Shown: positions 1 through 64,000 of the stretch, piece by piece
Layout: each line of letters starts with the position of its first letter
How positions within the stretch are numbered: the stretch's first letter is position 1
DNA from: Aurantiacibacter zhengii
GTDB taxonomy: Bacteria; Pseudomonadota; Alphaproteobacteria; Sphingomonadales; Sphingomonadaceae
DNA length: 64,000 bases
NCBI RefSeq assembly: GCF_003584125.1
Contig: NZ_QXFL01000005.1
Span: 62,001 to 126,000, forward strand
Reading direction: 5' to 3'
Translations under genes and position numbers: made by a program
The notes under the pieces: model-generated
Seen by the model: the letters and a program-made list of their open reading frames with translations, nothing else
Told to the model about the DNA's origin: nothing
Database searches by the model: none

Positions 1-2
1 TG

Positions 3-350
3 CTGGCGCGGCAGGCGGGCGCGGACAACGTGATCAACCCCGTGCGCTTTACCGGCCTGCTGCTGGCGGGCAGTGCGCGCGGCGCGCACATTGCCGACTA
101 TCTGGGCGACCTCGCCTCCGTCACCGGACGGGTGCAACTGGTGGAACGCGAAGTGCGGCAGGAAGAAATCGGCAAGTCGCTGAGCGAGGCGTGCTCGGGC
201 GGCAGGGGTCTGCGCATCTACCGCAATGGCAACGCCTGTGGTTTCTGGGAGCAGGAGGCCGAATGCCTGCAGGCCGGCGACATCATCGTCGAAATCCAGC
301 CCGCCGATATCGATGGGCCGGACGGCAACGACGCAAAGCCGAACAACTAG
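3..350 (+). CDS. C-terminal part of an ion-channel/TrkA-like NAD-binding protein (partial)
   Basis: This is the 3' end of a gene that starts before the window; the frame is open from base 3 to the TAG at 348-350. The visible residues (roughly ADNVINPVRFTGLLLAGSARG, then a segment ending in GDIIVEI) look like the end of an RCK/TrkA-N regulatory domain and the following TrkA-C-like domain of a prokaryotic potassium channel. In that family the cytoplasmic domain binds nucleotide and gates K+ flux. The pore cannot be seen here. The family call rests on a short fragment, so another TrkA-domain protein is possible. Confidence 0.6.
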   Translation: MARQAGADNVINPVRFTGLLLAGSARGAHIADYLGDLASVTGRVQLVEREVRQEEIGKSLSEACSGGRGLRIYRNGNACGFWEQEAECLQAGDIIVEIQPADIDGPDGNDAKPNN

Positions 351-359
351 TCCGCAGGG

Positions 360-776
360 CTATCCCAGCAGGATGAACACTCCGCCTGCCGCAGCCATTC
401 CGACCACGAAATAGCTGGCATCGATCGCGAACAGTTTGCCCGGGCGCATCTGGAACAGGTAATTGATGCCGAGCGCGGGCGTCATGATCATGGCAGCAAA
501 GCCCACGGCCATCATCATCACCACGTGCGGTGCCGGATTGGTGCGGGCGATGTTGTGGCCCAGCATCAGCACCACCACCATCTCGAACAGGAATGCCAGC
601 AGCATGATCAGCCACGTCGGGTTCTGCCCCGCGCGCGGGCCGGCCTGCACCATGTCATCGGTAATACCGTTCATCTCGCGCCACGGCTTGCCGAACAGCG
701 GGCCGTACCACAGCGCCCCGATCAGGAAAAAAGCCAGCGTGCCAAGCAGCACCGCCAGCAGGTTCACATCGCCCAT
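360..776 (-). CDS. DUF1761 family membrane protein
   Basis: A 138-residue protein of unknown function with about four hydrophobic segments. It opens MGDVNLLAVLLGTLAFFLIGALWYGPLFGKPW, which is the typical DUF1761 start (a WYGPLFGK-type motif after the first membrane helix). I chose the ATG at 776 because GGGAGA lies eight bases upstream; an ATG five codons earlier (791) is also possible. It runs convergently to the potassium-channel fragment and divergently from rimO. No enzymatic residues are evident. Confidence 0.75.
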   Translation of the reverse strand: MGDVNLLAVLLGTLAFFLIGALWYGPLFGKPWREMNGITDDMVQAGPRAGQNPTWLIMLLAFLFEMVVVLMLGHNIARTNPAPHVVMMMAVGFAAMIMTPALGINYLFQMRPGKLFAIDASYFVVGMAAAGGVFILLG

Positions 777-850
777 CGTCTTGTCTCCCATACCATGACC
801 CGCGCGCAGACTAGCCCAAAGGCGCAATCGGGTGTAGGGGGCCGCGCATC

Positions 851-2215
851 ATGGCAACCCAGATCCCAGATCAGAAACGTGTCGGCATGGTCAGCCTCGG
901 CTGTCCCAAGGCGCTGGTCGATTCCGAACGCATCCTCACCCGCCTGCGCGCCGATGGCTATGCCATGAGCCCTGACTACGAAGGCGCCGACGTGGTGCTG
1001 GTGAACACCTGCGGCTTCCTCGACTCCGCCAAGGAGGAAAGCCTCGAAGCCATCGGCGAGGCGATCAGCGAGAATGGCCGCGTCATCGTGACCGGCTGCA
1101 TGGGCGACGAGGCGGACCTGATCCGCAAGCGTTTTCCGCAGGTTCTCGCCATCACCGGCGCGCACCAGTACGAGGACGTGGTGGAAGCCGTGCACGAGGC
1201 GGCTCCGCCCGGCCAAGGACCCTATATCGACCTGGTGCCGCAGCCCGATATCAAGCTGACGCCGCGCCACTACAGCTACCTCAAGATCAGCGAGGGGTGT
1301 AACCATTCCTGCGCGTTCTGCATCATCCCCACGCTACGCGGGAAGCTGGCCAGCCGCCGCATCGATGCCGTGCTGCGCGAGGCGGAAAAACTGCTGGCTG
1401 CGGGCACCAAGGAACTGCTGGTCATCAGCCAGGATACCAGCGCCTACGGCGTCGACACCCGGCATGAAGAGCGGATGTGGAAGGGCCGCGAGGTCCGCGC
1501 CCACATGACCGACCTTGCCCGTGAACTGGGCCAGATGCGCACGCCCGAAGGCGACGTGCCGTGGGTGCGCCTGCACTACGTCTATCCCTACCCGCACGTC
1601 GACCAGGTCATCCCGCTGATGGCCGAAGGACTGCTGACGCCCTATCTCGACATTCCCTTCCAGCATGCCAGCCGCAACGTGCTGAAGGCCATGAAGCGCC
1701 CGGCGAACGAGGCCAAGGTGCTCGAGCGCCTTAAATCGTGGCGCGAAATCTGTCCCGAGATCGCGGTGCGCAGCAGCTTCGTGGTCGGCTTTCCCGGAGA
1801 GACCGAGGAAGACTTCCGCTACCTGCTGGAATGGCTGGAGGAAGCCCAGCTGGACCGCGTGGGCGCGTTCCGGTTCGAGCCGGTGGAAGGCGCGGCGGCC
1901 AACGCCCTGCCCGATCCGGTGCCCGAGGCGCTGAAGGAAGAACGCTACGCCCGCGTGATGGAAGTCACCGAGCGCATCAGCGCCGCAAAGCTCGCCGCCA
2001 AGGTGGGCAAGACCATCTCCGTCATCATCGACGAGGTGGGCGAGCCCGACGAGGATGGCGACATCGGCGCGACGGGCCGGTCACAGGCCGACGCACCGGA
2101 GATCGACGGCGCGGTGTACCTGCGCAACGTGGCCGAGACCCTGAAGGCCGGGGATTTCGTGAACGTGGAAGTCGAGGATGCCGACGCGCACGACCTGTTC
2201 GGGGTCATCGCGTAG
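851..2215 (+). CDS. rimO: Ribosomal protein S12 methylthiotransferase RimO
   Basis: A 454-residue radical-SAM methylthiotransferase that adds a methylthio group to the conserved Asp of ribosomal protein S12 (Asp88/89). The N-terminal UPF0004 domain carries the auxiliary-cluster cysteines (SLGCPK, NTCGF, TGCMGD). The radical-SAM CxxxCxxC motif is CNHSCAFC near residue 150, followed by [11 protein letters not shown], and a TRAM domain ends the protein. The pattern and the length near 440-450 are those of RimO rather than MiaB. It is monocistronic here, with the amidohydrolase pair convergent downstream. Confidence 0.95.
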
Positions 2216-2222
2216 CCTCGTA

Positions 2223-2240
2223 CCCGCAACGGGTTGCGGG
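2223..2240. terminator. Short perfect hairpin between convergent rimO and amidohydrolase
   Basis: CCCGCAAC and GTTGCGGG form an eight-base perfect inverted repeat just after the rimO stop and before the convergent amidohydrolase stop at 2270. There is no T-run on either side, so it may stabilise 3' ends rather than act as a true intrinsic terminator. Confidence 0.35.
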
Positions 2241-2269
2241 CAGCTTTGCCACGGCTTCTCGTACCGGCC

Positions 2270-3508
2270 CTACCTGCTAGCCGTCGATACCACCTCGCCC
2301 TCGATCACCACGCCGGTGACGTGGGTCACGTATTCGAAGGGGTCGCCGTCGAACATGGCGACGTCGCCGTCCTTGCCGACTTCCAGGCTGCCCACGCGTT
2401 CGTCCATGCCGATGATGCGTGCGGCATCGATGGTGATGCTGGCAAGGGCATCTTCGGGCGCCAGGCCGTTGCCCGCGGCGAAGCCTGCTTCCCACAGCAC
2501 AACGCGGGTCTTGGGCACATAGGCCTCGTACCCCGATTGCAGCGCGAACGGGATCCCTGCCTCTGCCAGCACGGCGGCGGTGGTGAAGGATGCGTTTTCC
2601 AGTTCGCCCTCGTTACGCGCCATCGTGGGGTGCAGCATCACGGAGACGCCCGCCTCGCGCAGTTCGTCCAGCAGCAGGTGCGCGTCGGCCGCGCCGTCGA
2701 TCACCACCTCGATACCGAACTCGTCGGCCAGGCGCAGGGCAGACATGATGTCCTGCGCGCGGTTGGCGGTGACGAGCAGCGGACGCTCTCCCCGCACGAC
2801 AGAGGCAAAAGCCTCGTTGATCAGGTCGCGGCTGGGATCGAACGCGTTATCGTCTTCGTCGTCCGCGTCGTTCTCATCGCGGTCCGTCCCGGTGCGCGCA
2901 TCCACCAGCGCCTGGCGCAGCATGGCGATCTGTTTGGCACGGGTGCCGGGCGAGCTTTCGCGGTCCAGCGCCCATGCGCCGAGGTTTGCGACCACCATCG
3001 TGCCATCCTCTACCAGGGCGGCATCCACGGTGTTGCCCACGGTCTTCACCACCATGGTCTGCCCGGACACCAGCGCGCCCGGGCCGTGCCCGGTGTGCAG
3101 CGTGGTGGTGCCCAGTTCGCGCACCCATTCCACCAGCCGGTCATGCGGGTTGTAGGCGTCGATAGCGCGCAGGTGCGGCTGCACCGGGGCGGTCGTGTCT
3201 AGCTGGTCCTGATCGTCGGGCTGGTTGAGATAGCCGGTCAGGCCAACGGTGGAATGGGCATCCACCAGCCCCGGCGTGACGACGGGTGCCTCCAGCACCT
3301 GCATCCCTGCGGGAATGGCGGTGCTGGTTGCCGGGCCGACCGCGGTGATCTGGCCATCCTCGATCACGACCACGCCGTTCTCGATCACGCCCTGCGGCCC
3401 CATGGTCCACACCTGCCCGCCGCGCACGGCGATATCCTGTGCAAGGGCACTGGTGGAGAGCAGGGCTGCGGTGAAAGCGCCCGCGACGAAAGTGCCAAGG
3501 TTTGTCAT
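2270..3508 (-). CDS. Secreted amidohydrolase-like protein lacking the metal ligands (probable pseudoenzyme)
   Basis: A 412-residue protein with a signal peptide (cleavage near ALA-QD, residues 22-25) and the amidohydrolase/imidazolonepropionase fold signature at both ends (TPGLVDAHST, residues 79-87; VGSLEVGKDGDVAMFDGDP). The ATG at 3508 overlaps the stop of the upstream amidohydrolase gene (ATGA), so the two are translationally coupled. Compared with that neighbour, HSH is HST (85-87), HTHR is TANR (247-250), QHG is DGA (271-273) and HSDD is SGYE (325-328). All the expected metal-binding histidines except one and the catalytic Asp are lost. It also has an acidic stretch around residues 209-220. 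I infer a structural or regulatory partner rather than an enzyme. Confidence 0.8.
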   Translation of the reverse strand: MTNLGTFVAGAFTAALLSTSALAQDIAVRGGQVWTMGPQGVIENGVVVIEDGQITAVGPATSTAIPAGMQVLEAPVVTPGLVDAHSTVGLTGYLNQPDDQDQLDTTAPVQPHLRAIDAYNPHDRLVEWVRELGTTTLHTGHGPGALVSGQTMVVKTVGNTVDAALVEDGTMVVANLGAWALDRESSPGTRAKQIAMLRQALVDARTGTDRDENDADDEDDNAFDPSRDLINEAFASVVRGERPLLVTANRAQDIMSALRLADEFGIEVVIDGAADAHLLLDELREAGVSVMLHPTMARNEGELENASFTTAAVLAEAGIPFALQSGYEAYVPKTRVVLWEAGFAAGNGLAPEDALASITIDAARIIGMDERVGSLEVGKDGDVAMFDGDPFEYVTHVTGVVIEGEVVSTASR

Positions 3509-4821
3509 TGTCCGCCCTCCAGCATGAGCGCCTCTCGTTCGAGGACGTGGGTGTTCAGTTGCGGATTGCCCGCGCCATAGCCGCCGGTCGCCATCAGCAG
3601 GTCTTCGGGATCGTCGGCATCGAACAGCAGTTCGCCCATCACCCAGGTCTGGGTGACATCGGTGTAGACCGACAGCGGATCGCCGGTCATCACGATGAAG
3701 TCGGCCATCTTGCCCGCTTCCAGGCTGCCCACGTGCTCGTCCAGTCCCAGTTGCACCGCGCCGTTGATGGTGAGCGCGCGCAGCGCCCCCTCGCGGCTCA
3801 TCCCGCCGCGCACGGCAATGCCGGCCTGGCGGAACATCAGGCGCGAATCGACGATGTTGTCGTCGGAATGCAGCGAGACGAACACGCCCGCATCCTCCAG
3901 CCGGCCAACGCTTTCGATATTGGCGTTGGCAGCTTCGAGCTTGCCGCCGGGGCTGTCGACAAGGATGGCGGAGACGGGCACGCCCTCTGCCGCGATCTCG
4001 CGCGCCACGCGGTCGCTTTCCATGCCGTGCTGGATCAGCATGTTGAATCCGAACTCGCGGCGCAGGCGCAGCGCGGTCATGATGTCGTCCGCACGGTGGG
4101 TGTGGAAGTGGACGAGGCGGCTGCCGTCCAGCACCTCGCACATGGCATCCATGCCGATATCGCGCGGGGAGCGGTCGCCCCCGCAGTATTCCTGCGCGGC
4201 GACGAAATGCTGGCGCACCATCGCGGCGCTGCGTGCGCGGGTGGAGGGAAAGGCCGGGTTTTCGCGCAGCGGGTTGGTGCCGTTGGCCATTTTCATGCCG
4301 CCCATGATGTCGCCGTCGTCGTCCATCCAGGCATAGTCCTCGATAGTCGTGCCGTCGGTCAGGTGCATGTAGAAGGTCTGCCCGCTCATCAGGAAGCCGC
4401 TGCCGGGCATGATGTTGGCGGTGGTGACCCCGCCGGAGCGGGCGCGGGCGATGGAACTGTCACGCACGTTGATCGAATCGAGCGCGCGCACGTCGGGCTG
4501 GATCGCGGCGGAACTGTCCGCGCCGGAGACCTGGCCGATATGCGAGTGGGTATCGACGATGCCGGGCATGATCACCATGCCGGTGGCATCGCGTACCTCA
4601 GCCCCTGCAGGAATGGCGACATTCGCGCCCACGGCGACGATTTCGCCGTTGTGGATCACCAGCGTGCCATTCTCCACCGTGCCGGTGCCGCTGGGCCCGG
4701 TCATCGTGTGAATGGTGGCGCCGGTAAAGGCGACGGGTGTTTCCTGCGCCAGCGCGGCGGGTCCTGCCAGCAGCGCGCTGGCCGAGGCGGCAGCAAGAGC
4801 CGCCCGCTTGATCGTTCGCAT
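3505..4821 (-). CDS. Secreted amidohydrolase (imidazolonepropionase-like), metal site intact
   Basis: A 438-residue periplasmic amidohydrolase with an N-terminal signal peptide (ending PAALAQE near residue 26). The metal ligands of the superfamily are present: HSH at 92-94, HFHTH at 238-242, QHG at 264-266 and the catalytic Asp in HSDD (D320). The C-terminal composite domain follows (LDEHVGSLEAGKMADFIVMTGDP). The ATG at 4821 is chosen because AGAGGGA lies just upstream and the signal peptide begins there; the frame is open further upstream. The substrate is unknown; relatives hydrolyse cyclic amides or prolyl peptides. It forms a two-gene operon with the metal-less paralogue downstream. Confidence 0.88.
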   Translation of the reverse strand: MRTIKRAALAAASASALLAGPAALAQETPVAFTGATIHTMTGPSGTGTVENGTLVIHNGEIVAVGANVAIPAGAEVRDATGMVIMPGIVDTHSHIGQVSGADSSAAIQPDVRALDSINVRDSSIARARSGGVTTANIMPGSGFLMSGQTFYMHLTDGTTIEDYAWMDDDGDIMGGMKMANGTNPLRENPAFPSTRARSAAMVRQHFVAAQEYCGGDRSPRDIGMDAMCEVLDGSRLVHFHTHRADDIMTALRLRREFGFNMLIQHGMESDRVAREIAAEGVPVSAILVDSPGGKLEAANANIESVGRLEDAGVFVSLHSDDNIVDSRLMFRQAGIAVRGGMSREGALRALTINGAVQLGLDEHVGSLEAGKMADFIVMTGDPLSVYTDVTQTWVMGELLFDADDPEDLLMATGGYGAGNPQLNTHVLEREALMLEGGQ

Positions 4822-4882
4822 CGAAAGTCCCTCTCTGTATTCGTTGCGCGTGAGACTAACGCCGATGCGGCAGCGCGCAAGC

Positions 4883-5476
4883 CTATTCCAAAGGCTCGCG
4901 CAGGGTTCGAAAGGTAATCGAGCGGCGGGTGTCGGCAATGGGTGCGATCGAATGCTCCCACGCCTCGCGCACCGCGCCCGACAGCATGTAGGCAGCGCGC
5001 GGTTCTAGCGGCACGGCGTGACGGACGAAGCCGCCCCCTGCCTGCCGCTGGCGCAATCGCAGCACGGCGGGCGCACCGAGAGAAAGGCCGATCACCTCGC
5101 CGTACTGCGGCCGGTCGCGGTGCCAGCCGATGCCGGCGCCCGGATCGTAACGGATCAGCAGGGCCTGTTGCAGCACAGTGGGCGACAGGCCGAACGCGGG
5201 TGCCAGCCTGTCCCGCAACGACACCAGCCAGTCCGGCAGCGGGGGCGCGGGCGTCATCTTTCCCCGTGCGTAGTCGTAGGCAGAGCCGTAATTGGCAGTC
5301 AGCCGCTTGCCGGTCCACTGGCCAAACCGGAACGGCTCCAGCGGAGCTGCGTCGATGCGCGCCGCCAGCGCCTGTTCCATTTCCGCATCGATGGCATCGG
5401 GCACCACGCGCAGGCCAGCCACCGGCATCGGGGCCGGAGCCGGAGTGTCGGAGAAGAGGTCTATCTGCTGCGCCAT
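4883..5476 (-). CDS. alkB: AlkB-family 2-oxoglutarate/Fe(II) dioxygenase
   Basis: A 197-residue AlkB-like enzyme that would oxidatively demethylate alkylated bases in DNA or RNA. The double-stranded beta-helix residues are visible: HRD (GIGWHRDRPQYG, the Fe ligands His and Asp), the distal His in AWEHSI, and the 2-oxoglutarate arginine in RRSITFR. The segment RYDPGAGIGWHRD is typical of the short bacterial AlkB group. It is divergent from yjbQ, with about 20 bases between starts, and lies upstream of the amidohydrolase pair on the same strand. Confidence 0.88.
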   Translation of the reverse strand: MAQQIDLFSDTPAPAPMPVAGLRVVPDAIDAEMEQALAARIDAAPLEPFRFGQWTGKRLTANYGSAYDYARGKMTPAPPLPDWLVSLRDRLAPAFGLSPTVLQQALLIRYDPGAGIGWHRDRPQYGEVIGLSLGAPAVLRLRQRQAGGGFVRHAVPLEPRAAYMLSGAVREAWEHSIAPIADTRRSITFRTLREPLE

Positions 5477-5496
5477 CAGCGCCTATATAGGATGTC

Positions 5497-5913
5497 ATGC
5501 GACAGGATCAGCACCGCTTCACCATCCACACGCAGGGCAAGGCGCTGCACGAATTCACGCCCGAGGTGGCGCAGTGGCTGGCGGGCACCGGTATCGAGAC
5601 CGGCCTGCTCACCCTCTTCTGCCGCCACACGTCTGCCAGCCTGCTGATCAACGAAAACGCCGCCAGCGCCGTCCAGCGCGACCTGCTGCGCTGGCTGGAA
5701 AGCGCCGCCCCTGAAGACGGCCGCTACGAGCATGACAGCGAGGGGCCGGACGATATGCCCGCGCACATCCGCACGATGCTGACGAGCGCCTCGCTCAGCG
5801 TGCCGGTGAGCGGCGGGCAGATGATGCTGGGGACATGGCAGGGCCTTTATCTTGCCGAACACCGCCGCGCCGCCCATGCGCGCGAGATCATTGCTCATAT
5901 AATCGGAGAATAG
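5497..5913 (+). CDS. YjbQ/UPF0047 family protein (secondary thiamine-phosphate synthase-like)
   Basis: A 138-residue protein of the UPF0047 family. The signature is clear: CRHTSASLLINENA in the middle and LGTWQGLYLAEHR near the end, with the conserved His/Glu positions seen in YjbQ. E. coli YjbQ has weak thiamine-phosphate synthase activity, but the physiological role of the family is unsettled. An AGGA precedes the ATG by four bases. A transglutaminase gene follows in the same direction after 36 bases and may be co-transcribed. Confidence 0.88.
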   Translation: MRQDQHRFTIHTQGKALHEFTPEVAQWLAGTGIETGLLTLFCRHTSASLLINENAASAVQRDLLRWLESAAPEDGRYEHDSEGPDDMPAHIRTMLTSASLSVPVSGGQMMLGTWQGLYLAEHRRAAHAREIIAHIIGE

Positions 5914-5949
5914 CGAAACCGGCGGCAGTCCCGCGCGTTCGCACCTCAT

Positions 5950-6753
5950 ATGCCCATCGACATTTCCGCCAAGTTCGCGTTCCACCTGAACCAGCCTACC
6001 GACCTGCTGCTGCAGTTCGAGGCTGCTGTCATCCCCGAACAGAAGATCCTGTCTTCCGAAACGAAGCTGTCCCCCGCGATGCACACTGCCCGCGTGCCCG
6101 CGCAGGACAGCGTGGGGGAGCGGATCTGGGTCAGGGCAGAAGGCGACTACAACGTCGAATACAATGCCCGGGTCGAGGTGAACCGCCTGGTGCCGGACCT
6201 TTCGAAGCTGCACACGATGGACCCGCACGACCTGCCGGGCGAGGCGGTCGAATACGTATTCGATTCGCGCTATTGCCAGGCCGACCGTATGCACAGCTTC
6301 GTTATGGACCGGTTCGGCAAACTCGAAGGCGGAGAGAAAATTCTCGCCATGGCAGACTGGATCGGCGACAATTTCACTTACGAGGCAGGCGCATCGAACG
6401 CGACGACGACGGCGCTCGACACATTCGTGGAACGGCGCGGTATCTGCCGCGACTATGCCCACGTGATGATCTGCTTCGCCCGCGCCGCCACCATTCCGGC
6501 ACGCTATGTCAGCTGCTATGCGCCGGGCGTGAATCCGCCCGATTTCCATGCGGTTGCAGAGGTGTTCCTGAAAGACCCGACGACGCCGGGCGGCGGTGCG
6601 TGGTATATCGTCGATCCGACCGACATGGCCCGGGCCGACCAGACGGCCAAGATCGGCATCGGGCGAGACGCGGCGGACGTTTCATTCCTGACTACTTTCG
6701 GTTTGTCCGACTTCAGGAATTCTGAGGTGACAGTGACCGAGAGCGACGGCTAG
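5950..6753 (+). CDS. Transglutaminase-like cysteine protease family protein
   Basis: A 267-residue protein with an N-terminal beta domain (about 1-110) and a transglutaminase-like core. The catalytic triad is visible: Cys in RRGICRDYAHVMICFARA, His in PDFHAVAEVFL and Asp in WYIVDPTDMA. No signal peptide is apparent, so it is probably cytoplasmic. Such proteins often accompany peptide- or amide-modifying systems in proteobacteria, but the substrate here is unknown. It follows yjbQ by 36 bases; the carbon operon starts about 160 bases downstream. Confidence 0.85.
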   Translation: MPIDISAKFAFHLNQPTDLLLQFEAAVIPEQKILSSETKLSPAMHTARVPAQDSVGERIWVRAEGDYNVEYNARVEVNRLVPDLSKLHTMDPHDLPGEAVEYVFDSRYCQADRMHSFVMDRFGKLEGGEKILAMADWIGDNFTYEAGASNATTTALDTFVERRGICRDYAHVMICFARAATIPARYVSCYAPGVNPPDFHAVAEVFLKDPTTPGGGAWYIVDPTDMARADQTAKIGIGRDAADVSFLTTFGLSDFRNSEVTVTESDG

Positions 6754-6760
6754 GGTATCC

Positions 6761-6776
6761 TTGTTAACGTTCACAA
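6761..6776. promoter_or_regulatory. TTGT-N8-ACAA palindrome upstream of the zwf operon (candidate operator)
   Basis: TTGTTAACGTTCACAA has perfect four-base outer arms. It lies about 115 bases before the zwf leader ATG and just after the transglutaminase stop. TTGT-N7/8-ACAA is the operator pattern of HexR in pseudomonads, which controls zwf and edd there. Whether this organism has HexR cannot be seen. The match is short and could be chance. Confidence 0.3.
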
Positions 6777-6890
6777 CCCGCGCTATTGCGGCGTTTGAAT
6801 GCGGATACCGGCCATAACTGCACGAGCAACGTCGGCGCGGGATCGAACAGGGACATTGGTGTTGCGCTGCAACATGGGGAAGGGATAGGA

Positions 6891-6932
6891 ATGCATCACA
6901 CGAACTCACTGCAATGCGGGGGCCTGAATTGA
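6891..6932 (+). CDS. Possible 13-codon leader peptide overlapping the zwf start
   Basis: ATG at 6891 opens a 13-codon frame ([13 protein letters not shown]) that ends in TGA at 6930-6932. A strong purine-rich ribosome binding site (GGGGAAGGGATAGGA, 6876-6890) sits directly in front of it. The zwf ATG at 6914 lies inside this frame without its own site, and its stop overlaps a TTG codon of zwf (6929-6931). This suggests translational coupling of zwf to a leader peptide. It could also be a spurious frame. Confidence 0.4.
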   Translation: MHHTNSLQCGGLN

Positions 6933-8359
6933 TCCGAAAGGCACAAACGCTGATCCTGTTCGGCGCCACGGGAGACCTGTCGCGTCGGATGTTGCTGCCT
7001 TCGCTCTGCGCTCTCGATGCCGATGACCTGCTGCCGCCCGACCTGGAAATCATCGGTACCGCGCGATCCGAACTGAGCGACGGCGAGTTCCGCGATTTCG
7101 CGCGCGAGGCGATCGAGCAGTTCCTGCCGGCGGACCGCGTCGGCGGCATGGCCGAGTTCCTGAACCGGCTGCGCTACACTCAGCTGGATGTCACCACCCC
7201 CGAAGGCTACGCCGAACTGGCGGAAAAGGTGGGCGACGACCGCGACATCGCGATCTTCCTGTCGACCGCGCCCAGCCTGTTCAAACCCACGATCGAGGGG
7301 CTCGCCTCGCACGGACTGGCCGATGCTCATTCACGCATCTGCCTGGAAAAGCCGCTTGGCACAGACCTGGAAAGCAGCTGCGCCATCAACGATGCCGTCG
7401 CGGCGGCTTTCTCCGAAGAGCGGATTTTCCGCATCGATCATTACCTTGGCAAGGAGACGGTGCAGAACCTGATCGCGCTGCGCTTTGCCAATATCCTGTT
7501 CGAGCCGCTGTGGAACGCCCAGCATATCGACCATGTGCAGATCACCGTGGGGGAGACCGTGGGGCTGGAAAGCCGGGTGGACTTCTACGACGGTGCAGGC
7601 GCGCTGCGCGACATGGTGCAGAACCACATGCTGCAACTGCTCGCCCTCGTCGCGATGGAGCCGCCCAGCAGCTTCGATGCAGGGGCGGTGCGCGACGAGA
7701 AGGTGAAAGTGCTGCGCGCGCTGCGCAAGCTGAAAAGCGACGAAAGCGTCACCGGCCAGTACCGTGGCGGCGCGTCGAACGGCGAAATCGTGCCTGGCTA
7801 TGACGAGGAACTCGGCAAGGACAGCGACACCGAGACTTTCGTGGCGCTGAAGGCCCACATCGACAACTGGCGCTGGCAGGGCGTGCCCTTCTACCTGCGC
7901 ACCGGCAAGCGGCTGCCCGAAAGGGTGACCGAGATCATCGTCAATTTCCGCTGCGTGCCGCACTCGATCTTCCCCGATGCGCGACTGAAGCCGAACAGGC
8001 TGGTGATTGGCATCCAGCCGGAGGAAAACATCACCCTGTCGCTGATGGCCAAGGTGCCCGGTATCGAGCACGAGGGCATGACGCTGCGCGAAGTGCCGTT
8101 GGACATCCGCATGCCCGACGCCTTTACCGGCAAGCACAAGCGTATCGCCTACGAGCGCCTGCTGCTGGACCTCATCAATGGCGACCAGACGCTGTTCGTG
8201 CGCCGCGACGAGGTGGAAGCGCAGTGGAAATGGATCGACGCGATCCGCGCAGGCTGGGAAGCCGAGGGCAAGACGCCCAAGACCTATAACGCCGGAAGCT
8301 GGGGCCCCAGCGCTGCCATCGCCCTGGCCGAACGCGACGGAGTAAGCTGGCATGAGTAA
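6914..8359 (+). CDS. zwf: Glucose-6-phosphate 1-dehydrogenase
   Basis: A 481-residue NAD(P)-dependent G6P dehydrogenase that makes 6-phosphogluconolactone for the Entner-Doudoroff pathway. It has the Rossmann motif [17 protein letters not shown] near the N-terminus, the substrate-binding and catalytic motif [14 protein letters not shown] and the later [15 protein letters not shown]-like segment ([15 protein letters not shown]). The start is uncertain: ATG 6914 has no clear ribosome site, and TTG 6929, where a leader frame ends, is an alternative. The gene heads an operon and its last eight bases overlap edd. Confidence 0.95.
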
Positions 8360-10166
8360 GTTGCACCCCACCATCGAACGCGTGACCCAGCGGATTATCG
8401 AGAAATCGAAGGATAGCCGCCGCGCCTATCTGGACCTGATCGACCGCGAGGCCGACAACCAGCCGGAGCGCAGCCAGGTCAGCTGTTCGAATCTCGCCCA
8501 TGCCTATGCCGGGGCGCTGGAGGACCAGGAGGCGCTGAAGACCAATACCGGTCCCAACATCGGTATCGTCTCGGCCTATAATGACATGCTTTCCGCCCAC
8601 CAGCCCTACGGACGCTATCCCGAGCGGCTGAAGATCTACGCCCGCGAAGTGGGAGCCACAGCGCAGGTTGCCGGCGGCACGCCCGCCATGTGCGACGGGG
8701 TGACGCAGGGCGAGACGGGCATGGAACTCAGCCTGTTCAGCCGCGACGTGATCGCGCTTTCCACCGGCGTTGCCCTCTCCCACGCCATGTACGATGGCAT
8801 GCTGCTGCTGGGTATCTGCGACAAGATCGTGCCCGGCCTGCTGATCGGTGCGCTGCGCTTTGGCCACCTGCCCGCCGTGTTCGTGCCCAGCGGGCCGATG
8901 CCTTCGGGCGTTTCCAACAAGGAAAAGCAGCGCGTTCGCCAGCTCTATGCAGAGGACAAGGCAACGCGGGCCGAGCTGCTGGAAAGCGAGCTTGGCTCCT
9001 ACCACTCGCCCGGCACCTGCACGTTCTTTGGCACCGCCAACTCCAACCAGATGATGATGGAAATGATGGGCCTTCACGTACCCGGCGCGGCCTTTTTCCA
9101 GCCCGGCACGAAGATCCGGCAGGCGCTGGACCGCGCCGCCGTGCACCGCGTGGCGGCAATGGGCAAGGACGGCAACGACTTCCGCCCGTTGGGCCATTGC
9201 GTAGACGAGAAAGCCATCGTGAACGCCGCGGTCGGCCTGCTGGCAACCGGCGGCTCCACCAACCACGCCATCCATATTCCCGCTTTCGCCCGCGCCGCCG
9301 GTGTGCAGATCGACTGGACGGACCTTTCCGAACTGTCGAAATCCGTCCCGCTGCTGGCGCGCGTCTATCCCAACGGGTCCGGCGACACCAACCACTTCCA
9401 CGAAGCGGGCGGCATGGGCTTCGTCATCAGCGAGCTGCTGGGCGCTGGTCTTGCGCACGCCGACGTGATCGGTGTGGGTGAAGAGCGCGGCATGGGGCAG
9501 TACGCACAGGAACCGTGGCTGGATGAGGATACGCTGAAATGGCGCGATACCGGCCCCAGCGGTAACGATGAAATGCTGCGCCCTGCCGCGAACCCGTTCC
9601 AGCCCGATGGCGGTATGCGACTGGTCGAAGGCAACCTGGGCCGCGCCTGTTTCAAAAGCTCCGCGGTCGAAAAGGAACGCTGGACTATCGAGGCGCCCTG
9701 CCGGGTGTTCTCGACGCAGAAGCAGGTCGCCGATGCCTTCACGGCGGGCGAATTGGACAAGGACGTGGTCGTTGTCGTGCGCTTCCAGGGGCCGCGCGCC
9801 AATGGCATGCCCGAACTTCACAAGCTGACGCCCGCGCTGGGCGTGCTGCAGGATCGCGGCTACCGCGTGGCGCTCGTCACCGATGGCCGGATGAGCGGCG
9901 CGAGCGGCAAGGTGCCAAGCGCGATCCACTGCTCGCCCGAGGCGCTGGGCGGTGGCCCGCTGTCGCTGCTGGAAGACGGCGACATCGTGAAAGTCTGCGC
10001 CGAAACCGGAGAGCTTTCGACCACGGCAGACCTGACCGCCCGCACGCCCGCGCCCGATCCGGTGCCGGACATGGGCACGGGCCGCGAACTGTTCGCCATG
10101 ATGCGCAGCTCTGCCGACGAGGCAGAGAAAGGCGGCAGCGCAATGCTAGCCGTGGCAGGGCTTTGA
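8352..10166 (+). CDS. edd: Phosphogluconate dehydratase
   Basis: A 604-residue [4Fe-4S] dehydratase of the IlvD/Edd family. It converts 6-phosphogluconate to 2-keto-3-deoxy-6-phosphogluconate (KDPG). The family signature is seen as [25 protein letters not shown], with a second conserved region at [18 protein letters not shown]. The length equals that of known Edd enzymes (about 600) rather than dihydroxyacid dehydratase (about 560-610, with different N-terminal motifs), and the neighbours confirm the role. The ATG overlaps the end of zwf by eight bases. Confidence 0.96.
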
Positions 10167-10202
10167 TAGCGGCCGCATCCGCAAGGTGGAGGGGATAGGA
10201 CA

Positions 10203-11177
10203 ATGGAACTCGTAACCGTAGACATCGGCGGCACGCACGCGCGCTTCGCCATCGCCACGCGGGCCGCAGACGGCACCCTGACGATGGACGAGCCGATCAC
10301 GCTGCACACCGAAGACCATGCCAGCTTCCAGACCGCGTGGGAGGATTACCGCGCGCAGAAGGGCGGCACCCTTCCCGATGCTGTGGCCATGGCTATCGCC
10401 GGTCCCGTCGGCGGCGAAGTGATCCGTTTCACCAACAACCCGTGGATCATCAGGCCCGCGCTGGTGGAATCGAAACTCGGCGTTTCGCGCCACACGATCG
10501 TCAACGATTTCGAGGCGGTCGCCCATGCCGTCGCTCGCGCTGGCGAAGACGAACTGCTCCACCTTACCGGTCCGGAGGGGCCGCTGAAGCCCACCGGTCG
10601 ATTATCTGTGCTCGGCCCGGGCACCGGGCTTGGCGTCGCGCATCTCTACCGCGAGGCCGATGGCACTTACCGCGTCTCGGCGACCGAGGGCGGCCATATC
10701 GATTTCGCTCCGCTCGACCCCATCGAAGACGCGATCCTCGCCCGCCTGCGCAAGCGCCACAATCGTGTGTCGGCAGAGCGCGTGGTATCGGGCCCCGCCA
10801 TCGTGGACATCTACGCCACCCTCGCCGCGCTGGAAGGCCGCGCGGTGGTGGAGCAGGACGACATCGCGATCTGGAAAGCCGGGATGGACGGTTCGGACAG
10901 CCTGGCCGCTGCCGCCATAGACCGGTTCTGCCTCTCGCTGGGCGCGGTGGCTGGCGACATCGCACTGGCGCAAGGCGGCTTTTCCGGCGTGGTGATCGCC
11001 GGCGGCCTTGGCTACCGCCTGCGCGACCACTTGCCCAACTCCGGCTTCGCGGAACGCTTCCGCGCCAAGGGCCGTTTCGAAAACCTGATGGCGGGCATCC
11101 CCGTCAAGCTTATCACCCATCCCCAGCCCGGCCTCTTCGGCGCGGCTGCCGCATTCCTTCAAAGCCACGGAGACTGA
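10203..11177 (+). CDS. glk: Glucokinase
   Basis: A 324-residue glucokinase of the bacterial Glk (PF02685) family, phosphorylating glucose with ATP. It opens VDIGGTHARFAIA (phosphate-binding) and has a sugar-binding segment (ATEGGHIDFAPLD) and a late VIAGGLGYRL. The GGAGGGGATAGGA just before the ATG resembles the site in front of the zwf leader. It sits 36 bases after edd and six before eda, so it belongs to the same operon. The order zwf-edd-glk also occurs in Zymomonas. Confidence 0.94.
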   Translation: MELVTVDIGGTHARFAIATRAADGTLTMDEPITLHTEDHASFQTAWEDYRAQKGGTLPDAVAMAIAGPVGGEVIRFTNNPWIIRPALVESKLGVSRHTIVNDFEAVAHAVARAGEDELLHLTGPEGPLKPTGRLSVLGPGTGLGVAHLYREADGTYRVSATEGGHIDFAPLDPIEDAILARLRKRHNRVSAERVVSGPAIVDIYATLAALEGRAVVEQDDIAIWKAGMDGSDSLAAAAIDRFCLSLGAVAGDIALAQGGFSGVVIAGGLGYRLRDHLPNSGFAERFRAKGRFENLMAGIPVKLITHPQPGLFGAAAAFLQSHGD

Positions 11178-11183
11178 CTACCC

Positions 11184-11804
11184 ATGAGCGCACCCGACAA
11201 TATCGAGGAGATCATGCTCACGGCCCCGGTCATTCCGGTGCTGGTGGTGGACGATCCCGCAGAGGCCCGCCCAATGGCAGAAGCGCTGGTGGCAGGGGGC
11301 CTGAGAGTCCTTGAAGTGACCTTGCGCACCGATGCCGCGATCGAGGTGATCAAGCGCATGAACCTTGTGCCCGGTGCCATCGTCGGTGCCGGTACGGTGA
11401 CGAATCAGAAAGACCTCGACGCGGCCCTTTCCGCCGGGGCGGAATTCATCGTCTCCCCCGGACTGACAGAGCCGCTGGGCCGTGCCGCGATCAAGAGCGG
11501 CGTGCCTTTCCTGCCCGGCATCGCCACTGCGGGTGAGCTGATGGCGGGCCTCGACATGGGCCTCAAGCACTTCAAGTTCTTTCCCGCCATGGCCAACGGC
11601 GGCATTCCGGCATTGAAAGCGCTGATCGCGCCGTTCGGGCAGTGCAAGTTCTGCCCCACCGGCGGCATCACGCCCGAAACCGCGCCCGACTGGCTGGCCC
11701 TGGACAACGTGCTGTGCGTCGGCGGCAGCTGGGTGGCCCCCAAGGGAGCCTCGCGCGAGGAAATCCGCAAGCTTGCAGAAGAGGCCGCGGAGATGGGGCA
11801 ATGA
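11184..11804 (+). CDS. eda: 2-dehydro-3-deoxyphosphogluconate (KDPG) aldolase
   Basis: A 206-residue class I aldolase that splits KDPG into pyruvate and glyceraldehyde-3-phosphate, completing the Entner-Doudoroff pathway. Characteristic segments are VLEVTLRTDAAIEVI, GAGTV, FIVSPGLTE and the Schiff-base lysine region LKHFKFFPA, with CPTGGI near the end. It begins six bases after glk and its stop overlaps the ATG of ppc (ATGA). Confidence 0.96.
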   Translation: MSAPDNIEEIMLTAPVIPVLVVDDPAEARPMAEALVAGGLRVLEVTLRTDAAIEVIKRMNLVPGAIVGAGTVTNQKDLDAALSAGAEFIVSPGLTEPLGRAAIKSGVPFLPGIATAGELMAGLDMGLKHFKFFPAMANGGIPALKALIAPFGQCKFCPTGGITPETAPDWLALDNVLCVGGSWVAPKGASREEIRKLAEEAAEMGQ

Positions 11805-14575
11805 GCGGCGTCGAAGACCTTACCCGCCGCCTGCAGGACCTGCACCAGCGCACCGTCGAGATGCCGCAGTTCAATCCGGTTTTCCAGCTGGCGCACGAGC
11901 TTTCGCGCAAGCTGGAAGCGGGCGAGATGTCGCTCGACGATTTCGAGGCGCTGATTGCCGAACTGGAAGTCGCTTCGCTGGAAGAACGCGCGGACCGGCT
12001 GGAATGCATGGTCGCCCCCATCGGTGCCGATGCCAACCGGTCCGAATTGGCAGGGACGCTGGAACGCAGCGATTTCGCCACTTTCCGCGAGCAATGGGAA
12101 CGCCCCCAGCTGCACGCCGTATTCACGGCCCACCCCACCTTCCTGCTGACGCCGCAGCAGTCCGAGGCGGTCGCCTCCGCCGCCAGCAAGGGCACGGCCA
12201 TCACCGCCGACTGCGTGGGCGGCGAACGCCCGCAGGTTACCCTGCCTTACGAACACGAACGCGCCATGCGCGCCATCGCCCACGCACAGGATGCGCGCGA
12301 CGCCATCGTCTCGCAGCTCCTTGCCCATGCGCAGGAGCAATGGCCGGACGAGTGGCACGCGCTTTCCCCGCTGCCCTTCCGCTTCGCCACCTGGGTCGGC
12401 TACGACATGGACGGGCGAACCGACATCACCTGGTCGAATTCCATCGGCTTTCGCCTGTCCGAAAAGGCGGAGCGCCTGGCGCGCTATGTCGCCTCGCTCG
12501 AAGCCATCGATGCCGATCACGCGCTGCTGTCCGAACTTCGCCCGGCTGCGGACTACGCCGCCGAACGCGCCGAGGATTTCACCGCCGACCTGTCCGATCC
12601 CGCAGCGCTCTCCGTCGCGGCCAATCGTCTTACCGCCAGCGATCCGCGCAAGCTGCTGAGCCTGTCGCGCTATATCGATGCGCTGGAGGAAGAGGCAAAG
12701 GCTACCGATGATGGCAAGCGTGCCGTTGCGTTGAAGACCCTGGTGGCCGCGATGCGCGCCGACGGGCTGGGCATGGGCTGGATCCACTTCCGCGTGAATG
12801 CCAAGCAGTTGCACAACGCCATCCGCCGCCGGATCGACCCCGACGGCAATCTCGACCTCGCCAGCAAGGGGGCAGTGGTCCACCTCAACCGCGCCATCGA
12901 AAAGATCCAGCCGCGCCGCAGCAACTTCGGCGCGCTGGCGATAGAGGCGAGCACCGCCATCCGCCAGTTCCTTGCCATGGCGCAAATCCTGGAACACGTC
13001 GACGCCGACGCGCCGATCCGCATGCTGATTGCCGAGTGCGAGGAGCCGGCAACGGTCCTTGCCGCGCTCTACTTCGCCAAGCTGTTCGGCATCGAGGACA
13101 AGGTCGATGTCTCGCCGCTGTTCGAGACCGAGACTGCGCTGGAACATGGCGGCCGCCTGCTGGACGAGCTGCTGGCAGAACCGATCTACCAGGAATATGC
13201 GAAAAAGCGTGGCCGGGTGGCGATCCAGACGGGCTTTTCCGACGCGGGCCGGTTCGTGGGCCAGATCCCTGCCAGCCTCGCGATCGAGCGTTTGCAGGGC
13301 CGGCTGGCAGATGCCCTCGATGCGAACGGGCTCAACGACGTCGCGGCGCTGATCTTCAACACCCACGGCGAGAGCATGGGCCGCGGTGCGCACCCCACCA
13401 AGATGGCGGACCGGATGGAATGGGCCCTTTCGCCCTGGGCACGGCGCCGCTTTGCCCGCGCCGGGATCCCGCTGGAGCCGGAGGTCAGCTTTCAGGGCGG
13501 CGATGGCTACCTGTGGTTTTCCACCCCCGAGCTTGCCCGCGCCATCCTGACGCGCATCGCCGTGCTGCGGCCCGCGCAGACCGACGTCGATGTGCCCAAG
13601 GACGTGTTCTATCAGCGCACCGATCTCTCGCTCGACTTCTACCGCGCGGTGAAGGAACACCAGCGCGACCACCTGGAAAGCCGGACCTACAGCCGTGCCA
13701 TCACCGCCTTCGGGCTGGGGCTGCTCAATTCCACCGGCAGCCGCGTCTCGCGCCGCCAGAGCGACCTTTCGGCAGACCGCGAGATGTCTCTGCGGCAGAT
13801 CCGCGCCATTCCGCACAATGCTATTCTGCAACAGCTGGGCTATCCGGTGAACGTGATCGCCGGCATTGGCGAGGCGGCGGAAGGCAATTACGAGGAAATC
13901 GGCGCGCTGCTGGCGGAAAGCCCGCGCGGGCGCGAACTTGTGCGCCTGGTGCGCGCCGCCAATGCGCTGGCCAGCGTGAAGACCGTTGCCGCGCACGGCG
14001 AACTGTTCAATTCGGCCTACTGGGCAAGCCGTCCCTATCGCGGCACGGAGGGGCATCTAACTGCCGCCTGCGAGGCCCTGAGCGAATACCTGGTGAAGGA
14101 CGACCGCGTCGGCGTGTTCCGCCGCCTCGCCAGCCGCCTGCGGGTGGACGCGATGAAGCTGCACCGCCTGCTCGACCATATTCCGGACGAGGCTCCGACC
14201 GAAAACCGCGAGGACAAGCGTCGCATGATCGGCGTGCTCCAGTCGCTGCGCCTGGCACTACTCCAAGCCATGTTCATCCGCGCCATCAGCGTGCCGGTGT
14301 TCAGCCGTGCGAACGACGTCTCCCGCGACGACGTGCTGGAAATGGTCTTCACCCTGCGCGTGGACGATGCGCTGGCGCAGTTGCGGCGGGCCTACCCCAC
14401 GCATTTCCCGCGCATCGACCGCTTCGACCTGACCGAGCCGACCGACTGGCCCGATGGCAGCGACGAGGGTTACGAGGCGATCCACCGCGACTTCATCGAT
14501 CCGATTGAGCGCGCGCATAACCTCAGCCTCCGCATCACGACGGCTATCGCCAACGTGTTCGGGGCGCATGGTTAA
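11801..14575 (+). CDS. ppc: Divergent phosphoenolpyruvate carboxylase
   Basis: A 924-residue protein that aligns along its length with bacterial PEP carboxylase, which makes oxaloacetate from PEP and bicarbonate. The catalytic-His motif is FTAHPTF (H111; the family has TAHPTE). Later it has QTGFSDAG where the family has GYSDSxKD, THGESMGRGAHP (521-532) in place of the glycine-rich loop HGRGGSxGRGG, and VSFQGGDGYLWFS where the family has TEQGEMI. The first arginine of the loop is therefore missing. ATG 11801 overlaps the eda stop, and the longer upstream frame is eda in another phase. It closes the carbon operon and is likely anaplerotic if active. Confidence 0.8.
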   Translation: MSGVEDLTRRLQDLHQRTVEMPQFNPVFQLAHELSRKLEAGEMSLDDFEALIAELEVASLEERADRLECMVAPIGADANRSELAGTLERSDFATFREQWERPQLHAVFTAHPTFLLTPQQSEAVASAASKGTAITADCVGGERPQVTLPYEHERAMRAIAHAQDARDAIVSQLLAHAQEQWPDEWHALSPLPFRFATWVGYDMDGRTDITWSNSIGFRLSEKAERLARYVASLEAIDADHALLSELRPAADYAAERAEDFTADLSDPAALSVAANRLTASDPRKLLSLSRYIDALEEEAKATDDGKRAVALKTLVAAMRADGLGMGWIHFRVNAKQLHNAIRRRIDPDGNLDLASKGAVVHLNRAIEKIQPRRSNFGALAIEASTAIRQFLAMAQILEHVDADAPIRMLIAECEEPATVLAALYFAKLFGIEDKVDVSPLFETETALEHGGRLLDELLAEPIYQEYAKKRGRVAIQTGFSDAGRFVGQIPASLAIERLQGRLADALDANGLNDVAALIFNTHGESMGRGAHPTKMADRMEWALSPWARRRFARAGIPLEPEVSFQGGDGYLWFSTPELARAILTRIAVLRPAQTDVDVPKDVFYQRTDLSLDFYRAVKEHQRDHLESRTYSRAITAFGLGLLNSTGSRVSRRQSDLSADREMSLRQIRAIPHNAILQQLGYPVNVIAGIGEAAEGNYEEIGALLAESPRGRELVRLVRAANALASVKTVAAHGELFNSAYWASRPYRGTEGHLTAACEALSEYLVKDDRVGVFRRLASRLRVDAMKLHRLLDHIPDEAPTENREDKRRMIGVLQSLRLALLQAMFIRAISVPVFSRANDVSRDDVLEMVFTLRVDDALAQLRRAYPTHFPRIDRFDLTEPTDWPDGSDEGYEAIHRDFIDPIERAHNLSLRITTAIANVFGAHG

Positions 14576-14668
14576 GCGCGGCTAAATCGCCCGCTGGCAG
14601 CGTTCCAATCAGGGACGCAGGCTGCGTCCGACTGGATTTTGGGCGCAAACCGGCGCAGGATGCCGCAC

Positions 14669-15337
14669 ATGAGCACGAGCTTCAAATGGATCGGCGCGCT
14701 GACGCTGGCTATTGCCGCGATGATCGGCGGAGCCATGTTGTTCACCCACGGCAGTGATGCGCAGGAAAGCGATATCGTTGCCGATGGCTCTGCTGCCGTC
14801 GATCAGGCGATAGAGTTCGTCGCGAGCGAGGTGGTGCAGGAAACCCCTGCCTACGATCCGGACGATCCCTTCGTCATCAAGCGCGTCCTGCCCATCGAAG
14901 GGCCGATCAAGTATGGCGAATGGCACTGGGACGACGAGGGCGTTCCCGACGGTCCTCTGGTCATGACGGTGGACCTGCAGGCGCGTGTGATCAGCGTCTT
15001 TCAGGGCGGATACGAAATCGGCGCGGCCGCGGCACTGCTGGGCACGCCGGAGCACCCCACGCCCACCGGCACATTCCCGATCCTGACCAAGGAACGGCAC
15101 AATGTCTCCGAAAAATACGGCAACGCGCCCATGCCCTGGACCCTGCGCCTGACCTGGGACGGCGTGGCCGTGCACGGCGGCTCCAATGTCGAACTGGGCT
15201 ATGCCAGCCACGGCTGTATCGGCGTGCCGGACGAATTCGCGTCGCGCCTGTTCGACACTGCGAAGGTGGGTGACGTGGTGATCATCACTGACGGGGTGAT
15301 GACGGGCGTTGGCGGGAGCTTGTCGACCGAGGGCTGA
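14669..15337 (+). CDS. L,D-transpeptidase (YkuD domain)
   Basis: A 222-residue envelope protein with one N-terminal membrane or signal segment (FKWIGALTLAIAAMIGGAMLF) and a C-terminal YkuD catalytic domain. The active-site pattern is HGGSN followed by SHGCIGVP, with the nucleophilic Cys in SHGC. PTPTGTFPI is also typical. It would form or anchor 3-3 peptidoglycan crosslinks in the periplasm. The ATG at 14669 is chosen because AGGA lies eight bases upstream; ATG 14660 is an alternative. It is about 90 bases from ppc, so probably a separate unit. Confidence 0.88.
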   Translation: MSTSFKWIGALTLAIAAMIGGAMLFTHGSDAQESDIVADGSAAVDQAIEFVASEVVQETPAYDPDDPFVIKRVLPIEGPIKYGEWHWDDEGVPDGPLVMTVDLQARVISVFQGGYEIGAAAALLGTPEHPTPTGTFPILTKERHNVSEKYGNAPMPWTLRLTWDGVAVHGGSNVELGYASHGCIGVPDEFASRLFDTAKVGDVVIITDGVMTGVGGSLSTEG

Positions 15338-15370
15338 AGACCAGCAGGGCAGAATTTCCTATTCCCGCTC

Positions 15371-15448
15371 GTCCTGAGCCTGTCGAAGGACTGCTTTGTT
15401 CTTCACGCCCGGATCTTCAAGAAAGGCAACCCTTCGACAAGCTCAGGG
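15371..15448. repeat. Inverted repeat of a sphingomonad-type dispersed element
   Basis: TCCTGAGCCTGTCGAAGGA (15372-15390) and CCTTCGACAAGCTCAGGG (15431-15448) are near-perfect inverted copies about 40 bases apart, between the convergent L,D-transpeptidase and tilS. This palindromic unit is common between genes in sphingomonads and related bacteria. It may act as a 3'-end stabiliser or bidirectional terminator. Confidence 0.6.
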
Positions 15449-15466
15449 TAAGCGGCTTTTCGGGGA

Positions 15467-16447
15467 TCACCCGGTTCTTCGAGGTGGTTCGGGGCGAAAG
15501 ACCCAGCGCGGCGGTTGCGCTTGGCCCCATTTCCCCTCGACTGTTACCAGCACGCCGCCAACATTTCCGCCTTCGCAACGCTCGAGCTTGTCCAGCAGAT
15601 CGGCAACCTGTGACCCCCTTGCTGTCCCGCCGAGCCACCCGATGATACGGTCGATAACGCGCAGGGCGATTGCCCGGTTGGGCGGGGACGAGCATTCCAC
15701 CCTGTCGGAATAGCGTGTTACGTGATCGCGGACCGCAGCATTCGTCTGACTATCCAGAGCCTCGTCCGCTTCGGCCAGATGGCTGGCAGAGCGAGACAGC
15801 GCGAGCGGATCCAGCCAGTCTGCTTCGGACAGAGCTTGGCGCATTCTCACCCGGTCGAACCGGTCATCGTGATTACTGGGATCTTGAGCAACCGTGAGCC
15901 CTGCAGTCTTTATCACACCGTCCAATTCTGCCCGGCGGAAGCGAAGCAGTGGACGGATCACCGGCAACTCGTGCCCGAGCGGCCAGACGTATTCCCGCAC
16001 CCCGGCCAGTCCGGAGACGCCGCTGCCACGGTTCAGGCGCATCAGCAGAGTTTCGGCTTGGTCGTCGGCATGATGGGCGGTGGCAACCACAGCAAGACCG
16101 CGCCTTTGCGCCCATAGATCAAGAGCGAAATACCGCGCCTCCCGCGCCTTCGCCTGCACGTTACCCTCCGCGATGGTCACGGTCAGCACCTCGCAAGGCA
16201 CCCCGCGCTCCTCGCAGGCTGCGACCACCAGCGCGCATTCGTCCTTCGCTTCGGGACGCAGGCCGTGGTCGACAGTCCCTACTTCGAAACCGCTCGGAAT
16301 AGCCTCGTGCGCCAGCAGCAGCATGGCCATGGAGTCCGGCCCGCCGCTTACGGCGAGGCCGATCTTTCCGCCATCGGGGTTCAGCCGGTCGAGCGCACTT
16401 TTGAAACGCTCGACCAGTGCGGGATTAATTGCAGTCGACGCGGCCAC
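15467..16447 (-). CDS. tilS: tRNA(Ile)-lysidine synthase
   Basis: A PP-loop ATPase that attaches lysine to the wobble cytidine of tRNA-Ile(CAU) so that it reads AUA. The P-loop SGGPDSMAMLLL, the VDHGLR and ATAHHADDQAET segments, and the length of about 326 residues fit TilS. The exact start is uncertain: a GTG at 16447 would overlap the 3' end of the upstream cpoB-like gene by 23 bases, and no ATG fits except one far inside that gene. The two are therefore probably co-transcribed. Confidence 0.88.
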   Translation of the reverse strand: MAASTAINPALVERFKSALDRLNPDGGKIGLAVSGGPDSMAMLLLAHEAIPSGFEVGTVDHGLRPEAKDECALVVAACEERGVPCEVLTVTIAEGNVQAKAREARYFALDLWAQRRGLAVVATAHHADDQAETLLMRLNRGSGVSGLAGVREYVWPLGHELPVIRPLLRFRRAELDGVIKTAGLTVAQDPSNHDDRFDRVRMRQALSEADWLDPLALSRSASHLAEADEALDSQTNAAVRDHVTRYSDRVECSSPPNRAIALRVIDRIIGWLGGTARGSQVADLLDKLERCEGGNVGGVLVTVEGKWGQAQPPRWVFRPEPPRRTG

Positions 16448-17375
16448 CGAGGTTATCGTACTGGTTCTGCAACCGCCCCACGGCCAGCGCGGCATAGGTC
16501 TCGCCGAATTCGGCGAGCGCGATGCACGCCCGGCGGGTATCGCCCAGGGTGATCATCGATTCCGCCAGGTACAGCAGGCTGTCGGGTGCGCGGGCACCTT
16601 CGGCGTCGGTCTGGTAGTTCTCGAAGAAATGCGTGGCAGCCGCGCGCGGTTCGCCTGCATCCAGGAAGGCACGCCCCAGCAGGTTACGCCCGTAGGTCGT
16701 GCGCCAGTGGTCGGGATAGCGTTCCACGAACATCGCGAGTTGCTGCTGCGCTTCGGGATAGAAGCCAGCATCCCACAGGCGGAAGCCATAGACGTATTCA
16801 TCGTCGCCCTGGTCGCCCGTGGCGGGCTTGGCGATGGCCTGCACCGCTGCCACCCGTTCCGGCGTGGGAGCGGTGGCCTGGGCGGCAGTTTCTTCCACGG
16901 CGGCCAGTTCGGCAGTGCCTTCGGCCTCGCCGGGCACAGGGACGACGCCGCTGGGCCTTGGTGCCGTAGCAGCGCTGCCCATTCCCGAAGCGCTGGCGGT
17001 GCCGCGCGCTTCCATCTCGGCAAGGCGCATCTCCATCGCCGCCAGCGCATTCTCGTTCACCTCGGCTGTCGCGGTAAGCCGCGCCAGCTGACCCTCGATC
17101 GCATCAAGCCGCGCCAGCACGTCGGTCAGCGCGGATGTGGTCACCTGCGGAGTGGTATTGGGTGTGGCCGATCGTTCCGGCGTGATCTCTGGTTCGAAAA
17201 ACCGGTCGTCGCCGCCGGGAAATACGGCGCGCTGCAGCGCGTTGATCTGGCTTTCGATCCGCCGCAGCCGGTCATCGCTCTGGGCCGAGGCGGGCACCGG
17301 CATGGCCACGGCCACGATCACCGCGACGATGGCGGCGCGCGTTATCGCGAATGACTGTTTCGACCTAGCAAGCAT
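16425..17375 (-). CDS. cpoB: Tol-Pal associated periplasmic TPR protein (CpoB/YbgF-like)
   Basis: A 316-residue secreted protein. It has a signal peptide (ending PVPASAQ), a short coiled-coil part (DDRLRRIESQINALQRAVF) that in YbgF/CpoB mediates trimerisation, a Pro/Ala-rich linker and a C-terminal TPR array (YVYGFRLWDAGFYPEAQQQLAMFVERYPDH onward). CpoB links outer-membrane constriction by Tol-Pal to peptidoglycan synthesis. The ATG at 17375 has GAGGAG upstream; ATG 17399 is possible but lacks a good site. tol-pal genes are not adjacent here. tilS downstream overlaps its end. Confidence 0.82.
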   Translation of the reverse strand: MLARSKQSFAITRAAIVAVIVAVAMPVPASAQSDDRLRRIESQINALQRAVFPGGDDRFFEPEITPERSATPNTTPQVTTSALTDVLARLDAIEGQLARLTATAEVNENALAAMEMRLAEMEARGTASASGMGSAATAPRPSGVVPVPGEAEGTAELAAVEETAAQATAPTPERVAAVQAIAKPATGDQGDDEYVYGFRLWDAGFYPEAQQQLAMFVERYPDHWRTTYGRNLLGRAFLDAGEPRAAATHFFENYQTDAEGARAPDSLLYLAESMITLGDTRRACIALAEFGETYAALAVGRLQNQYDNLGGRVDCN

Positions 17376-17531
17376 TACCGGCGATCTCCTCAAATCCATA
17401 TTCGGCGCGGAACCGCGGCTCCATGCCAGTTCCTACCAAGATAGACGATTAACGTCCGCGTGAAAGCCGGAACTGGACGGCTTTCCCCCATGAATACGAT
17501 CGGGCACCGGCGCACGGCCACGTGCCGCCGC

Positions 17532-18677
17532 TTACTGCGGTTCGGGCGATACCCCGCCGTCCTGCGGTTCCGCGGGTTCTGCACGCGGCGGCGCAGTTGC
17601 GGCGGGAGACGGGGTCGGCGTTGCCGTGGGTGCCCGGCTGGCAGTTGCCGCCGGCGTACGCGTGGCCTGCGTGGCAGTCGGCGTTGCGGAGCGTTGCGGC
17701 GTAGGCGACGGTGCGGTGGTCGCCGTCGGTCGCGATGCCGGTGCGGGTGCGGGTGCAGGCGCGGCCCGCGGCTGTATGGAAGTGACAGTCGACTCTGCGG
17801 TTTCAGGTTCCTGCGCGGCGGGCGAGCCGAGGCCGAAACCGATGGTCGTCACCCCGCCAGTTCGTGCCAGCAGCGCATCGGCCGAAATCGGCACGTCCGT
17901 CAGCGTTTCGACCTCGGTGGAAAGCTTGCGCACCGGCCGGTCGCCGATGGTTATCGCCAGCCGGTCGGGCCGTCCGGTGATGATCTGCGGATTGACCGCA
18001 TCGGCGGGCACGGTGAAGGTATCGCCTTCCCGCATTGTGCCTTCCTGCAGCACGCGGCCCTCTTCATCGTAGAAGCGGACCCAGGTCTCTCCCTCGGCGG
18101 TGAATACCACCGGGCCACTGGGCTCTGCGGCTGCGGCCTCCTGCGGTTGATCCACCTGCTGCTCTGCCTGGCGTTCGGCGGCAGCCTGGGCTTCTTCCTC
18201 CCGCTGCTGTTCCACCAGCGAAGGAATTTCGGCAGCCGGTGCGAACAGCGCACGGGCAGCGAAGAAAATGCCCACGAGCAGGATGACCACGGCAAACAGC
18301 GAGAAATACAGCAGCCGTCCGCCCGGCGCGCGCGACGGGTCGCCCGGTTCGAAGGTGCGCCGCGTCTGCTGGTCGTACCGTTCGTTCGCCTCGGTCTCGT
18401 CCAGCTCCTCGCGCACCAGGCCGACAATCTCTTCCTGGTTCAGCCCCACGGTCTTGGCATAGGTGCGGGCAAAGCCCACCACGTAGGTGCGTCCCGGCAT
18501 GTCTTCGAGATTGCCGGTCTCCAGGCTTTCCAGATGGCGCCGCGAGATGCGCGTTTCCGAAGCAACCTGCTCCAGCGTCAGGCCCTTGCGTTCACGCGCG
18601 GCACGCAGCTTCGCGCCAGCCGTGGCTGCGGCTTCGTTGGTATTTTCCTGCAATGTCTCTTCTTCAGAATCGGTCAT
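17532..18677 (-). CDS. RodZ-like helix-turn-helix membrane protein
   Basis: A 381-residue protein with an N-terminal Xre-type helix-turn-helix (about 22-85, including SETRISRRHLESLETGNLEDMPGRTYVVGFARTYAK), one transmembrane helix (about 122-144), a periplasmic DUF4115-like beta domain (about 190-270) and a long Pro/Ala/Thr-rich tail. This is the RodZ layout; RodZ binds MreB and helps maintain rod shape. The ATG at 18677 has GGAG five bases upstream. The low-complexity tail may be a cell-wall spacer. Confidence 0.8.
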   Translation of the reverse strand: MTDSEEETLQENTNEAAATAGAKLRAARERKGLTLEQVASETRISRRHLESLETGNLEDMPGRTYVVGFARTYAKTVGLNQEEIVGLVREELDETEANERYDQQTRRTFEPGDPSRAPGGRLLYFSLFAVVILLVGIFFAARALFAPAAEIPSLVEQQREEEAQAAAERQAEQQVDQPQEAAAAEPSGPVVFTAEGETWVRFYDEEGRVLQEGTMREGDTFTVPADAVNPQIITGRPDRLAITIGDRPVRKLSTEVETLTDVPISADALLARTGGVTTIGFGLGSPAAQEPETAESTVTSIQPRAAPAPAPAPASRPTATTAPSPTPQRSATPTATQATRTPAATASRAPTATPTPSPAATAPPRAEPAEPQDGGVSPEPQ

Positions 18678-18760
18678 GACCGCTCCAGCATAAAGGTGCT
18701 GGGTTGTTAGCGAACCCTTTGCGCTCACCACAATCGACCCGGACCAGTGAAGTCAAGCGA

Positions 18761-18775
18761 TTGTGCAGTGCAAAA
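18761..18775. promoter_or_regulatory. TGCA-type site between ptsP and the rodZ-like gene
   Basis: TTGTGCAGTGCAAAA lies in the roughly 100-base gap upstream of the rodZ-like gene and just beyond the ptsP stop. It is the reverse-complement form of the site in the phasin promoter (TTGTTGCACTGCACAA), and both are preceded by a GAAGTCAAG stretch. It may be a site for the PHA regulator PhaR, which prefers TGCA-rich palindromes in alphaproteobacteria. Not proven. Confidence 0.35.
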
Positions 18776-18778
18776 AGG

Positions 18779-21049
18779 CTAATCAACCTCTATTTCGCGT
18801 TCCTTGGCCCAGGCCTGCAACGCGGCGCGCATGTTTTCCGGCGGGCTGGCGAGCCAGCCCATCATGGCATCGCCTATTTCGCGGGTATCGACCTTGCGCA
18901 CCAGTTCCTTGATCGGGCCCACTCCAGCGGGAGTAATCGACAGGCGGCGAATGCCGATGCCCAGCAGCGCCAGCGCTTCCAGCCGTCGCCCGCCCATTTC
19001 ACCGCATACGCCAAGGTCCACCGGATAGCCCACGCAATTCTGCACCACCCGCCGAAGGAACCGCAGGATCGCGGGGCTGACCCAGTCGTACCGTTCGGCC
19101 AGCATCGGGTTCGCCCGGTCGGCAGCGAACAGGAACTGGGTCAGGTCATTGGTGCCAATCGAGATGAACGACAGCTTGGGCAGCAGCAGATCGAGCGTTT
19201 CCGCCAGCGAGGGCACTTCCAGCATCACACCGTAATTGATGACGCTGGGCAGCTTGTGCTTGCGCGACTTCAGGAAAGCCAGCTGTTGCTCGAACACCTC
19301 TTTCGCGGCGTCGAACTCCCACGGTTCGGACACCATAGGGAACATCACGTTCAACTCTCGCCCCGCGGCCCCTTCCAGCAGGGCACGGGCCTGCGCCTTC
19401 ATCAGTCCTTCGCGTTCCAGCGCCAAGCGTAGCGCGCGCCAGCCCATGGCCGGGTTCTCGTCTTCCTTGGCGATCTCGCTGGAGATGTAAGGCAGTGACT
19501 TGTCGCCGCCGATATCCACCGTGCGGAAGATGACCTTCTTGCCCTTCGCCGCTTCCAGCACATCGCGGTAAAGCCGCGCCTGCCGTTCGCGCTGCGGCAG
19601 GGCGGCAGAGACGAGGAACTGGAACTCCGTGCGGTAAAGCCCGATGCCGTCCGCGCCGGTCATCGCCAGCATGCCCACATCGTCGCGGAGCCCGGCGTTC
19701 ATCATCACCTGGATGCGTTCGCCATCGCGCGTGAACGGCTCCACGTCGCGCAGCTTGGCGTAGGATGCCTTCTTTTCCTTGCTGCGGGTGAAGCGCGCCT
19801 CGAACGCCTCCCGCACGCCGAAGGAAGGGCGCACGGACACGATGCCGGCATCGCCGTCCACCAGCATTTCGTCGCCCTCGCGCACCTTGCCGCGAATGTT
19901 GGACACGCGGCCGATCACGGGAATGCCCATGGCGCGCGCCACGATTACCACGTGCGCGGTGAGCGAGCCCTGTTCCAGCACGACGCCTTTCAGGCGGCGC
20001 TTGTCGTATTCCAGCAGTTCTGCCGGTCCCAGGTTCTTGGCGACCAGGATGGAATCCGCTGCCAGCCCCTTCTGCGCGGCGGTGCCAAGCTGGCCGGACA
20101 CGATGCGGATCAGGCGATTGGCCAGATCTTCCAGGTCGTGCATCCGGTCCTGCAACAGGGGGTCGGAAATCTCGCGCATGCGCATGCGGGTGCGCTGCTG
20201 CACGCGTTCGATGGCCGCCTCTGCCGTCAGGCCGGAATCGATCGCCTCGTTGATGCGCCGGCTCCAGCCTTCGTCGTAGGCGAACATCTTGTAGGTCTCG
20301 AGCACCTGCTCGTGCTCTCCGCCCACGCCGAAATCGGCCTGGCTGGCCATATTGTCGATCTGCTCGCGCATGCGATCGAAGGCGAGATAGACGCGCTCGC
20401 GTTCGGCCTCGGTATCTTCGGCGACGGTCTGCTCGATGGTGATGCGCGGCTGGTGAAACACGGCCTGCCCGATGGCGAGGCCTTTCACCAGCTTCAGGCC
20501 CGTGAGCTGTTCCTGTCCCGCGTGGGCCTCCGGCAGGCGATCCAGTTCCTCGGGATCGACCAGCGCCGCATTGTTGATCAGTTCCGCCAGCACCATGGCG
20601 ACGGTCTGCAGCGCCTCGATCTCCACCTCTTCGTACTTGCGCGGGTCGGCATGCTGAACGGTCAGTACGCCAATTGCCCGTTCGCGCCGCACGATGGGCA
20701 CCCCGGCAAAGGAGTGGAAGCTTTCCTCGCCCGTTTCCGGGCGGTACTGGAATTCGGGGTGCGACGCTGCCTCTGCAAGGTTCAGCGTTTCGATGTTCTG
20801 GGCGATGGTGCCGGTCAGACCTTCGCCGACGCCCAGCCGGGTGACATGGACGGCGGCCTGGTTCAGGCCGCGCGTCGCGAACAGTTCCAGCATCCCCTCG
20901 CGCAGGAGGTAGATCGAGCAAACTTCGCTATCGAGCGCCTCGCCGATCGTTTCCACGACCTGGTTCAGCTTGGCCTGCGCATGGGTGCGCGATGCCATGA
21001 CCTCGTGCAGGCTGGTAAGAATCTGTCTGGCGGAATGGGCGGCGGTCAT
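18779..21049 (-). CDS. ptsP: Phosphoenolpyruvate-protein phosphotransferase of the nitrogen PTS (EI-Ntr)
   Basis: A 756-residue EI-Ntr. It has an N-terminal GAF domain (about 20-165), which senses nitrogen status (glutamine in known cases), then the EI helical and phosphohistidine domains (H366 in TAHVVIVARAMGIP) and the PEP-binding TIM barrel (DGIGLYRTEFQFLV, GTNDLTQF, CGEMGG). It starts the PEP to NPr to EIIA-Ntr phosphorelay; no partner genes are in the window. The ATG lies at 21049, with a gap of about 100 bases to the divergent-side DUF465 gene. Confidence 0.93.
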   Translation of the reverse strand: MTAAHSARQILTSLHEVMASRTHAQAKLNQVVETIGEALDSEVCSIYLLREGMLELFATRGLNQAAVHVTRLGVGEGLTGTIAQNIETLNLAEAASHPEFQYRPETGEESFHSFAGVPIVRRERAIGVLTVQHADPRKYEEVEIEALQTVAMVLAELINNAALVDPEELDRLPEAHAGQEQLTGLKLVKGLAIGQAVFHQPRITIEQTVAEDTEAERERVYLAFDRMREQIDNMASQADFGVGGEHEQVLETYKMFAYDEGWSRRINEAIDSGLTAEAAIERVQQRTRMRMREISDPLLQDRMHDLEDLANRLIRIVSGQLGTAAQKGLAADSILVAKNLGPAELLEYDKRRLKGVVLEQGSLTAHVVIVARAMGIPVIGRVSNIRGKVREGDEMLVDGDAGIVSVRPSFGVREAFEARFTRSKEKKASYAKLRDVEPFTRDGERIQVMMNAGLRDDVGMLAMTGADGIGLYRTEFQFLVSAALPQRERQARLYRDVLEAAKGKKVIFRTVDIGGDKSLPYISSEIAKEDENPAMGWRALRLALEREGLMKAQARALLEGAAGRELNVMFPMVSEPWEFDAAKEVFEQQLAFLKSRKHKLPSVINYGVMLEVPSLAETLDLLLPKLSFISIGTNDLTQFLFAADRANPMLAERYDWVSPAILRFLRRVVQNCVGYPVDLGVCGEMGGRRLEALALLGIGIRRLSITPAGVGPIKELVRKVDTREIGDAMMGWLASPPENMRAALQAWAKEREIEVD

Positions 21050-21158
21050 CTTTCAAACCGCCTATAGCAGATTGGGAAAATTGCAAATTGCCGGCCCTGC
21101 CCCGCGTTCGTCGGTTTCTCGAAGCAAGGGCCGGCCAATCAGCCGATAGTCAGGGGCA

Positions 21159-21314
21159 TCAATGAAGCGCGATCTCTTCCTTGAGGGCAAGTTTCTGCTT
21201 CTTGAGTGCCTGGATTCTCGCACTGTCGGGCGCGGGCCGGTTCATTTCATCGCGCAGCAAACGGTCGAGCCCTTCGTGCTTTTGCTGGAGGGCTTGGACG
21301 TGCGAAGTTTCCAT
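21159..21314 (-). CDS. Small DUF465 (YdcH-like) protein
   Basis: A 51-residue, highly charged helical protein (METSHVQALQQKHEGLDRLLRDEMN, then IQALKKQKLALKEEIA). This matches the DUF465 pattern of a short helical hairpin. The ATG at 21314 is preceded by AAGGAG. The function of the family is unknown. A second DUF465 gene lies 215 bases away in the opposite orientation. Confidence 0.8.
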   Translation of the reverse strand: METSHVQALQQKHEGLDRLLRDEMNRPAPDSARIQALKKQKLALKEEIALH

Positions 21315-21336
21315 GAGGCAGTCTCCTTGACAGTGT

Positions 21337-21357
21337 GGGCCGGAAAAAGCCCGGCCC
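21337..21357. other. GC-rich hairpin in the 5' region of the minus-strand DUF465 gene
   Basis: GGGCCGG and CCGGCCC flank a seven-base A-rich loop, about 20 bases upstream of the AAGGAG of the 51-residue DUF465 gene. The position would place a stable stem in that gene's 5' leader. It has no T-run outside the stem. A leader structure or a terminator for an unseen transcript is possible. Confidence 0.35.
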
Positions 21358-21528
21358 GTGTGGTGACCCAGCACGGCAGACTGCCATTCGACTCGCGAGA
21401 CAGCAGTCACCGCGCGATTGTCATGAAACCATAATAATCCTAATTCTCCAAATGGCGCGGCGACGAATTGACTTGTAGAGCCGATGGCCCGCAAATGGCT
21501 CTCACGCGGGTGGCAAGAGAAGACAGGC

Positions 21529-21726
21529 ATGACCGAAGACGAAATGCGCAAGCGCCTTGCCTCGCTCAAGGTGGAACACCGCGACCTGGACATCGCCATA
21601 GAGGCGCTGGTGCAGGCTGGCGGGCCCGACCAGTTGCAGGTCGCCCGGCTGAAGAAACGCAAGCTGCGCCTGCGCGATCAGATCGGGCAGATCGAGGATT
21701 ACCTGACGCCCGATATCATCGCCTGA
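21529..21726 (+). CDS. Small DUF465 (YdcH-like) protein, second copy
   Basis: A 65-residue charged helical protein (MTEDEMRKRLASLKVEHRDLDIAIEAL, then RLKKRKLRLRDQIGQIEDYL). The HRDLD and KKRKLRLRDQI segments are the DUF465 signature. The ATG at 21529 is chosen over the longer frame because the domain begins there and the upstream residues look non-native. It diverges from the 51-residue paralogue. Function is unknown. Confidence 0.8.
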   Translation: MTEDEMRKRLASLKVEHRDLDIAIEALVQAGGPDQLQVARLKKRKLRLRDQIGQIEDYLTPDIIA

Positions 21727-21879
21727 TTCCTTTTTTGAGCGCTCGCAGAGGGCCGTGCCGAGGCCAGAAAGCCCGCAAAGCGTACTACGCGGGGACAGGC
21801 GGGGAAAAACGCCCGAGCAAGGCTTAAATACCACGGCAAAATTTCGCATAGCGTGACGACTAGGTGGTAACACGTATTT

Positions 21880-21919
21880 GCACCTGCACAATAACTCGCA
21901 AAGCTTATTGTGCAGGTGC
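21880..21919. other. 15-base perfect inverted repeat upstream of rcdA
   Basis: GCACCTGCACAATAA (21880-21894) and TTATTGTGCAGGTGC (21905-21919) are perfect inverted copies with a ten-base loop, ending 51 bases before the rcdA GTG. The arms include TTGTGCA. It could form a stable leader hairpin or be a dimer-binding operator. There is no T-run after it. Confidence 0.5.
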
Positions 21920-21970
21920 GAAGAGAATGGGCCATCATGGGCCCGGACAGGTACCGGAAATGGAGATCGC

Positions 21971-22432
21971 GTGACGCCAGCCAGCCTCAACCCGATGATC
22001 GTCGACAATCTCTACGAAGAGGCGCTGTCTCTCGCCGAGGAGGCTCGCGTCACGTTCGACCTCGACGATAGCCCTGGCGGCCTAAACCGCTCTGCCAGCG
22101 CGTCCCGCGTGGCCATGAGCTGCGAGGCATTGCGCACCACGACGCGCATGATGCACGCCATGGCCTGGCTGCTGAACCAGCGCGCCTTCTTCGCTGGCGA
22201 GATGAGCGAGTTCCAGTTGCGTCGCCACGGCCGCCTGCCGCCTGCCCAGCCGCAGCCGGACCGGGAGCAGATCGGTCTGTTGCCGCCCTACGTCGCCGAC
22301 CTCGTGGAGCGTTCCGTCCAGTTCTACGCCCGTGTCGAGCGGCTGGATCGCGCCTGGCGCCATCAGTTCGAGCTGCAGCCCACCGCCGTCCACCGCCTGC
22401 GCCAACGTCTGGGCTACGCCTTCGCGCGCTAG
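21971..22432 (+). CDS. rcdA: RcdA-family adaptor (DUF1465)
   Basis: A 153-residue helical protein of the DUF1465/RcdA family. Conserved segments are LYEEALSLAEEARVTFD, SCEALRTTTRMMHAMAWLLNQRA and ERLDRAW. In Caulobacter RcdA is a ClpXP adaptor needed for CtrA degradation at the cell-cycle transition. The start is a GTG at 21971 with GGAG five bases upstream; the residues before it in the frame do not look like the family. A 15-base inverted repeat lies just upstream. Its stop overlaps the convergent glpK stop. Confidence 0.85.
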   Translation: MTPASLNPMIVDNLYEEALSLAEEARVTFDLDDSPGGLNRSASASRVAMSCEALRTTTRMMHAMAWLLNQRAFFAGEMSEFQLRRHGRLPPAQPQPDREQIGLLPPYVADLVERSVQFYARVERLDRAWRHQFELQPTAVHRLRQRLGYAFAR

Positions 22433-23904
22433 ACCTTCGCCAGGGCCTCGTCCCAGCGTTTCAGCCGCAGGCGTCGCACGGCATCGTCCATGGCCGGTTC
22501 GAATGTTCGCGTCGCGCCGATCATCGTCTCCGCCGCGTCCGGCAGGCTTTCCTTCATCCCGCACCCCACGGCGGCCAGCATCGCTGCGCCCAGCGCGGTC
22601 GTCTCCACGAAATCGGGCCGGGTGACCGGCAGATCCAGCAGGTCGGCAATGTCCTGCGCCATCCAGTCGTTCACCGCCATACCGCCGTCGATGCGCAGGC
22701 CGGTGCACCGCGCGCCATCGGCGGCGAAAGCGCTCGCAAGATCATATGTCTGGTGCGCCATTGCCTCCAGCGCGGCGCGGGCAATGTGCGCGCGGCCCGT
22801 GTCGAAACCGAGGCCGGAGATGATACCGCGCGCCTCCGGCCGCCAGTGCGGCGCGCCCAGGCCCGACAGCGCGGGGACGACCACGACGCCGCCGTTGTCG
22901 GAGATGGAACGCGCCAGTTCCTCGGTCTCGGCAGCGCTGCCGATCAGGCCCAGTGTATCGCGCAGATACTTTATCAGGCTTCCCGCCACGAAGACCGCGC
23001 CCTCGATGGCATAGTGGCGCTCGCCATCCAGCTGGTAAAGCACCGTGCCCAGCAACCGGTGATCCGACCACGGCAGCGTGCTGCCCGTGTTGGCTAGCAC
23101 GAAGGCACCGGTGCCATAGGTCGCCTTGGTCTGGCCGGGTGAAAGGCACCCCTGCCCGATGGTGGCGGCCTGCTGGTCCCCCGCCATGCCGCAGATGGGG
23201 ATGCGCCCGCCGAACAGGTCCGCGTGGGTATGCGCCAGTTCGCCCGCGCTATCGGTGATCTGCGGCAGCGCGGCGATGGGCACACCGAACAGATCGCACA
23301 GGTCCGCATCCCAGCCCGAGGCATCGAGCGCCATCAGCAGCGTGCGGCTGGCATTGCTGGCGTCGGTGATATGCGTGTTGCCGCGCGTCAGCTTCCACAC
23401 CAACCAGCTTTCCACCGTGCCCAGCGCCAGCCTGGCGCCCTTGACCGCTTTCGCCACCGCCTCCTCGCTGTCGAGCAGCCAGCGCATCTTGGTGCCGGAG
23501 AAATAGGGGTCGAGCAGCAGCCCGGTGCGCTCCCGCACCATCCCCTCGTGCCCGGCATCCTTCAACTGTGCGCAAAAATCGGTCGTGCGCCGGTCCTGCC
23601 AGACAATGGCGCGGCTGAGCGGCTCGCCGGTCGTCTTGTCCCATGCCACCACCGTCTCGCGCTGGTTTGCGATACCGATGGCGGCAATCCGGTCCGCGCC
23701 GCCCGCCTGCTTTACCATCGCCTGCGCGCAGGCGAGCGTCCTGTCCCAGATTTCTGCCGCATCGTGCTCCACCCAGCCCGAGCGCGGATAGTGCTGCGTG
23801 AGGTCCGCCTGCTCCATCCCGCGCAGCGTGCCATCCTGCGCGAACAGCATGGCCCGGGTGCTGGTTGTGCCTTCATCCAATACGAGGATGGACTGGTCGA
23901 TCAT
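22429..23904 (-). CDS. glpK: Glycerol kinase
   Basis: A 491-residue FGGY-family kinase making glycerol-3-phosphate. It opens ILVLDEGTTSTRAMLF (phosphate-binding), contains the GlpK-type region GDQQAATIGQGCLSPGQTKATYGTGAFVL and ends with LRIDGGMAVNDWMAQ. Length and motifs fit GlpK rather than other sugar kinases. The AGGAGAGGA just upstream supports the ATG at 23904. No glpF or glpD is adjacent. Confidence 0.94.
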   Translation of the reverse strand: MIDQSILVLDEGTTSTRAMLFAQDGTLRGMEQADLTQHYPRSGWVEHDAAEIWDRTLACAQAMVKQAGGADRIAAIGIANQRETVVAWDKTTGEPLSRAIVWQDRRTTDFCAQLKDAGHEGMVRERTGLLLDPYFSGTKMRWLLDSEEAVAKAVKGARLALGTVESWLVWKLTRGNTHITDASNASRTLLMALDASGWDADLCDLFGVPIAALPQITDSAGELAHTHADLFGGRIPICGMAGDQQAATIGQGCLSPGQTKATYGTGAFVLANTGSTLPWSDHRLLGTVLYQLDGERHYAIEGAVFVAGSLIKYLRDTLGLIGSAAETEELARSISDNGGVVVVPALSGLGAPHWRPEARGIISGLGFDTGRAHIARAALEAMAHQTYDLASAFAADGARCTGLRIDGGMAVNDWMAQDIADLLDLPVTRPDFVETTALGAAMLAAVGCGMKESLPDAAETMIGATRTFEPAMDDAVRRLRLKRWDEALAKV

Positions 23905-23929
23905 TGGATTTCCTCTCCTTTATCGCCAT

Positions 23930-24826
23930 ATGCACCCCATGGCGATTTCCCCGCAACCCCAAGACCCCGCAAGCTGGCCGACAGGCAGCGCCGAACAGTT
24001 GGAGCCGCTGGTGCGCCGCGTGCTGGCGCCCAATGCCTCGCCCTTCACCTACACCGGCACGCAGACATACATTGTCGGCGGTGACGAGGGGCTGGCGGTG
24101 ATCGATCCCGGCCCGGCGGACGACGACCACCTGGCCGCGCTCCAGTCCGCCATCGGCGAGGCAACGGTTTGCGCGATCATGTGCACCCACACCCACCGCG
24201 ACCATTCGCCTGCCGCCGCGCCGCTGGCCAAGGCGACCGGCGCACCGATCGTCGGCTGCGCGCCGCTGCACCTCCATTCCGATGCCCCGCGTGTGGACGC
24301 TCCGTTCGATCAGGATTACGCCCCCGACCGCGTGATGGAGCATGGCGAAGCGATGACGGGGCCGGGCTGGACATTGCGCGCGGTCGCCACCCCCGGTCAC
24401 ACCTCCAACCACCTGTGCTTCGCGTTGGAGGAAACGGGCGCGGTTTTCACCGGCGATCACGTGATGGGCTGGTCGACCAGCGTCGTCGTGCCGCCTGATG
24501 GCGACATGGCGGATTACATGGCCAGCCTGCACCTCCTCTACGAGCGCGAGCAGGACCGCATCTATTACCCCGCCCACGGCCCGGCAGTGGAGAAGCCGCG
24601 CCAGCTCGTGCGCGGCATGATCGGCCACCGCCGCCAGCGCGAGCGGCAGATCCTGCGCCTGCTGGGCGAGGAAGCGCGTTCCATCGCCGCGCTGGTGCCG
24701 GTGATGTACAAGGGCGTGCACGAGAAACTGTGGCCCGCCGCCGGGCAAAGCGTGTTCGCCCATCTCCTCGATCTGGAACGACGGGGCGAAGTCCAGCGTT
24801 CGGGGGATGTATGGCAGGCGAACTGA
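23930..24826 (+). CDS. Metallo-beta-lactamase-fold hydrolase (LACTB2-like)
   Basis: A 298-residue MBL-fold protein. The zinc motif HxHxDH appears as THTHRDHSPAA, with later ligands in PGHTSNHL, TGDHVMG and YPAHGP, and a C-terminal winged-helix-like region. It resembles LACTB2-type hydrolases and ribonucleases. The start is not certain: ATG 23930 or 23939, neither with a clear ribosome site. Its 3' end overlaps the DUF4230 gene by 16 bases, so the two are probably coupled. Divergent from glpK. Confidence 0.85.
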   Translation: MHPMAISPQPQDPASWPTGSAEQLEPLVRRVLAPNASPFTYTGTQTYIVGGDEGLAVIDPGPADDDHLAALQSAIGEATVCAIMCTHTHRDHSPAAAPLAKATGAPIVGCAPLHLHSDAPRVDAPFDQDYAPDRVMEHGEAMTGPGWTLRAVATPGHTSNHLCFALEETGAVFTGDHVMGWSTSVVVPPDGDMADYMASLHLLYEREQDRIYYPAHGPAVEKPRQLVRGMIGHRRQRERQILRLLGEEARSIAALVPVMYKGVHEKLWPAAGQSVFAHLLDLERRGEVQRSGDVWQAN

Positions 24827-25506
24827 AACAGGACGAAAGTACGCGCATCGGCGCGGCACCCCCACCCGCGGGCCCGCCGCCTGCACGAACCGTGGCAAGA
24901 GGCGCTCCGTGGATCGTGGTCCTGCTGCTGGTGGTGGCTTTGGCCTGGCTCGCTTACGAGAAATGGGGACCGGAAGAACGCGGCGATATCGTTGCAACGT
25001 CCATGCTCGCCTTTGAAAAGCAGAACGCGCTTACCGTCTTTTCCAGTCGGTTCGATGTGGTGGCCGAAAGTGTCAGCACGCCAAGCGTGGGCCCGTTCGA
25101 CGTGGATGCATTGCAATCGCGACAGGCGATGATCGTGCCCGCCACGGTGGAATACCGGCTCGACCTGTCGGAGATGGACCGCGGCGACTTTTCTTGGGAT
25201 GAGGCAGGCCAGAGCCTGTCCGTTATGCTGCCCCCTCTCGAAGTCTCGCAACCCAATCTCAACGAAGCCGAAGCGCGCTATTTTACCGACGGGCTCTATG
25301 TCAGCCGCGATGCGTCCGTCTCGCTCAGCCGCAATAACTCGCGGCAGGCGGCGGAGCGGGCGAACGATTTCGCGCGCAATCCCGAGGTTATGGGCCTTGC
25401 CCGCAGCGCCGCGCGCGAAGCGGTGCGCCAGAACCTTGCCATTCCATTGCAGGTTGCCGGTTTCGGCGAAGTGGAAGTGCGGGTGCGCTTCCCCGACGAA
25501 GGCTAG
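24811..25506 (+). CDS. DUF4230 family membrane-anchored protein
   Basis: A 231-residue protein with a Pro/Ala-rich N-terminus, one transmembrane helix (APWIVVLLLVVALAWLAYEKWG) and a DUF4230-like extracytoplasmic domain (EKQNALTVFSSRFDVVAES through MLPPLEVSQPNLNEAE). The function of the domain is unknown. ATG 24811 follows GGGGG and starts within the end of the upstream hydrolase gene. Its last codons overlap the convergent MFS gene. Confidence 0.8.
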   Translation: MAGELKQDESTRIGAAPPPAGPPPARTVARGAPWIVVLLLVVALAWLAYEKWGPEERGDIVATSMLAFEKQNALTVFSSRFDVVAESVSTPSVGPFDVDALQSRQAMIVPATVEYRLDLSEMDRGDFSWDEAGQSLSVMLPPLEVSQPNLNEAEARYFTDGLYVSRDASVSLSRNNSRQAAERANDFARNPEVMGLARSAAREAVRQNLAIPLQVAGFGEVEVRVRFPDEG

Positions 25507-26723
25507 CCCTCGCCCTCATCCTCCAGCACGGCAGCCATCGGTGTGGTGCGCGGCAGGGACTGGAAATCCTGCTGCTCCGCCTCCGGCACGGGCTGGCTGA
25601 CAGCCATGCGCCAGATGCCGAACAGCGCGCCGCCAAGCGCGACGACGCCGATCGAACCGAACAGTCCCGGTGGCCCCAGGGTGGCCATGGCCACCGATCC
25701 CAGCATCGGCCCGCCCGCCGCGCCGACCGAATAGAGCAGCACCAGCCCGCTGCTTGCGCCTACTCGCTCGCTTTCGTCAAGGTGGTCGTTCGAATGCGCC
25801 ACGCACAGCGGGTAGAGCGCGAAAGAGAAGCCCCCGAACAGCGCGCCGACCAGGAAGATTGCCGCAGGTTCCTGCACGAAGGCCAGCGCGCCGCATAGCG
25901 CTGCTGTCACGCCCATGCACACGATGATGACGCGGCGGCGGTCGAACCGGTCGGACAGGCGGCCGAGCGGATATTGCAGGACCACGCCGCCGCTGATGAC
26001 GCAGGACGTGAACAGCGCAACCTGCGACAGCGGCAGTCCCATGCGCTGCACGAATACCGCGCCAAGCGCATAGAAAGCGCCCAGCATGACGCCGTTGGAC
26101 AGGGTACCCACCACGCCCAGCGGCGATGCATCGTAAAGCCGTTTCAGGCTGAAGGGGGCGACCTCTTCCAGTACCGGCTGGGCGATCTTGGTCAGCACCA
26201 CGGGCAGGACGGAGAGGGAGAGCAGCACGGCAGAGGCCATGAACGGCAAGGCGGGTGACTGGTCCCCCAGGTTCAGCAGGAACTGCCCCACGGCCTGCCC
26301 GGCGTAGAGCGCGATCATGTAGGCGGCCAGGATGGCGCTGCGATTGTCGGGCCGAGCCGTGCGGTTGAGCCAGCTTTCCAGGCACACGAACACCCCGCTC
26401 ATCGCGAAGCCATCGGCAAAGCGCAGCACCACCCACAGGGCGGGCGTATCGATGATGGCGTAGGTCAGCGAACTGGCTGAGTAAAACGAGACGAAAGCGG
26501 CAAAGGCGCGGATATGGCCCACCCGCGCGATCAGCGGCGACACGCGCAGCGCGCCCAGCGTCAGCCCGCCGAAATAGCTGGTGGCGACAAGGCCGATCAG
26601 CAGCGCGCCCTGGCCTGCCTGCTCCAGCCGGATGGCAATCAGCGTGCTTAGGAAGCCGCTCCCCGCCATGAGGACGAAGATCGCCAGCAGCAGCGTGCGG
26701 ACCGAGTTGAGCGAGCCGATCAT
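25503..26723 (-). CDS. Major facilitator superfamily transporter (YcaD-like)
   Basis: A 406-residue protein with twelve predicted helices. The profile and motifs (GLVATSYFGGLTLGAL, FADGFAMSGVFVCLESWLNR, QYPLGRLSDRFDRRRVI) resemble the YcaD/UMF-type MFS group, whose substrates are mostly unknown. The last motif is the usual loop 8-9 version of the MFS A-motif. It overlaps the DUF4230 stop by four bases, convergently. Confidence 0.85.
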   Translation of the reverse strand: MIGSLNSVRTLLLAIFVLMAGSGFLSTLIAIRLEQAGQGALLIGLVATSYFGGLTLGALRVSPLIARVGHIRAFAAFVSFYSASSLTYAIIDTPALWVVLRFADGFAMSGVFVCLESWLNRTARPDNRSAILAAYMIALYAGQAVGQFLLNLGDQSPALPFMASAVLLSLSVLPVVLTKIAQPVLEEVAPFSLKRLYDASPLGVVGTLSNGVMLGAFYALGAVFVQRMGLPLSQVALFTSCVISGGVVLQYPLGRLSDRFDRRRVIIVCMGVTAALCGALAFVQEPAAIFLVGALFGGFSFALYPLCVAHSNDHLDESERVGASSGLVLLYSVGAAGGPMLGSVAMATLGPPGLFGSIGVVALGGALFGIWRMAVSQPVPEAEQQDFQSLPRTTPMAAVLEDEGEG

Positions 26724-26822
26724 TTTTCGCCCCTAGGCCCGATAGTGCGCCAGTTCCACCCCCTGTTCAATTACCTTTGCGGCGTGGTGGACATGCCAGG
26801 AAGCACTTCATAAGAACGCCCG

Positions 26823-27167
26823 ATGGCACAGATCGATTTCGAGCAATTCATGGCGGTCGACATCCGCTGCGGCAGCGTGGTGGATGCCCAGCCCTTTCCC
26901 GAGGCGCGCAAGCCCGCGATCAAGCTCTGGGTCGATTTCGGGGGCGACATCGGGGTGAAGAAATCATCGGCCCAGATCACCGATCATTACACGCCCGATG
27001 CGCTGATCGGTCGCAAGGTCATGGCCGTGGTGAACTTCCCCCCGCGCCAGATCGGGCCATTCATGTCGGAGATACTGGTGCTGGGCTTTCCGGACGCCGA
27101 TGGCGCGATCGTGCTGGCTGGTCCCGATAGTGGGATCGAATTGCCCAACGGGGCCCGGCTGGCGTAG
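26823..27167 (+). CDS. tRNA-binding domain protein (CsaA-like)
   Basis: A 114-residue single OB-fold protein of the EMAP/Trbp111 type (FEQFMAVDIRCGSVVDAQPFPEARKPAIKLWVDFG and NFPPRQIGPFMSEILVLGF). CsaA-like proteins bind tRNA and, in Bacillus, act as chaperones linked with secretion. The length matches CsaA. It is a single gene between the MFS gene and the sulfotransferase, both on the opposite strand. Confidence 0.88.
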   Translation: MAQIDFEQFMAVDIRCGSVVDAQPFPEARKPAIKLWVDFGGDIGVKKSSAQITDHYTPDALIGRKVMAVVNFPPRQIGPFMSEILVLGFPDADGAIVLAGPDSGIELPNGARLA

Positions 27168-27179
27168 GATTCTCTTGGC

Positions 27180-29132
27180 CTAGCCCGGAAAACCGAGGGC
27201 GGCGCGCAGGTCGCCCAGCCACGGATCGTAGGGCACCCACGCCCCCTGCCCGCTGCGGTTGATTGGCTGGCGCACCTGCTCGCTGCTGGCGGTGCGCACG
27301 GCCCGCGCCGTCTGGTGGAAGTTGAGGCAGCCCTCCTCGAACGGCAGGCCGCAATAGTCCAGCATCCTGCGGATCTGCCCCTCGGGGTCGTCCAGCACAT
27401 CCTCGTGCTGCACGCGCAGCACCTTGCCCGGCAGCACCTCGTCCCAGTGCTGCATCAGGTCGACGTAGTCGGCGAAATAGCGGCCAATCTCGGTCAGGCC
27501 GTAGGTGAATTCCTGCCCTTCGGCGAACAGTTGCTTGAAACCCGAAAAACAGCAATCCATCGGCGCGCGGCGGGCATCGATGATCTTCGCATTGGGCAGG
27601 ATCAGATGGATCAGGCCGATGTGGCGGAAATTGTTCGGCATCTTGTCGATGAAGAACGGCGCGCCCTGCCGGTGGATCGCGGTATTTTCGATATATTGCT
27701 GGCCGAATTTTTCGAGCTGTTCGCTCGTGAGGTCATGCAGAACTTGCGGATAGAGCGACTGCCCCGCCTTTCGACCCCGCAGCCGGTGGGCCAGCGCAAG
27801 AATGTCGGGCAGTTCCAGCGTTCCGTCGACCTGGCTATGGCTGGCGAGGATCTGCTCCAGCAGGGTAGAGCCGGCCCGCGGCAGGCCAAGGATGAAAATC
27901 GGGTCCGGCGCGTCGTGACCTGCGCCTTCGTGGCTGGCGAACAGCTCGGCCGTGCAAACCTCGCGCTGTTTTGCCAGTTCGGCGCTCATCGTATCGGCAT
28001 CGTAGCGCGTCTGCGCCCGTTTTAGCGCGTTGCCACGCTCGTAATGCTGGAAGCTGTCAGCGTAATTCTCGCGGTCTTCGTGCGCCTTGCCCAAGGCGAA
28101 CGACAGGTGGACGCGGTCCATGAAAGCAAGGTCCGGCCGCGCGGCCTGCTCTTCCATCCGCGCCATTTCGTCGTCGGAAAAGCGATAGGTCTTGAGGTTC
28201 GCCAGCGCATACCACGCGTCCCCGTGATCGGGCTTTGCGGAAAAGGCGGCGCGGTAACTTTCGATGGCGCGCTCGGTCTCGCCGGTGGTTTTCAGGGCGT
28301 GCCCGCGACTGGTCAGCGTAGCGGGATCGCCGGGCACTTTTGCCAGCACCTGCTCGAACAGGCTGAAGGCACGTTCGTAATCGCCCGTCTGCATCGATTC
28401 TATGGCGAGGTGTGACTGGAACAGCGGGTTGCCGGGGTCGCTCTCGTAAAGGCTCTCGGCCTCTTCGCGCGCGCGGTCGAACTTTTGGCGGCGGCGCAGC
28501 GCGTCGATGTAATCAAGGCGTACCTGCATGTTCTCCGGCTCGAAAACGCGGGCGCTTTCCAGCAGGAACTCGGCATCGTCCAGAACGCCCAGCTTGATGC
28601 CGATCTGCGCCAGCAGGCGCATCCCCTCGACGCTTTTGGGATTGGCACGGAGGTAATGGCGGCAGATTTCCTCGGCCCTCAGCACGCGGCCCTCGTGCAG
28701 GTGGTGGGTCACCGCCACCAGCTCTCGCGGCAGGCTGGCGATCCGCTGCGCCTGCGCCTGTGCGGCGCGGGCTTCCGGACCGCTTTGCAACTCGGCAAGC
28801 GCGCGCCAGCTTGCATCGAGCGCGGGATTGAAGCGCACGGCCCGCTGGAATGCGGCGACGGCCTGCGCGCTGTTTCCTTCTGCCCGCGCAAGGTGCCCCG
28901 CCTCCTGCCACGCGCGGCCGTATTCGGGCATCACCGCGTGCAGACGCGCAAGCATGTCCGACGCCTCGCCATGGCGTTTCAGGTAGCGCAGCGCCACGGC
29001 GGCCATGTACAGCGCTTCTCCATCGCCGGGTTCGGCTGCCAGCACACCTTCGGCCAGCGCCAGACCCTGCGGGAAATCGCCCGACTGCATCGCCTTTTGC
29101 GCCAGCGCCAGTTGTTCGTCGCGGTTTTCCAT
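27180..29132 (-). CDS. TPR-containing sulfotransferase
   Basis: A 650-residue protein with an N-terminal array of TPR repeats (about 1-370) and a C-terminal sulfotransferase domain. The PAPS-binding 5'-phosphosulfate loop is FILGLPRAGSTLLEQILASH, and DARRAPMDCCFSGF is the expected 3'-phosphate region. In sphingomonads and caulobacters such TPR-sulfotransferases often lie beside TonB-dependent receptors, as here: the receptor gene ends 83 bases upstream on the same strand. The acceptor is unknown. Confidence 0.85.
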   Translation of the reverse strand: MENRDEQLALAQKAMQSGDFPQGLALAEGVLAAEPGDGEALYMAAVALRYLKRHGEASDMLARLHAVMPEYGRAWQEAGHLARAEGNSAQAVAAFQRAVRFNPALDASWRALAELQSGPEARAAQAQAQRIASLPRELVAVTHHLHEGRVLRAEEICRHYLRANPKSVEGMRLLAQIGIKLGVLDDAEFLLESARVFEPENMQVRLDYIDALRRRQKFDRAREEAESLYESDPGNPLFQSHLAIESMQTGDYERAFSLFEQVLAKVPGDPATLTSRGHALKTTGETERAIESYRAAFSAKPDHGDAWYALANLKTYRFSDDEMARMEEQAARPDLAFMDRVHLSFALGKAHEDRENYADSFQHYERGNALKRAQTRYDADTMSAELAKQREVCTAELFASHEGAGHDAPDPIFILGLPRAGSTLLEQILASHSQVDGTLELPDILALAHRLRGRKAGQSLYPQVLHDLTSEQLEKFGQQYIENTAIHRQGAPFFIDKMPNNFRHIGLIHLILPNAKIIDARRAPMDCCFSGFKQLFAEGQEFTYGLTEIGRYFADYVDLMQHWDEVLPGKVLRVQHEDVLDDPEGQIRRMLDYCGLPFEEGCLNFHQTARAVRTASSEQVRQPINRSGQGAWVPYDPWLGDLRAALGFPG

Positions 29133-29152
29133 GCGCCTGCCCTTAACAAAGC

Positions 29153-29194
29153 AAAGCGGCGGAAGCGAACCCGTCGTCCGCCCCCGCCGCCTTT
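29153..29194 (-). terminator. Candidate attenuating hairpin between the TonB receptor and sulfotransferase genes
   Basis: On the minus strand AAAGGCGGCGG pairs with CCGCCGCTTT around a 21-base loop, in the 83-base gap after the receptor stop and directly before the sulfotransferase start. Only short T-runs follow. It could be a partial terminator that lowers expression of the second gene, or an mRNA 3'-end stabiliser. Confidence 0.35.
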
Positions 29195-29215
29195 ACGCCA
29201 GACAGTCAGTCCGGA

Positions 29216-31876
29216 TCAGTAGTCGTAGGAGACCCGGAAGCCGACCGTGAACGGGCGGTTCGTGGTGATCCGCGCACGGTCGTTCACGAAATTGCCCGAG
29301 ATCTGCGCCCGTTTGTCGAACAGGTTCTCCACGTAGGTCTCGAAGCGCCACTGGTCGGCAACCACGCCCGCGGCGAAGTCGACCACCGTGTAGGGGTCGA
29401 GCTTCAGCCTGTTGATCTCGATGATGTCGGTGAACTTCGATGCCGAATAGGTGATCTGCGGCTGGACGTAGGCTTCCAGCGTGCGCGACAGGTCCCACTC
29501 GTAGCGAATGCGGGCGTTGCCCTGGAACTCCGGCGCGAAGGCCAGCGGCTCTCCTGCCACCACGTCGTCGGTCGGCGTCAGCACTTCTGTGATCTCGGTA
29601 TCGAGGATCGAGAAGGCACCGGCAAAGGTGAAGCCCGGCAGCGAATAGGGCGCGACTGTGAAGTCACCTTCCACCCCGTAGATCTCTGCATTGGCCGCGT
29701 TGTCCGAGAAGAACAGGTTGGTGATGCTGGGATCGAAGATGGTCGTCTGCAGGTTGCTGATGTCGACATAGAAGGCCGAACCGTTGAAACGCACCTGGCC
29801 GTCGACCAGGTCGAGCTTCCAGCCCAGTTCGTAGTTCTGCACCTCGTCGGTTTCCAGTTCGAACGGGACCGTGAAGCCCTGCCCGTTGGTGGCACCGCCG
29901 GGACGGTTCAGCAGGCCGGGACGGAAACCTTCCGAGTAGGTCGCGTAGATCAGCGTGTCTTCGCTGGGCGTGACCTGGAGGGAGCCCTTGTAGATGAACC
30001 CGTCCGTCGCCGCGACATCGGGTGCGCGCACCGCGTTGAACACCTGCTGCGCCTGCGCGGCGGAGAGACCCGCGTCCTGGATATCCTGCAGGCTGTCTGC
30101 CAGCGTGAAGGTCTGGCGCAGGTCGGCGTTACAGCTGCCGATGAAGGTGTATTCTCCGTCCCCGTCGTACAGGTCGTTCAGGTCGGTGCCGAAGGCGTTG
30201 GCATCCTCTGCCGCGCCAGCGTTGCAGAACGAACCGTTGGCGCTGCCTTCGAAGTCCACCTCGATATCGTAGTAGCGCGCACCCAGCGTGATGGTGAGCA
30301 GGTCGGGCACGATGTCGAAGCTGGCTTCGCCGAAGATACCGATCTGCTCGTCCGTGCGGCGGATGTCGTTGCGGAAGATCGTCGCCGCCGGGAACGGGCC
30401 CGGATCGGTGAAGAAGCCATCCTGCGGGAAGTTCGGTGCGAAGCCCCCGAACGGTGCGGCAGCGATATTGCCCGGATAGTTGAAGTCGTTGCGCTCCTTC
30501 AATTCCAGGTCGGAATAGAAGCCGCCGGCGGTGGCGCGGATGCGCCAGTCTTGGGGCGTGCTGAAGCGCAGTTCCTGGGTGAACACGGTCGTGTCGCTGT
30601 CGGACGTCACGTAGAGGTTCGGGGCCTGGCAGGTACCGCTGGGATCATTCGAACCGGGGTAGCTGACCGAACCGTCGCAGATGTAATAGGGCAGGTACTG
30701 ACCGACGAACAGGTAATCGGTGTAATCGATGCGCTGCTGCGTTTCACGGTCGGTGTAGGCACCGGTGTAAACGACATCCAGCATTGCGAGACGCCCCTCG
30801 ACGGTCCAGCTGGTGTTGCTGAAATCGTCTTCCAGGCGGTCGTCCTCGAAACGCTGGATTTCCAGGTCGTCGAGACCGCCAAGTTCCGGATCGGCGAAGA
30901 ACACGCCGTCACTTTCCAGGCTCTGCCGCGAATGCGCGACCGTGACCGTCCAGTCGGGGGTCACTTCCCACAGGCCGGTGACGCGGAAACCCGCATAGGT
31001 GGTGTCGTTGAAATTTTCTTCGACGAGGCCCGAGTTGTCGGCATCGAGGAACGTCACGTCGGACAGGTCGGCGGTGGACTGGAAACCCGCGCGCAGATCA
31101 CTGACCGGTACCCCGTTCGACCGGACGGTGCCCGCAGGACGGAAGCGCGCGCTTTCGCTGAGATTACGCGTGCCCTGCACGTTGTCGATATAGCCGCCCT
31201 GGTGATCGAGATAGGCCACGCCGCGCAGTGCGACATTGGCCGACACCGGAATGTTGAGCATGAGCTCGGTCTTGTAAGACGTGTCTCCGCTATCGGTGAA
31301 GGATACGCCTGCCTTCGCCCCGGCATCGAAACCTGCAAGGCTGGGCTTGTTGGTGATCAGCCGCACGACACCCGCTTGCGAGCTGGCGCCGAACAGCGTG
31401 CCCTGCGGCCCCGAAAGCACCTCGATACGCTCGAGATCGGCTGCGTAGACATCGAGGTTGCGGCCCGGCTGGGCAAGCGGCTGCTCGTCCAGGTACATGG
31501 CGACGTTGGGAGCCAGCCCGGCAACGCCGGCGGTGGTGAGGTTGGGCGTGGTGGAAGCAAGGCCGCGGATATAGATCGTCGACTGGCCCGGCCCGCTGCC
31601 GCCCGCCGTAACGGTGGGCAACTGCTCGAGGTAATCCTCGAAGGTATCGATGTTGAGTTCCTCGAGCCCTTCCTGCCCCAGGGCCTGCACGGAAACCGGC
31701 ACGTCCTGCAGGTCTTCCGAGCGCTTGGTGGCGGTCACCACGATGGTCTGCACGCCGCCCTGGCGGGCCTGACGGGTGGGCTGGGTGGTTTCGCCGCTCG
31801 CGTCCTGTGCCGCCGCGGGCACCGCAAGAGCGATGGCAAGCGCGCCGACAGACGCGCCAGTAATATATTTGGACAT
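29216..31876 (-). CDS. TonB-dependent outer-membrane receptor
   Basis: An 886-residue receptor with a signal peptide (MSKYITGASVGALAIALAVPAAAQ), an N-terminal plug domain (TIVVTATKRSEDLQDVPVSVQAL, then IYIRGL and LSGPQGTLFGASSQAGVVRLITNKP) and a 22-strand-type barrel ending in the aromatic signature VGFRVSYDY. It would import a large substrate using TonB energy. The ligand is unknown; it looks like the broad sphingomonad/caulobacter class rather than a siderophore type. ATG 31876 has AGGGGA upstream. The upstream gap is unusually AT-rich with many palindromes. Confidence 0.92.
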   Translation of the reverse strand: MSKYITGASVGALAIALAVPAAAQDASGETTQPTRQARQGGVQTIVVTATKRSEDLQDVPVSVQALGQEGLEELNIDTFEDYLEQLPTVTAGGSGPGQSTIYIRGLASTTPNLTTAGVAGLAPNVAMYLDEQPLAQPGRNLDVYAADLERIEVLSGPQGTLFGASSQAGVVRLITNKPSLAGFDAGAKAGVSFTDSGDTSYKTELMLNIPVSANVALRGVAYLDHQGGYIDNVQGTRNLSESARFRPAGTVRSNGVPVSDLRAGFQSTADLSDVTFLDADNSGLVEENFNDTTYAGFRVTGLWEVTPDWTVTVAHSRQSLESDGVFFADPELGGLDDLEIQRFEDDRLEDDFSNTSWTVEGRLAMLDVVYTGAYTDRETQQRIDYTDYLFVGQYLPYYICDGSVSYPGSNDPSGTCQAPNLYVTSDSDTTVFTQELRFSTPQDWRIRATAGGFYSDLELKERNDFNYPGNIAAAPFGGFAPNFPQDGFFTDPGPFPAATIFRNDIRRTDEQIGIFGEASFDIVPDLLTITLGARYYDIEVDFEGSANGSFCNAGAAEDANAFGTDLNDLYDGDGEYTFIGSCNADLRQTFTLADSLQDIQDAGLSAAQAQQVFNAVRAPDVAATDGFIYKGSLQVTPSEDTLIYATYSEGFRPGLLNRPGGATNGQGFTVPFELETDEVQNYELGWKLDLVDGQVRFNGSAFYVDISNLQTTIFDPSITNLFFSDNAANAEIYGVEGDFTVAPYSLPGFTFAGAFSILDTEITEVLTPTDDVVAGEPLAFAPEFQGNARIRYEWDLSRTLEAYVQPQITYSASKFTDIIEINRLKLDPYTVVDFAAGVVADQWRFETYVENLFDKRAQISGNFVNDRARITTNRPFTVGFRVSYDY

Positions 31877-32245
31877 TAGGGGTTCCCCTTGTTTCGGTGA
31901 ACACGCCGCAGCAGGATTGCGCAGCGTGATCTGGAAATGCATGCAGCGCAGCATTCAAAGAAATGCGCGCGTGCGGTGCACGAATAGCGGGGAAGGTCCG
32001 GAGTTTCTACCGCAGTGCGGCATATTCGGGGGTTACGAAAAATAGTTGTTGCATAACGACAACAATCAAGAAACGGCTTAAGAATAAATCAAATAGAAAA
32101 TCTGTTCTATTTCGTAATTCAAATCATTGGAATTTTATTCTCATCTTACGCACGTGCTTATCATAGGTATCCACACCTATAGATTTGAACGATGCCCTAA
32201 GAGTATATATGTTTCGTAATTTCTATTTCGTTTTTAACAAATGTT
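31877..32245. other. AT-rich, palindrome-dense intergenic region (no gene)
   Basis: A 369-base gap between the receptor start and the BCCT stop. Bases 32041-32220 contain only 57 G/C out of 180 (about 32%), far below the window. Inverted repeats: TTGTTG-N8-CAACAA (32046-32065), AAATAGAA-N6-TTCTATTT (32091-32112), ATAGGT-N6-ACCTAT (32163-32180) and ACAAAT-N5-ATTTGT (32237-32253, running into the BCCT stop). Direct repeats: TTTCGTAATT at 32110 and 32212, TTCTATTTCGT at 32105 and 32221. It presumably holds the receptor promoter and operator. No reading frame is convincing. Confidence 0.7.
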
Positions 32246-33955
32246 CTATTTGTTGGCTTCCCATTCCTCGCAGGCATCTGCAGTAGTGGGAACGCCGTAA
32301 TGCTTGCGGATGATGTCGAAGACGATCGCCTTCACGATCGACGCAGCCATAAGCGCGACCACGATCGAGAACGGCAGCGCGCCGATGATCATGGTAATGC
32401 GGATCGCGTCGATCCCGCCGATGATCAGCATTGAGCCGACCATGAACGCCAGGGCCGCACCCCAGAAGAGGATGTGGCGGCGGCGCTGGCCCTCGGTCTC
32501 GCCTGCGCCGTTGATGGTGTTCACGATCAGGATCGCGCTGTCGGCGCTGGTAATGAGGTAAGTCATCAGCAAAACCACGACGAGAGCCGAGAAGGCCCAT
32601 GCCATGGCAGGATCGAGCATGACCGCCAGCGTCGCATAGAGCTGATCCGAAATACCGGTTCCGATAATGGCGCCATCGGCAACGCCGCTGAGTTCCAGGT
32701 CGATTGCCGTGCCGCCCACCAGTGTCATCCAGACGAAGCACATCACAGAGGGTGCCAGCAGCACGCCCAGCACATATTCGCGGACTGTCCGCCCTCGCGA
32801 AATGCGCGCGATGAACATGCCCACGAATGGTGCAAAGGCGATCCACCAGGCCCAGTAGAACACGCTCCAGTCCAGTTGCCACTGCACCAGCGCATCACCG
32901 GTCTCGGTGCCGCCCGAAAACAGCGTCAGTGCGGTGTAGGGTAGCGTGCGGATATAATCGTAGATGCCCACGCCCAGCAGTTCGAGCCCGTAAAGCCCGG
33001 CACCCACGAAGGCGAACAGCGCCAGCAGCGCGAACGACAGGCCAAGGTTGATGTTGGAAAGCCATTTGATCCCCTTGCCCACACCAGACAGCGCGCTGAG
33101 GGTTGCGGCGCCCACCAGCACCACCAGTGAAACGATGATCGCGGTTGGTGTGGAACTGCCATCGGCATTCAGCAGCCAGTCTCCCAAACCCAGCCTGTCC
33201 AGCCCGGCCACGAATTGCTCCACACCAAGCCCCATCGTCACCGCCACGCCCAGGATCGTGGCGACCACGGCGACAATATCCACCACGTGCCCGACCCCGC
33301 CGGACATCCGTGCGCCGAAGAGCGGCGCTAGGGCCGAACGGATCGTCAGCGGCAGGTTGCGGCGATAGGCGACATAGCCGATGGCAAGGCCGACCAGGCC
33401 ATAGGTTGCCCAGGCGGCCAGCCCCCAGTGCAGGAAGGTGTAGATGTAGGCAGGCCGGATGGCTTCGGCGCTCATCGGCTCTATCGTGCCACGGATGATG
33501 TCAGGGTTGTTCTGGAAATGCGCCAGCGGCTCGCCCACGGAATAGGTGAGCATGCCAATGCCGATGCCGGCACCGAACAGCATCGCGAACCAGCTGAACC
33601 GGCCGAATTCAGGCTTTTCACCCGGATTGCCGATGAGAAGGTTTCCCGTTTGCGGCAGCACCGCCAACCCCAGGGCCGTGACCATCACGGCTGCCACGAG
33701 ATAGACGTACCAACCCGCAAAGGTCGAGATGATCGTGCTGTTGGCCGCAGTCAGCGTTTCGTTGGCGCTGACGGGGAAGAAGATCGCCCACATGATGATG
33801 AGCGAGACGATGATCTTGGAAGGGATCGTCACGGCGCGGCTGAAACCGTCGTAGAAGCCGCGATCGTGCGTGTTGATTGGAAGGTCCACCAGTGGCGGGG
33901 AAATCGGTGCGTCTTCACCGGGGTCCACCGGAACTGTCGGAACCTGCTGTGTCAC
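32246..33955 (-). CDS. BCCT-family transporter (betaine/choline/carnitine type)
   Basis: A 569-residue, twelve-helix secondary transporter for trimethylammonium compounds. Conserved segments are the glycine stretch FGAGIGIGMLTYSVGEPL and the tryptophan-rich signature WSVFYWAWWIAFAPFVGMFIARISRGRT. Proteins of this family accumulate osmoprotectants with Na+ or H+, or exchange them. The start is taken as the GTG at 33955 with GAGG six bases upstream; the longer frame before it has no membrane or family features. The last residues run into an inverted repeat of the AT-rich gap. Confidence 0.9.
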   Translation of the reverse strand: MTQQVPTVPVDPGEDAPISPPLVDLPINTHDRGFYDGFSRAVTIPSKIIVSLIIMWAIFFPVSANETLTAANSTIISTFAGWYVYLVAAVMVTALGLAVLPQTGNLLIGNPGEKPEFGRFSWFAMLFGAGIGIGMLTYSVGEPLAHFQNNPDIIRGTIEPMSAEAIRPAYIYTFLHWGLAAWATYGLVGLAIGYVAYRRNLPLTIRSALAPLFGARMSGGVGHVVDIVAVVATILGVAVTMGLGVEQFVAGLDRLGLGDWLLNADGSSTPTAIIVSLVVLVGAATLSALSGVGKGIKWLSNINLGLSFALLALFAFVGAGLYGLELLGVGIYDYIRTLPYTALTLFSGGTETGDALVQWQLDWSVFYWAWWIAFAPFVGMFIARISRGRTVREYVLGVLLAPSVMCFVWMTLVGGTAIDLELSGVADGAIIGTGISDQLYATLAVMLDPAMAWAFSALVVVLLMTYLITSADSAILIVNTINGAGETEGQRRRHILFWGAALAFMVGSMLIIGGIDAIRITMIIGALPFSIVVALMAASIVKAIVFDIIRKHYGVPTTADACEEWEANK

Positions 33956-34154
33956 GCGTAACCTCACTGCTTGAAAAACAACGCATTGCCCGGCGCTGAA
34001 ATGCGCATGCCGGGCAGGTCGTAGGGGGTGTTGCGCGTGAGCATAGGGTTTTGCCCGTGCATTGCAAACGCGCCCGCCCCCCATGGGGCCTTGACCGGAA
34101 ACCGCCGCGCAGCCAGATTTCGGATCAGGACGCCGACTCAATGGGGGATTGACG

Positions 34155-34928
34155 ATGGCAACACAGGCACCGCCTCTTCAGGCGCGATACGGCACAACGC
34201 GTTTCTACACGGTCATGGCGTGGATCATGTCGCTCGTGATCGTGGCCGGGTTTTCGCTCAACCTCGCCATGGGGCGGTCCACCTTTGCCGTGCCCGCGGC
34301 CTACCATATCCATGCCGTGATCTTCATGAGCTGGATCGGGCTTTACCTCGCCCAGCACATGACCATGGCAAGAGGCGCGATCGGCCTTCACCGCTCGCTT
34401 GGCAGGCTCGCCTACCTGCTCGTGCCCGCGATGGTCGTTGCGGGCAGCGTAGTGATGGTGGTCGTCGCGCGGCGAACGGGCGGGCCGTTCTTCTTCGACG
34501 TCAACGAATTCCTCATCAGCAACGTGGCCACCCTGTGGTGTTTCGCGGGCCTGGCGCTCTGGTCGCTATCGCGCCGCCGCTACACCGGCTGGCACCGCCG
34601 CCTGATGCTGGTGGCGATGGCTATCCTTACGGGGCCGGGCCTTGGCCGTTTGCTGCCCCTGCCCTTGATGATCCCCAACGCATGGACGATCACCGTGGCG
34701 CTTACATTCATCTGGCCGGTCATCGGCATGATCGCGGACAAGCGACGGGACGGGCACGTGCATCCGGCATATATATGGGGCACGGCGATCTATGCGGGCA
34801 CTTTCCTCGCCTCGATGCTGCTTGCCAATTCACCGCTTGGCTACGCCATAACAGAGTGGGTGATCGCGGGCACGCCGGGGGCGGAACGTCCGATGGAAGC
34901 ATTCCTGCCGCCGGGTTTCGCAATGTAG
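34155..34928 (+). CDS. Multi-pass membrane protein (DUF2306-like), unknown function
   Basis: A 257-residue protein with about seven hydrophobic helices (for example FYTVMAWIMSLVIVAGFSLNLAMG, AVIFMSWIGLYLAQHMTMARG and YLLVPAMVVAGSVVMVVVA). Scattered conserved histidines (AAYHIHAV, LHRSLG, YTGWHRRLM) recall cytochrome- or heme-binding membrane families of the DUF2306 sort. GGGGGA precedes ATG 34155. An EcfG-like promoter for the next gene begins immediately after its stop. The family call is tentative. Confidence 0.65.
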   Translation: MATQAPPLQARYGTTRFYTVMAWIMSLVIVAGFSLNLAMGRSTFAVPAAYHIHAVIFMSWIGLYLAQHMTMARGAIGLHRSLGRLAYLLVPAMVVAGSVVMVVVARRTGGPFFFDVNEFLISNVATLWCFAGLALWSLSRRRYTGWHRRLMLVAMAILTGPGLGRLLPLPLMIPNAWTITVALTFIWPVIGMIADKRRDGHVHPAYIWGTAIYAGTFLASMLLANSPLGYAITEWVIAGTPGAERPMEAFLPPGFAM

Positions 34929-34930
34929 GC

Positions 34931-34956
34931 GGAACCCCCTCGCCAGCCGGCCCGTT
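34931..34956 (+). promoter_or_regulatory. EcfG-type promoter candidate upstream of nadA
   Basis: GGAAC (34931-34935), a 17-base spacer and CGTT (34953-34956) match the alphaproteobacterial general-stress sigma factor consensus GGAAC-N16/17-CGTT exactly, 45 bases before the nadA ATG. nadA is not a usual stress gene, so this could be chance or a second promoter. Confidence 0.4.
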
Positions 34957-35000
34957 GGCATTATAAGAGCGACCGAACGCTATTTGACGGGACGACTTGC

Positions 35001-35987
35001 ATGAACGACCAGACTTCCATCCCCGCCGGTATCGACCTGCGCGAAGAGATCGACCGCCTGCGCAAGGAGCGCAACGCGGTGATCCTGGCGCACTATTACC
35101 AGAAGCCCGAACTGCAGGACCTGGCCGATTTCGTGGGGGATTCGCTGGAGCTGTCGAAGAAGGCGGCGGAGACCGATGCCGACGTGATCGCTTTTTGCGG
35201 CGTGAAGTTCATGGCCGATACCGCCAAGATCCTTTCGCCCGAGAAGATCGTGGTCCTGCCCGACATGGAGGCGGGTTGCAGCCTCGAGGATTCCTGCCCG
35301 CCGGAAAAGTTTGCAGCCTTCCGTGCCAAGCACCCAGATCACATCGCGCTCACTTACATCAACTGCTCGACCGAGGTGAAAGCCCTGTCGGACGTGATCG
35401 TCACCTCGTCCAGCGCCGAGACCATCCTGGAGCAGATCCCCGAAGATCAGCCGATCATCTTCGGCCCGGACCGGCACCTTGGCGGATATCTCAACCGCAA
35501 GTTCGACCGCGAGATGCTGCTGTGGCCCGGCGTTTGCATCGTGCACGAGGCATTCAGTGAGCGGGAACTGCTGAAGCTGAAGGCGCAGCATCCCGAAGCG
35601 CCCATCGCCGCGCACCCCGAATGCCCGCCGCACATCATCGACCATGCCGATCATGTCGGCTCCACCAGTTCGATCCTGCAGTTCGCCAAGACCTTCCCCG
35701 GCGACACCCTAATCGTGGCGACGGAGCCGCATATCATTCACCAGATGGAAAAGGCGCTGCCGGAGAAGACTTTCCTCGGCGCACCGGGAGCGGACGGCAA
35801 CTGCAACTGCAACATCTGCCCCTACATGGCGCTCAACACCATGGAAAAGCTGTACCTGTGCCTGCGCGACCTCGAACCGCGTATCGAGATCGAGGAAGGC
35901 CTGCGCCTGAAAGCCAAGGCCAGCCTCGACAAGATGCTGGAGATGGCCAGCGGCACCATCGGCAAGGGTGACCTTGGGCGGGTCTGA
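35001..35987 (+). CDS. nadA: Quinolinate synthase
   Basis: A 328-residue [4Fe-4S] enzyme that condenses iminoaspartate with dihydroxyacetone phosphate to quinolinate for NAD synthesis. Three internally similar domains and the cluster cysteines are visible (MEAGCSLEDSC, AHPECPPH, CNCNICPYM). The N-terminal ILAHYYQKPELQDLADFVGDSL is highly typical. nadB and nadC are not nearby. An EcfG-like promoter lies upstream. Confidence 0.95.
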   Translation: MNDQTSIPAGIDLREEIDRLRKERNAVILAHYYQKPELQDLADFVGDSLELSKKAAETDADVIAFCGVKFMADTAKILSPEKIVVLPDMEAGCSLEDSCPPEKFAAFRAKHPDHIALTYINCSTEVKALSDVIVTSSSAETILEQIPEDQPIIFGPDRHLGGYLNRKFDREMLLWPGVCIVHEAFSERELLKLKAQHPEAPIAAHPECPPHIIDHADHVGSTSSILQFAKTFPGDTLIVATEPHIIHQMEKALPEKTFLGAPGADGNCNCNICPYMALNTMEKLYLCLRDLEPRIEIEEGLRLKAKASLDKMLEMASGTIGKGDLGRV

Positions 35988-36029
35988 CGCGTCAGGGCAC
36001 CGCGTCATGCTTCGCGCGTTACCCTTTTC

Positions 36030-37355
36030 ATGAAAGCCGAAATCCTCTGGGTGTGGCGGCGGCTGAACGCCAATTACTGGTTCTATCCCGCGCTTTTTGC
36101 CTTCACCTCGCTGGTGCTGGCCTTCATCTGCATCGCCGTGGACCGCAGCGGCTGGTTCGAATGGATCAACGACGTTACCTGGCTCGCGCCCGCCCGGCCC
36201 GAGGGTGCATCCACAATGCTGCAGGTGATCGCCGGCAGCATGATCGCGGTCGCCTCCACCGTGTTCTCCATCACCATCGTCGCGGTCAGCTATGCCAGCG
36301 GCACCTACGGTCCGCGCCTGCTCACCAATTTCATGGAAGACAAGGGCAACCAGCTTTCGCTGGCCACTTTCATCGGCACATTCGTCTTCGCGCTCACGAT
36401 CCTGCGCACCGTGCGGGCGGAGGACGAGGAGGCCGCGACAGCCGCCGATGCCGCGGCCACCGCCCTTCCCGGGTTCGTGCCGCAGGTCTCGCTGCTGATC
36501 GCCTTCATCCTGATGATCATATCGGTAGCGGTGCTGGTGTTCTTCCTGAACCACGTGCCGTCCAGCATCCGCATCAACAACGTGATCAAGGATATCGGGG
36601 AGCGCCTGCTGGGCGCGGTTGCGAAGACCTATCCCGACAACGGCAATGAGGACGTGCCGGTCCATCGCCCGCGCGGCCACCCGCTGCGCGCGGCCAAGGC
36701 CGGTTACATCCAATTGATCGATTTCGGCGATCTCGACAAGCTTGCCCGCCGGTGTGACTGCGAGATCACCCTGATGGTGCGCACCGGCGACTTCGTCCAC
36801 GAGGGTATCTCGATCCTGGAGGTCGCCAAGGGGTCGTGCGACGACGGGTGCATGACGGAACTGCGCCAGTGTTTCACGCAAGGCTCCAGCCGCACGCCGG
36901 AGCAGGACCCGGAGTTTTTGATCGACGAACTGGTGGAAATCGGCCTGCGCGCACTGTCGCCCGGCATCAACGATCCCTTCACCGCGGTCACTTCCCTGCA
37001 CTGGCTGGGAGCGGCCACGGCTGATCTAGGGCGACGACGCCTCGTGAAAGATATCTGCGACGGCGATGCGGAAGACTGTCCGGTGCATCCGATAACGGAC
37101 GATTTCAAGCACTTCGTCCAGCGCGGTTTCGGGGCGATCCGCAGCGCGGTGGCGACCAGCCCGATTGCGGCGAAAATCATGCTCGACACCCTGCGCAATG
37201 CAGCACTCACCATCGAGGGCGAGAAGCGCCGCGAACTGCTGCTGGGGGAAGCCGCACAGTTGCGTGAACAGGCCCGCCTGGCGCTGCAAGGGCCGGACCT
37301 GCGCGAAGTGGAGGATAGGTTCGATTCGGTGATGAAGGATTTCAAGCGGCGTTAG
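36030..37355 (+). CDS. DUF2254 membrane protein
   Basis: A 441-residue protein with four N-terminal transmembrane helices (about 20-180) followed by a long soluble domain. The segments SGTYGPRLLTNFMEDKGNQLSLATFIGTFVFAL and LSPGINDPFTAVTSLHWLG are the DUF2254 hallmarks. Its function is unknown; an ion-transport or envelope role is only speculation. It lies 42 bases after nadA and could be co-transcribed. Its 3' end overlaps the convergent EamA gene by 14 bases. Confidence 0.88.
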   Translation: MKAEILWVWRRLNANYWFYPALFAFTSLVLAFICIAVDRSGWFEWINDVTWLAPARPEGASTMLQVIAGSMIAVASTVFSITIVAVSYASGTYGPRLLTNFMEDKGNQLSLATFIGTFVFALTILRTVRAEDEEAATAADAAATALPGFVPQVSLLIAFILMIISVAVLVFFLNHVPSSIRINNVIKDIGERLLGAVAKTYPDNGNEDVPVHRPRGHPLRAAKAGYIQLIDFGDLDKLARRCDCEITLMVRTGDFVHEGISILEVAKGSCDDGCMTELRQCFTQGSSRTPEQDPEFLIDELVEIGLRALSPGINDPFTAVTSLHWLGAATADLGRRRLVKDICDGDAEDCPVHPITDDFKHFVQRGFGAIRSAVATSPIAAKIMLDTLRNAALTIEGEKRRELLLGEAAQLREQARLALQGPDLREVEDRFDSVMKDFKRR

Positions 37356-38250
37356 CGCGCGGTTCTGGCGGAGCCTTTGGCCCCGTCACCCGCGCCAGCA
37401 CCAGCGCGCTGCCCACCAGCACGATGCCCAGCAGATCCAGCGGCACCAGCAGTTCGTCGAACGCCAGCCACCCGATCACGGCGGCAACGGCAGGCTGGGT
37501 GAGCAGGGCGATGCCGATCACCAGTGGCGGAAAGGCTTTCAGCGAATAGACCAGCAGCCCCTGCCCCACCAGCTGGCTGGAGAGGGCAAGCACCAGCACC
37601 GGCGTCCAGTCCGTAGGCCAGAAGGGTTCTCCGGAAAGTTGCGCCACGACGAACAGCACCGCCACGCTGGCGCTGCTGGATACCGCGAGCAGGCTCCAGC
37701 TACCGAAGCTGCGCCGGGCATCCTGCAACAGCAGCAGGTATCCGGCGTAAAGCAGTCCCGCCAGCAGGCAGAACAGGTCGCCCACGAAGTTGGTTGCCGA
37801 TAGCTCCAGCGAGCGGCCCAGCAGTATGGCCGCCCCCGCGAAAGCGGCGGTGATCGCCTGCCATTCGCGCCCCTTCGGCAGGCGGTGCAGCATCACGAAG
37901 CCCCAGACCATCAGGATCACGCTGCCCGAATTGCCAAACAGCACCGCGTTGGCGAGCCGGGTATCGCCGATGCCGACGTGCCAGCTGGCAATGTCGAGGC
38001 CGAAGAACACGCCGCCTGCCAGCACCAGCAATACCGCCTTTCGCGGGATGCCGCCCACGCGCTCTCCCCTGACGGCAGCGATCAGGAACAGGAACGGCAA
38101 GGCCAGCGCAACGCGCCAGAAGCCCGCGCTGACAGGGCCGGTATCGGCCAGCCGAACCAGCCACGGCCCGCAGGCAAGCGCCATGTTGCCCAGCAGCAGC
38201 GCGGCAAGGGCAAAGACCCTTGCGCCAAGTGGCTGCTCGCCCCCGCTCAT
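37342..38250 (-). CDS. EamA/DMT-family transporter
   Basis: A 302-residue protein with ten helices in two EamA repeats (drug/metabolite transporter superfamily). Typical segments are GPWLVRLADTGPVSAGFWRVALALPFLFL in the first repeat and FPPLVIGIALLTQPAVAAVIGWLAFDELL in the second. The substrate is unknown; relatives export amino acids or metabolites. The small lipoprotein gene and lipB lie upstream on the same strand with short gaps and may form one unit. Confidence 0.88.
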   Translation of the reverse strand: MSGGEQPLGARVFALAALLLGNMALACGPWLVRLADTGPVSAGFWRVALALPFLFLIAAVRGERVGGIPRKAVLLVLAGGVFFGLDIASWHVGIGDTRLANAVLFGNSGSVILMVWGFVMLHRLPKGREWQAITAAFAGAAILLGRSLELSATNFVGDLFCLLAGLLYAGYLLLLQDARRSFGSWSLLAVSSSASVAVLFVVAQLSGEPFWPTDWTPVLVLALSSQLVGQGLLVYSLKAFPPLVIGIALLTQPAVAAVIGWLAFDELLVPLDLLGIVLVGSALVLARVTGPKAPPEPRANAA

Positions 38251-38258
38251 GATTTTCG

Positions 38259-38501
38259 CTATTCAGTCTCTTCGCTGGCGGAGGCGTTTTCCGCGTTTTC
38301 CCCGTCTTCGGCTTCTTCCATCAGCGGCGCCTGCGAGCGCACCTGGTCAAGCGGCAGCATTGCGTCGCTGATCGTGCCTTCCAGCACTTCGCCCGACGCC
38401 TCGCGCCCGTCGTCCTGGGTGTCGACCTCCGGTTCGTCATTGCAGGCCGAAAGCGCGAGCAGCAGCGGCGCGGCAACAGCCATGGTGCGGATGATGGACA
38501 T
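38259..38501 (-). CDS. Small acidic lipoprotein, unknown function
   Basis: An 80-residue protein with a signal sequence and lipobox (LALSAC, lipidated Cys at 20), followed by a strongly acidic, low-complexity mature part (DEPEVDTQDDGREASGEV and EEAEDGENAENASASEETE). It lies between lipB and the EamA gene on the same strand with gaps of three and eight bases. It resembles in size and composition the lipoprotein at 48978-49229. I do not recognise the family. Confidence 0.7.
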   Translation of the reverse strand: MSIIRTMAVAAPLLLALSACNDEPEVDTQDDGREASGEVLEGTISDAMLPLDQVRSQAPLMEEAEDGENAENASASEETE

Positions 38502-38504
38502 GGG

Positions 38505-39179
38505 TCAGGCAGGCTCCGTTTGCGAGATGGCAGCGAGGAAATCCCCGGCGCGCGCCAGCAATGCCTCATCCCAGTCCCCGGGTGCAACCGTCTTTCCCAG
38601 CGCTGCCATGCTGGTGACACCGTATTCCGAAATACCGCAGGGCACGATGCCGGTAAAATGGGAAAGGTCGGGTGACAGGTTCACGGCGAAACCGTGCATC
38701 GTCACCCAGCGCCGCACGCGCACGCCGATGGCGCCGATCTTGGCTTCCGCGCCGCTGGCGTCGTGTGTCCATATGCCGACGCGTTCGGGAACGGCAAAGG
38801 CCTCCACCCCGAAATCGGCAAGCGTGGCGATCGCCCAGCCCTCCAACGCGTGGACGAACTGGCGCACGTCCTTCGTCCGCTTTTTGAGGTCTAGCAGTAC
38901 GTAGGTGACCCGCTGGCCGGGGCCGTGATAGGTATAACGCCCGCCCCGCCCGGTATCGACCACGTCGAACCGGGGATCGACCAATTCGGCCGCGTCGGCG
39001 CTGGTGCCTGCCGTGTAAACCGGCGGGTGCTCCAGCATCCACACCAGTTCCTGCCCCTCGCCCGCGGCAAGCGCCACGTTGCGCGCCTCCTGCTCGGCCA
39101 GCGCCTCACGATAGGGCACCTGCCCCAGCGAGCGCCGCCATTCTATCGCCGGATCGGGGGAAAGCTGCATGTCATTCAT
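38505..39179 (-). CDS. lipB: Octanoyl-[acyl-carrier-protein]:protein N-octanoyltransferase
   Basis: A 224-residue LipB that moves octanoate from ACP to the lipoyl domains of 2-oxoacid dehydrogenases, the first step of lipoylation. Key segments are [17 protein letters not shown] (substrate pocket), the lysine in [22 protein letters not shown] and the catalytic Cys in IVPCGI. I chose the ATG at 39179; an ATG three codons later or a TTG at 39218 is possible. lipA is not in the window. Confidence 0.94.
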
Positions 39180-39245
39180 GGTTGGCGATTGCGTGGCGGG
39201 TGCGAAGGCGCTTATCAAGAGGGCATTCGCGAAACAGAGGACAAT

Positions 39246-40082
39246 ATGGCGACAAAACTGGACCTTGGGCGTGCATGGAACGAGGCGATGGCACTGCTGT
39301 CGGCGAACCGCGACGTTATCCTGATCGTCGCGGCGGTTTTCTTCTTCCTGCCCAATGTCATCGCCACGCTGCTGCTGCCCGCGCAGGATGTTCTGACAGC
39401 GCAGCTGGAGGCACTGGGAGACCAGCCTGATCCCGAAGAAATGATGGGCGTGTTCGCCGACTTTTTCGGCCAGAGCTGGTGGATATACCTCGTCTTCGGT
39501 CTGGTGCAGGCGGCGGGCGTCATGGGCCTGCTGGCGCTGCTAACCGACAGCTCCCGCCCCACGGTGGGCGAAGCGCTGGGGTTCGGACTGAAAGCCCTCA
39601 TCCCCTACCTCGTGGCACAGATCCTGTTCGGGATTCTGATGGTGGCCGTACCGATTCTGCTGACAGGCATCGGTGCCCTGATCAGCATTGCACTGGCGTC
39701 GCTGATGGCCTTCGTCGGTCTGATCGTGGCGGTCTATATCTGGGTCAAGTTCTCGCTGATTTCTCCGGTCATCGCCATCGAGAAGGTGATGAATCCGGTA
39801 ACGGCGCTCGCCAGGTCGTGGAAGCTGACCAAGGGCAACTCCCTGCGCCTGTTCGCCTTCTTCGTGCTGCTGGTAATCTGTGCTGCGGTCCTGTGGCTGG
39901 TGGTCAGCCTGGTGCTGACGCTGTTCGGCGTGTTTGGTGAAGAGATCGGACTGTTCGCCATGGCCATCGGCAGCGGGTTGATGAGCATGGCGTTCACCAC
40001 GGTCATGCTGGTGGTGCTGGCCGCAGTTCACCGGCAGCTGTCCGGAGCCGGTGGTGAACCGGTAGGGAAGACTTTCGAATAG
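39246..40082 (+). CDS. Multi-pass membrane protein, unknown function
   Basis: A 278-residue protein with about six long hydrophobic helices. It begins [37 protein letters not shown] and has a conserved-looking [24 protein letters not shown] segment between helices, as in the membrane domain linked to glycerophosphodiesterase families. AGAGGA precedes ATG 39246. The upstream region is divergent from lipB. No catalytic residues are evident, so no function is assigned. Confidence 0.7.
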
Positions 40083-40115
40083 ACTGACCCGGCTGCCGCC
40101 CTCGCGGCGCCAGGA

Positions 40116-40460
40116 TCAGAGAATTTCCTCGACCCGTTCCACCGGGCGACACAGCCGCACGCCCTTTTCGGTCTCCACCAGGGGCCGCTCGATCAGCTTC
40201 GGGTCGGCGGCCATCGCGTCAAGCACGGTGTCGTCATCGGCATCGGGCAGGCCACGCTCCTTGGCGTCTGTTCCGGAAAGACGCAGCCCTTCTGCAGGCG
40301 AGATTCCCGCATCGAAGTAGAGCTGCGCTAGCTTCGCCTTGGTCGGCGGGTTCTTGAGGTACTCGATCACCTCCACGTCCACGTCATCGCGCTCGTGCAG
40401 GATTGCCAGCGTGTTGCGCGATTTGCTGCATTTCGGGTTGTGCCAGATGGTCGCTTTCAT
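40116..40460 (-). CDS. arsC: ArsC/Spx-family reductase (glutaredoxin-type arsenate reductase-like)
   Basis: A 114-residue thioredoxin-fold protein. It begins MKATIWHNPKCSKSRNTLAIL, with the single catalytic Cys of glutaredoxin-coupled ArsC, and continues VEVIEYLKNPPTKAKL and IERPLVETEKGVRLCRPVERVEEIL with the conserved RP-L motif. It may reduce arsenate, but related ArsC-like proteins have other or unknown roles, and no other ars gene is nearby. ATG 40460 is chosen because GGAG lies eight bases upstream. Confidence 0.82.
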   Translation of the reverse strand: MKATIWHNPKCSKSRNTLAILHERDDVDVEVIEYLKNPPTKAKLAQLYFDAGISPAEGLRLSGTDAKERGLPDADDDTVLDAMAADPKLIERPLVETEKGVRLCRPVERVEEIL

Positions 40461-40534
40461 GGGGTTTCTCCGGGAACTGGTGCAGCCACGCCCTAACCCG
40501 GCAAAATAATTCTGCAATCGAGAGATTTAGTATT

Positions 40535-40553
40535 GTCACTGATAATCATTCTC
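40535..40553 (+). promoter_or_regulatory. Fur box upstream of the siderophore receptor gene
   Basis: GTCACTGATAATCATTCTC matches the 19-base Fur consensus at 15 of 19 positions, with GATAATCATT intact. It lies about 40-60 bases before the proposed receptor start, the expected position for iron repression. Confidence 0.75.
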
Positions 40554-40592
40554 AATAGAGGCTGCTCTTGCAAATCAATCGCATTAAGATTC

Positions 40593-42722
40593 GTGAGGGA
40601 ATTCATTATCCGTACCACCGCTACCCGCTTTGCCCTGCTTGCCAGTGTGGCAACCACCCTGACGGCTGTGTCCGCACCGGCCCATGCCAATTTGGGCGAC
40701 GATACGCAGCGGGATTACCTGCCCGGCAACATCATCGTGACCGGGGAGCGCGAAACCTATGTGAACGAGGACGGCAGCACCGGCACCAAAACGCCGACCC
40801 CGATCATCGACGTGCCGCAGGCCGTCACCGTCATCACGGCAGACCAGCTGGAAGACCAGGGCGTTACCACTCTGAACGACGCGCTGCGCTTCGTCCCCGG
40901 GGTCAGCATGGAAACCGGTGAGGGCCACCGTGACGAGGTGTTTATCCGCGGCCAGGAGACCACCGCCGATTTCTACATCGACGGGCTGCGCGACGATGCG
41001 CAGTACTATCGCCCGCTCTACAACGTGGAACGGGTCGAAGTGCTGAAAGGCGCCAATGCGCTGATCTTCGGCCGCGGTGCGGGCGGCGGCGCGATCAACC
41101 GGGTGTCGAAAGTGGCCGAATTCGGCGCTGCCGAATACAATATGGGTGCCCAGGTCGATACCTTCGGCGCGTTTGCCCTGACCGGCGATGCCAACCTACC
41201 CGCGGGCGAGGCTATCGCTCTGCGCCTGACCGGCACTTACGAGGAATTCGACAACCACCGTGACGTGTACGAAGGTCGCTTCTTCGGCATCTCGCCCACG
41301 GTCACCGCCAACATCGGCCCCGACACCCGGCTTTACGCCTACTACACATACGACGATGACGAGCGGGTGGTCGATCGCGGCCTGCCCAGTGTCGACGGCG
41401 GCCCGCTGCGCGGCTTCGACGAGACGTTCTTCGGCGATCCCGACTACAACTTCAGCGATGTCGCCGTGCACGTGGCGCGTACCCGGCTGGAGCATGATTT
41501 CAGTGGCGCGTGGAGCCTGAATGCCAGCGTGATGTTCGCGGACTATGACAAGTTCTATTCCAACATCGTGCCCAGCGGCGTCGGAACGGGCGGCGGCACC
41601 ACGCCGACCACGGTTACCCTTGCAGGCTACGAAAGCGGAACCGACCGGCAGAACCTGATCGGCCAGGTGAACCTCGTCGGGCAGTTCGACACCGGATCGC
41701 TGGGTCACACGATCCTGATCGGTGCCGAAGCGGGCTCGCAGGATACCGATTCCGTGCGCAACCAGGCCCGTTTCAACAACGGCGCTGATACCAGCGTGAC
41801 CGTCGCCTTGCAGGATACCATCGCCGTGCCCGCGTTCACGCTGACGCCGCAGCGCGCCAGCACCAGCGATCTTTCCACCCTGTCGTTCTACGCGCAGGAG
41901 CAGCTGGCCATCGGCATCCTGCAACTGGTGGCAGGGGTGCGCTACGACCGCTTCGACCTCGAAAGCACGGACCTTCGCACCGGCTTTGACGGAGCGCGCG
42001 TGGACGAACGGTGGAGCCCGCGCTTCGGCGCGATCATCAAGCCGCAGGATAACCTTTCCGTCTACGCAAGCTATGCCGAAAGCTTCCTGCCGTCCGCCGG
42101 CGACCAGTTCACCGTGCTCAGCCAGCAGGACGAGGGGATCGAACCGGAAACGTTCGAGAACATCGAACTGGGCGTAAAGTGGGCGCCGCATACCGAACTG
42201 CTGCTGACCGCGGCCGTTTTCCGCCTCACCCGCTCCAACACGCCATCTGTCGATCCTGTCACCAGCCTGACGACGCTAGTGGGCGAGAGCCAGGTCGAGG
42301 GTTTCGAACTGGCGATGGTGGGCAAGCCGCTGGACAGCCTTTCACTGAGTCTGGGCTATACCTACCTCGATGGCGAGATCACCGACAGCGCCGACATGGC
42401 GGATATCGGCACCGTGCTGCAGCAGGTGCCCAGCCACCAGGTTACCGCCTGGGCGCGCTATGACCTGACGGATCGCCTCGGCCTTGGCGCGGGGGTTATC
42501 CACCAGTCCGACCAGTTCGCCAGCATGAGCAACAACGTGGAATTGCCCGGTTACACCCGCGTGGATGCAGCGGTGTTCTTCGAAGCGACCGACAGTCTTT
42601 CGCTACAGCTCAATGTCGAGAACCTGTTCGACGAGGACTATTATCCCAGCGCGCATGGCGACAACAACATCCAGCCGGGCGCCCCTCTCAATGCTTCGCT
42701 GGGCGCACGCCTGCGGTTCTGA
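40593..42722 (+). CDS. TonB-dependent siderophore receptor
   Basis: A receptor of about 709 residues with a signal peptide ending near SAPAHA, a plug domain (TPTPIIDVPQAVTVITADQLEDQGVTTLNDALRFVPGVSM, then VFIRGQETTADFYIDGLRDDAQYYRPLYNVERVEVLKGANALIFGRGAGGGAINRVSK) and a barrel ending NASLGARLRF. The plug motifs are those of FhuA/FecA-like ferric siderophore receptors. The start is not certain: the frame begins inside the Fur box, so a GTG at 40593 is preferred; no ATG fits. Iron repression by Fur is likely. Confidence 0.9.
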   Translation: MREFIIRTTATRFALLASVATTLTAVSAPAHANLGDDTQRDYLPGNIIVTGERETYVNEDGSTGTKTPTPIIDVPQAVTVITADQLEDQGVTTLNDALRFVPGVSMETGEGHRDEVFIRGQETTADFYIDGLRDDAQYYRPLYNVERVEVLKGANALIFGRGAGGGAINRVSKVAEFGAAEYNMGAQVDTFGAFALTGDANLPAGEAIALRLTGTYEEFDNHRDVYEGRFFGISPTVTANIGPDTRLYAYYTYDDDERVVDRGLPSVDGGPLRGFDETFFGDPDYNFSDVAVHVARTRLEHDFSGAWSLNASVMFADYDKFYSNIVPSGVGTGGGTTPTTVTLAGYESGTDRQNLIGQVNLVGQFDTGSLGHTILIGAEAGSQDTDSVRNQARFNNGADTSVTVALQDTIAVPAFTLTPQRASTSDLSTLSFYAQEQLAIGILQLVAGVRYDRFDLESTDLRTGFDGARVDERWSPRFGAIIKPQDNLSVYASYAESFLPSAGDQFTVLSQQDEGIEPETFENIELGVKWAPHTELLLTAAVFRLTRSNTPSVDPVTSLTTLVGESQVEGFELAMVGKPLDSLSLSLGYTYLDGEITDSADMADIGTVLQQVPSHQVTAWARYDLTDRLGLGAGVIHQSDQFASMSNNVELPGYTRVDAAVFFEATDSLSLQLNVENLFDEDYYPSAHGDNNIQPGAPLNASLGARLRF

Positions 42723-42729
42723 AGCCTGA

Positions 42730-43296
42730 CTAGTCGGAGGTGCCGCCCTGGGGATCGGCACCTTCGGCCCGCATTCCCGGAACGGCCCGCGCGGCGTCTT
42801 GCGGATCGATACCCGGTGCAGGCGCGGCGCTGATCCTTTCCCGCCTGCTGCCAACACGCGCGGCGCGTTGCACCGCGCGGACCAACCGGGGGTAGACTCC
42901 GCAACGGCACAGATTGGGAATGGCTTCGCGGATCTGTGCTTCGATCGGGTCGGGGTTGCCGCGCAGCAGGCTGGCTGCGGCTATGGCAATGCCCGGGGTG
43001 CAGAACCCGCACTGAATGGCCTGCTCCGCCACGAGGGCCTGCTGCACCGGGTGCGAGCGGTCGCGGCTCAGCCCCTCGATCGTGGTGATGAAACGCCCTT
43101 CCGCCTCGCCGATGGTAACAAGGCAACTGCGCAGCGCCTCTCCGTCCACCAGCACCATGCAGGCACCGCAGTCCCCCACGCCGCAGCCGTACTTCGTACC
43201 GGTAAGGTTCGCCGCATCGCGCAAGGCGTGGAGCAGCGGGGTGTCGGGGTCCATGTCGAAATCGACCGGACGCTCGTTCACCGTCATGGCTGTCAT
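42730..43296 (-). CDS. Orphan [2Fe-2S] small subunit of a molybdenum hydroxylase
   Basis: A 188-residue protein like the small subunit of xanthine dehydrogenase-type or isoquinoline-1-oxidoreductase enzymes. The plant-type cluster ligands are CGVGDCGACMVLVDGEALRSC, and the second cluster motif is CGFCTPG followed by NLCRCGVYPRLVRAV. Normally it passes electrons from a molybdopterin large subunit. No large-subunit gene is beside it; both flanking genes are unrelated. It has about 35 extra C-terminal residues (RRERISAAPAPGIDPQDAARAVPGM). The start at 43296 is a choice between two close ATGs. Confidence 0.85.
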   Translation of the reverse strand: MTAMTVNERPVDFDMDPDTPLLHALRDAANLTGTKYGCGVGDCGACMVLVDGEALRSCLVTIGEAEGRFITTIEGLSRDRSHPVQQALVAEQAIQCGFCTPGIAIAAASLLRGNPDPIEAQIREAIPNLCRCGVYPRLVRAVQRAARVGSRRERISAAPAPGIDPQDAARAVPGMRAEGADPQGGTSD

Positions 43297-43478
43297 GGGA
43301 TAGCTTTGCCTGTCAGTTGCGCGATGGAATGGATGGCCGCGCTGATCTTGCGCCTTCGAAGCGCGATGTCCAGCCTTCCACGCTGCCAAGTCACCCGTTT
43401 GTCGCCAAGGTTGATCGCACCGGCACTCCCGCTTAGGGCCATGTTGCCGCTGGACGGCTGACACCCATCTGGAGGCGC

Positions 43479-44864
43479 ATGGCAACAGAGGCAGAAACAC
43501 CGGACAATCCGCGCGCAAAGCTGGTGCGCGGATCGATCGCCGGGCACCTGGTACGCCAGACCTCGCCCGCCGTAGTGGGCGTGGCCGCGATCATGTCCGT
43601 CGGTGTGATCGATGCCTATTTCGTCGGCCAGCTTGGCGCGAACGAACTGGCCGCGATCAGTTTCATCTTTCCCGTCATAACCGCACTGCAAAGCCTTGGC
43701 GTGGGCGTGATGGTGGGGATCAACTCCGTTGTCAGCCGGGCGCTGGGCGAAGGGGACGACGAACGTGCCCTCGCCCGCGCGAACCTGGGCCTGATGCTGG
43801 GCCTTGCCGCCGGGATCGTTCTGGGCCTCTCGCTGTTCGCGCTGCGCCAGCCGCTGTTCGCCTTGATGCAGGCCGACGCGGCGATCCTGCCACTGATCGA
43901 CCAGTACATGCTGCCCTATTCGCTGGGCTTCGTGCTGATGATGACCATGATGGGCGCCAACGGCGTTCTGCGCGGTCAGGGCGCGGCGAAGAGCAACACC
44001 GCCGTGCTGGTGATCTATTCCATCGTGAACTGGGTCCTCGATCCCTTGCTGATCACCGGAGCTTTCGGGATCGAGGGCTTCGGGGTAGCTGGCGCGGCAT
44101 ATGCTACCATAGGCGGCTGGCTGGTCGCCATCATCGCGGCATTCTGGCTGCTGGAGCGGCACGACCTTCCCTTCCGCCCATCGGCGGTAACCAAGTGCCG
44201 CGTGGGCGTGCAGTTGAAAGCGCTGACCCGCGTGGCCGGGCCTGCCGCTTTCACCAATTCGATCAACCCGGCGGGCCTTGCCATCCTGACCTCGCTGCTG
44301 GCGGCGGAGGGATCGGCGGCCGTTGCCGGTTTTGGCGCGGGCGGACGCCTGCAGAGTTTCGCCGTGGTGCCCCTGCTGGCACTGTCGGGCTCCATCGGCG
44401 CTATCGTCGGGCAGAATTGGGGCGCACGGCAGTACGACAGGGCGCGCCGCGCGCTTGTCCAGGCGGGTCTGTTCTGCCTCGGTTACGGGCTGGCTGCGGC
44501 GCTGGTGCTTTATTCGCTGCGTGGCTGGTTCGCCGGGCTGTTCAGCGACGAGGCGAAAACGCTGGAAGCCACCAGCGCCTATCTCGCGATCTCGGTCTGG
44601 GGTTATGCCGGGTACGGCGTGCTGATCGTGGTGAACGGCGCGCTCAACGCCATCGACAGGGCCAGCAATGCGCTTGCCCTGTCCATCAGCCGCGTGCTTC
44701 TGGTGATGGTGCCGTTTGCCTGGCTGCTGCGCAGTGCGCTTGGCACGCAGGCTGTCTATCTGGCCGAACTGGCGGCGAACCTGCTGGGCGGCCTTGCCGC
44801 CGCAGCCATCGCCTGGTGGGTGTTGTGGAAGCGCCCCGACGAGAAAACCGCCGGGGACGCTTGA
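43479..44864 (+). CDS. MATE-family multidrug/sodium efflux transporter
   Basis: A 461-residue, twelve-helix transporter with two MatE repeats (IAGHLVRQTSPAVVGVAAIMSVGVIDAYFVGQLGANELAAISFIFP at the start). It would extrude cationic compounds using a Na+ or H+ gradient. PAAFTNSINPAGLAI and GFGAGGRLQSFAVVPLLALSGSIGAIVGQNWGARQYDRARRAL are family-typical. It diverges from the [2Fe-2S] gene after a gap of about 180 bases in which I see nothing, and converges on phyR ten bases away. Confidence 0.9.
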   Translation: MATEAETPDNPRAKLVRGSIAGHLVRQTSPAVVGVAAIMSVGVIDAYFVGQLGANELAAISFIFPVITALQSLGVGVMVGINSVVSRALGEGDDERALARANLGLMLGLAAGIVLGLSLFALRQPLFALMQADAAILPLIDQYMLPYSLGFVLMMTMMGANGVLRGQGAAKSNTAVLVIYSIVNWVLDPLLITGAFGIEGFGVAGAAYATIGGWLVAIIAAFWLLERHDLPFRPSAVTKCRVGVQLKALTRVAGPAAFTNSINPAGLAILTSLLAAEGSAAVAGFGAGGRLQSFAVVPLLALSGSIGAIVGQNWGARQYDRARRALVQAGLFCLGYGLAAALVLYSLRGWFAGLFSDEAKTLEATSAYLAISVWGYAGYGVLIVVNGALNAIDRASNALALSISRVLLVMVPFAWLLRSALGTQAVYLAELAANLLGGLAAAAIAWWVLWKRPDEKTAGDA

Positions 44865-44873
44865 GAAACAGTC

Positions 44874-45668
44874 TCAGTCCAGCGGGCGGCTGGAGCCGAA
44901 GAACAGCGCCTGGCTGATCGCCGCGCGCACCGTGTCTTCCTGGAACGGCTTGGTGATGAGGTAGGTCGGCTCGGGCCGATCACCCGTCAGCAGGCGTTCG
45001 GGATAGGCAGTGATGAAGATCACCGGCACCGACTGGATGGCGAGGATATCGTCCACCGCGTCGAGGCCCGAGGAACCGTCGGCCAGCTGGATGTCGGCAA
45101 GCACGAGACCCGGCGTCTTGTCCGCCACCACATCCTGCGCCTGCGTGCGCGTGGCAGCAGTCCCGCAGATTTCGTGGCCCAGCGATTTCACCAGGTCTTC
45201 AAGCTGCATGGAGATAAGCGGCTCGTCCTCGATGATGAGGACGCTGGTCGCGCTTTCGCGCTCGATCTCTGCGACGGCTTCACGGACGAGTTCTTCCACG
45301 TCGGATTCGCTCATGTCCATGATCTCGGCAGCTTCCTCGGCGGAGAAATCCTCCACCGTCGTCAGCAGCAGCGCCTGGCGGTTGACCGGTGTGATACGCT
45401 TCAACTGGTCCTGCGCAGCGATCTCATGGGTGCTGCCCATCGACTCGGCGCTTTCAACTTCCATGTACGCGCTCGACCAGACCTTGTTGAACGCCTTGTA
45501 CAGCGGAACCCGGCCACCGCGCAGGCTGTCCGCGACGCCTTCGTCGGCGAGAGCAGCTTCCAGCGTGGCCTGGACAAATGCATCGCCGGTCGACTGCGAG
45601 CCCGTGAGAGCGCGCGCGTAGCGGCGGAGAAACGGCAGGTGTGCAGCAACTTCGGCACCAATACTCAT
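44874..45668 (-). CDS. phyR: General stress response anti-anti-sigma regulator PhyR
   Basis: A 264-residue PhyR: an N-terminal sigma-factor-like domain (about 1-138, LPFLRRYARALTGSQSTGDAFVQATLEAAL and RQALLLTTVEDFSAEEAAEIMDMSESDVEELV) fused to a receiver (about 142-260) with acidic pair E147-D148, phosphoacceptor D192 and K240. When phosphorylated, PhyR binds the anti-sigma factor NepR and frees the ECF sigma factor EcfG. The region upstream carries a perfect EcfG promoter, so it is probably autoregulated. Unusually, nepR and ecfG are not adjacent; a candidate sRNA and a single-domain regulator are. Confidence 0.95.
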   Translation of the reverse strand: MSIGAEVAAHLPFLRRYARALTGSQSTGDAFVQATLEAALADEGVADSLRGGRVPLYKAFNKVWSSAYMEVESAESMGSTHEIAAQDQLKRITPVNRQALLLTTVEDFSAEEAAEIMDMSESDVEELVREAVAEIERESATSVLIIEDEPLISMQLEDLVKSLGHEICGTAATRTQAQDVVADKTPGLVLADIQLADGSSGLDAVDDILAIQSVPVIFITAYPERLLTGDRPEPTYLITKPFQEDTVRAAISQALFFGSSRPLD

Positions 45669-45699
45669 ATAAACCCTTCCCGATTGTAGGTGTCACGTG

Positions 45700-45724
45700 A
45701 ACGCGCGCGGTGCGCTTGGGTTCC
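45700..45724 (-). promoter_or_regulatory. EcfG promoter of phyR
   Basis: On the minus strand GGAAC (45724-45720), a 16-base spacer and CGTT (45703-45700) match the general-stress sigma consensus exactly. The predicted start lies about 25 bases before the phyR ATG, which has GGGAAGGG five bases upstream. This gives the positive feedback known for PhyR systems. Confidence 0.8.
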
Positions 45725-45823
45725 AGATGGCTTTTTCCGCGCCGATGTCCACCTCCGATTGCGCGTCACCGGAACGGCCCAGCCAAGCCCGCGAAAATTT
45801 TTTCAATTTTTTTTACGGGCCGG

Positions 45824-45848
45824 GGAACCGGTTTTCGAGACGGTCATT
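45824..45848 (+). promoter_or_regulatory. EcfG-type promoter of the candidate sRNA
   Basis: GGAAC (45824-45828), a 16-base spacer and CATT (45845-45848) match GGAAC-N16-CGTT except for one -10 base. The expected transcription start near 45855 coincides with the first base of the sRNA hairpin, which supports the reading. Confidence 0.6.
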
Positions 45849-45854
45849 TAGTCT

Positions 45855-45942
45855 GTATCACCGCCGAGACCCCCCTCCCGTCCAAGCGGCTGGTGATACG
45901 ATCCCAAGAGGCCTCCGATCACAGATCGGGGGCCTTTTTTTT
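45855..45942 (+). ncRNA. Candidate GsrN-like general-stress small RNA
   Basis: An 88-base unit on the + strand, antisense to no gene. It opens with a hairpin: GTATCACCGCCG (45855-45866) pairs with CGGC-T-GGTGATAC (45887-45899, one bulged T) around a 20-base loop holding CCCCCCTCCC (45870-45879). It ends with an intrinsic terminator (45909-45942): 11 of 12 stem pairs plus a G-T wobble and eight Ts. A C-rich 5' loop that can pair with ribosome binding sites, an EcfG promoter and a 3' terminator are the features of GsrN, the sigma-T-dependent stress sRNA of Caulobacter. Lying between phyR and another stress regulator adds support. No coding potential is evident. Confidence 0.7.
45909..45942 (+). 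terminator. Intrinsic terminator of the candidate sRNA
   Basis: AGGCCTCCGATC and GATCGGGGGCCT form a 12-pair stem (one T-G wobble) with a three-base loop, followed by a run of eight Ts. It is the clearest intrinsic terminator in the window, and no protein gene on this strand explains it. Confidence 0.9.
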
Positions 45943-46028
45943 GGGCATTTCGCGAAAGGGAATGCGACACTCACGTATCCAGTGCGCGCGGTTGCGCGGC
46001 GCGTTACGTAGCCAAAACGTGGGATTGC

Positions 46029-46472
46029 CTAGCGGAGCAGGCGTGAAAAGAGGCCACGCTTGCGCCCGGCGGCCATGACCTGAACCAGTTGTTCGGGATC
46101 GTAGGGCTTCTCGAAGATCGGTCCCATCTGGGCGATTTCCTTCGGAATGTCGCCGGGCGAACCGGTAGAGAATGCAATCCAGGGCCGCTTCGGGCCGAGC
46201 ATGTCGACCAGTTCCGCCAGCGCCCATCCGTCGTCACGGTCGGCAAGATGGACGTCGAGCACAATCGCATCGAGCCTGTCCCCGTCCTCCAGCTGCTCCA
46301 TGGTGGATTGCATGGTGTGACAGATGATCACCTCTTCGGCGCCGCCGGAAAGCAGGGCGTCTTCCAGCGACATGGCCAGCACGGCATCGTCCTCCACCAG
46401 CAAAACACGGCCAAGCTTTGGCAGCTTGCCATTCTTGCCGGAGCCGGCCTTGGAAACAGCAGTCTTGCTCAT
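46029..46472 (-). CDS. Single-domain response regulator, FAT GUY-like (SdrG type)
   Basis: A 147-residue receiver without an output domain. Acidic pocket ED(28-29), phosphoacceptor D73 (IVLDVHLAD), and IAFSTGSPGDIP with K122 in IFEKPY. FSTG followed by PIFEKPY is a variant of the FATGxY/KP motif of the FAT GUY receivers that shuttle phosphate in the general stress response of sphingomonads (SdrG) and Caulobacter (MrrA). It lies close to phyR on the same strand and has its own perfect EcfG promoter. GGAG precedes the ATG. No kinase is in the window. Confidence 0.85.
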   Translation of the reverse strand: MSKTAVSKAGSGKNGKLPKLGRVLLVEDDAVLAMSLEDALLSGGAEEVIICHTMQSTMEQLEDGDRLDAIVLDVHLADRDDGWALAELVDMLGPKRPWIAFSTGSPGDIPKEIAQMGPIFEKPYDPEQLVQVMAAGRKRGLFSRLLR

Positions 46473-46525
46473 CGGACTCCGAAGGGGGACAGTGTGGGCA
46501 TTGGAAGGTGTTAGCCTGCCAAGCC

Positions 46526-46551
46526 AACGCCGGTGCGCGCCACCAAGTTCC
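46526..46551 (-). promoter_or_regulatory. EcfG promoter of the single-domain response regulator
   Basis: On the minus strand GGAAC (46551-46547), a 17-base spacer and CGTT (46529-46526) match the general-stress sigma consensus exactly. The predicted start is about 46 bases before the ATG at 46472. It ties the gene to the phyR regulon. Confidence 0.8.
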
Positions 46552-46571
46552 CCGCCAACAAACCTAAATGG

Positions 46572-47726
46572 TCAGAGGGTCTTGCTGTAGAGATTGTAAA
46601 CCCGGTTCACCTTCGCCCCGATGGCATCGGCAATTGCCTTCATCCCCTGGTTGTCCTCCAGGATCCAGCCGATCTCGCCACGTTCTGCATCGAAGCGGCC
46701 GACGGAATAGCGGCGGATATATTCGATCATCATGAAAGCCAGCTGGCTGGCCATGCGGCTGTTCTGATACTTGGGGATCACGCCCATAAGCGGCACACGC
46801 CAGTTGAGCGAATCCGGATTGCGCAGCCACCACAGCAGCTTCAGCCAGTTGAACGGCAGCAGCTTGCCGTCGTAATCGACAAGCTTCTGGTTGATGTCCG
46901 GCCACGCGAGCATGAAGGCGGCCGGCTCTCCATCCACGAAGGCGATCATGTTCGCGCCCTGCTTGGTCAGCGGCTTCAGCTTGTTGGAGGCGTAGACCTT
47001 TTCTTTCTCCGTAAACGGAACATAGCCCCAGTTGTTGGACCACGCGGCGTTCAGGATATCCATGCAGATGGCCGCGTCCGCCTCGAAGTTCTTGGTGTCG
47101 ACCATGCGCACGTGGATGCGGCTGGATTTCTCTCCCGATGCCACGATGCGATCGATCAGCGGCGGGAAACCGGCGTGGATTTGCAGATCGTAAGTCAGCA
47201 GGCGCTTCGCCACGGTATAGCCCTGCGCCTCCACCCAGCCCTGATAGGCGGCATTGTGATGGCCCATCATGATCATCGGCTGATGATCGTGACCTTCCAC
47301 CAGCAGACCCGGCTCGTCCCACACGGAGAGGCTAAACGGCGCGAGAACGCGGGTCATGCCCTGTTCGCGCAGCCAGTCTTCCGCGCGCGCGATCAGCGCG
47401 GCCATCACCTGTTCGTCCGCAGCCTCCATCAGGCCCCAGTTGCCGGTTCCCGGCCCGCTGCCCTGCTCGGGCGGCTGGGCCAGCGCGAGCTCATCGTAGT
47501 GGGAGGAAATCCGGCCCACCACCTTGCCCGCGCGGCGTGCGAGGAACAGTTGTACCTTGGCGTGCTCGAAAAAAGGGTTCTTCTTTTCGTTCAGCAGTTC
47601 GCGCACTTCCATGCGCAGCGGCGGAACCCAGTTAGGATCGTCCTTGTTCAGCTCGAAGGCAATTTCTATGAATGCGTCGAGGTCGCCCTTGCCGGAAACC
47701 GGGGCAATATCTATCTGCTGGCTCAC
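46572..47726 (-). CDS. GNAT-fold protein of the YghO type, unknown substrate
   Basis: A 384-residue protein resembling E. coli YghO and related GNAT-like proteins. It begins with an acetyltransferase-like N-terminal half (DPNWVPPLRMEVRELLNEKKNPFFEHAKVQLFLARRAGKVVGRISSHYDE) and a second half with ILNAAWSNNWGYVPFTEKE and MGVIPKYQNSRMASQLAFMMIEYIRR, like a GNAT acetyl-CoA segment. The start is a GTG at 47726. The substrate is unknown. A perfect FNR-type site lies 35-47 bases upstream. Confidence 0.75.
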   Translation of the reverse strand: MSQQIDIAPVSGKGDLDAFIEIAFELNKDDPNWVPPLRMEVRELLNEKKNPFFEHAKVQLFLARRAGKVVGRISSHYDELALAQPPEQGSGPGTGNWGLMEAADEQVMAALIARAEDWLREQGMTRVLAPFSLSVWDEPGLLVEGHDHQPMIMMGHHNAAYQGWVEAQGYTVAKRLLTYDLQIHAGFPPLIDRIVASGEKSSRIHVRMVDTKNFEADAAICMDILNAAWSNNWGYVPFTEKEKVYASNKLKPLTKQGANMIAFVDGEPAAFMLAWPDINQKLVDYDGKLLPFNWLKLLWWLRNPDSLNWRVPLMGVIPKYQNSRMASQLAFMMIEYIRRYSVGRFDAERGEIGWILEDNQGMKAIADAIGAKVNRVYNLYSKTL

Positions 47727-47759
47727 ACACTTGGCCTTTCGTTCATATCGTGTTCGCTC

Positions 47760-47773
47760 TTGATATGCATCAA
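47760..47773. promoter_or_regulatory. FNR/FixK-type site between the GNAT-like and desaturase genes
   Basis: TTGATATGCATCAA is a perfect TTGAT-N4-ATCAA palindrome, the consensus of the FNR/FixK family of oxygen- or redox-responsive regulators. It lies in the 120-base divergent gap, about 34 bases from the GNAT-like start and 74 from the desaturase start. Which gene it serves cannot be told. Confidence 0.65.
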
Positions 47774-47846
47774 GGCCATGTCAAGCGCGCCGACATATTG
47801 GCCCGCGCATCGCACTTTTCGACAGATTGCATTATAGAGCCGCCCC

Positions 47847-48938
47847 ATGGACGCGACGAGTAACATTCCCGAGCACGAAAGCGCCGCTGGCCCCGCGCAG
47901 CGCAGACGCGTTCACGCCCAGATTCCCGATGACAAGACGATGCTGCGTGCCGCGGCAGAACTGACGCGCGACCTCAACACCGCACGCCCGGAAATCTACT
48001 GGCCCGACATGATTGTGTCCGCCCTGCTCGGCTACGCGACGCTGGCGGGGGCGATCCTGGTGGAAAGCACCTGGCTTGCCGTGGCGCTGGGAATCGTCTC
48101 GGTTTTCGCGCTCTACCGCGCCTTGCTGTTCATTCACGAGATCAGCCACCTGCATCGCGATGCCCTGCCGGGTTTTCGCACAGGCTGGAACCTGCTGGTG
48201 GGCATTCCGCTGCTTACGCCCAGCCTGATGTACGAAAGCGTTCACACGCTGCATCACGCGCGCACGAAGTACGGCACCGTCGAAGATCCCGAATACATGC
48301 CGCTTGCACTGATGAAACCGTGGAGCCTGCCGCTGTTCGTCCTGATCGCGGCGCTTGCCCCCATTGCGCTCATCGTACGCTGGGGCATTCTCGCGCCGCT
48401 CGGACTGATCGTGCCGCCGCTGCGCCGCTTCGCGTGGGAACGGCTGTCCTCGCTTTCGATCAACCCCGCATTCCGCCGCCGTCCGCCGGAAGCGAAGGAG
48501 CGCGGCTGGTTCCTGTTCCAGCAGGTAGGCGCAAGCGCGTGGGCCATGTTCCTCATCACCACGCCGTTCTGGCTGGGCTGGCGTCCGCTGCTGATTGCCG
48601 CTGCCGTCACCGCCGCCGTGGCCGTGTTCAACCAGCTGCGCACACTGGTCGCCCATCTGTGGGAGAACGACGGAGAGGCCATGACCGTGACCGCGCAGTA
48701 TCTCGACAGCGTGAACGTGCCCAGCTTCGTGGCGGGCGTGTGGGCGCCAGTGGGGCTGCGCTATCACGCGCTGCACCACCTCATCCCGTCCATGCCCTAT
48801 CACTCGCTGCACGAGGCGCATAAGCGCATCTCGGCCAAGCTTGGCGACACCTCGACCTTTGCCGAGGCCAGCCATCCCGGCATGATCCCGCTGGTGAACC
48901 GGATCGCCCGCAGCACCATGGGACGGCGCGGGGCCTGA
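47847..48938 (+). CDS. Membrane fatty acid desaturase-like protein
   Basis: A 363-residue integral-membrane protein with the three histidine boxes of di-iron desaturases and hydroxylases: HEISHLH, HTLHH and HALHHLIPSMPYHSLHEAH. Hydrophobic pairs precede each. It would introduce a double bond or hydroxyl into an acyl chain using O2. Relatives in sphingomonads act on fatty acids, but the exact substrate is not clear. An FNR-type palindrome upstream suggests oxygen-linked control. Divergent from the GNAT-like gene. Confidence 0.85.
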   Translation: MDATSNIPEHESAAGPAQRRRVHAQIPDDKTMLRAAAELTRDLNTARPEIYWPDMIVSALLGYATLAGAILVESTWLAVALGIVSVFALYRALLFIHEISHLHRDALPGFRTGWNLLVGIPLLTPSLMYESVHTLHHARTKYGTVEDPEYMPLALMKPWSLPLFVLIAALAPIALIVRWGILAPLGLIVPPLRRFAWERLSSLSINPAFRRRPPEAKERGWFLFQQVGASAWAMFLITTPFWLGWRPLLIAAAVTAAVAVFNQLRTLVAHLWENDGEAMTVTAQYLDSVNVPSFVAGVWAPVGLRYHALHHLIPSMPYHSLHEAHKRISAKLGDTSTFAEASHPGMIPLVNRIARSTMGRRGA

Positions 48939-48977
48939 CCGGCGGCAGGTGCGCCGGTCGAAACCGGCGAACTTTGC

Positions 48978-49229
48978 CTATTCCATCGTGTCAGGCGTCT
49001 CTTCGGTATCTTCCATGGTGCCGGTCTCGTCCATCGTATCGTCCGTCATGCCCGCTTCACTGTCGGCCGCCTCGGCATTGTATTCCTGAACCGATTCCGG
49101 CGTATCGGATGTCACGTCGAGCACGGTCTCGGCGGTGGGATCTTCGGACACTTCGGGCTCGGCATCGGCGCAGGCTGCCAAAGCCATGGCAGCGGCGAGC
49201 GGAAGGGCGGCAAACTTGATAGCTTTCAT
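48978..49229 (-). CDS. Small acidic lipoprotein in the EcfG regulon
   Basis: An 83-residue protein with a lipobox (ALAAC, Cys at 20) and a very acidic mature part rich in Asp, Glu and Thr (MTDDTMDETGTMEDTEETPDTME at the end). AAGGAG precedes the ATG at 49229. A perfect EcfG promoter lies 32-57 bases upstream, so it is probably a stress-induced envelope lipoprotein. I do not recognise a family. It resembles the lipoprotein at 38259-38501 in layout. Confidence 0.75.
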   Translation of the reverse strand: MKAIKFAALPLAAAMALAACADAEPEVSEDPTAETVLDVTSDTPESVQEYNAEAADSEAGMTDDTMDETGTMEDTEETPDTME

Positions 49230-49260
49230 GAGGGATGCTCCTTGGTGCGTTCCTGCCATC

Positions 49261-49286
49261 AACGCAGCGTAAATCGCAGCGGTTCC
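49261..49286 (-). promoter_or_regulatory. EcfG promoter of the small lipoprotein gene
   Basis: On the minus strand GGAAC (49286-49282), a 17-base spacer and CGTT (49264-49261) match the consensus exactly. The predicted start is about 24 bases upstream of the lipoprotein ATG with its AAGGAG. Confidence 0.75.
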
Positions 49287-49302
49287 ACACGCCTTTCCCT
49301 CG

Positions 49303-49830
49303 CTATCTGTTCAGCGGGCAGATCATGGCACAGCGGCGCTCCCCCGGAAGCCCGGCCTCAATTGCTGCTTCCAGTCCGGCGGAAAGGCGCGCGTGATCTG
49401 CCACATCCTCTACCACGGTGAAGCCATGGCCCGCGTAAAACGGCGCATTCCAGGCGATGTCGCGAAAGGTGTGCAGCGTAATCGCGGCAAAGCCGGCATT
49501 GGCAGCGTCGATCTTCAACGCTCGCAATAGCGTGGAGCCGATGCGGCGCCGCTGAAACGCGCGGGCAACGCTGAGTTCGTGAAGATGCAGTTCACGCCCA
49601 GCCGGACGGGCGGCGGCAAAGCCGATCACATTCTCGTCAAAAGTGGCCGACAGGCTCTGGCGTTGGGCGATGATAGCGCGATATTCCGCCGCAGAGCGTG
49701 ACGGCGGCATGGCGATGCCCGCCAGCGAGGGCTCTTCGGCAAGCAGCCGGGCAGCGTCTTCTTCCACCTCGGAGAACTGCTCGGCATCTCCGGGGCGTGC
49801 CAGGCGAAGGGACCATTCGGGCGCGGTCAC
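49303..49830 (-). CDS. GNAT-family N-acetyltransferase
   Basis: A 175-residue GNAT protein. The acetyl-CoA binding region is LHELSVARAFQRRRIGSTLLRALKIDAANAGF (Q/RxxGxG/A-type), and FYAGHGFTVVEDV is the late conserved strand. The substrate is unknown. The GTG start overlaps the lptG stop by four bases (GTGA), so it belongs to the lptF-lptG operon. That is an unusual partner for lipopolysaccharide transport. Confidence 0.85.
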   Translation of the reverse strand: MTAPEWSLRLARPGDAEQFSEVEEDAARLLAEEPSLAGIAMPPSRSAAEYRAIIAQRQSLSATFDENVIGFAAARPAGRELHLHELSVARAFQRRRIGSTLLRALKIDAANAGFAAITLHTFRDIAWNAPFYAGHGFTVVEDVADHARLSAGLEAAIEAGLPGERRCAMICPLNR

Positions 49831-50924
49831 TCTTCCGTACGCACCAGCACCGTTTCGCCCACCAGCATGAACAGGAAAAACGGTGCCCAGGCCGCCAGCA
49901 GCGGCGGGTATCCGCCAAAACTGCCCATGGCGAGCGCAGCGTTATCGACCACGAAATAGGCGAAGCCCAGCGCCATGCCAATCACCGCGCGGGCGAACAG
50001 CTGGCCGGATCTGGCAAGCCCGAAACCTGCCACCGCGCCCAGCAGCGGCATCAGCACGGCGGACAGGGGGCCGGAAATCTTGTGCCACCACTTGGCTTCC
50101 AGCTCGCCGGTGCGGCGACCAGCGCCCTGCAGCGCCTCGATACTTTCGGAAAGTTCGGCCAGCCCCTGCGCGTCGGGATCGACGCGGCGCAGTTCAATCT
50201 GGGCGATCTCGACACCGGGCGCGACAACCACGCTGCCAAGTTGCTGGGTCTGCGCGCTGGCGACGTTGAAAGCCGATGCGTCCTCCATCCGCCAGCCGGG
50301 AGAGGCGAAGGTTGCCCGCTCCGCGCTGATCTGGCGGGTTATCATACCGCCGTCGTCGCGTTCGTAGAACATCACGTCGGTCAGCGTCGTTTCCGCGCCG
50401 CGGCCGGACAGGGTCGCCCCCATCAGCACGTCGTTGCCATCGTTGAAATAGACGTTGCTGCGCGCTTCCCGGTCCTGCGGGATGGCGGCGTATTCCACGT
50501 CCTCCCACACCTTCAGCGTGGCCGTGGCACGCGTGACGATACGTTCGTTGAAGGCGAACGAGATGGCCGCCACCACCAGGCCGATCAGCAGCAGAGGAGC
50601 CAAAATCTGGTGGGCGGAAAGCCCTGCCGCCTTCATCGATATGACTTCGGAATTCTGGTTCAGCCCGGCCAGCGTGATGATCGTGGCCAACAACACCGAA
50701 TAGGGCAGGAATCGCGCCACCAGCTGCGGCGCGCGCAGGGAGGCATAAAGCCAGACCTCGGCATCGCCGTTGCCGGGAACGGCCAGGATGTCTCCTGTCT
50801 TGCCCAGCATGTCCAGCGCCAGCAGCACCAGAACAAGCATGGCCAATACGGCCACGATGCGCACGGCGAACATCTTCGCCAGGTAGATCGTCAGCGTTCG
50901 CGAGGGGAAGAAATCAAGCAGCAC
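49827..50924 (-). CDS. lptG: LPS export ABC transporter permease LptG
   Basis: A 365-residue permease of the YjgP/YjgQ family. With LptF and LptB it extracts lipopolysaccharide from the inner membrane and pushes it across the periplasmic Lpt bridge. It has three N-terminal helices, a periplasmic jelly-roll domain (about 120-250) and three C-terminal helices. ISMKAAGLSAHQILAPLL is typical. The start is the GTG at 50924, with GGGAGGG eight bases upstream, overlapping the lptF stop by 11 bases. Confidence 0.92.
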   Translation of the reverse strand: MLLDFFPSRTLTIYLAKMFAVRIVAVLAMLVLVLLALDMLGKTGDILAVPGNGDAEVWLYASLRAPQLVARFLPYSVLLATIITLAGLNQNSEVISMKAAGLSAHQILAPLLLIGLVVAAISFAFNERIVTRATATLKVWEDVEYAAIPQDREARSNVYFNDGNDVLMGATLSGRGAETTLTDVMFYERDDGGMITRQISAERATFASPGWRMEDASAFNVASAQTQQLGSVVVAPGVEIAQIELRRVDPDAQGLAELSESIEALQGAGRRTGELEAKWWHKISGPLSAVLMPLLGAVAGFGLARSGQLFARAVIGMALGFAYFVVDNAALAMGSFGGYPPLLAAWAPFFLFMLVGETVLVRTEE

Positions 50925-52191
50925 CGGGCAGGCCCTCCCGCCGCTGCAATTCCTCTTGCTCGTGCGTGTGCAGGTCTTCGTCGGGCACCAGGCCGCGCAG
51001 CTTGTCACGCCCGATCAGTTTCCTCAGGCGGCGCGCAATCTTCGACCAGAAGCTTTCGAGGAAGCCGATGGCCTGTCCACCCGGCACGAAGGCGACCTGA
51101 TAATACATCCACGCGATCACGGCGAACAGCACCGCAAACGGCCCCCATAACGCCAGGAACGGATCGATCCGTCCGATCTCCGCCACTTCGGAGCCGTATT
51201 GGTTGATCTTGTGATAGGCGACCACGATGACAATGGAGAGAAACACGCCCAGCGCCGACGTGCTGCGTTTGGGCGGCACGGCCAGCGCCACCGCCAGGAA
51301 CGGCAGCATCAGCATCATCACCACCTCGACCATGCGGTAATTGAAATTGGCCTGGCTGCCGACGCGTTCTTCGGTCGTGCTCTCGGGGTTCCAGCCGATC
51401 TCCAGCAGTTCGGGCAGGACATATTCGCGTTCATCCTCGCCGCGGTCGCGGAACTGCTCGATTGCGGGCAGGTCTATCGGAAGGTCGTGCTGGCTGAAGC
51501 TGAGGACGCGGGGACTGCCGTCGGCGACATTGTGGACGATCACGCCATCCACCAGCCGCAGGATGATGGTGTTGCGATCCTCGCGGTTGGCGAGGAAGCG
51601 CCCCTCGCGCGCGGAGATCGAGAGGACCTGTCCGGAATCGTCCGCGACGCGGGCGAAAATGCCCATCAGCTGGCGCCCCTCGTCCTCGCTGGCCTCGATC
51701 CTCAGCGCCATGCGATCCTCGATCGTGTTGAATTCGCCGACCTTGATCGAGGCGCCCAGCGCGCCGGAGCGCAGTTCGAATTCCATCTCTTCATAGGCGA
51801 AGCGCGCCTGCGGCTGGATGAACCCGACGATGGCGAAATTCAGCGCCACCAGCGCAAGCGTGATGAGGAACGGCACCCGCAGCAGCCGGGTGTAGGACCA
51901 TCCCACGGCGCGCATCACGTCCAGCTCGCTGGAGATGGCCAGCTTTCGAAAGGCGAACAGGATGCCCAGCATCAGCCCCAGCGGAATGGCGAGACCGGCA
52001 TATTCGGGAACGAGGTTCAGCAGCATCTCGAAAACGATGCTGATCGGCCCGCCTTCCACGCTGACGAAATCGAACAGGCGCAGCATCTTTTCCAGCAGCA
52101 AAAGGCTGGCCGCCAGCACGAACACGCCGATCATCGGCACGATCACGAGCCGGAAGATGTAGCGGTCTGTTGCAGTGATGAAGCGGGACAC
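50914..52191 (-). CDS. lptF: LPS export ABC transporter permease LptF
   Basis: A 425-residue partner of LptG with the same layout: helices near the N-terminus (FRLVIVPMIGVFVLAASLLLLEKMLRLFDFV), the conserved LAISSELDVMRAVGWSYTRLLRVP segment, a periplasmic jelly-roll and C-terminal helices. A charged cytoplasmic tail follows (DEDLHTHEQEELQRREGL). It starts at a GTG. lptF and lptG are translationally coupled; lptB, lptA and lptC are elsewhere. Confidence 0.92.
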   Translation of the reverse strand: MSRFITATDRYIFRLVIVPMIGVFVLAASLLLLEKMLRLFDFVSVEGGPISIVFEMLLNLVPEYAGLAIPLGLMLGILFAFRKLAISSELDVMRAVGWSYTRLLRVPFLITLALVALNFAIVGFIQPQARFAYEEMEFELRSGALGASIKVGEFNTIEDRMALRIEASEDEGRQLMGIFARVADDSGQVLSISAREGRFLANREDRNTIILRLVDGVIVHNVADGSPRVLSFSQHDLPIDLPAIEQFRDRGEDEREYVLPELLEIGWNPESTTEERVGSQANFNYRMVEVVMMLMLPFLAVALAVPPKRSTSALGVFLSIVIVVAYHKINQYGSEVAEIGRIDPFLALWGPFAVLFAVIAWMYYQVAFVPGGQAIGFLESFWSKIARRLRKLIGRDKLRGLVPDEDLHTHEQEELQRREGLPGAA

Positions 52192-52300
52192 GGAGCCAGT
52201 CTGACGCTGTGGATGGATCGGGCGGAAGGGTTAGGGTTTCCGGGCCTTAGCGACAAAACCGGGCCGGGTCATGCCCTGATGTTACGGCCAAAAGCCCGCC

Positions 52301-52687
52301 TCAGGCCTTTTCCAGCGTGCACTGGAGCGGGTGCTGGTTCTCGCGGGCGAAATCCATCACCTGGTTCACTTTGGTCTCGGCCACTTCGTAGGGGAATATG
52401 CCGCACACGCCCACGCCGCGCTGGTGAACGTGCAGCATCACCCGCGTGGCCTGTTCCATATCCATGCGGAAGAAACGCTTCAGCACCATCACCACGAATT
52501 CCATCGGGGTGTAATCGTCGTTCAGCATCAGCACCTTGTACTGGCTGGGCTTTTTCGGCTTGGCGCGGGTCTTGGTAGCAATGCCGACCTGCCCCTGGCC
52601 ATCGCCCGCGTCGGCATCGTCGCCGCCCTCATCGGCAGCGACGACGGTCCAACCTTGGGGGGCCGAGAAGGGATCGGATTGCATCAT
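52301..52687 (-). CDS. clpS: ATP-dependent Clp protease adaptor ClpS
   Basis: A 128-residue N-end-rule adaptor that delivers substrates with destabilising N-termini to ClpAP. The conserved core is [50 protein letters not shown], with the Asn-Asp and His residues of the N-degron pocket visible. An N-terminal disordered extension precedes it. The start is one of two adjacent ATGs (52687 or 52684). clpA is not in the window. Confidence 0.93.
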
Positions 52688-52779
52688 TTCGAAGGCGAAT
52701 ATCGTATCGAATGGGCTGGCTGCAAGACCGCTCTTGCAGAATTTGGTCCAGCTGCCGGACTGTAGGGCTGACAGCATTC

Positions 52780-52807
52780 GGGCCGGACAGCCAAAGCTGT
52801 CCGGCCC
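52780..52807. terminator. 11-base perfect hairpin downstream of the phasin gene
   Basis: GGGCCGGACAG and CTGTCCGGCCC form an 11-pair perfect stem with a six-base loop between the phasin stop and clpS. No T-run follows on the minus strand, so it may be a factor-dependent terminator or a 3' stabiliser for the abundant phasin mRNA. Confidence 0.45.
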
Positions 52808-52863
52808 GTCAACCGATCGTCCTGGGAGAGGAGGAGAGTGGACGACCAGAACTATGAAGGCGC

Positions 52864-53664
52864 TTAGGCGACCTTCGTCATCTTTTCCGCGGCCACGTTC
52901 ACACGGGCCGACAGCGGAGCGGCGACATCGTTGGCCATCTTCATGGTGGCATCGGTCGTCTTCGAGGTCATCGATACCATCGCGTCGAAGTTGCGACGCA
53001 TGATCTTGCCCTGCAGCTGGAACAGCTCGGTCGGGCTCTTGATGCTGGCCATGTCCTTGATGTCGGCAGTGGCGAGTTCGTAAGCCGTCTTCGCCTCATC
53101 GGCGAGGGTCTTGCCCATGCCCTGCATGCTTTCGGCGAAAACCTTGCCGGTCTCGACCACGGCTTCGACATTACCCTTGGCGAAATCGGTCATTTCGCCC
53201 ATCGCTTCGGTGCTCTTGTCGTAGGCCGCCTGGGTGCGGGCCTGCATTTCGCTGACCGCTTCGGTCATCGATTCGGTGATCTGCTTGGAGTAGTCAAAAT
53301 TTGCGGTTGCCATGATTTTTTCCTTGAGCTGGTTAACACTGGGTTCGGCCTTGGCGCTCTTGGCGGCCGGGGCCGAAGCCTTGCTTGCCTTGGGAGCGGG
53401 GGTCTTTTTCGCCACCGGCTTCTTGGCCGGTGCAGCTTTCTTGGCAGCGACCTTCTTGGCGGCTGCTTTCTTCGGTGCTGCCTTCTTGGCAGCGGCCGGA
53501 GCTTTCTTGGCAGAGGAGGCCTTCTTCGCCGGCGCCTTGTCGGCGGCCGGAGCGGTCTTTTCCTCGACCTTGGTTTCTTCGGCTTTCACTTCCGACTTTG
53601 CCGGTTCGGCAGCGGCGGTAGCCGTGTCGGCACGGTCGTCGGTCTTGGACGTTGACTCTGCCAT
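52864..53664 (-). CDS. Phasin with a histone H1-like Lys/Ala/Pro-rich N-terminal domain
   Basis: A 266-residue protein. Residues about 20-108 are Lys/Ala/Pro-rich (repeats of [13 protein letters not shown] type, like histone H1 and AlgP tails). Residues about 118-266 are a phasin (phasin_2-like) core, [36 protein letters not shown]. Phasins coat PHA granules; the basic part could bind nucleic acid, as in PhaF of Pseudomonas, where it is C-terminal instead. An internal ATG at 53313 has a strong AAGGA site, so the core alone may also be made. TGCA-type sites lie upstream; phaC follows on the same strand. Confidence 0.85.
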
Positions 53665-53720
53665 GTTTCCTCGCTTGCGTTTCTTCGTATGAGCGAGAGG
53701 CCGTGACTATTCACGCCCTC

Positions 53721-53736
53721 TTGTTGCACTGCACAA
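53721..53736. promoter_or_regulatory. TGCA-type site in the phasin upstream region
   Basis: TTGTTGCACTGCACAA lies about 60 bases upstream of the phasin ATG. A second copy, TGTTGCACTGCACC, is at 53770-53783. Paired TGCA-rich palindromes near phasin genes are a hallmark of PhaR regulation in alphaproteobacteria; the regulator gene is not in this window. Confidence 0.55.
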
Positions 53737-53769
53737 ATAAGGTCGCGCAGATACGAAGTCAAGGAGAAA

Positions 53770-53783
53770 TGTTGCACTGCACC
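53770..53783. promoter_or_regulatory. Second TGCA-type site in the phasin upstream region
   Basis: TGTTGCACTGCACC repeats the core of the 53721-53736 site 49 bases further upstream, near the end of phaC. It is preceded by GAAGTCAAG, as is the copy at 18761. Spacing of about 4.7 helical turns could allow cooperative repressor binding. Confidence 0.5.
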
Positions 53784-53822
53784 ATGGCGGAAAACCGCGA
53801 TTTCCTAAAGGCTTGATCGAGG

Positions 53823-55688
53823 CTAGCGCGTTTTTACATAGCTGCCCGGTGCGTCCTCCAGTGCCGGATTGGACCGGTTGCCCGGCTTCCGCCGTCCCGT
53901 AGCCTTCACCTTCGCGCCGTCCAGCGCATCCAGCCACCCCGCCCAGTCTGGCCACCAGCTGCCCGGATGCTCTGTCGCTCCCGCGACGAATTCCTCCAGC
54001 GACGAAAAGTCACCTTCATTGGTCCAATGCTGGTACTTATTCGCGGACGGGGGATTGACCACGCCGGCGATGTGTCCGCTGCCCGCCAGCACGAACCGGT
54101 TCGGGCCGGAGAAATGCTCCAGCGCCTGGAATACGCTTTCGGGCGGAGCGATGTGATCCTCCCGCCCGGCCTGGATATAGGTGGGGCAGGCAACCAGCCG
54201 AAGATCGATGCTGGTGCCGTCCGCGCCCAGCGCATCGGGTTCCACCAGCAGGTTGTCGCGATAGAGATCGCGCAGGTAGGCCGCATGCCACTTCGCCGGC
54301 AGGTTGGTGACATCGCCGTTCCAGTAAAGCAGGTCGAAAGCCGGATAATCCTCCCCCAGCAGGTAGTGATTGACCACGTAATTCCAGATCAGGTCGCTGC
54401 CACGCAGCATGTTGAAGGTCGCCGCGAGGTAGCGCCCGTCGAGGAAACCGCCCTTGCTGGCCTGCCGGATAAATTCCAGTTTGCCCTCGTCGATGAACAG
54501 CTTGAGCTCGCCCGCGTGTTCGAAATCCACCTGCGCGGTGAAGAAGGTGGCGCTCTTCACTTTGTCACCTTCGCCCCGCCGCCCCAGCACCGCGAGCGTC
54601 GCCGCCAAGGTAGTGCCCGCCACGCAATAGCCGATGGTGTGCACGCTGGGCACGTCCAGCCGCTCCCGCACGAAGTCGATCGCTTCGATCTGCGCCAGGA
54701 TGTAGTCGTCCCAGTCGATATGGGCGAGGCTGTCGTCGGCCGATTTCCAGCTTACCATCAGCACGGAGATCCCCTGGTCCAGCGCCCAGCGCACGAAGCT
54801 CTTCTTCTCGCTCAGATCCAGGATGTAAAACCGGTTGATCCAGGGCGGGAAGATCAGCAGCGGGGTTTCAAGCACCTCGTCTGTGGTCGGCGTGTAGTGG
54901 ATGATCTGGAATAGTTCGCTCTCGTAGATCACCTTGCCCGGCGTATTGGCGATATTCTCGCCCAGGACGAACTTGCTGGTATCGGTGTGGGTCAGCTGAC
55001 CCTTTTCCAGATCGTGCGTCAGCCGCTCCAGCCCGCGCACCAGGTTCTCCCCGTTGGTTTCCATCGTGCGTTCCAGCACGACGGGGTTCATCAGCGGGTA
55101 GTTGGCCGGGCTCATCGCATCCAGCACGCCCTTGGTGGCAAAACGCAGGTTCTCCCGGTCTTCGGCAGAAAGGCCCTCGGCTGAATCCACGCCCTGTGAA
55201 AGCCGTTCGGCAAACAGCAGGTAAGTCTGATGTATCAGGGCGAAGACGGGCTGTTCGCGCCAGGCAGGGTCGGCAAACCGGCGATCCCTGTATGGCAGCT
55301 GGGCGCCCTCGCCAATTTCCCCGCCACCGGAGTATTGAGAAAGGACATCGTGCCACAGTTGCAGCCCGTCGGACCACAGCTTCTGCTGCGCCTCGGCATC
55401 CAGCAGCGGGTTGGCGGCAGACCATTTGCGCAGCGCGTCCATCCAGCTCGCCGGTTCGGTCAGCAGGGGCGCAGCGCGCTCTTCCTTTGGCAGGCAGAAC
55501 TGCAGCCACGTTTCCTGAAATTCCATCATCGCCCGCCCCATCGCGTCGATCGCGGTGTCATCCGGCAGTGATTCGGCTGCACCGGGAGCAAACGTCTGCA
55601 TCATCTGGCGGGCCGCTTCGCCCTGCATTCGCAGCATTTCGGTGAAGATGTCGGCGGCTTCGGTGCCGTTTTGGGGATCTTTGGTCAT
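53823..55688 (-). CDS. phaC: Class I poly(3-hydroxyalkanoate) synthase
   Basis: A 621-residue PHA synthase that polymerises 3-hydroxyacyl-CoA into storage polymer. The lipase-box-like motif is GYCVAG with the catalytic Cys at 355; Asp 511 (GREDHIAP) and His 539 (GSGHIAG) complete the triad. Length fits class I. The ATG at 55688 is chosen where the family begins; the upstream frame is spurious. The phasin gene follows after about 160 bases with its own upstream TGCA sites. Divergent from the aminotransferase. Confidence 0.95.
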   Translation of the reverse strand: MTKDPQNGTEAADIFTEMLRMQGEAARQMMQTFAPGAAESLPDDTAIDAMGRAMMEFQETWLQFCLPKEERAAPLLTEPASWMDALRKWSAANPLLDAEAQQKLWSDGLQLWHDVLSQYSGGGEIGEGAQLPYRDRRFADPAWREQPVFALIHQTYLLFAERLSQGVDSAEGLSAEDRENLRFATKGVLDAMSPANYPLMNPVVLERTMETNGENLVRGLERLTHDLEKGQLTHTDTSKFVLGENIANTPGKVIYESELFQIIHYTPTTDEVLETPLLIFPPWINRFYILDLSEKKSFVRWALDQGISVLMVSWKSADDSLAHIDWDDYILAQIEAIDFVRERLDVPSVHTIGYCVAGTTLAATLAVLGRRGEGDKVKSATFFTAQVDFEHAGELKLFIDEGKLEFIRQASKGGFLDGRYLAATFNMLRGSDLIWNYVVNHYLLGEDYPAFDLLYWNGDVTNLPAKWHAAYLRDLYRDNLLVEPDALGADGTSIDLRLVACPTYIQAGREDHIAPPESVFQALEHFSGPNRFVLAGSGHIAGVVNPPSANKYQHWTNEGDFSSLEEFVAGATEHPGSWWPDWAGWLDALDGAKVKATGRRKPGNRSNPALEDAPGSYVKTR

Positions 55689-55705
55689 GACAAAGCTCTT
55701 ATAGA

Positions 55706-55753
55706 TGCAAATACTGCAAATGGGAGGCAAACCGGCCCCTATTGCAATGCAAG
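55706..55753. promoter_or_regulatory. TGCA-type sites upstream of phaC
   Basis: TGCAAATACTGCA (55706-55718) and TTGCAATGCAAGG (55742-55754) lie in the 139-base divergent gap between phaC and the aminotransferase gene. They resemble the sites at the phasin gene. Placement just before the phaC start suggests that PHA accumulation or PhaR controls it. Confidence 0.45.
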
Positions 55754-55827
55754 GCGCTTTGCTGCGTTGCGCTCGCCCCCCCTTTACGCCAGATAGGCCG
55801 CACAACGGCCCCGAAGAGAAGGATACG

Positions 55828-57027
55828 ATGGACCAGCAATTCTACCGCATGAAGCGCCTCCCGCCCTATGTCATCGCTGAAGTCAATGCGATGCGAGCGG
55901 CCGCGCGTGCGGAGGGGCGCGACATCATCGACCTAGGCATGGGCAACCCGGACCAGCCGCCGCCCAAGCACGTGATCGACAAGCTGTGTGAAGTGGCGCA
56001 GAACCCCGATGCGCACGGCTATTCCCAGTCCAAGGGTATTCCCGGTCTGCGCAAGGCGCAGGCAAATTATTACGAACGCCGGTTCGGCGTCGATCTCGAT
56101 CCCGACAACGAGGTGGTCGTGACGCTCGGCTCCAAGGAAGGCCTTGCTAGCCTGGCCACCGCGATTACCGCGCCCGGCGATACGATCCTGGCGCCCAATC
56201 CCAGCTACCCGATCCACACCTTCGGTTTCATCATCGCGGGCGCCTCGATCCGCTCGGTGCCGACCACGCCGGATGAAAAATACTGGGAAGCGCTGGAAGC
56301 AGCGGTGAACTTCACCGTACCGCGCCCGACCATACTCGTGGTCAACTTCCCCTCCAACCCGACGGCGGAGGTAGTGGACCTCGATTTCTACAAGAAGCTG
56401 GTCGACTGGGCCAAGTTCCACAAGGTTTGGATCCTCTCCGACCTCGCCTATTCGGAACTCTATTACGACGGTAAGCCGACCCCCTCCATCTTGCAGGTTC
56501 CCGGCGCGAAGGACGTGGCAGTGGAATTCACCAGCCTATCGAAGACATTCGGCATGGCTGGCTGGCGGATCGGCTTTGCCGTGGGCAACCAGACGCTGAT
56601 CTCCGCCCTCGCCCGCGTGAAGAGCTATATCGACTACGGTGCCTTCACCCCCATCCAGGCCGCTGCCTGTGCCGCGCTGAACGGGCCGCAGGACTTCGTC
56701 GAGACAAACCGCGAGATGTATCACAAGCGGCGCGACGTGATGGTGGAAGCCTTCGGCCGCGCCGGATGGGAAATTCCGCCGCCGCCCGCCAGCATGTTCG
56801 CCTGGGCACCGCTGCCACCGGCCCTGAAGGAGATGGGCAGCCTGGAATTTTCCAAGCAACTGCTCACAAAGGCCGAAGTGGCCGTGGCGCCGGGCGTGGG
56901 CTATGGCGAGGACGGCGAAGGCTACGTGCGCATCGCCATGGTCGAGAATGAACAGCGGCTGCGGCAGGCTGCCCGCAACGTGAAGCGCTACTTCCAGGAA
57001 ATGGGCGTCAACACCTCCGGCTCCTAA
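55828..57027 (+). CDS. alaC: Class I/II aminotransferase (AlaC-like)
   Basis: A 399-residue PLP-dependent aminotransferase. The PLP lysine motif is SLSKTFGMAGWRIGFAVGN. DLGMGNPDQPPPKHVI and NFPSNPTAEVVDLDFYKKLVDWAKFHKVWILSDLAYSELYYDG are typical of the group containing E. coli AlaC (glutamate-pyruvate transaminase) and LL-diaminopimelate aminotransferase-like enzymes. The pattern favours AlaC, but the reaction is not proven. AAGGA precedes ATG 55828. Diverges from phaC. Confidence 0.88.
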   Translation: MDQQFYRMKRLPPYVIAEVNAMRAAARAEGRDIIDLGMGNPDQPPPKHVIDKLCEVAQNPDAHGYSQSKGIPGLRKAQANYYERRFGVDLDPDNEVVVTLGSKEGLASLATAITAPGDTILAPNPSYPIHTFGFIIAGASIRSVPTTPDEKYWEALEAAVNFTVPRPTILVVNFPSNPTAEVVDLDFYKKLVDWAKFHKVWILSDLAYSELYYDGKPTPSILQVPGAKDVAVEFTSLSKTFGMAGWRIGFAVGNQTLISALARVKSYIDYGAFTPIQAAACAALNGPQDFVETNREMYHKRRDVMVEAFGRAGWEIPPPPASMFAWAPLPPALKEMGSLEFSKQLLTKAEVAVAPGVGYGEDGEGYVRIAMVENEQRLRQAARNVKRYFQEMGVNTSGS

Positions 57028-57136
57028 GTCGTCATCAACGTCCGGCGATAAACGCGTCTCCTAAGACCGATTGCGTAGTTGCGCCGACGGAAAGATGCTG
57101 CTGCGTCGCCTTGGCGGAAGCTGACACGGAGCGACA

Positions 57137-57862
57137 ATGGCTATTTTCGGCTGGATAGCCCGCAACCGGGTGCCTCCTGCAGAATTGGACCTGCGCCGGC
57201 GTGGCTGGACCCTGTGCCACGGTAACGATGACGGCAGGACAGGGTGTCGCCACGTGCTGCTTTACGTCGGGCGCGCACTTGCACCGTCGGTGCGTCGGGC
57301 ACTGGCCACAGACGACCTGCTTGTGCGGTGTGTCATGATGCTGGGTGTGGAAGGATCCTCCGAACAGGCAAAATTGCTCTCGCTGGGCTGCGCCGACGCG
57401 TTGCCGGCCACCACGGGACTGCACGAACTGGAAGCCCGCGCGCAGCGTATGACCCAGGTGTTCGACATGATGCGCCGCCGCTGCCACATCGAGCCGCTTT
57501 CGCTGGACCTGCTTCACCGCGATGCACGGCATGGCACGCGCTGGCTCGGACTGCATCCGCCCGAGTTCGCTCTTCTCTGGCGGCTGACCGAAACGCCGGG
57601 CGAACGCGTCACCCCAAAGCAGCTTATCGAAGATGTCTGGCGCATGCTCCATGAGCCGGAAACGAACAGCGTGGAAGTGCATGTCTCGCGCTTACGGGCA
57701 AAGCTGGCACTCGCAGGCTGCGAGGCGCTGGTGGCAACGGCGCCGGAAGGCGGCTACCGACTGGCCGATCCAGGATCCTTGATGCTGAAGGGTAAGGCAG
57801 CGCAGCCTGGCAAGCTTGATCGCTACCTCTACGAACCCGGCTGGGCCAAACAGGACGCCTGA
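57137..57862 (+). CDS. Winged-helix (OmpR-type) regulator with a degenerate receiver
   Basis: A 241-residue protein with an N-terminal domain shaped like a receiver but lacking the acidic pocket and phosphoacceptor pattern, and a C-terminal OmpR/PhoB winged helix (about 118-205: LHPPEFALLWRLTETPGERVTPKQLIEDVWRM, NSVEVHVSRLRAKLA, APEGGYRLADP). It is likely a transcription factor that does not depend on phosphorylation. GGAG precedes ATG 57137. No kinase is adjacent; it is about 110 bases after the aminotransferase. Confidence 0.8.
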   Translation: MAIFGWIARNRVPPAELDLRRRGWTLCHGNDDGRTGCRHVLLYVGRALAPSVRRALATDDLLVRCVMMLGVEGSSEQAKLLSLGCADALPATTGLHELEARAQRMTQVFDMMRRRCHIEPLSLDLLHRDARHGTRWLGLHPPEFALLWRLTETPGERVTPKQLIEDVWRMLHEPETNSVEVHVSRLRAKLALAGCEALVATAPEGGYRLADPGSLMLKGKAAQPGKLDRYLYEPGWAKQDA

Positions 57863-57877
57863 ACCACCGCTGCCGGG

Positions 57878-58171
57878 CTAGCAGTTCAGCATGCTCTTGA
57901 ACCGGTCGAGAACGGTTTCATGAAGCGGCGCCTCGAAAGCGATCCCCGCGCGGCCATCTTCGGCCCAGACCAGTTCGCCCGGCAGGGCAGAAAGGCCTGG
58001 CAGAGTGACCAGCACGCGTTCCCCGGGACGAGCGGCCGATCCGTGGAAATCGACCATGCAACCGCCCGCGGAAATATCCAGAACCTGCAAGTCGATGGAG
58101 CCCCCCGTCTTCGCGCGAACCTTCACGCGCACGACATCGGCATTGTCGCGGTCCATCAATCCTGCTTTCAT
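57878..58171 (-). CDS. PilZ domain protein
   Basis: A 97-residue protein consisting mainly of a PilZ fold (VRVKVRAKTGGSIDLQVLDISAGGCMVDFHG), with the DxSxxG motif of cyclic di-GMP receptors. The N-terminal RxxxR part is weak (RVKVR), so c-di-GMP binding is uncertain. The start may be 58171 or the ATG at 58156. It converges on the winged-helix regulator. Confidence 0.8.
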   Translation of the reverse strand: MKAGLMDRDNADVVRVKVRAKTGGSIDLQVLDISAGGCMVDFHGSAARPGERVLVTLPGLSALPGELVWAEDGRAGIAFEAPLHETVLDRFKSMLNC

Positions 58172-58286
58172 CTGGAAGCTGCCCTTTCGCCTGAGCCCCT
58201 ACCCTAGGCGAGAGCTGTTTAGCAGAAAGTTACCAAGTTGGCCGTGACCGGGGTATTCGCGCAAAAAAGTATCCGCGCCCAATTCG

Positions 58287-58319
58287 CCCAAGAAAGCCCC
58301 AAGAAAGCCCCAAGAAAGC
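58287..58319. repeat. Three tandem copies of an 11-base unit upstream of tRNA-Cys
   Basis: CCCAAGAAAGC occurs three times in direct, perfect succession (58287-58297, 58298-58308, 58309-58319), 41 bases before the tRNA-Cys gene. Eleven bases is close to one helical turn, so the copies would lie on one face of the DNA. It may be part of the tRNA promoter region or a slippage product. Confidence 0.7.
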
Positions 58320-58359
58320 ATTGCACTTGCGCATCCGGTTCGCTACTTGCCCGCGCTCC

Positions 58360-58433
58360 GGCCCGATGGCGGAGTGGTTACGCAGAGGACTGCAAATCCT
58401 TGCACGCCGGTTCGATTCCGGCTCGGGCCTCCA
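58360..58433 (+). tRNA. tRNA-Cys (anticodon GCA)
   Basis: A 74-base cloverleaf including an encoded CCA. Acceptor stem GGCCCGA with TCGGGCC, T-loop TTCGATTCC, and anticodon loop CTGCAAA with GCA at 58392-58394. The tRNA-Thr gene lies 57 bases downstream in the same direction. Confidence 0.95.
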
Positions 58434-58490
58434 CTTCCCTGCATTTCCGCGTTGCCCGATGGCAATCGTGGCACTAAGGGGCGCTGGAAG

Positions 58491-58566
58491 GCCGCTTTAG
58501 CTCAGTTGGTAGAGCACATCATTCGTAATGATGGGGTCACAGGTTCGAGTCCTGTAAGCGGCACCA
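58491..58566 (+). tRNA. tRNA-Thr (anticodon CGT)
   Basis: A 76-base cloverleaf including an encoded CCA. Acceptor stem GCCGCTT with AAGCGGC, D-arm AGCTCAGTTGGTAGAGC, anticodon stem CATCA/TGATG with CGT at 58524-58526, and T-arm GGTTCGAGTCC. Confidence 0.95.
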
Positions 58567-58867
58567 CTTCCGATCAAAGATGGGCAGCTCGTCCATGGAT
58601 GAGTGCCCTCGCCGCACTTTTTCACAGCAATAGCAATTAGGCTGGGGCGCTATGGCCCGGTTGCCGCGTGGGGGCGTTCACCGTTGTGCCGGGAGTACCC
58701 ATGCGCCGCTGCGCCAAGACGATGGCGTGCCAATGAAGACGCAACCATGTGATTAGCATCGTTTGACGCGTTGGCCGCAACATATTCAAAGCTTGCCGGT
58801 CATGTACTGCGCCGCGCCGCAGCCGAAACTACCATTACCAGCGGAACAGTCTTTCCTTTTCGATATG
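58567..58867. other. Gene-free stretch after tRNA-Thr
   Basis: About 300 bases between tRNA-Thr and the malic enzyme stop. I see no convincing reading frame, RNA fold, repeat or promoter here. Composition is similar to the rest of the window. It may hold the 3' ends of the flanking units. Confidence 0.5.
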
Positions 58868-60538
58868 TCAGCCAGGTAACAAATCGCGATAAGCCGGAGC
58901 CCAGCGGTGCCTGGCGATAGCTTTTTCCCAACCGTCCAAAGGCGCAAGTGCTCCAAGATCGCGCTCTGCGACGTGGCATACGGCGAGCGCTATGGTGTCG
59001 GCGACTTCGGCCAGGCGGTCCGTCGGTGGGAAAAGGGCGCCTCCATCATCGTGCAGGGATAGCGAAGCCAGGCACTCGGCCGCTTCGGCGAACATGGCAT
59101 CGGTGATGGTTTGCGCGCCCGATACCAGCGCCCCCAGCCCGATCCCGGGGAAGATATAGACGTTGTTGACCTGCGTGACGGTGCCATCGCGCCCCTGCGA
59201 GGGACTGCCGGTGCCGATGATGGCGCGTCCGTCCGACCAAGCCTGTACGTCAGCCGCGCTCGCTTCGGCGCGGATCGCCGGGTTGGAAAGAGGCAGGATA
59301 ATGGGGCGGTCATTATGCTTCGCCATGGCCTCGACAACAGGCCTGTCGAAAGCTGCGAACTGACCGGAAGTACCGATAAGCACGGCAGGCTGCGCGCGCT
59401 GGATCGCCTCGATCAGGGATGGTGCCTGGCCTGAAGCCAACCAGTCGTCTGCTTCCGATTGCGGCCTGGCAAACAAAGCCTGGTTCAAGGTGGTCACGTT
59501 GACGTTTTCGATCAGGAGGCCATCGCGGTCGACAGCATAGAGGCGATCCAGGGCACCTTCGCGAGACAGGCCCCGGCGCTCCAGCTCGCCGAGTATCAGT
59601 CCGGCTATGCCGCACCCTGCGGCACCTGCGCCGAACAGCAAAATATTACGCTCGGCAAGATCAATCCCGGCCAGCCGCTCCGCGGCTAAAATTGCAGCGA
59701 GAGCCGTGGCGGCAGTGCCCTGTATGTCATCGTTGAAGGAAGGCAGGCGGTGCCGATAGCGGTCTAGCAGCGAAACCGCGTTAGGGCCGGCAAAGTCCTC
59801 CCACTGCAGCATGGCATGCGGCCAGCGTTCGCGAACAGCCTCCACGAACTCCTCGATGAAGTCATCGTATTCGGATCCGCGCACGCGGCGGTGCCGCCAT
59901 CCGACGTAAAGCGGATTACCGAGCAGCGCTTCATTATCCGTGCCGGTATCCAGCAGGATCGGCATGGTACGCGCGGGATCGATGCCTGCGCAATCGGTGT
60001 AGAGCGACAGTTTCCCGATCGGAATGCCCATGCCGCCTGCACCCTGATCGCCAAGGCCGAGGATGCGCTCTCCATCCGTCGCGCAGATCACCTGGACCTC
60101 GTCGAACGGCAGATCGGCCAGAATTTGCTTCAGGCGTCCTTTCAGCGGATACGAGAGGAACAGGCCGCGGGCCCTGCGATATATCTCGCTGAAACGCACG
60201 CATGCCTCACCCACGGTGGGCGTGTAGACGAGCGGCAGCAGTTCGGAGCGGTGGCGCGCCAGCAGCGCATAGAAGAGCGTTTCGTTGGTATCCTGCAGGT
60301 CGCGCAGGAAAGCGTATTTCTCGAACGGGGTCGAAAACGCGCGAAGGACGGCGATGCGCCGTTCGATCTGGCCGTCCATTGTCGACACATGGCTCGGCAG
60401 CAGGCCGTGTAGTCCCAGCCGGTCGCGTTCTTCGTCGGTAAAGGCCGTGCCCTTGTTCCGCAGGGGATCGGACAGGATCGCCTTGGCGTCCAATCGGGTC
60501 GGGTTCTGCCTTGGTTGGTACATCGACCTGTTATCCAT
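58868..60538 (-). CDS. maeA: NAD-dependent malic enzyme
   Basis: A 556-residue malic enzyme that oxidatively decarboxylates malate to pyruvate. Conserved segments: YTPTVGEACVRFSEIYRR, GLGDQGAGGMGIPIGKLSLY, FNDDIQGTAATALAAILAA, the Rossmann motif GAGAAGCGIAGLI, and LSNP. Length and motifs fit the SfcA/MaeA type (no phosphotransacetylase tail). ATG 60538 or 60523 could be the start. It follows the dctPQM TRAP genes on the same strand after about 75 bases, giving uptake and oxidation of C4-dicarboxylates. Confidence 0.93.
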   Translation of the reverse strand: MDNRSMYQPRQNPTRLDAKAILSDPLRNKGTAFTDEERDRLGLHGLLPSHVSTMDGQIERRIAVLRAFSTPFEKYAFLRDLQDTNETLFYALLARHRSELLPLVYTPTVGEACVRFSEIYRRARGLFLSYPLKGRLKQILADLPFDEVQVICATDGERILGLGDQGAGGMGIPIGKLSLYTDCAGIDPARTMPILLDTGTDNEALLGNPLYVGWRHRRVRGSEYDDFIEEFVEAVRERWPHAMLQWEDFAGPNAVSLLDRYRHRLPSFNDDIQGTAATALAAILAAERLAGIDLAERNILLFGAGAAGCGIAGLILGELERRGLSREGALDRLYAVDRDGLLIENVNVTTLNQALFARPQSEADDWLASGQAPSLIEAIQRAQPAVLIGTSGQFAAFDRPVVEAMAKHNDRPIILPLSNPAIRAEASAADVQAWSDGRAIIGTGSPSQGRDGTVTQVNNVYIFPGIGLGALVSGAQTITDAMFAEAAECLASLSLHDDGGALFPPTDRLAEVADTIALAVCHVAERDLGALAPLDGWEKAIARHRWAPAYRDLLPG

Positions 60539-60612
60539 TGTACAAAAAGCGGACCGGGGGCGGGAGAAAGGGGAGGGACGCCCCCGGTCCGCTGGCCGAA
60601 CTTGCGGCCGAG

Positions 60613-62121
60613 TTAGCGTATGACGGTTTCCGGACCCATCATCATGGTCGGCAGCCAGGTCGAGATGCTCGGGATGTAAGTAACCATAATCAGGAAGATC
60701 ACCAGCACGCCCAGCCACGGCAACGCGGCCTTCACCACGGCCAGCATCGACATATTCGCGACTCCGGAGGTGACGAACAGGTTCAGCCCGACAGGTGGTG
60801 TGATCATTCCGATCTCCATGTTCACCACCATGATGATGCCCAGGTGGATGGGATCGATACCCAGCTGCATGGCAATCGGAAACACGAGCGGCGCGACGAT
60901 AACGATCAGGCCGGATGGCTCCATGAACTGGCCGCCGATAAGCAGGATCAGGTTCACCACCACCAGGAACATCACCGGCCCGAGACCCCAGGCCAGCATG
61001 GCCTGCGTGATGTGCTGCGGCAGCTGTTCTTCGGTCAGCACGTGCTTCAGGATCAGCGCATTGGCGATGATAAACATCAGCGTGATCGTAATCTTGCCCG
61101 CATCATAGAGCACTTCCTGCGTGTCCTTGTGGAACCACGCGGTGAAAAGCGCTTGCGGCTTGCGAAGAAGGGAGACCGGGCGCGACGGATCATCGGCGCG
61201 GGCTGCGCCCCTTCCCGTGGCAGGGTCGTTGCCGCCAAGCACCGCGGCTCCGCCGCTCATGGCAAGGATACCGGTATCGACAGACTTCTCCGTCAGCATC
61301 ACCGGCTGTCCTTCACGGCTCTGCGCTTTCAGCGGCCCCATGTCCCGGTAAATGAAGTTGGCGACCACGAAGGCGTAGACGGCGGCCATCGCAGCGGCCT
61401 CTGTCGGGGTGAACACGCCGCCCCAGATGCCGCCCAGCACCACCACAACCAGCATCAGGCCCCAGAACGCATCCGCGCCCGATTTGCCGATCTCGCGCCA
61501 GCCGGCCCATTGACCCCGCGCCAGCTTCTTCCAGCGGGCATAGGCGTAAATCGCGACCATCAGCATGCCGCCAGCGATGATGCCGGGGATGACACCCGCC
61601 AGGAACATGCGGCCCACCGACACATCGACTGTGGCGGCATAGACCACCATCACGATAGACGGCGGCAGCAAGATACCGAGCGTGCCGGCGTTACACACCA
61701 CGCCGGCCCCGAATTCCTTGGGGTAGCCAACCTGCGTCATGCCCGCGATCACGATGGAGCCAACGGCAACCACTGTGGCAGGGGATGAGCCGGAGAGGGC
61801 AGCAAACAGCATGCAGGCAAACACGCCCGCAATAGCAAGGCCACCAGGCAAATGACCGACGCAGGCGACAGCAAAGCGGATGATGCGCTGCGCCACACCG
61901 CCTGTCGACATGAAGGCCGCGGCGAGGATGAAGAACGGGATGGCCAGCAAAGTGTAATGCCCGTGAAACGCATCGAACAGCGTGTTGGCAACAGAGGTAA
62001 GCGAACCATCGGAATAGATCAGCAGGAAGACGATCGAGCTCAGGCCGATCGAGATGCCCACCGGCGCACCCAGCACCAGCAGGGCGATGACCATGGCGAA
62101 CAGGATAAGGACTTCAGCCAT
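60613..62121 (-). CDS. dctM: TRAP transporter large permease DctM
   Basis: A 502-residue large membrane subunit of a tripartite ATP-independent periplasmic transporter. Typical segments: LLAIPFFILAAAFMSTGGVAQRIIRF, FAALSGSSPATVVAVGSIV, GAGVVCNAGTLGILLPPSIVMVVYA and ITPPVGLNLFV. It is about 70 residues longer than usual because of a hydrophilic insertion at about 263-330. ATG 62121 overlaps the dctQ stop by eight bases. Confidence 0.9.
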   Translation of the reverse strand: MAEVLILFAMVIALLVLGAPVGISIGLSSIVFLLIYSDGSLTSVANTLFDAFHGHYTLLAIPFFILAAAFMSTGGVAQRIIRFAVACVGHLPGGLAIAGVFACMLFAALSGSSPATVVAVGSIVIAGMTQVGYPKEFGAGVVCNAGTLGILLPPSIVMVVYAATVDVSVGRMFLAGVIPGIIAGGMLMVAIYAYARWKKLARGQWAGWREIGKSGADAFWGLMLVVVVLGGIWGGVFTPTEAAAMAAVYAFVVANFIYRDMGPLKAQSREGQPVMLTEKSVDTGILAMSGGAAVLGGNDPATGRGAARADDPSRPVSLLRKPQALFTAWFHKDTQEVLYDAGKITITLMFIIANALILKHVLTEEQLPQHITQAMLAWGLGPVMFLVVVNLILLIGGQFMEPSGLIVIVAPLVFPIAMQLGIDPIHLGIIMVVNMEIGMITPPVGLNLFVTSGVANMSMLAVVKAALPWLGVLVIFLIMVTYIPSISTWLPTMMMGPETVIR

Positions 62122-62761
62122 TGGTAGTCTCCTTGGCCGAGACTGCGGTGTCTTCGACATGCGCATCACGGTCTTCGAGTTCTTCGACGACTTCGTGGCT
62201 GGCGATTACCGAAGTGCGCTTGCCCTGGAGGATCTCGATGGCCGAGATCGTCCACCGGATGGTGAGCAGCACCATCGACAGGGGAAGCACGAAATACGGG
62301 ATGAAGCGCGGCAGCTTCTCGTAAGGTTCGCCGCCGTTCATGAAGGCAAGCCAGCCGAAGCCGGGCATCATCGGAACGTCTTCTGTCGTAAGGAACGACA
62401 GATCGGTCACGAAGGGATACCAGTAATTCCACGAACCGATCAGGAGCAGGATCGTGTATGCAAGGCAGGCGGCAACCGCGAACAGGGCGGCGATGCGTTT
62501 GCCGGTATTGCCCAGCAGATTGACCGCGGCATCCACACCCAGGTGGGCTGTGATGGCAACGCAGTGCGCAGCCCCGATCAGCACCAGCCAGGCGAACAGA
62601 TAGACGGTGGCCTCCACGGCCCACAGCACATTGGAGTTGAACACGTACCTGGCGATCACGTTGGCAAAGGTGATCATCGTCATCAGACCCAGGACCACCG
62701 CGATGAACAGACGCTCGATGCGGCCGATCAGGCTTGGCGATTCACCCATTTCATAAAACAT
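62114..62761 (-). CDS. dctQ: TRAP transporter small permease DctQ
   Basis: A 215-residue protein with four helices (LFIAVVLGLMTMITFANVIARYVFN and WLVLIGAAHCVAITAHLGVD), typical of DctQ, plus a longer periplasmic loop (residues about 110-150) than in most family members. It joins DctM to form the membrane part of the transporter. The stop overlaps dctM; GAGAGGA precedes the ATG. Confidence 0.88.
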   Translation of the reverse strand: MFYEMGESPSLIGRIERLFIAVVLGLMTMITFANVIARYVFNSNVLWAVEATVYLFAWLVLIGAAHCVAITAHLGVDAAVNLLGNTGKRIAALFAVAACLAYTILLLIGSWNYWYPFVTDLSFLTTEDVPMMPGFGWLAFMNGGEPYEKLPRFIPYFVLPLSMVLLTIRWTISAIEILQGKRTSVIASHEVVEELEDRDAHVEDTAVSAKETTNG

Positions 62762-62801
62762 CGGACATCATCCTCTCGTCGGGAAACGGGCCTTGCGTGG
62801 G

Positions 62802-62833
62802 GCCGGGGCGGCGAAGATATTGCTCGCCCCGGC
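62802..62833. other. Stable hairpin in the dctP-dctQ gap
   Basis: GCCGGGGCG and CGCCCCGGC form a nine-pair perfect stem in the 106-base gap after dctP on the minus strand. In transporter operons such a stem commonly protects the binding-protein mRNA from decay so that it is made in excess over the membrane subunits. There is no T-run. Confidence 0.6.
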
Positions 62834-62867
62834 TGTTCCCGATTTCTGCAAGGGACCGGCGGACCGA

Positions 62868-63932
62868 TCAGCTCTGGTTCGCAGCCTGCGCTGCGCGAAG
62901 CGTGTCTGCCCCGACATCGGGGGTGAAACGCTGCCAAACGGGACGCAGCGCATTCACCCATTGCTCGCGCTGTTCCGGCGTCAGTTCGCGGATTTCGGTA
63001 CCCGCATCCGCAACAGCCTGCCGGGCTTCTTCTTCAAGCTGGGTCACGGCATCGTTACGCTCGGTAGTGACCTCGCCCACGATCCGCGCTAGATCGCGGC
63101 GGTTCTCTTCTTCAAGGCCATTCCACCAGCGAGAGCTGGTGACGACCATGTAATCGAGCACGCCGTGATCGGTGTTGGTGATCCCGTCCTGAACCTCGTA
63201 GAATTTCTGGCCGTAGATGTTGGACCAGCTGTTTTCCTGCCCGTCGACAACACCGGTCTGCAGCGCGCCATAGACCTCGCTGAAGGACATCTTCTGCGGA
63301 TTGGCTCCAAGCTGATCGAACACTGCGACGAGCACGTCAGAATTTTCGACCCGGAATTTGAGGCCGCGTGCGTCGGCTGGCTCCAGCAGGGGGCGATCGG
63401 CGGAAAGCTGCTTCATGCCGGAATGCCAGAACGACAGGCCCTGCAATCCCTTGTCCTTCATCGAATCCAGCAGTGATTGCCCGGCGGAAGAAGCCTGGAA
63501 ACGGTCGACCGCATCGATATCGTCGAAGAGGAAGGGAAAATTGAAGATGCGAAGCCTGGTGGTGTAATTCTCGAACTTGGACAGGGAAGGCGCGGCCATC
63601 TGCACGTCGCCCAGCAGCATCGCCTCCAGCACCTTGTCGTCGTCATACAGCATGGAGTTCGGGAAGACTTCCATGCACATCCGACCGTCCATCTCGGTGT
63701 TGACCCGCTCCTGCAGCAAGCTGGCGGCAATACCCTTGGGGTGCTTGTCGGAGTTGGTGACGTGGCTGAACTTGATAACCTGCTCGCCCGGATCGCAACC
63801 GTCATTGTTGGCAACCTGCTCGCCTTCTGCACTGCCGGAGGGCGAGTTGGCATCGCCGTTCGAGGAAACGCCGCAGGCGGTAAGCGCGAGTGCGGCGAGG
63901 CCGACCATCGGCGTGGTGTAGAATTTGCGCAT
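62868..63932 (-). CDS. dctP: TRAP transporter substrate-binding lipoprotein DctP
   Basis: A 354-residue solute-binding protein of the DctP family. Family segments: VIKFSHVTNSDKHPKGIAASLLQERVN, MAAPSLSKFENYTTRLRIFNFPFLF, LKFRVENSDVLVAVFDQLGANPQKMSFSEVYGALQTGVVDGQENSWSNIY (with the substrate-carboxylate Arg in FRVENS) and VVTSSRWWNGL. The lipobox LTAC (Cys 20) suggests membrane anchoring rather than a free periplasmic form. GGGAG precedes ATG 63932. C4-dicarboxylates are the likely ligand, given the malic enzyme. Confidence 0.92.
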   Translation of the reverse strand: MRKFYTTPMVGLAALALTACGVSSNGDANSPSGSAEGEQVANNDGCDPGEQVIKFSHVTNSDKHPKGIAASLLQERVNTEMDGRMCMEVFPNSMLYDDDKVLEAMLLGDVQMAAPSLSKFENYTTRLRIFNFPFLFDDIDAVDRFQASSAGQSLLDSMKDKGLQGLSFWHSGMKQLSADRPLLEPADARGLKFRVENSDVLVAVFDQLGANPQKMSFSEVYGALQTGVVDGQENSWSNIYGQKFYEVQDGITNTDHGVLDYMVVTSSRWWNGLEEENRRDLARIVGEVTTERNDAVTQLEEEARQAVADAGTEIRELTPEQREQWVNALRPVWQRFTPDVGADTLRAAQAANQS

Positions 63933-64000
63933 TCAGATTCTCCCAATCGCTTTTTTCTTTCGCATCGCAATGCGTGCTCCCCATGAAGAGGCGAAAACGC

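Follow-up and report, generated by a model that had tools for sequence, protein, structure and literature searches.

A conserved small RNA gene with an EcfG-type promoter divergent from phyR, a putative functional analogue of GsrN

The window, i.e. the whole 64-kb stretch of DNA that was analysed, contains within its phyR locus a conserved small RNA gene of its own that is preceded by an EcfG-type promoter. This view is supported by sequence, predicted fold, conservation and synteny, and it bears out the core of the initial annotation of this place. The predicted transcript of 88 nt runs on the plus strand from approximately position 45855 to the end of a T-run at 45942, and it scores 104.7 bits with a covariance model of the family. 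We regard it as likely that the product is a trans-acting, EcfG-controlled base-pairing sRNA of the general stress response that works via a C-rich loop. As judged from its sequence, it represents an RNA family that is new, has no entry in Rfam and is of a known functional kind, and it appears to be a functional analogue of GsrN rather than a demonstrated relative by descent.

The RNA gene is located in a gap of 360 bp without genes, between the start of phyR at 45668 and the end of the next minus-strand open reading frame at 46029. NCBIfam and Pfam matches identify the two flanking genes, as had been proposed, as phyR (44874..45668), which is the divergent neighbour, and a gene for a single-domain response regulator (46029..46472), both on the minus strand. 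The identity of PhyR is certain, with a score of 365.9 bits against NCBIfam NF006623 (cut-off 240). The response regulator has one receiver domain with a marginal score for Pfam Response_reg (31.3 versus a cut-off of 30.2 bits), and the GNAT-like gene on its far side (46572..47726, minus strand), which is a conserved flank of the locus, is barely above the cut-off of Pfam Acetyltransf_1 (20.9 versus 20.7 bits). Sequence matches to EcfG-type promoters are also present upstream of phyR itself (GGAAC-N16-CGTT, 45700..45724, minus strand) and upstream of the response regulator gene (GGAAC-N17-CGTT, 46526..46551, minus strand). Altogether, GGAAC-N16/17-C[AG]TT occurs seven times in the window when both strands are summed. 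Further matches to GGAAC-N16/17-CGTT lie at 11051 (+), 24775 (+), 34931 (+) and 49286 (-), some of which may be due to chance; the last of these is located upstream of a small open reading frame (48978-49262) that looks lipoprotein-like by eye.

The nepR and ecfG genes are encoded on the same contig, 27 kb away and outside the window, and nepR is preceded by GGAAC-N16-CGTT. Here, the name ecfG is based on the position after nepR and on similarity to the ecfG-like genes of other phyR loci. The distance of 27 kb between phyR and nepR-ecfG (G000:C25 ~135100-135983) compares with approximately 2 kb in many other carriers of the RNA. Hfq is encoded in the genome as well. Two consecutive Hfq domains share one frame of 210 amino acids (G000:C1:203348-203776; L341, L342), which makes a tandem Hfq protein.

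The promoter-like element GGAAC-N16-CATT that had been noted initially is present on the plus strand at 45824..45848, with GGAAC at 45824-45828, a spacer of 16 bases and CATT at 45845-45848. An EcfG-type promoter is one of the features that define the GsrN-like functional class, and in the present RNA it is recognised by sequence match alone. Among 153 distinct loci of the family, 152 have sufficient upstream sequence to be checked, and a promoter of the form GGAAC-N15..18-[CTG][AG]TT was found in 145 of these. The spacer is N16 in 142 of the 145 matches, while the -10 box reads CATT in 129, CGTT in 14 and TATT in 2; the remaining seven loci have retained GGAAC and carry an altered -10 box. 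For Sphingopyxis granuli, the EcfG consensus has been described as GGAAC-N16-CGTT, a promoter with a CATT box was transcribed in vitro, and a swap from CGTT to CATT reduced transcription in vitro (PMC7083833). In Sphingomonas melonis, GGAAC-N17-20-GTT has been reported (PMC6599016). Upstream of the -35 box there is an A/T tract (45794..45815, plus strand), the consensus of which, AAAAATTTT, is kept at about the same distance in related loci, with 0.6-1.1 bits of information per column at offsets -56 to -48 (148 loci). This tract may act as an UP-like element.

A long 5' hairpin with a 20-base loop holding CCCCCCUCCC had been described for this RNA, and it is indeed found at that place: the predicted hairpin covers 45855..45899 on the plus strand, with a stem of 12 pairs and the 20-base loop at 45867-45886. 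The C-rich, anti-Shine-Dalgarno-like part of this loop, CCCCCCTCCC, occupies 45870..45879 and is marked by its conservation. In the predicted fold, three extra pairs (GAC/GUC) form within the loop, leaving an apical loop of 9 bases. The RNA ends in an intrinsic terminator (45906..45942, plus strand), which is supported by fold and covariation and which consists of a hairpin at 45906-45938 and a run of eight Ts at 45935-45942; its stem has the 12 pairs initially described, and 15 in the predicted fold. Thus, a 5' hairpin with an unpaired C-rich loop is combined with an intrinsic terminator, a combination that also belongs to the definition of the GsrN-like functional class. The fold energy is -44.3 kcal/mol, shuffled sequences average -23.85 (sd 2.97; z of -6.89), and none of 200 shuffles was as good. 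A chance structure is ruled out by these shuffles together with the conservation of the RNA.

The initial annotation had made its proposal dependent on covariation of both stems, which proved to be pronounced for the terminator and slight, within the family, for the 5' stem. In an alignment of 56 sequences, which are the best matches and hence a selected core set, 97.2% of the cells pair and 10 pairs have changed on both sides, a result that was matched by none of 500 shuffles. Changes on both sides affect 8 of the 15 pairs of the terminator stem and 2 of the 11 pairs of the 5' stem, the latter being nearly invariant. This low number suggests that the 5' half is kept in sequence, and not for its structure alone. 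The sequence CCCCCTCCCGTCCA / CCCCCUCCCGUCCA is invariant across the 56 aligned sequences, and the exact 15-mer CCCCCTCCCGTCCAA occurs in 115 of 118 strong carriers (the exceptions are G132, G245 and G265). The length of the C-run varies from 5 to 9, and that of the terminator loop varies too, which argues for an RNA rather than a peptide; a conserved peptide was ruled out on these grounds. Across 148 loci, the information per column is 0.06 bits at -120 to -60, rises through the A/T tract and the promoter, amounts to 1.82 bits at the base of the 5' stem and to 1.45 bits after the loop, and falls to 0.01 bits past the terminator. Conservation is therefore confined to the region from the promoter through the T-run, which is the profile of one transcription unit.

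A search at the DNA level detected the RNA in 35 of the 37 genomes of the genus, the own genome included, with E-values of at most 7.8e-5. The two genomes missed were G009 (E-value of 0.6) and G032 (no match; 86% complete). Outside the family, 24 genomes of the order gave no DNA match with an E-value below 0.1. Among 298 genomes of the family, 120 genomes from 40 of the 96 sampled genera had matches with E-values of at most 0.001 (family as defined by GTDB), and the covariance model built from the 56 sequences scored at least 61 bits in 118 of the 298, the next scores being 39.3 bits, at a contig edge, and 35.9 bits. When the model was applied to 289 genomes of the class, three from the own family scored 94-105 bits and all others at most 32.2 bits. 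A pattern scan of named genomes gave at least 118 stretches. Among the matches listed, 10 stretches that lacked all three neighbour genes came from other phyla or orders; the others listed came from Erythrobacteraceae, including Qipengyuania, Erythrobacter, Porphyrobacter, Croceicoccus, Alteraurantiacibacter and Aurantiacibacter, and also from Novosphingobium, Blastomonas marina and metagenome-assembled genomes of unclear rank. Rfam gave nothing at gathering score in the window, and in the segment 45790-45990 the matches to ctRNA_p42d (21 bits) and CC1840 (19.7 bits) were far under their cut-offs of 50. No report of the RNA was found in the literature searched, which did not extend to a stress-response study of E. 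litoralis DSM 8509.

To be included among the 153 distinct loci, a locus had to have one or more of the three neighbour genes (phyR, GNAT or response regulator). In these loci phyR is found upstream and divergent in 142, the GNAT-like gene downstream and opposite in 145, and the response regulator gene downstream in 107, only these orientations being counted. Where the flanks extend to at least 2.6 kb upstream and 1.3 kb downstream (51 loci), phyR is present in all 51, the GNAT-like gene in 50 and the response regulator gene in 28. One Qipengyuania locus and one Novosphingobium locus have a gene of Crp-like appearance, judged by eye, between phyR and the RNA. On the 3' side of phyR, 29 larger carrier loci have nepR in 27 and ecfG in 24 cases. 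In a tree of PhyR sequences from 43 carriers, 24 sphingomonads lacking the RNA and 6 Caulobacteraceae, which came with long-branch warnings, the carriers formed one group (support 100/99), and one change was required in 99% of the bootstrap trees. The simplest reading is a single gain in an ancestor of Erythrobacteraceae and Novosphingobium. The 15-base loop is absent from the genomes that hold the 24 sphingomonad phyR loci without the RNA (L213-L236). Within 200 bp of phyR, 21 of these 24 loci have a divergent GGAAC-N15..18-N[AG]TT, often followed by a T-rich TGTT box. The view that these promoter-like matches mark a remnant of the RNA was rejected, since none of the genomes holds the 15-base loop.

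In one genome (G139), a second copy of the loop was found (L307, G139:C35, ~2515-2529, minus strand). Here, 22 bases including the whole 20-base loop are identical to the sequence in the window, and both stem strands have been replaced with pairing retained. This copy has GGAAC-N16-CGTA upstream and its own terminator behind it. It is situated in an accessory region with glycosyltransferases, flanked by a gene for one of these and by an integrase-core fragment. The same loop on another stem suggests that the loop is the functional part, as far as a single case allows. Extra loop matches in G284, G320 and G248 were discarded, because they have no such hairpin. It should be noted that the reversed pattern matched 6 of the 298 genomes, so that a few chance matches of the loop are to be expected.

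The initial annotation took the RNA for the counterpart of GsrN, and a strongly diverged true ortholog of GsrN that has moved across phyR would be one way of explaining it. Indeed, the GsrN RNAs of Caulobacteraceae have an EcfG/SigT-type promoter, a place near phyR, a size of approximately 100 nt, a 5' hairpin whose loop carries a C-run, with six tandem Cs, and a terminator (PMC5869019), all of which have their likeness here. However, homology was not detectable. GsrN corresponds to Rfam RF01529/CC3552, a model that called it in all four Caulobacteraceae loci tested as a positive control; RF01529 did not reach gathering score in the window and was not among the 17 matches with E-values of at most 10 in the segment 45790-45990. 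A GsrN model was rebuilt from 9 sequences, the filter having taken 10 of 30 Caulobacteraceae phyR loci, of which L252 was omitted as a duplicate of L250. Of 29 phyR loci from Caulobacteraceae, 18 matched this model, with scores of 66.7-120.5 bits. The covariance check with GsrN that had been suggested turned out negative: with default filters the model gave no match at the RNA here or in any of 12 carrier sources, and its best unfiltered score in the 221-base stretch concerned was 6.7 bits. Conversely, the model of the present RNA scored 23.6 bits on one GsrN locus (L269), and the aligned part was essentially the terminator. A guessed pattern of GsrN promoter plus loop, searched in the 289 genomes of the class, returned three matches that look unrelated.

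Position and motif also set the two RNAs apart. In all 18 loci found, GsrN is encoded on the strand of phyR and 3' of it, whereas the present RNA lies 5' of phyR and is divergent. The gsrN gene of C. crescentus itself is reported to be located away from the phyR locus (PMC5869019). In GsrN there is an inner hairpin, the loop motif is CGCCCCCCCGAC and a TTCTCGATGATGC linker is conserved, whereas the present RNA has GACCCCCCUCCCGUC, so that the motif beside the C-run is a different one. Moreover, the absence of such an RNA from the 24 phyR loci of other sphingomonads speaks against orthology, which we therefore consider unlikely. What remains of the initial claim is the likeness in function, as seen in promoter, place, size and C-rich loop, and the claim of homology is not supported by Rfam, by the rebuilt model or by the side of phyR. 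The reading as a functional analogue is preferred because the tests with GsrN models failed and because the RNA is on the opposite side of phyR.

Other alphaproteobacterial sRNAs show more distant likenesses. Anti-Shine-Dalgarno-like motifs are also carried by ar14 and suhB/mmgR. These two (RF02344 and RF00519) are likewise alphaproteobacterial sRNAs with a terminator, and their models did not reach gathering score here (15.1 bits for ar14 versus a cut-off of 58.8, and 17.2 bits for suhB versus 41). The CcsR / CCUCCUCCC sRNAs of Rhodobacter, which are stress-induced, share with the present RNA a C-rich motif in hairpin loops and differ from it in having another motif and other sigma factors; the likeness is one of description. 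The same kind of likeness by description applies to the predicted GsrN-like RNAs of Rhizobiaceae, which were proposed on the basis of their promoter, their location at a stress locus and a 5' loop that is C-rich and exposed (PMC5869019).

Two further explanations do without base pairing to mRNAs. The element might act in cis or as a boundary, insulating or terminating transcription between phyR and the divergent side without any product that acts elsewhere, and its placement between two minus-strand genes and the strong terminator at its end would fit this. However, both flanking genes are on the minus strand, so that the T-run, being on the plus strand, is not the terminator of either. Furthermore, an insulator needs neither a conserved promoter of its own nor a nearly invariant 5' half, and its loop would not be expected to recur elsewhere on another stem. 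A boundary function of this kind is thus highly improbable. Somewhat less remote, though still improbable, is a main role in protein binding, either CsrA/RsmA-like or by ribosomal titration, instead of mRNA pairing. The almost invariant loop is in favour of this idea, whereas a seed would be expected to drift with its targets. The CsrA motif is of the GGA type. No such motif is present in the loop sequence, and pairing with G-rich leaders is established for the C-rich loops of GsrN (PMC5869019). A base-pairing sRNA thus remains our preferred reading.

The CCUCCC of the loop resembles an anti-Shine-Dalgarno sequence, and G-rich ribosome sites would therefore be its natural partners. Two such partners, phyR and lptG, had been suggested, and both sites are present. 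The phyR site, GGGAAGGG (45681-45674, minus strand, 5 bases before the ATG), is a plausible target, albeit not a fitting one throughout the clade; the lptG site, a GGGAGGG at 50939 (-) located 8 bases upstream of a GTG that is in frame with the gene called lptG in the initial annotation, is unremarkable. GGGA[AG]GGG within 25 bases of the phyR start was found in 62 of 121 distinct carrier leaders, in none of 24 non-carriers and in 5 of 27 Caulobacteraceae, while AGGAG at the same place was found in 1, 12 and 1 of these, respectively. GTCGGGG, which fits the GsrN loop, was seen in none of the 121 carriers, none of the 24 non-carriers and 7 of the 27 Caulobacteraceae (L243, L246-L274), where phyR could be a target of GsrN.

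Predicted pairing of the phyR leader with the loop had z-values below -1.5 in 84 of 121 carriers and 4 of 24 non-carriers, compared to 4 of 55 leaders of the GNAT-like gene and 2 of 28 leaders of the response regulator gene. As a control, the 16S tail paired with the phyR leaders of 26 of 121 carriers and 9 of 24 non-carriers, and the GsrN loop paired with 37 of the 121 carrier leaders. Among the phyR leaders of Caulobacteraceae, 11 of 27 pair with the present loop and 13 of 27 with the GsrN loop, and this near-equal pairing suggests that the fit of phyR is largely a matter of G-richness. Pairing of phyR was better than that of 278 neighbouring genes with a p-value of 6e-9, which is overstated since the loci are related; 15% of these genes reach the median pairing of phyR, and only 22 of 53 loci have phyR in the top quarter. 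In several carrier lineages the loop has been kept and the phyR leader does not fit. In the own genome, GGGARGGG precedes an ATG at 40 sites versus 20 for the control, and the open reading frames behind 30 of these have been listed. The phyR mRNA is thus a plausible candidate target of the loop, and surely not the sole one.

The proposed course of events would start with transcription of the sRNA by EcfG from GGAAC-N16-CATT. The 88-nt RNA would then display CCCCCCUCCCG, with CCUCCC, in the loop on its 5' hairpin, and its terminator end with the poly-U tail would probably be bound by Hfq. The loop may pair with G-rich stretches of mRNA leaders, mostly ribosome sites, and such pairing would alter the translation or stability of the target mRNAs. 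If the phyR mRNA is one of the targets, this would create a feedback loop on the stress switch. A more far-reaching scenario, which we put forward tentatively and to which we give considerably less weight than to the sRNA function itself, is that Erythrobacteraceae and Novosphingobium gained this sRNA independently of GsrN: a portable loop under an EcfG promoter would have become fixed beside phyR, where it would pair at the ribosome site of phyR and exert feedback on the stress switch, convergent with GsrN and with the loop as a module movable between stems.

In the legend of Fig. 9 of the GsrN paper, Erythrobacter litoralis serves as the outgroup and is said to be without an apparent gsrN-like gene (PMC5869019). 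The present findings place a GsrN-like but apparently unrelated RNA, tied to phyR, in the family of this very outgroup. If the RNA is expressed, a C-rich sRNA driven by the stress sigma factor would be an element that recurs in the general stress response of Alphaproteobacteria, perhaps gained repeatedly, and the locus would then provide a simple system for asking what such RNAs regulate and whether they feed back on phyR.
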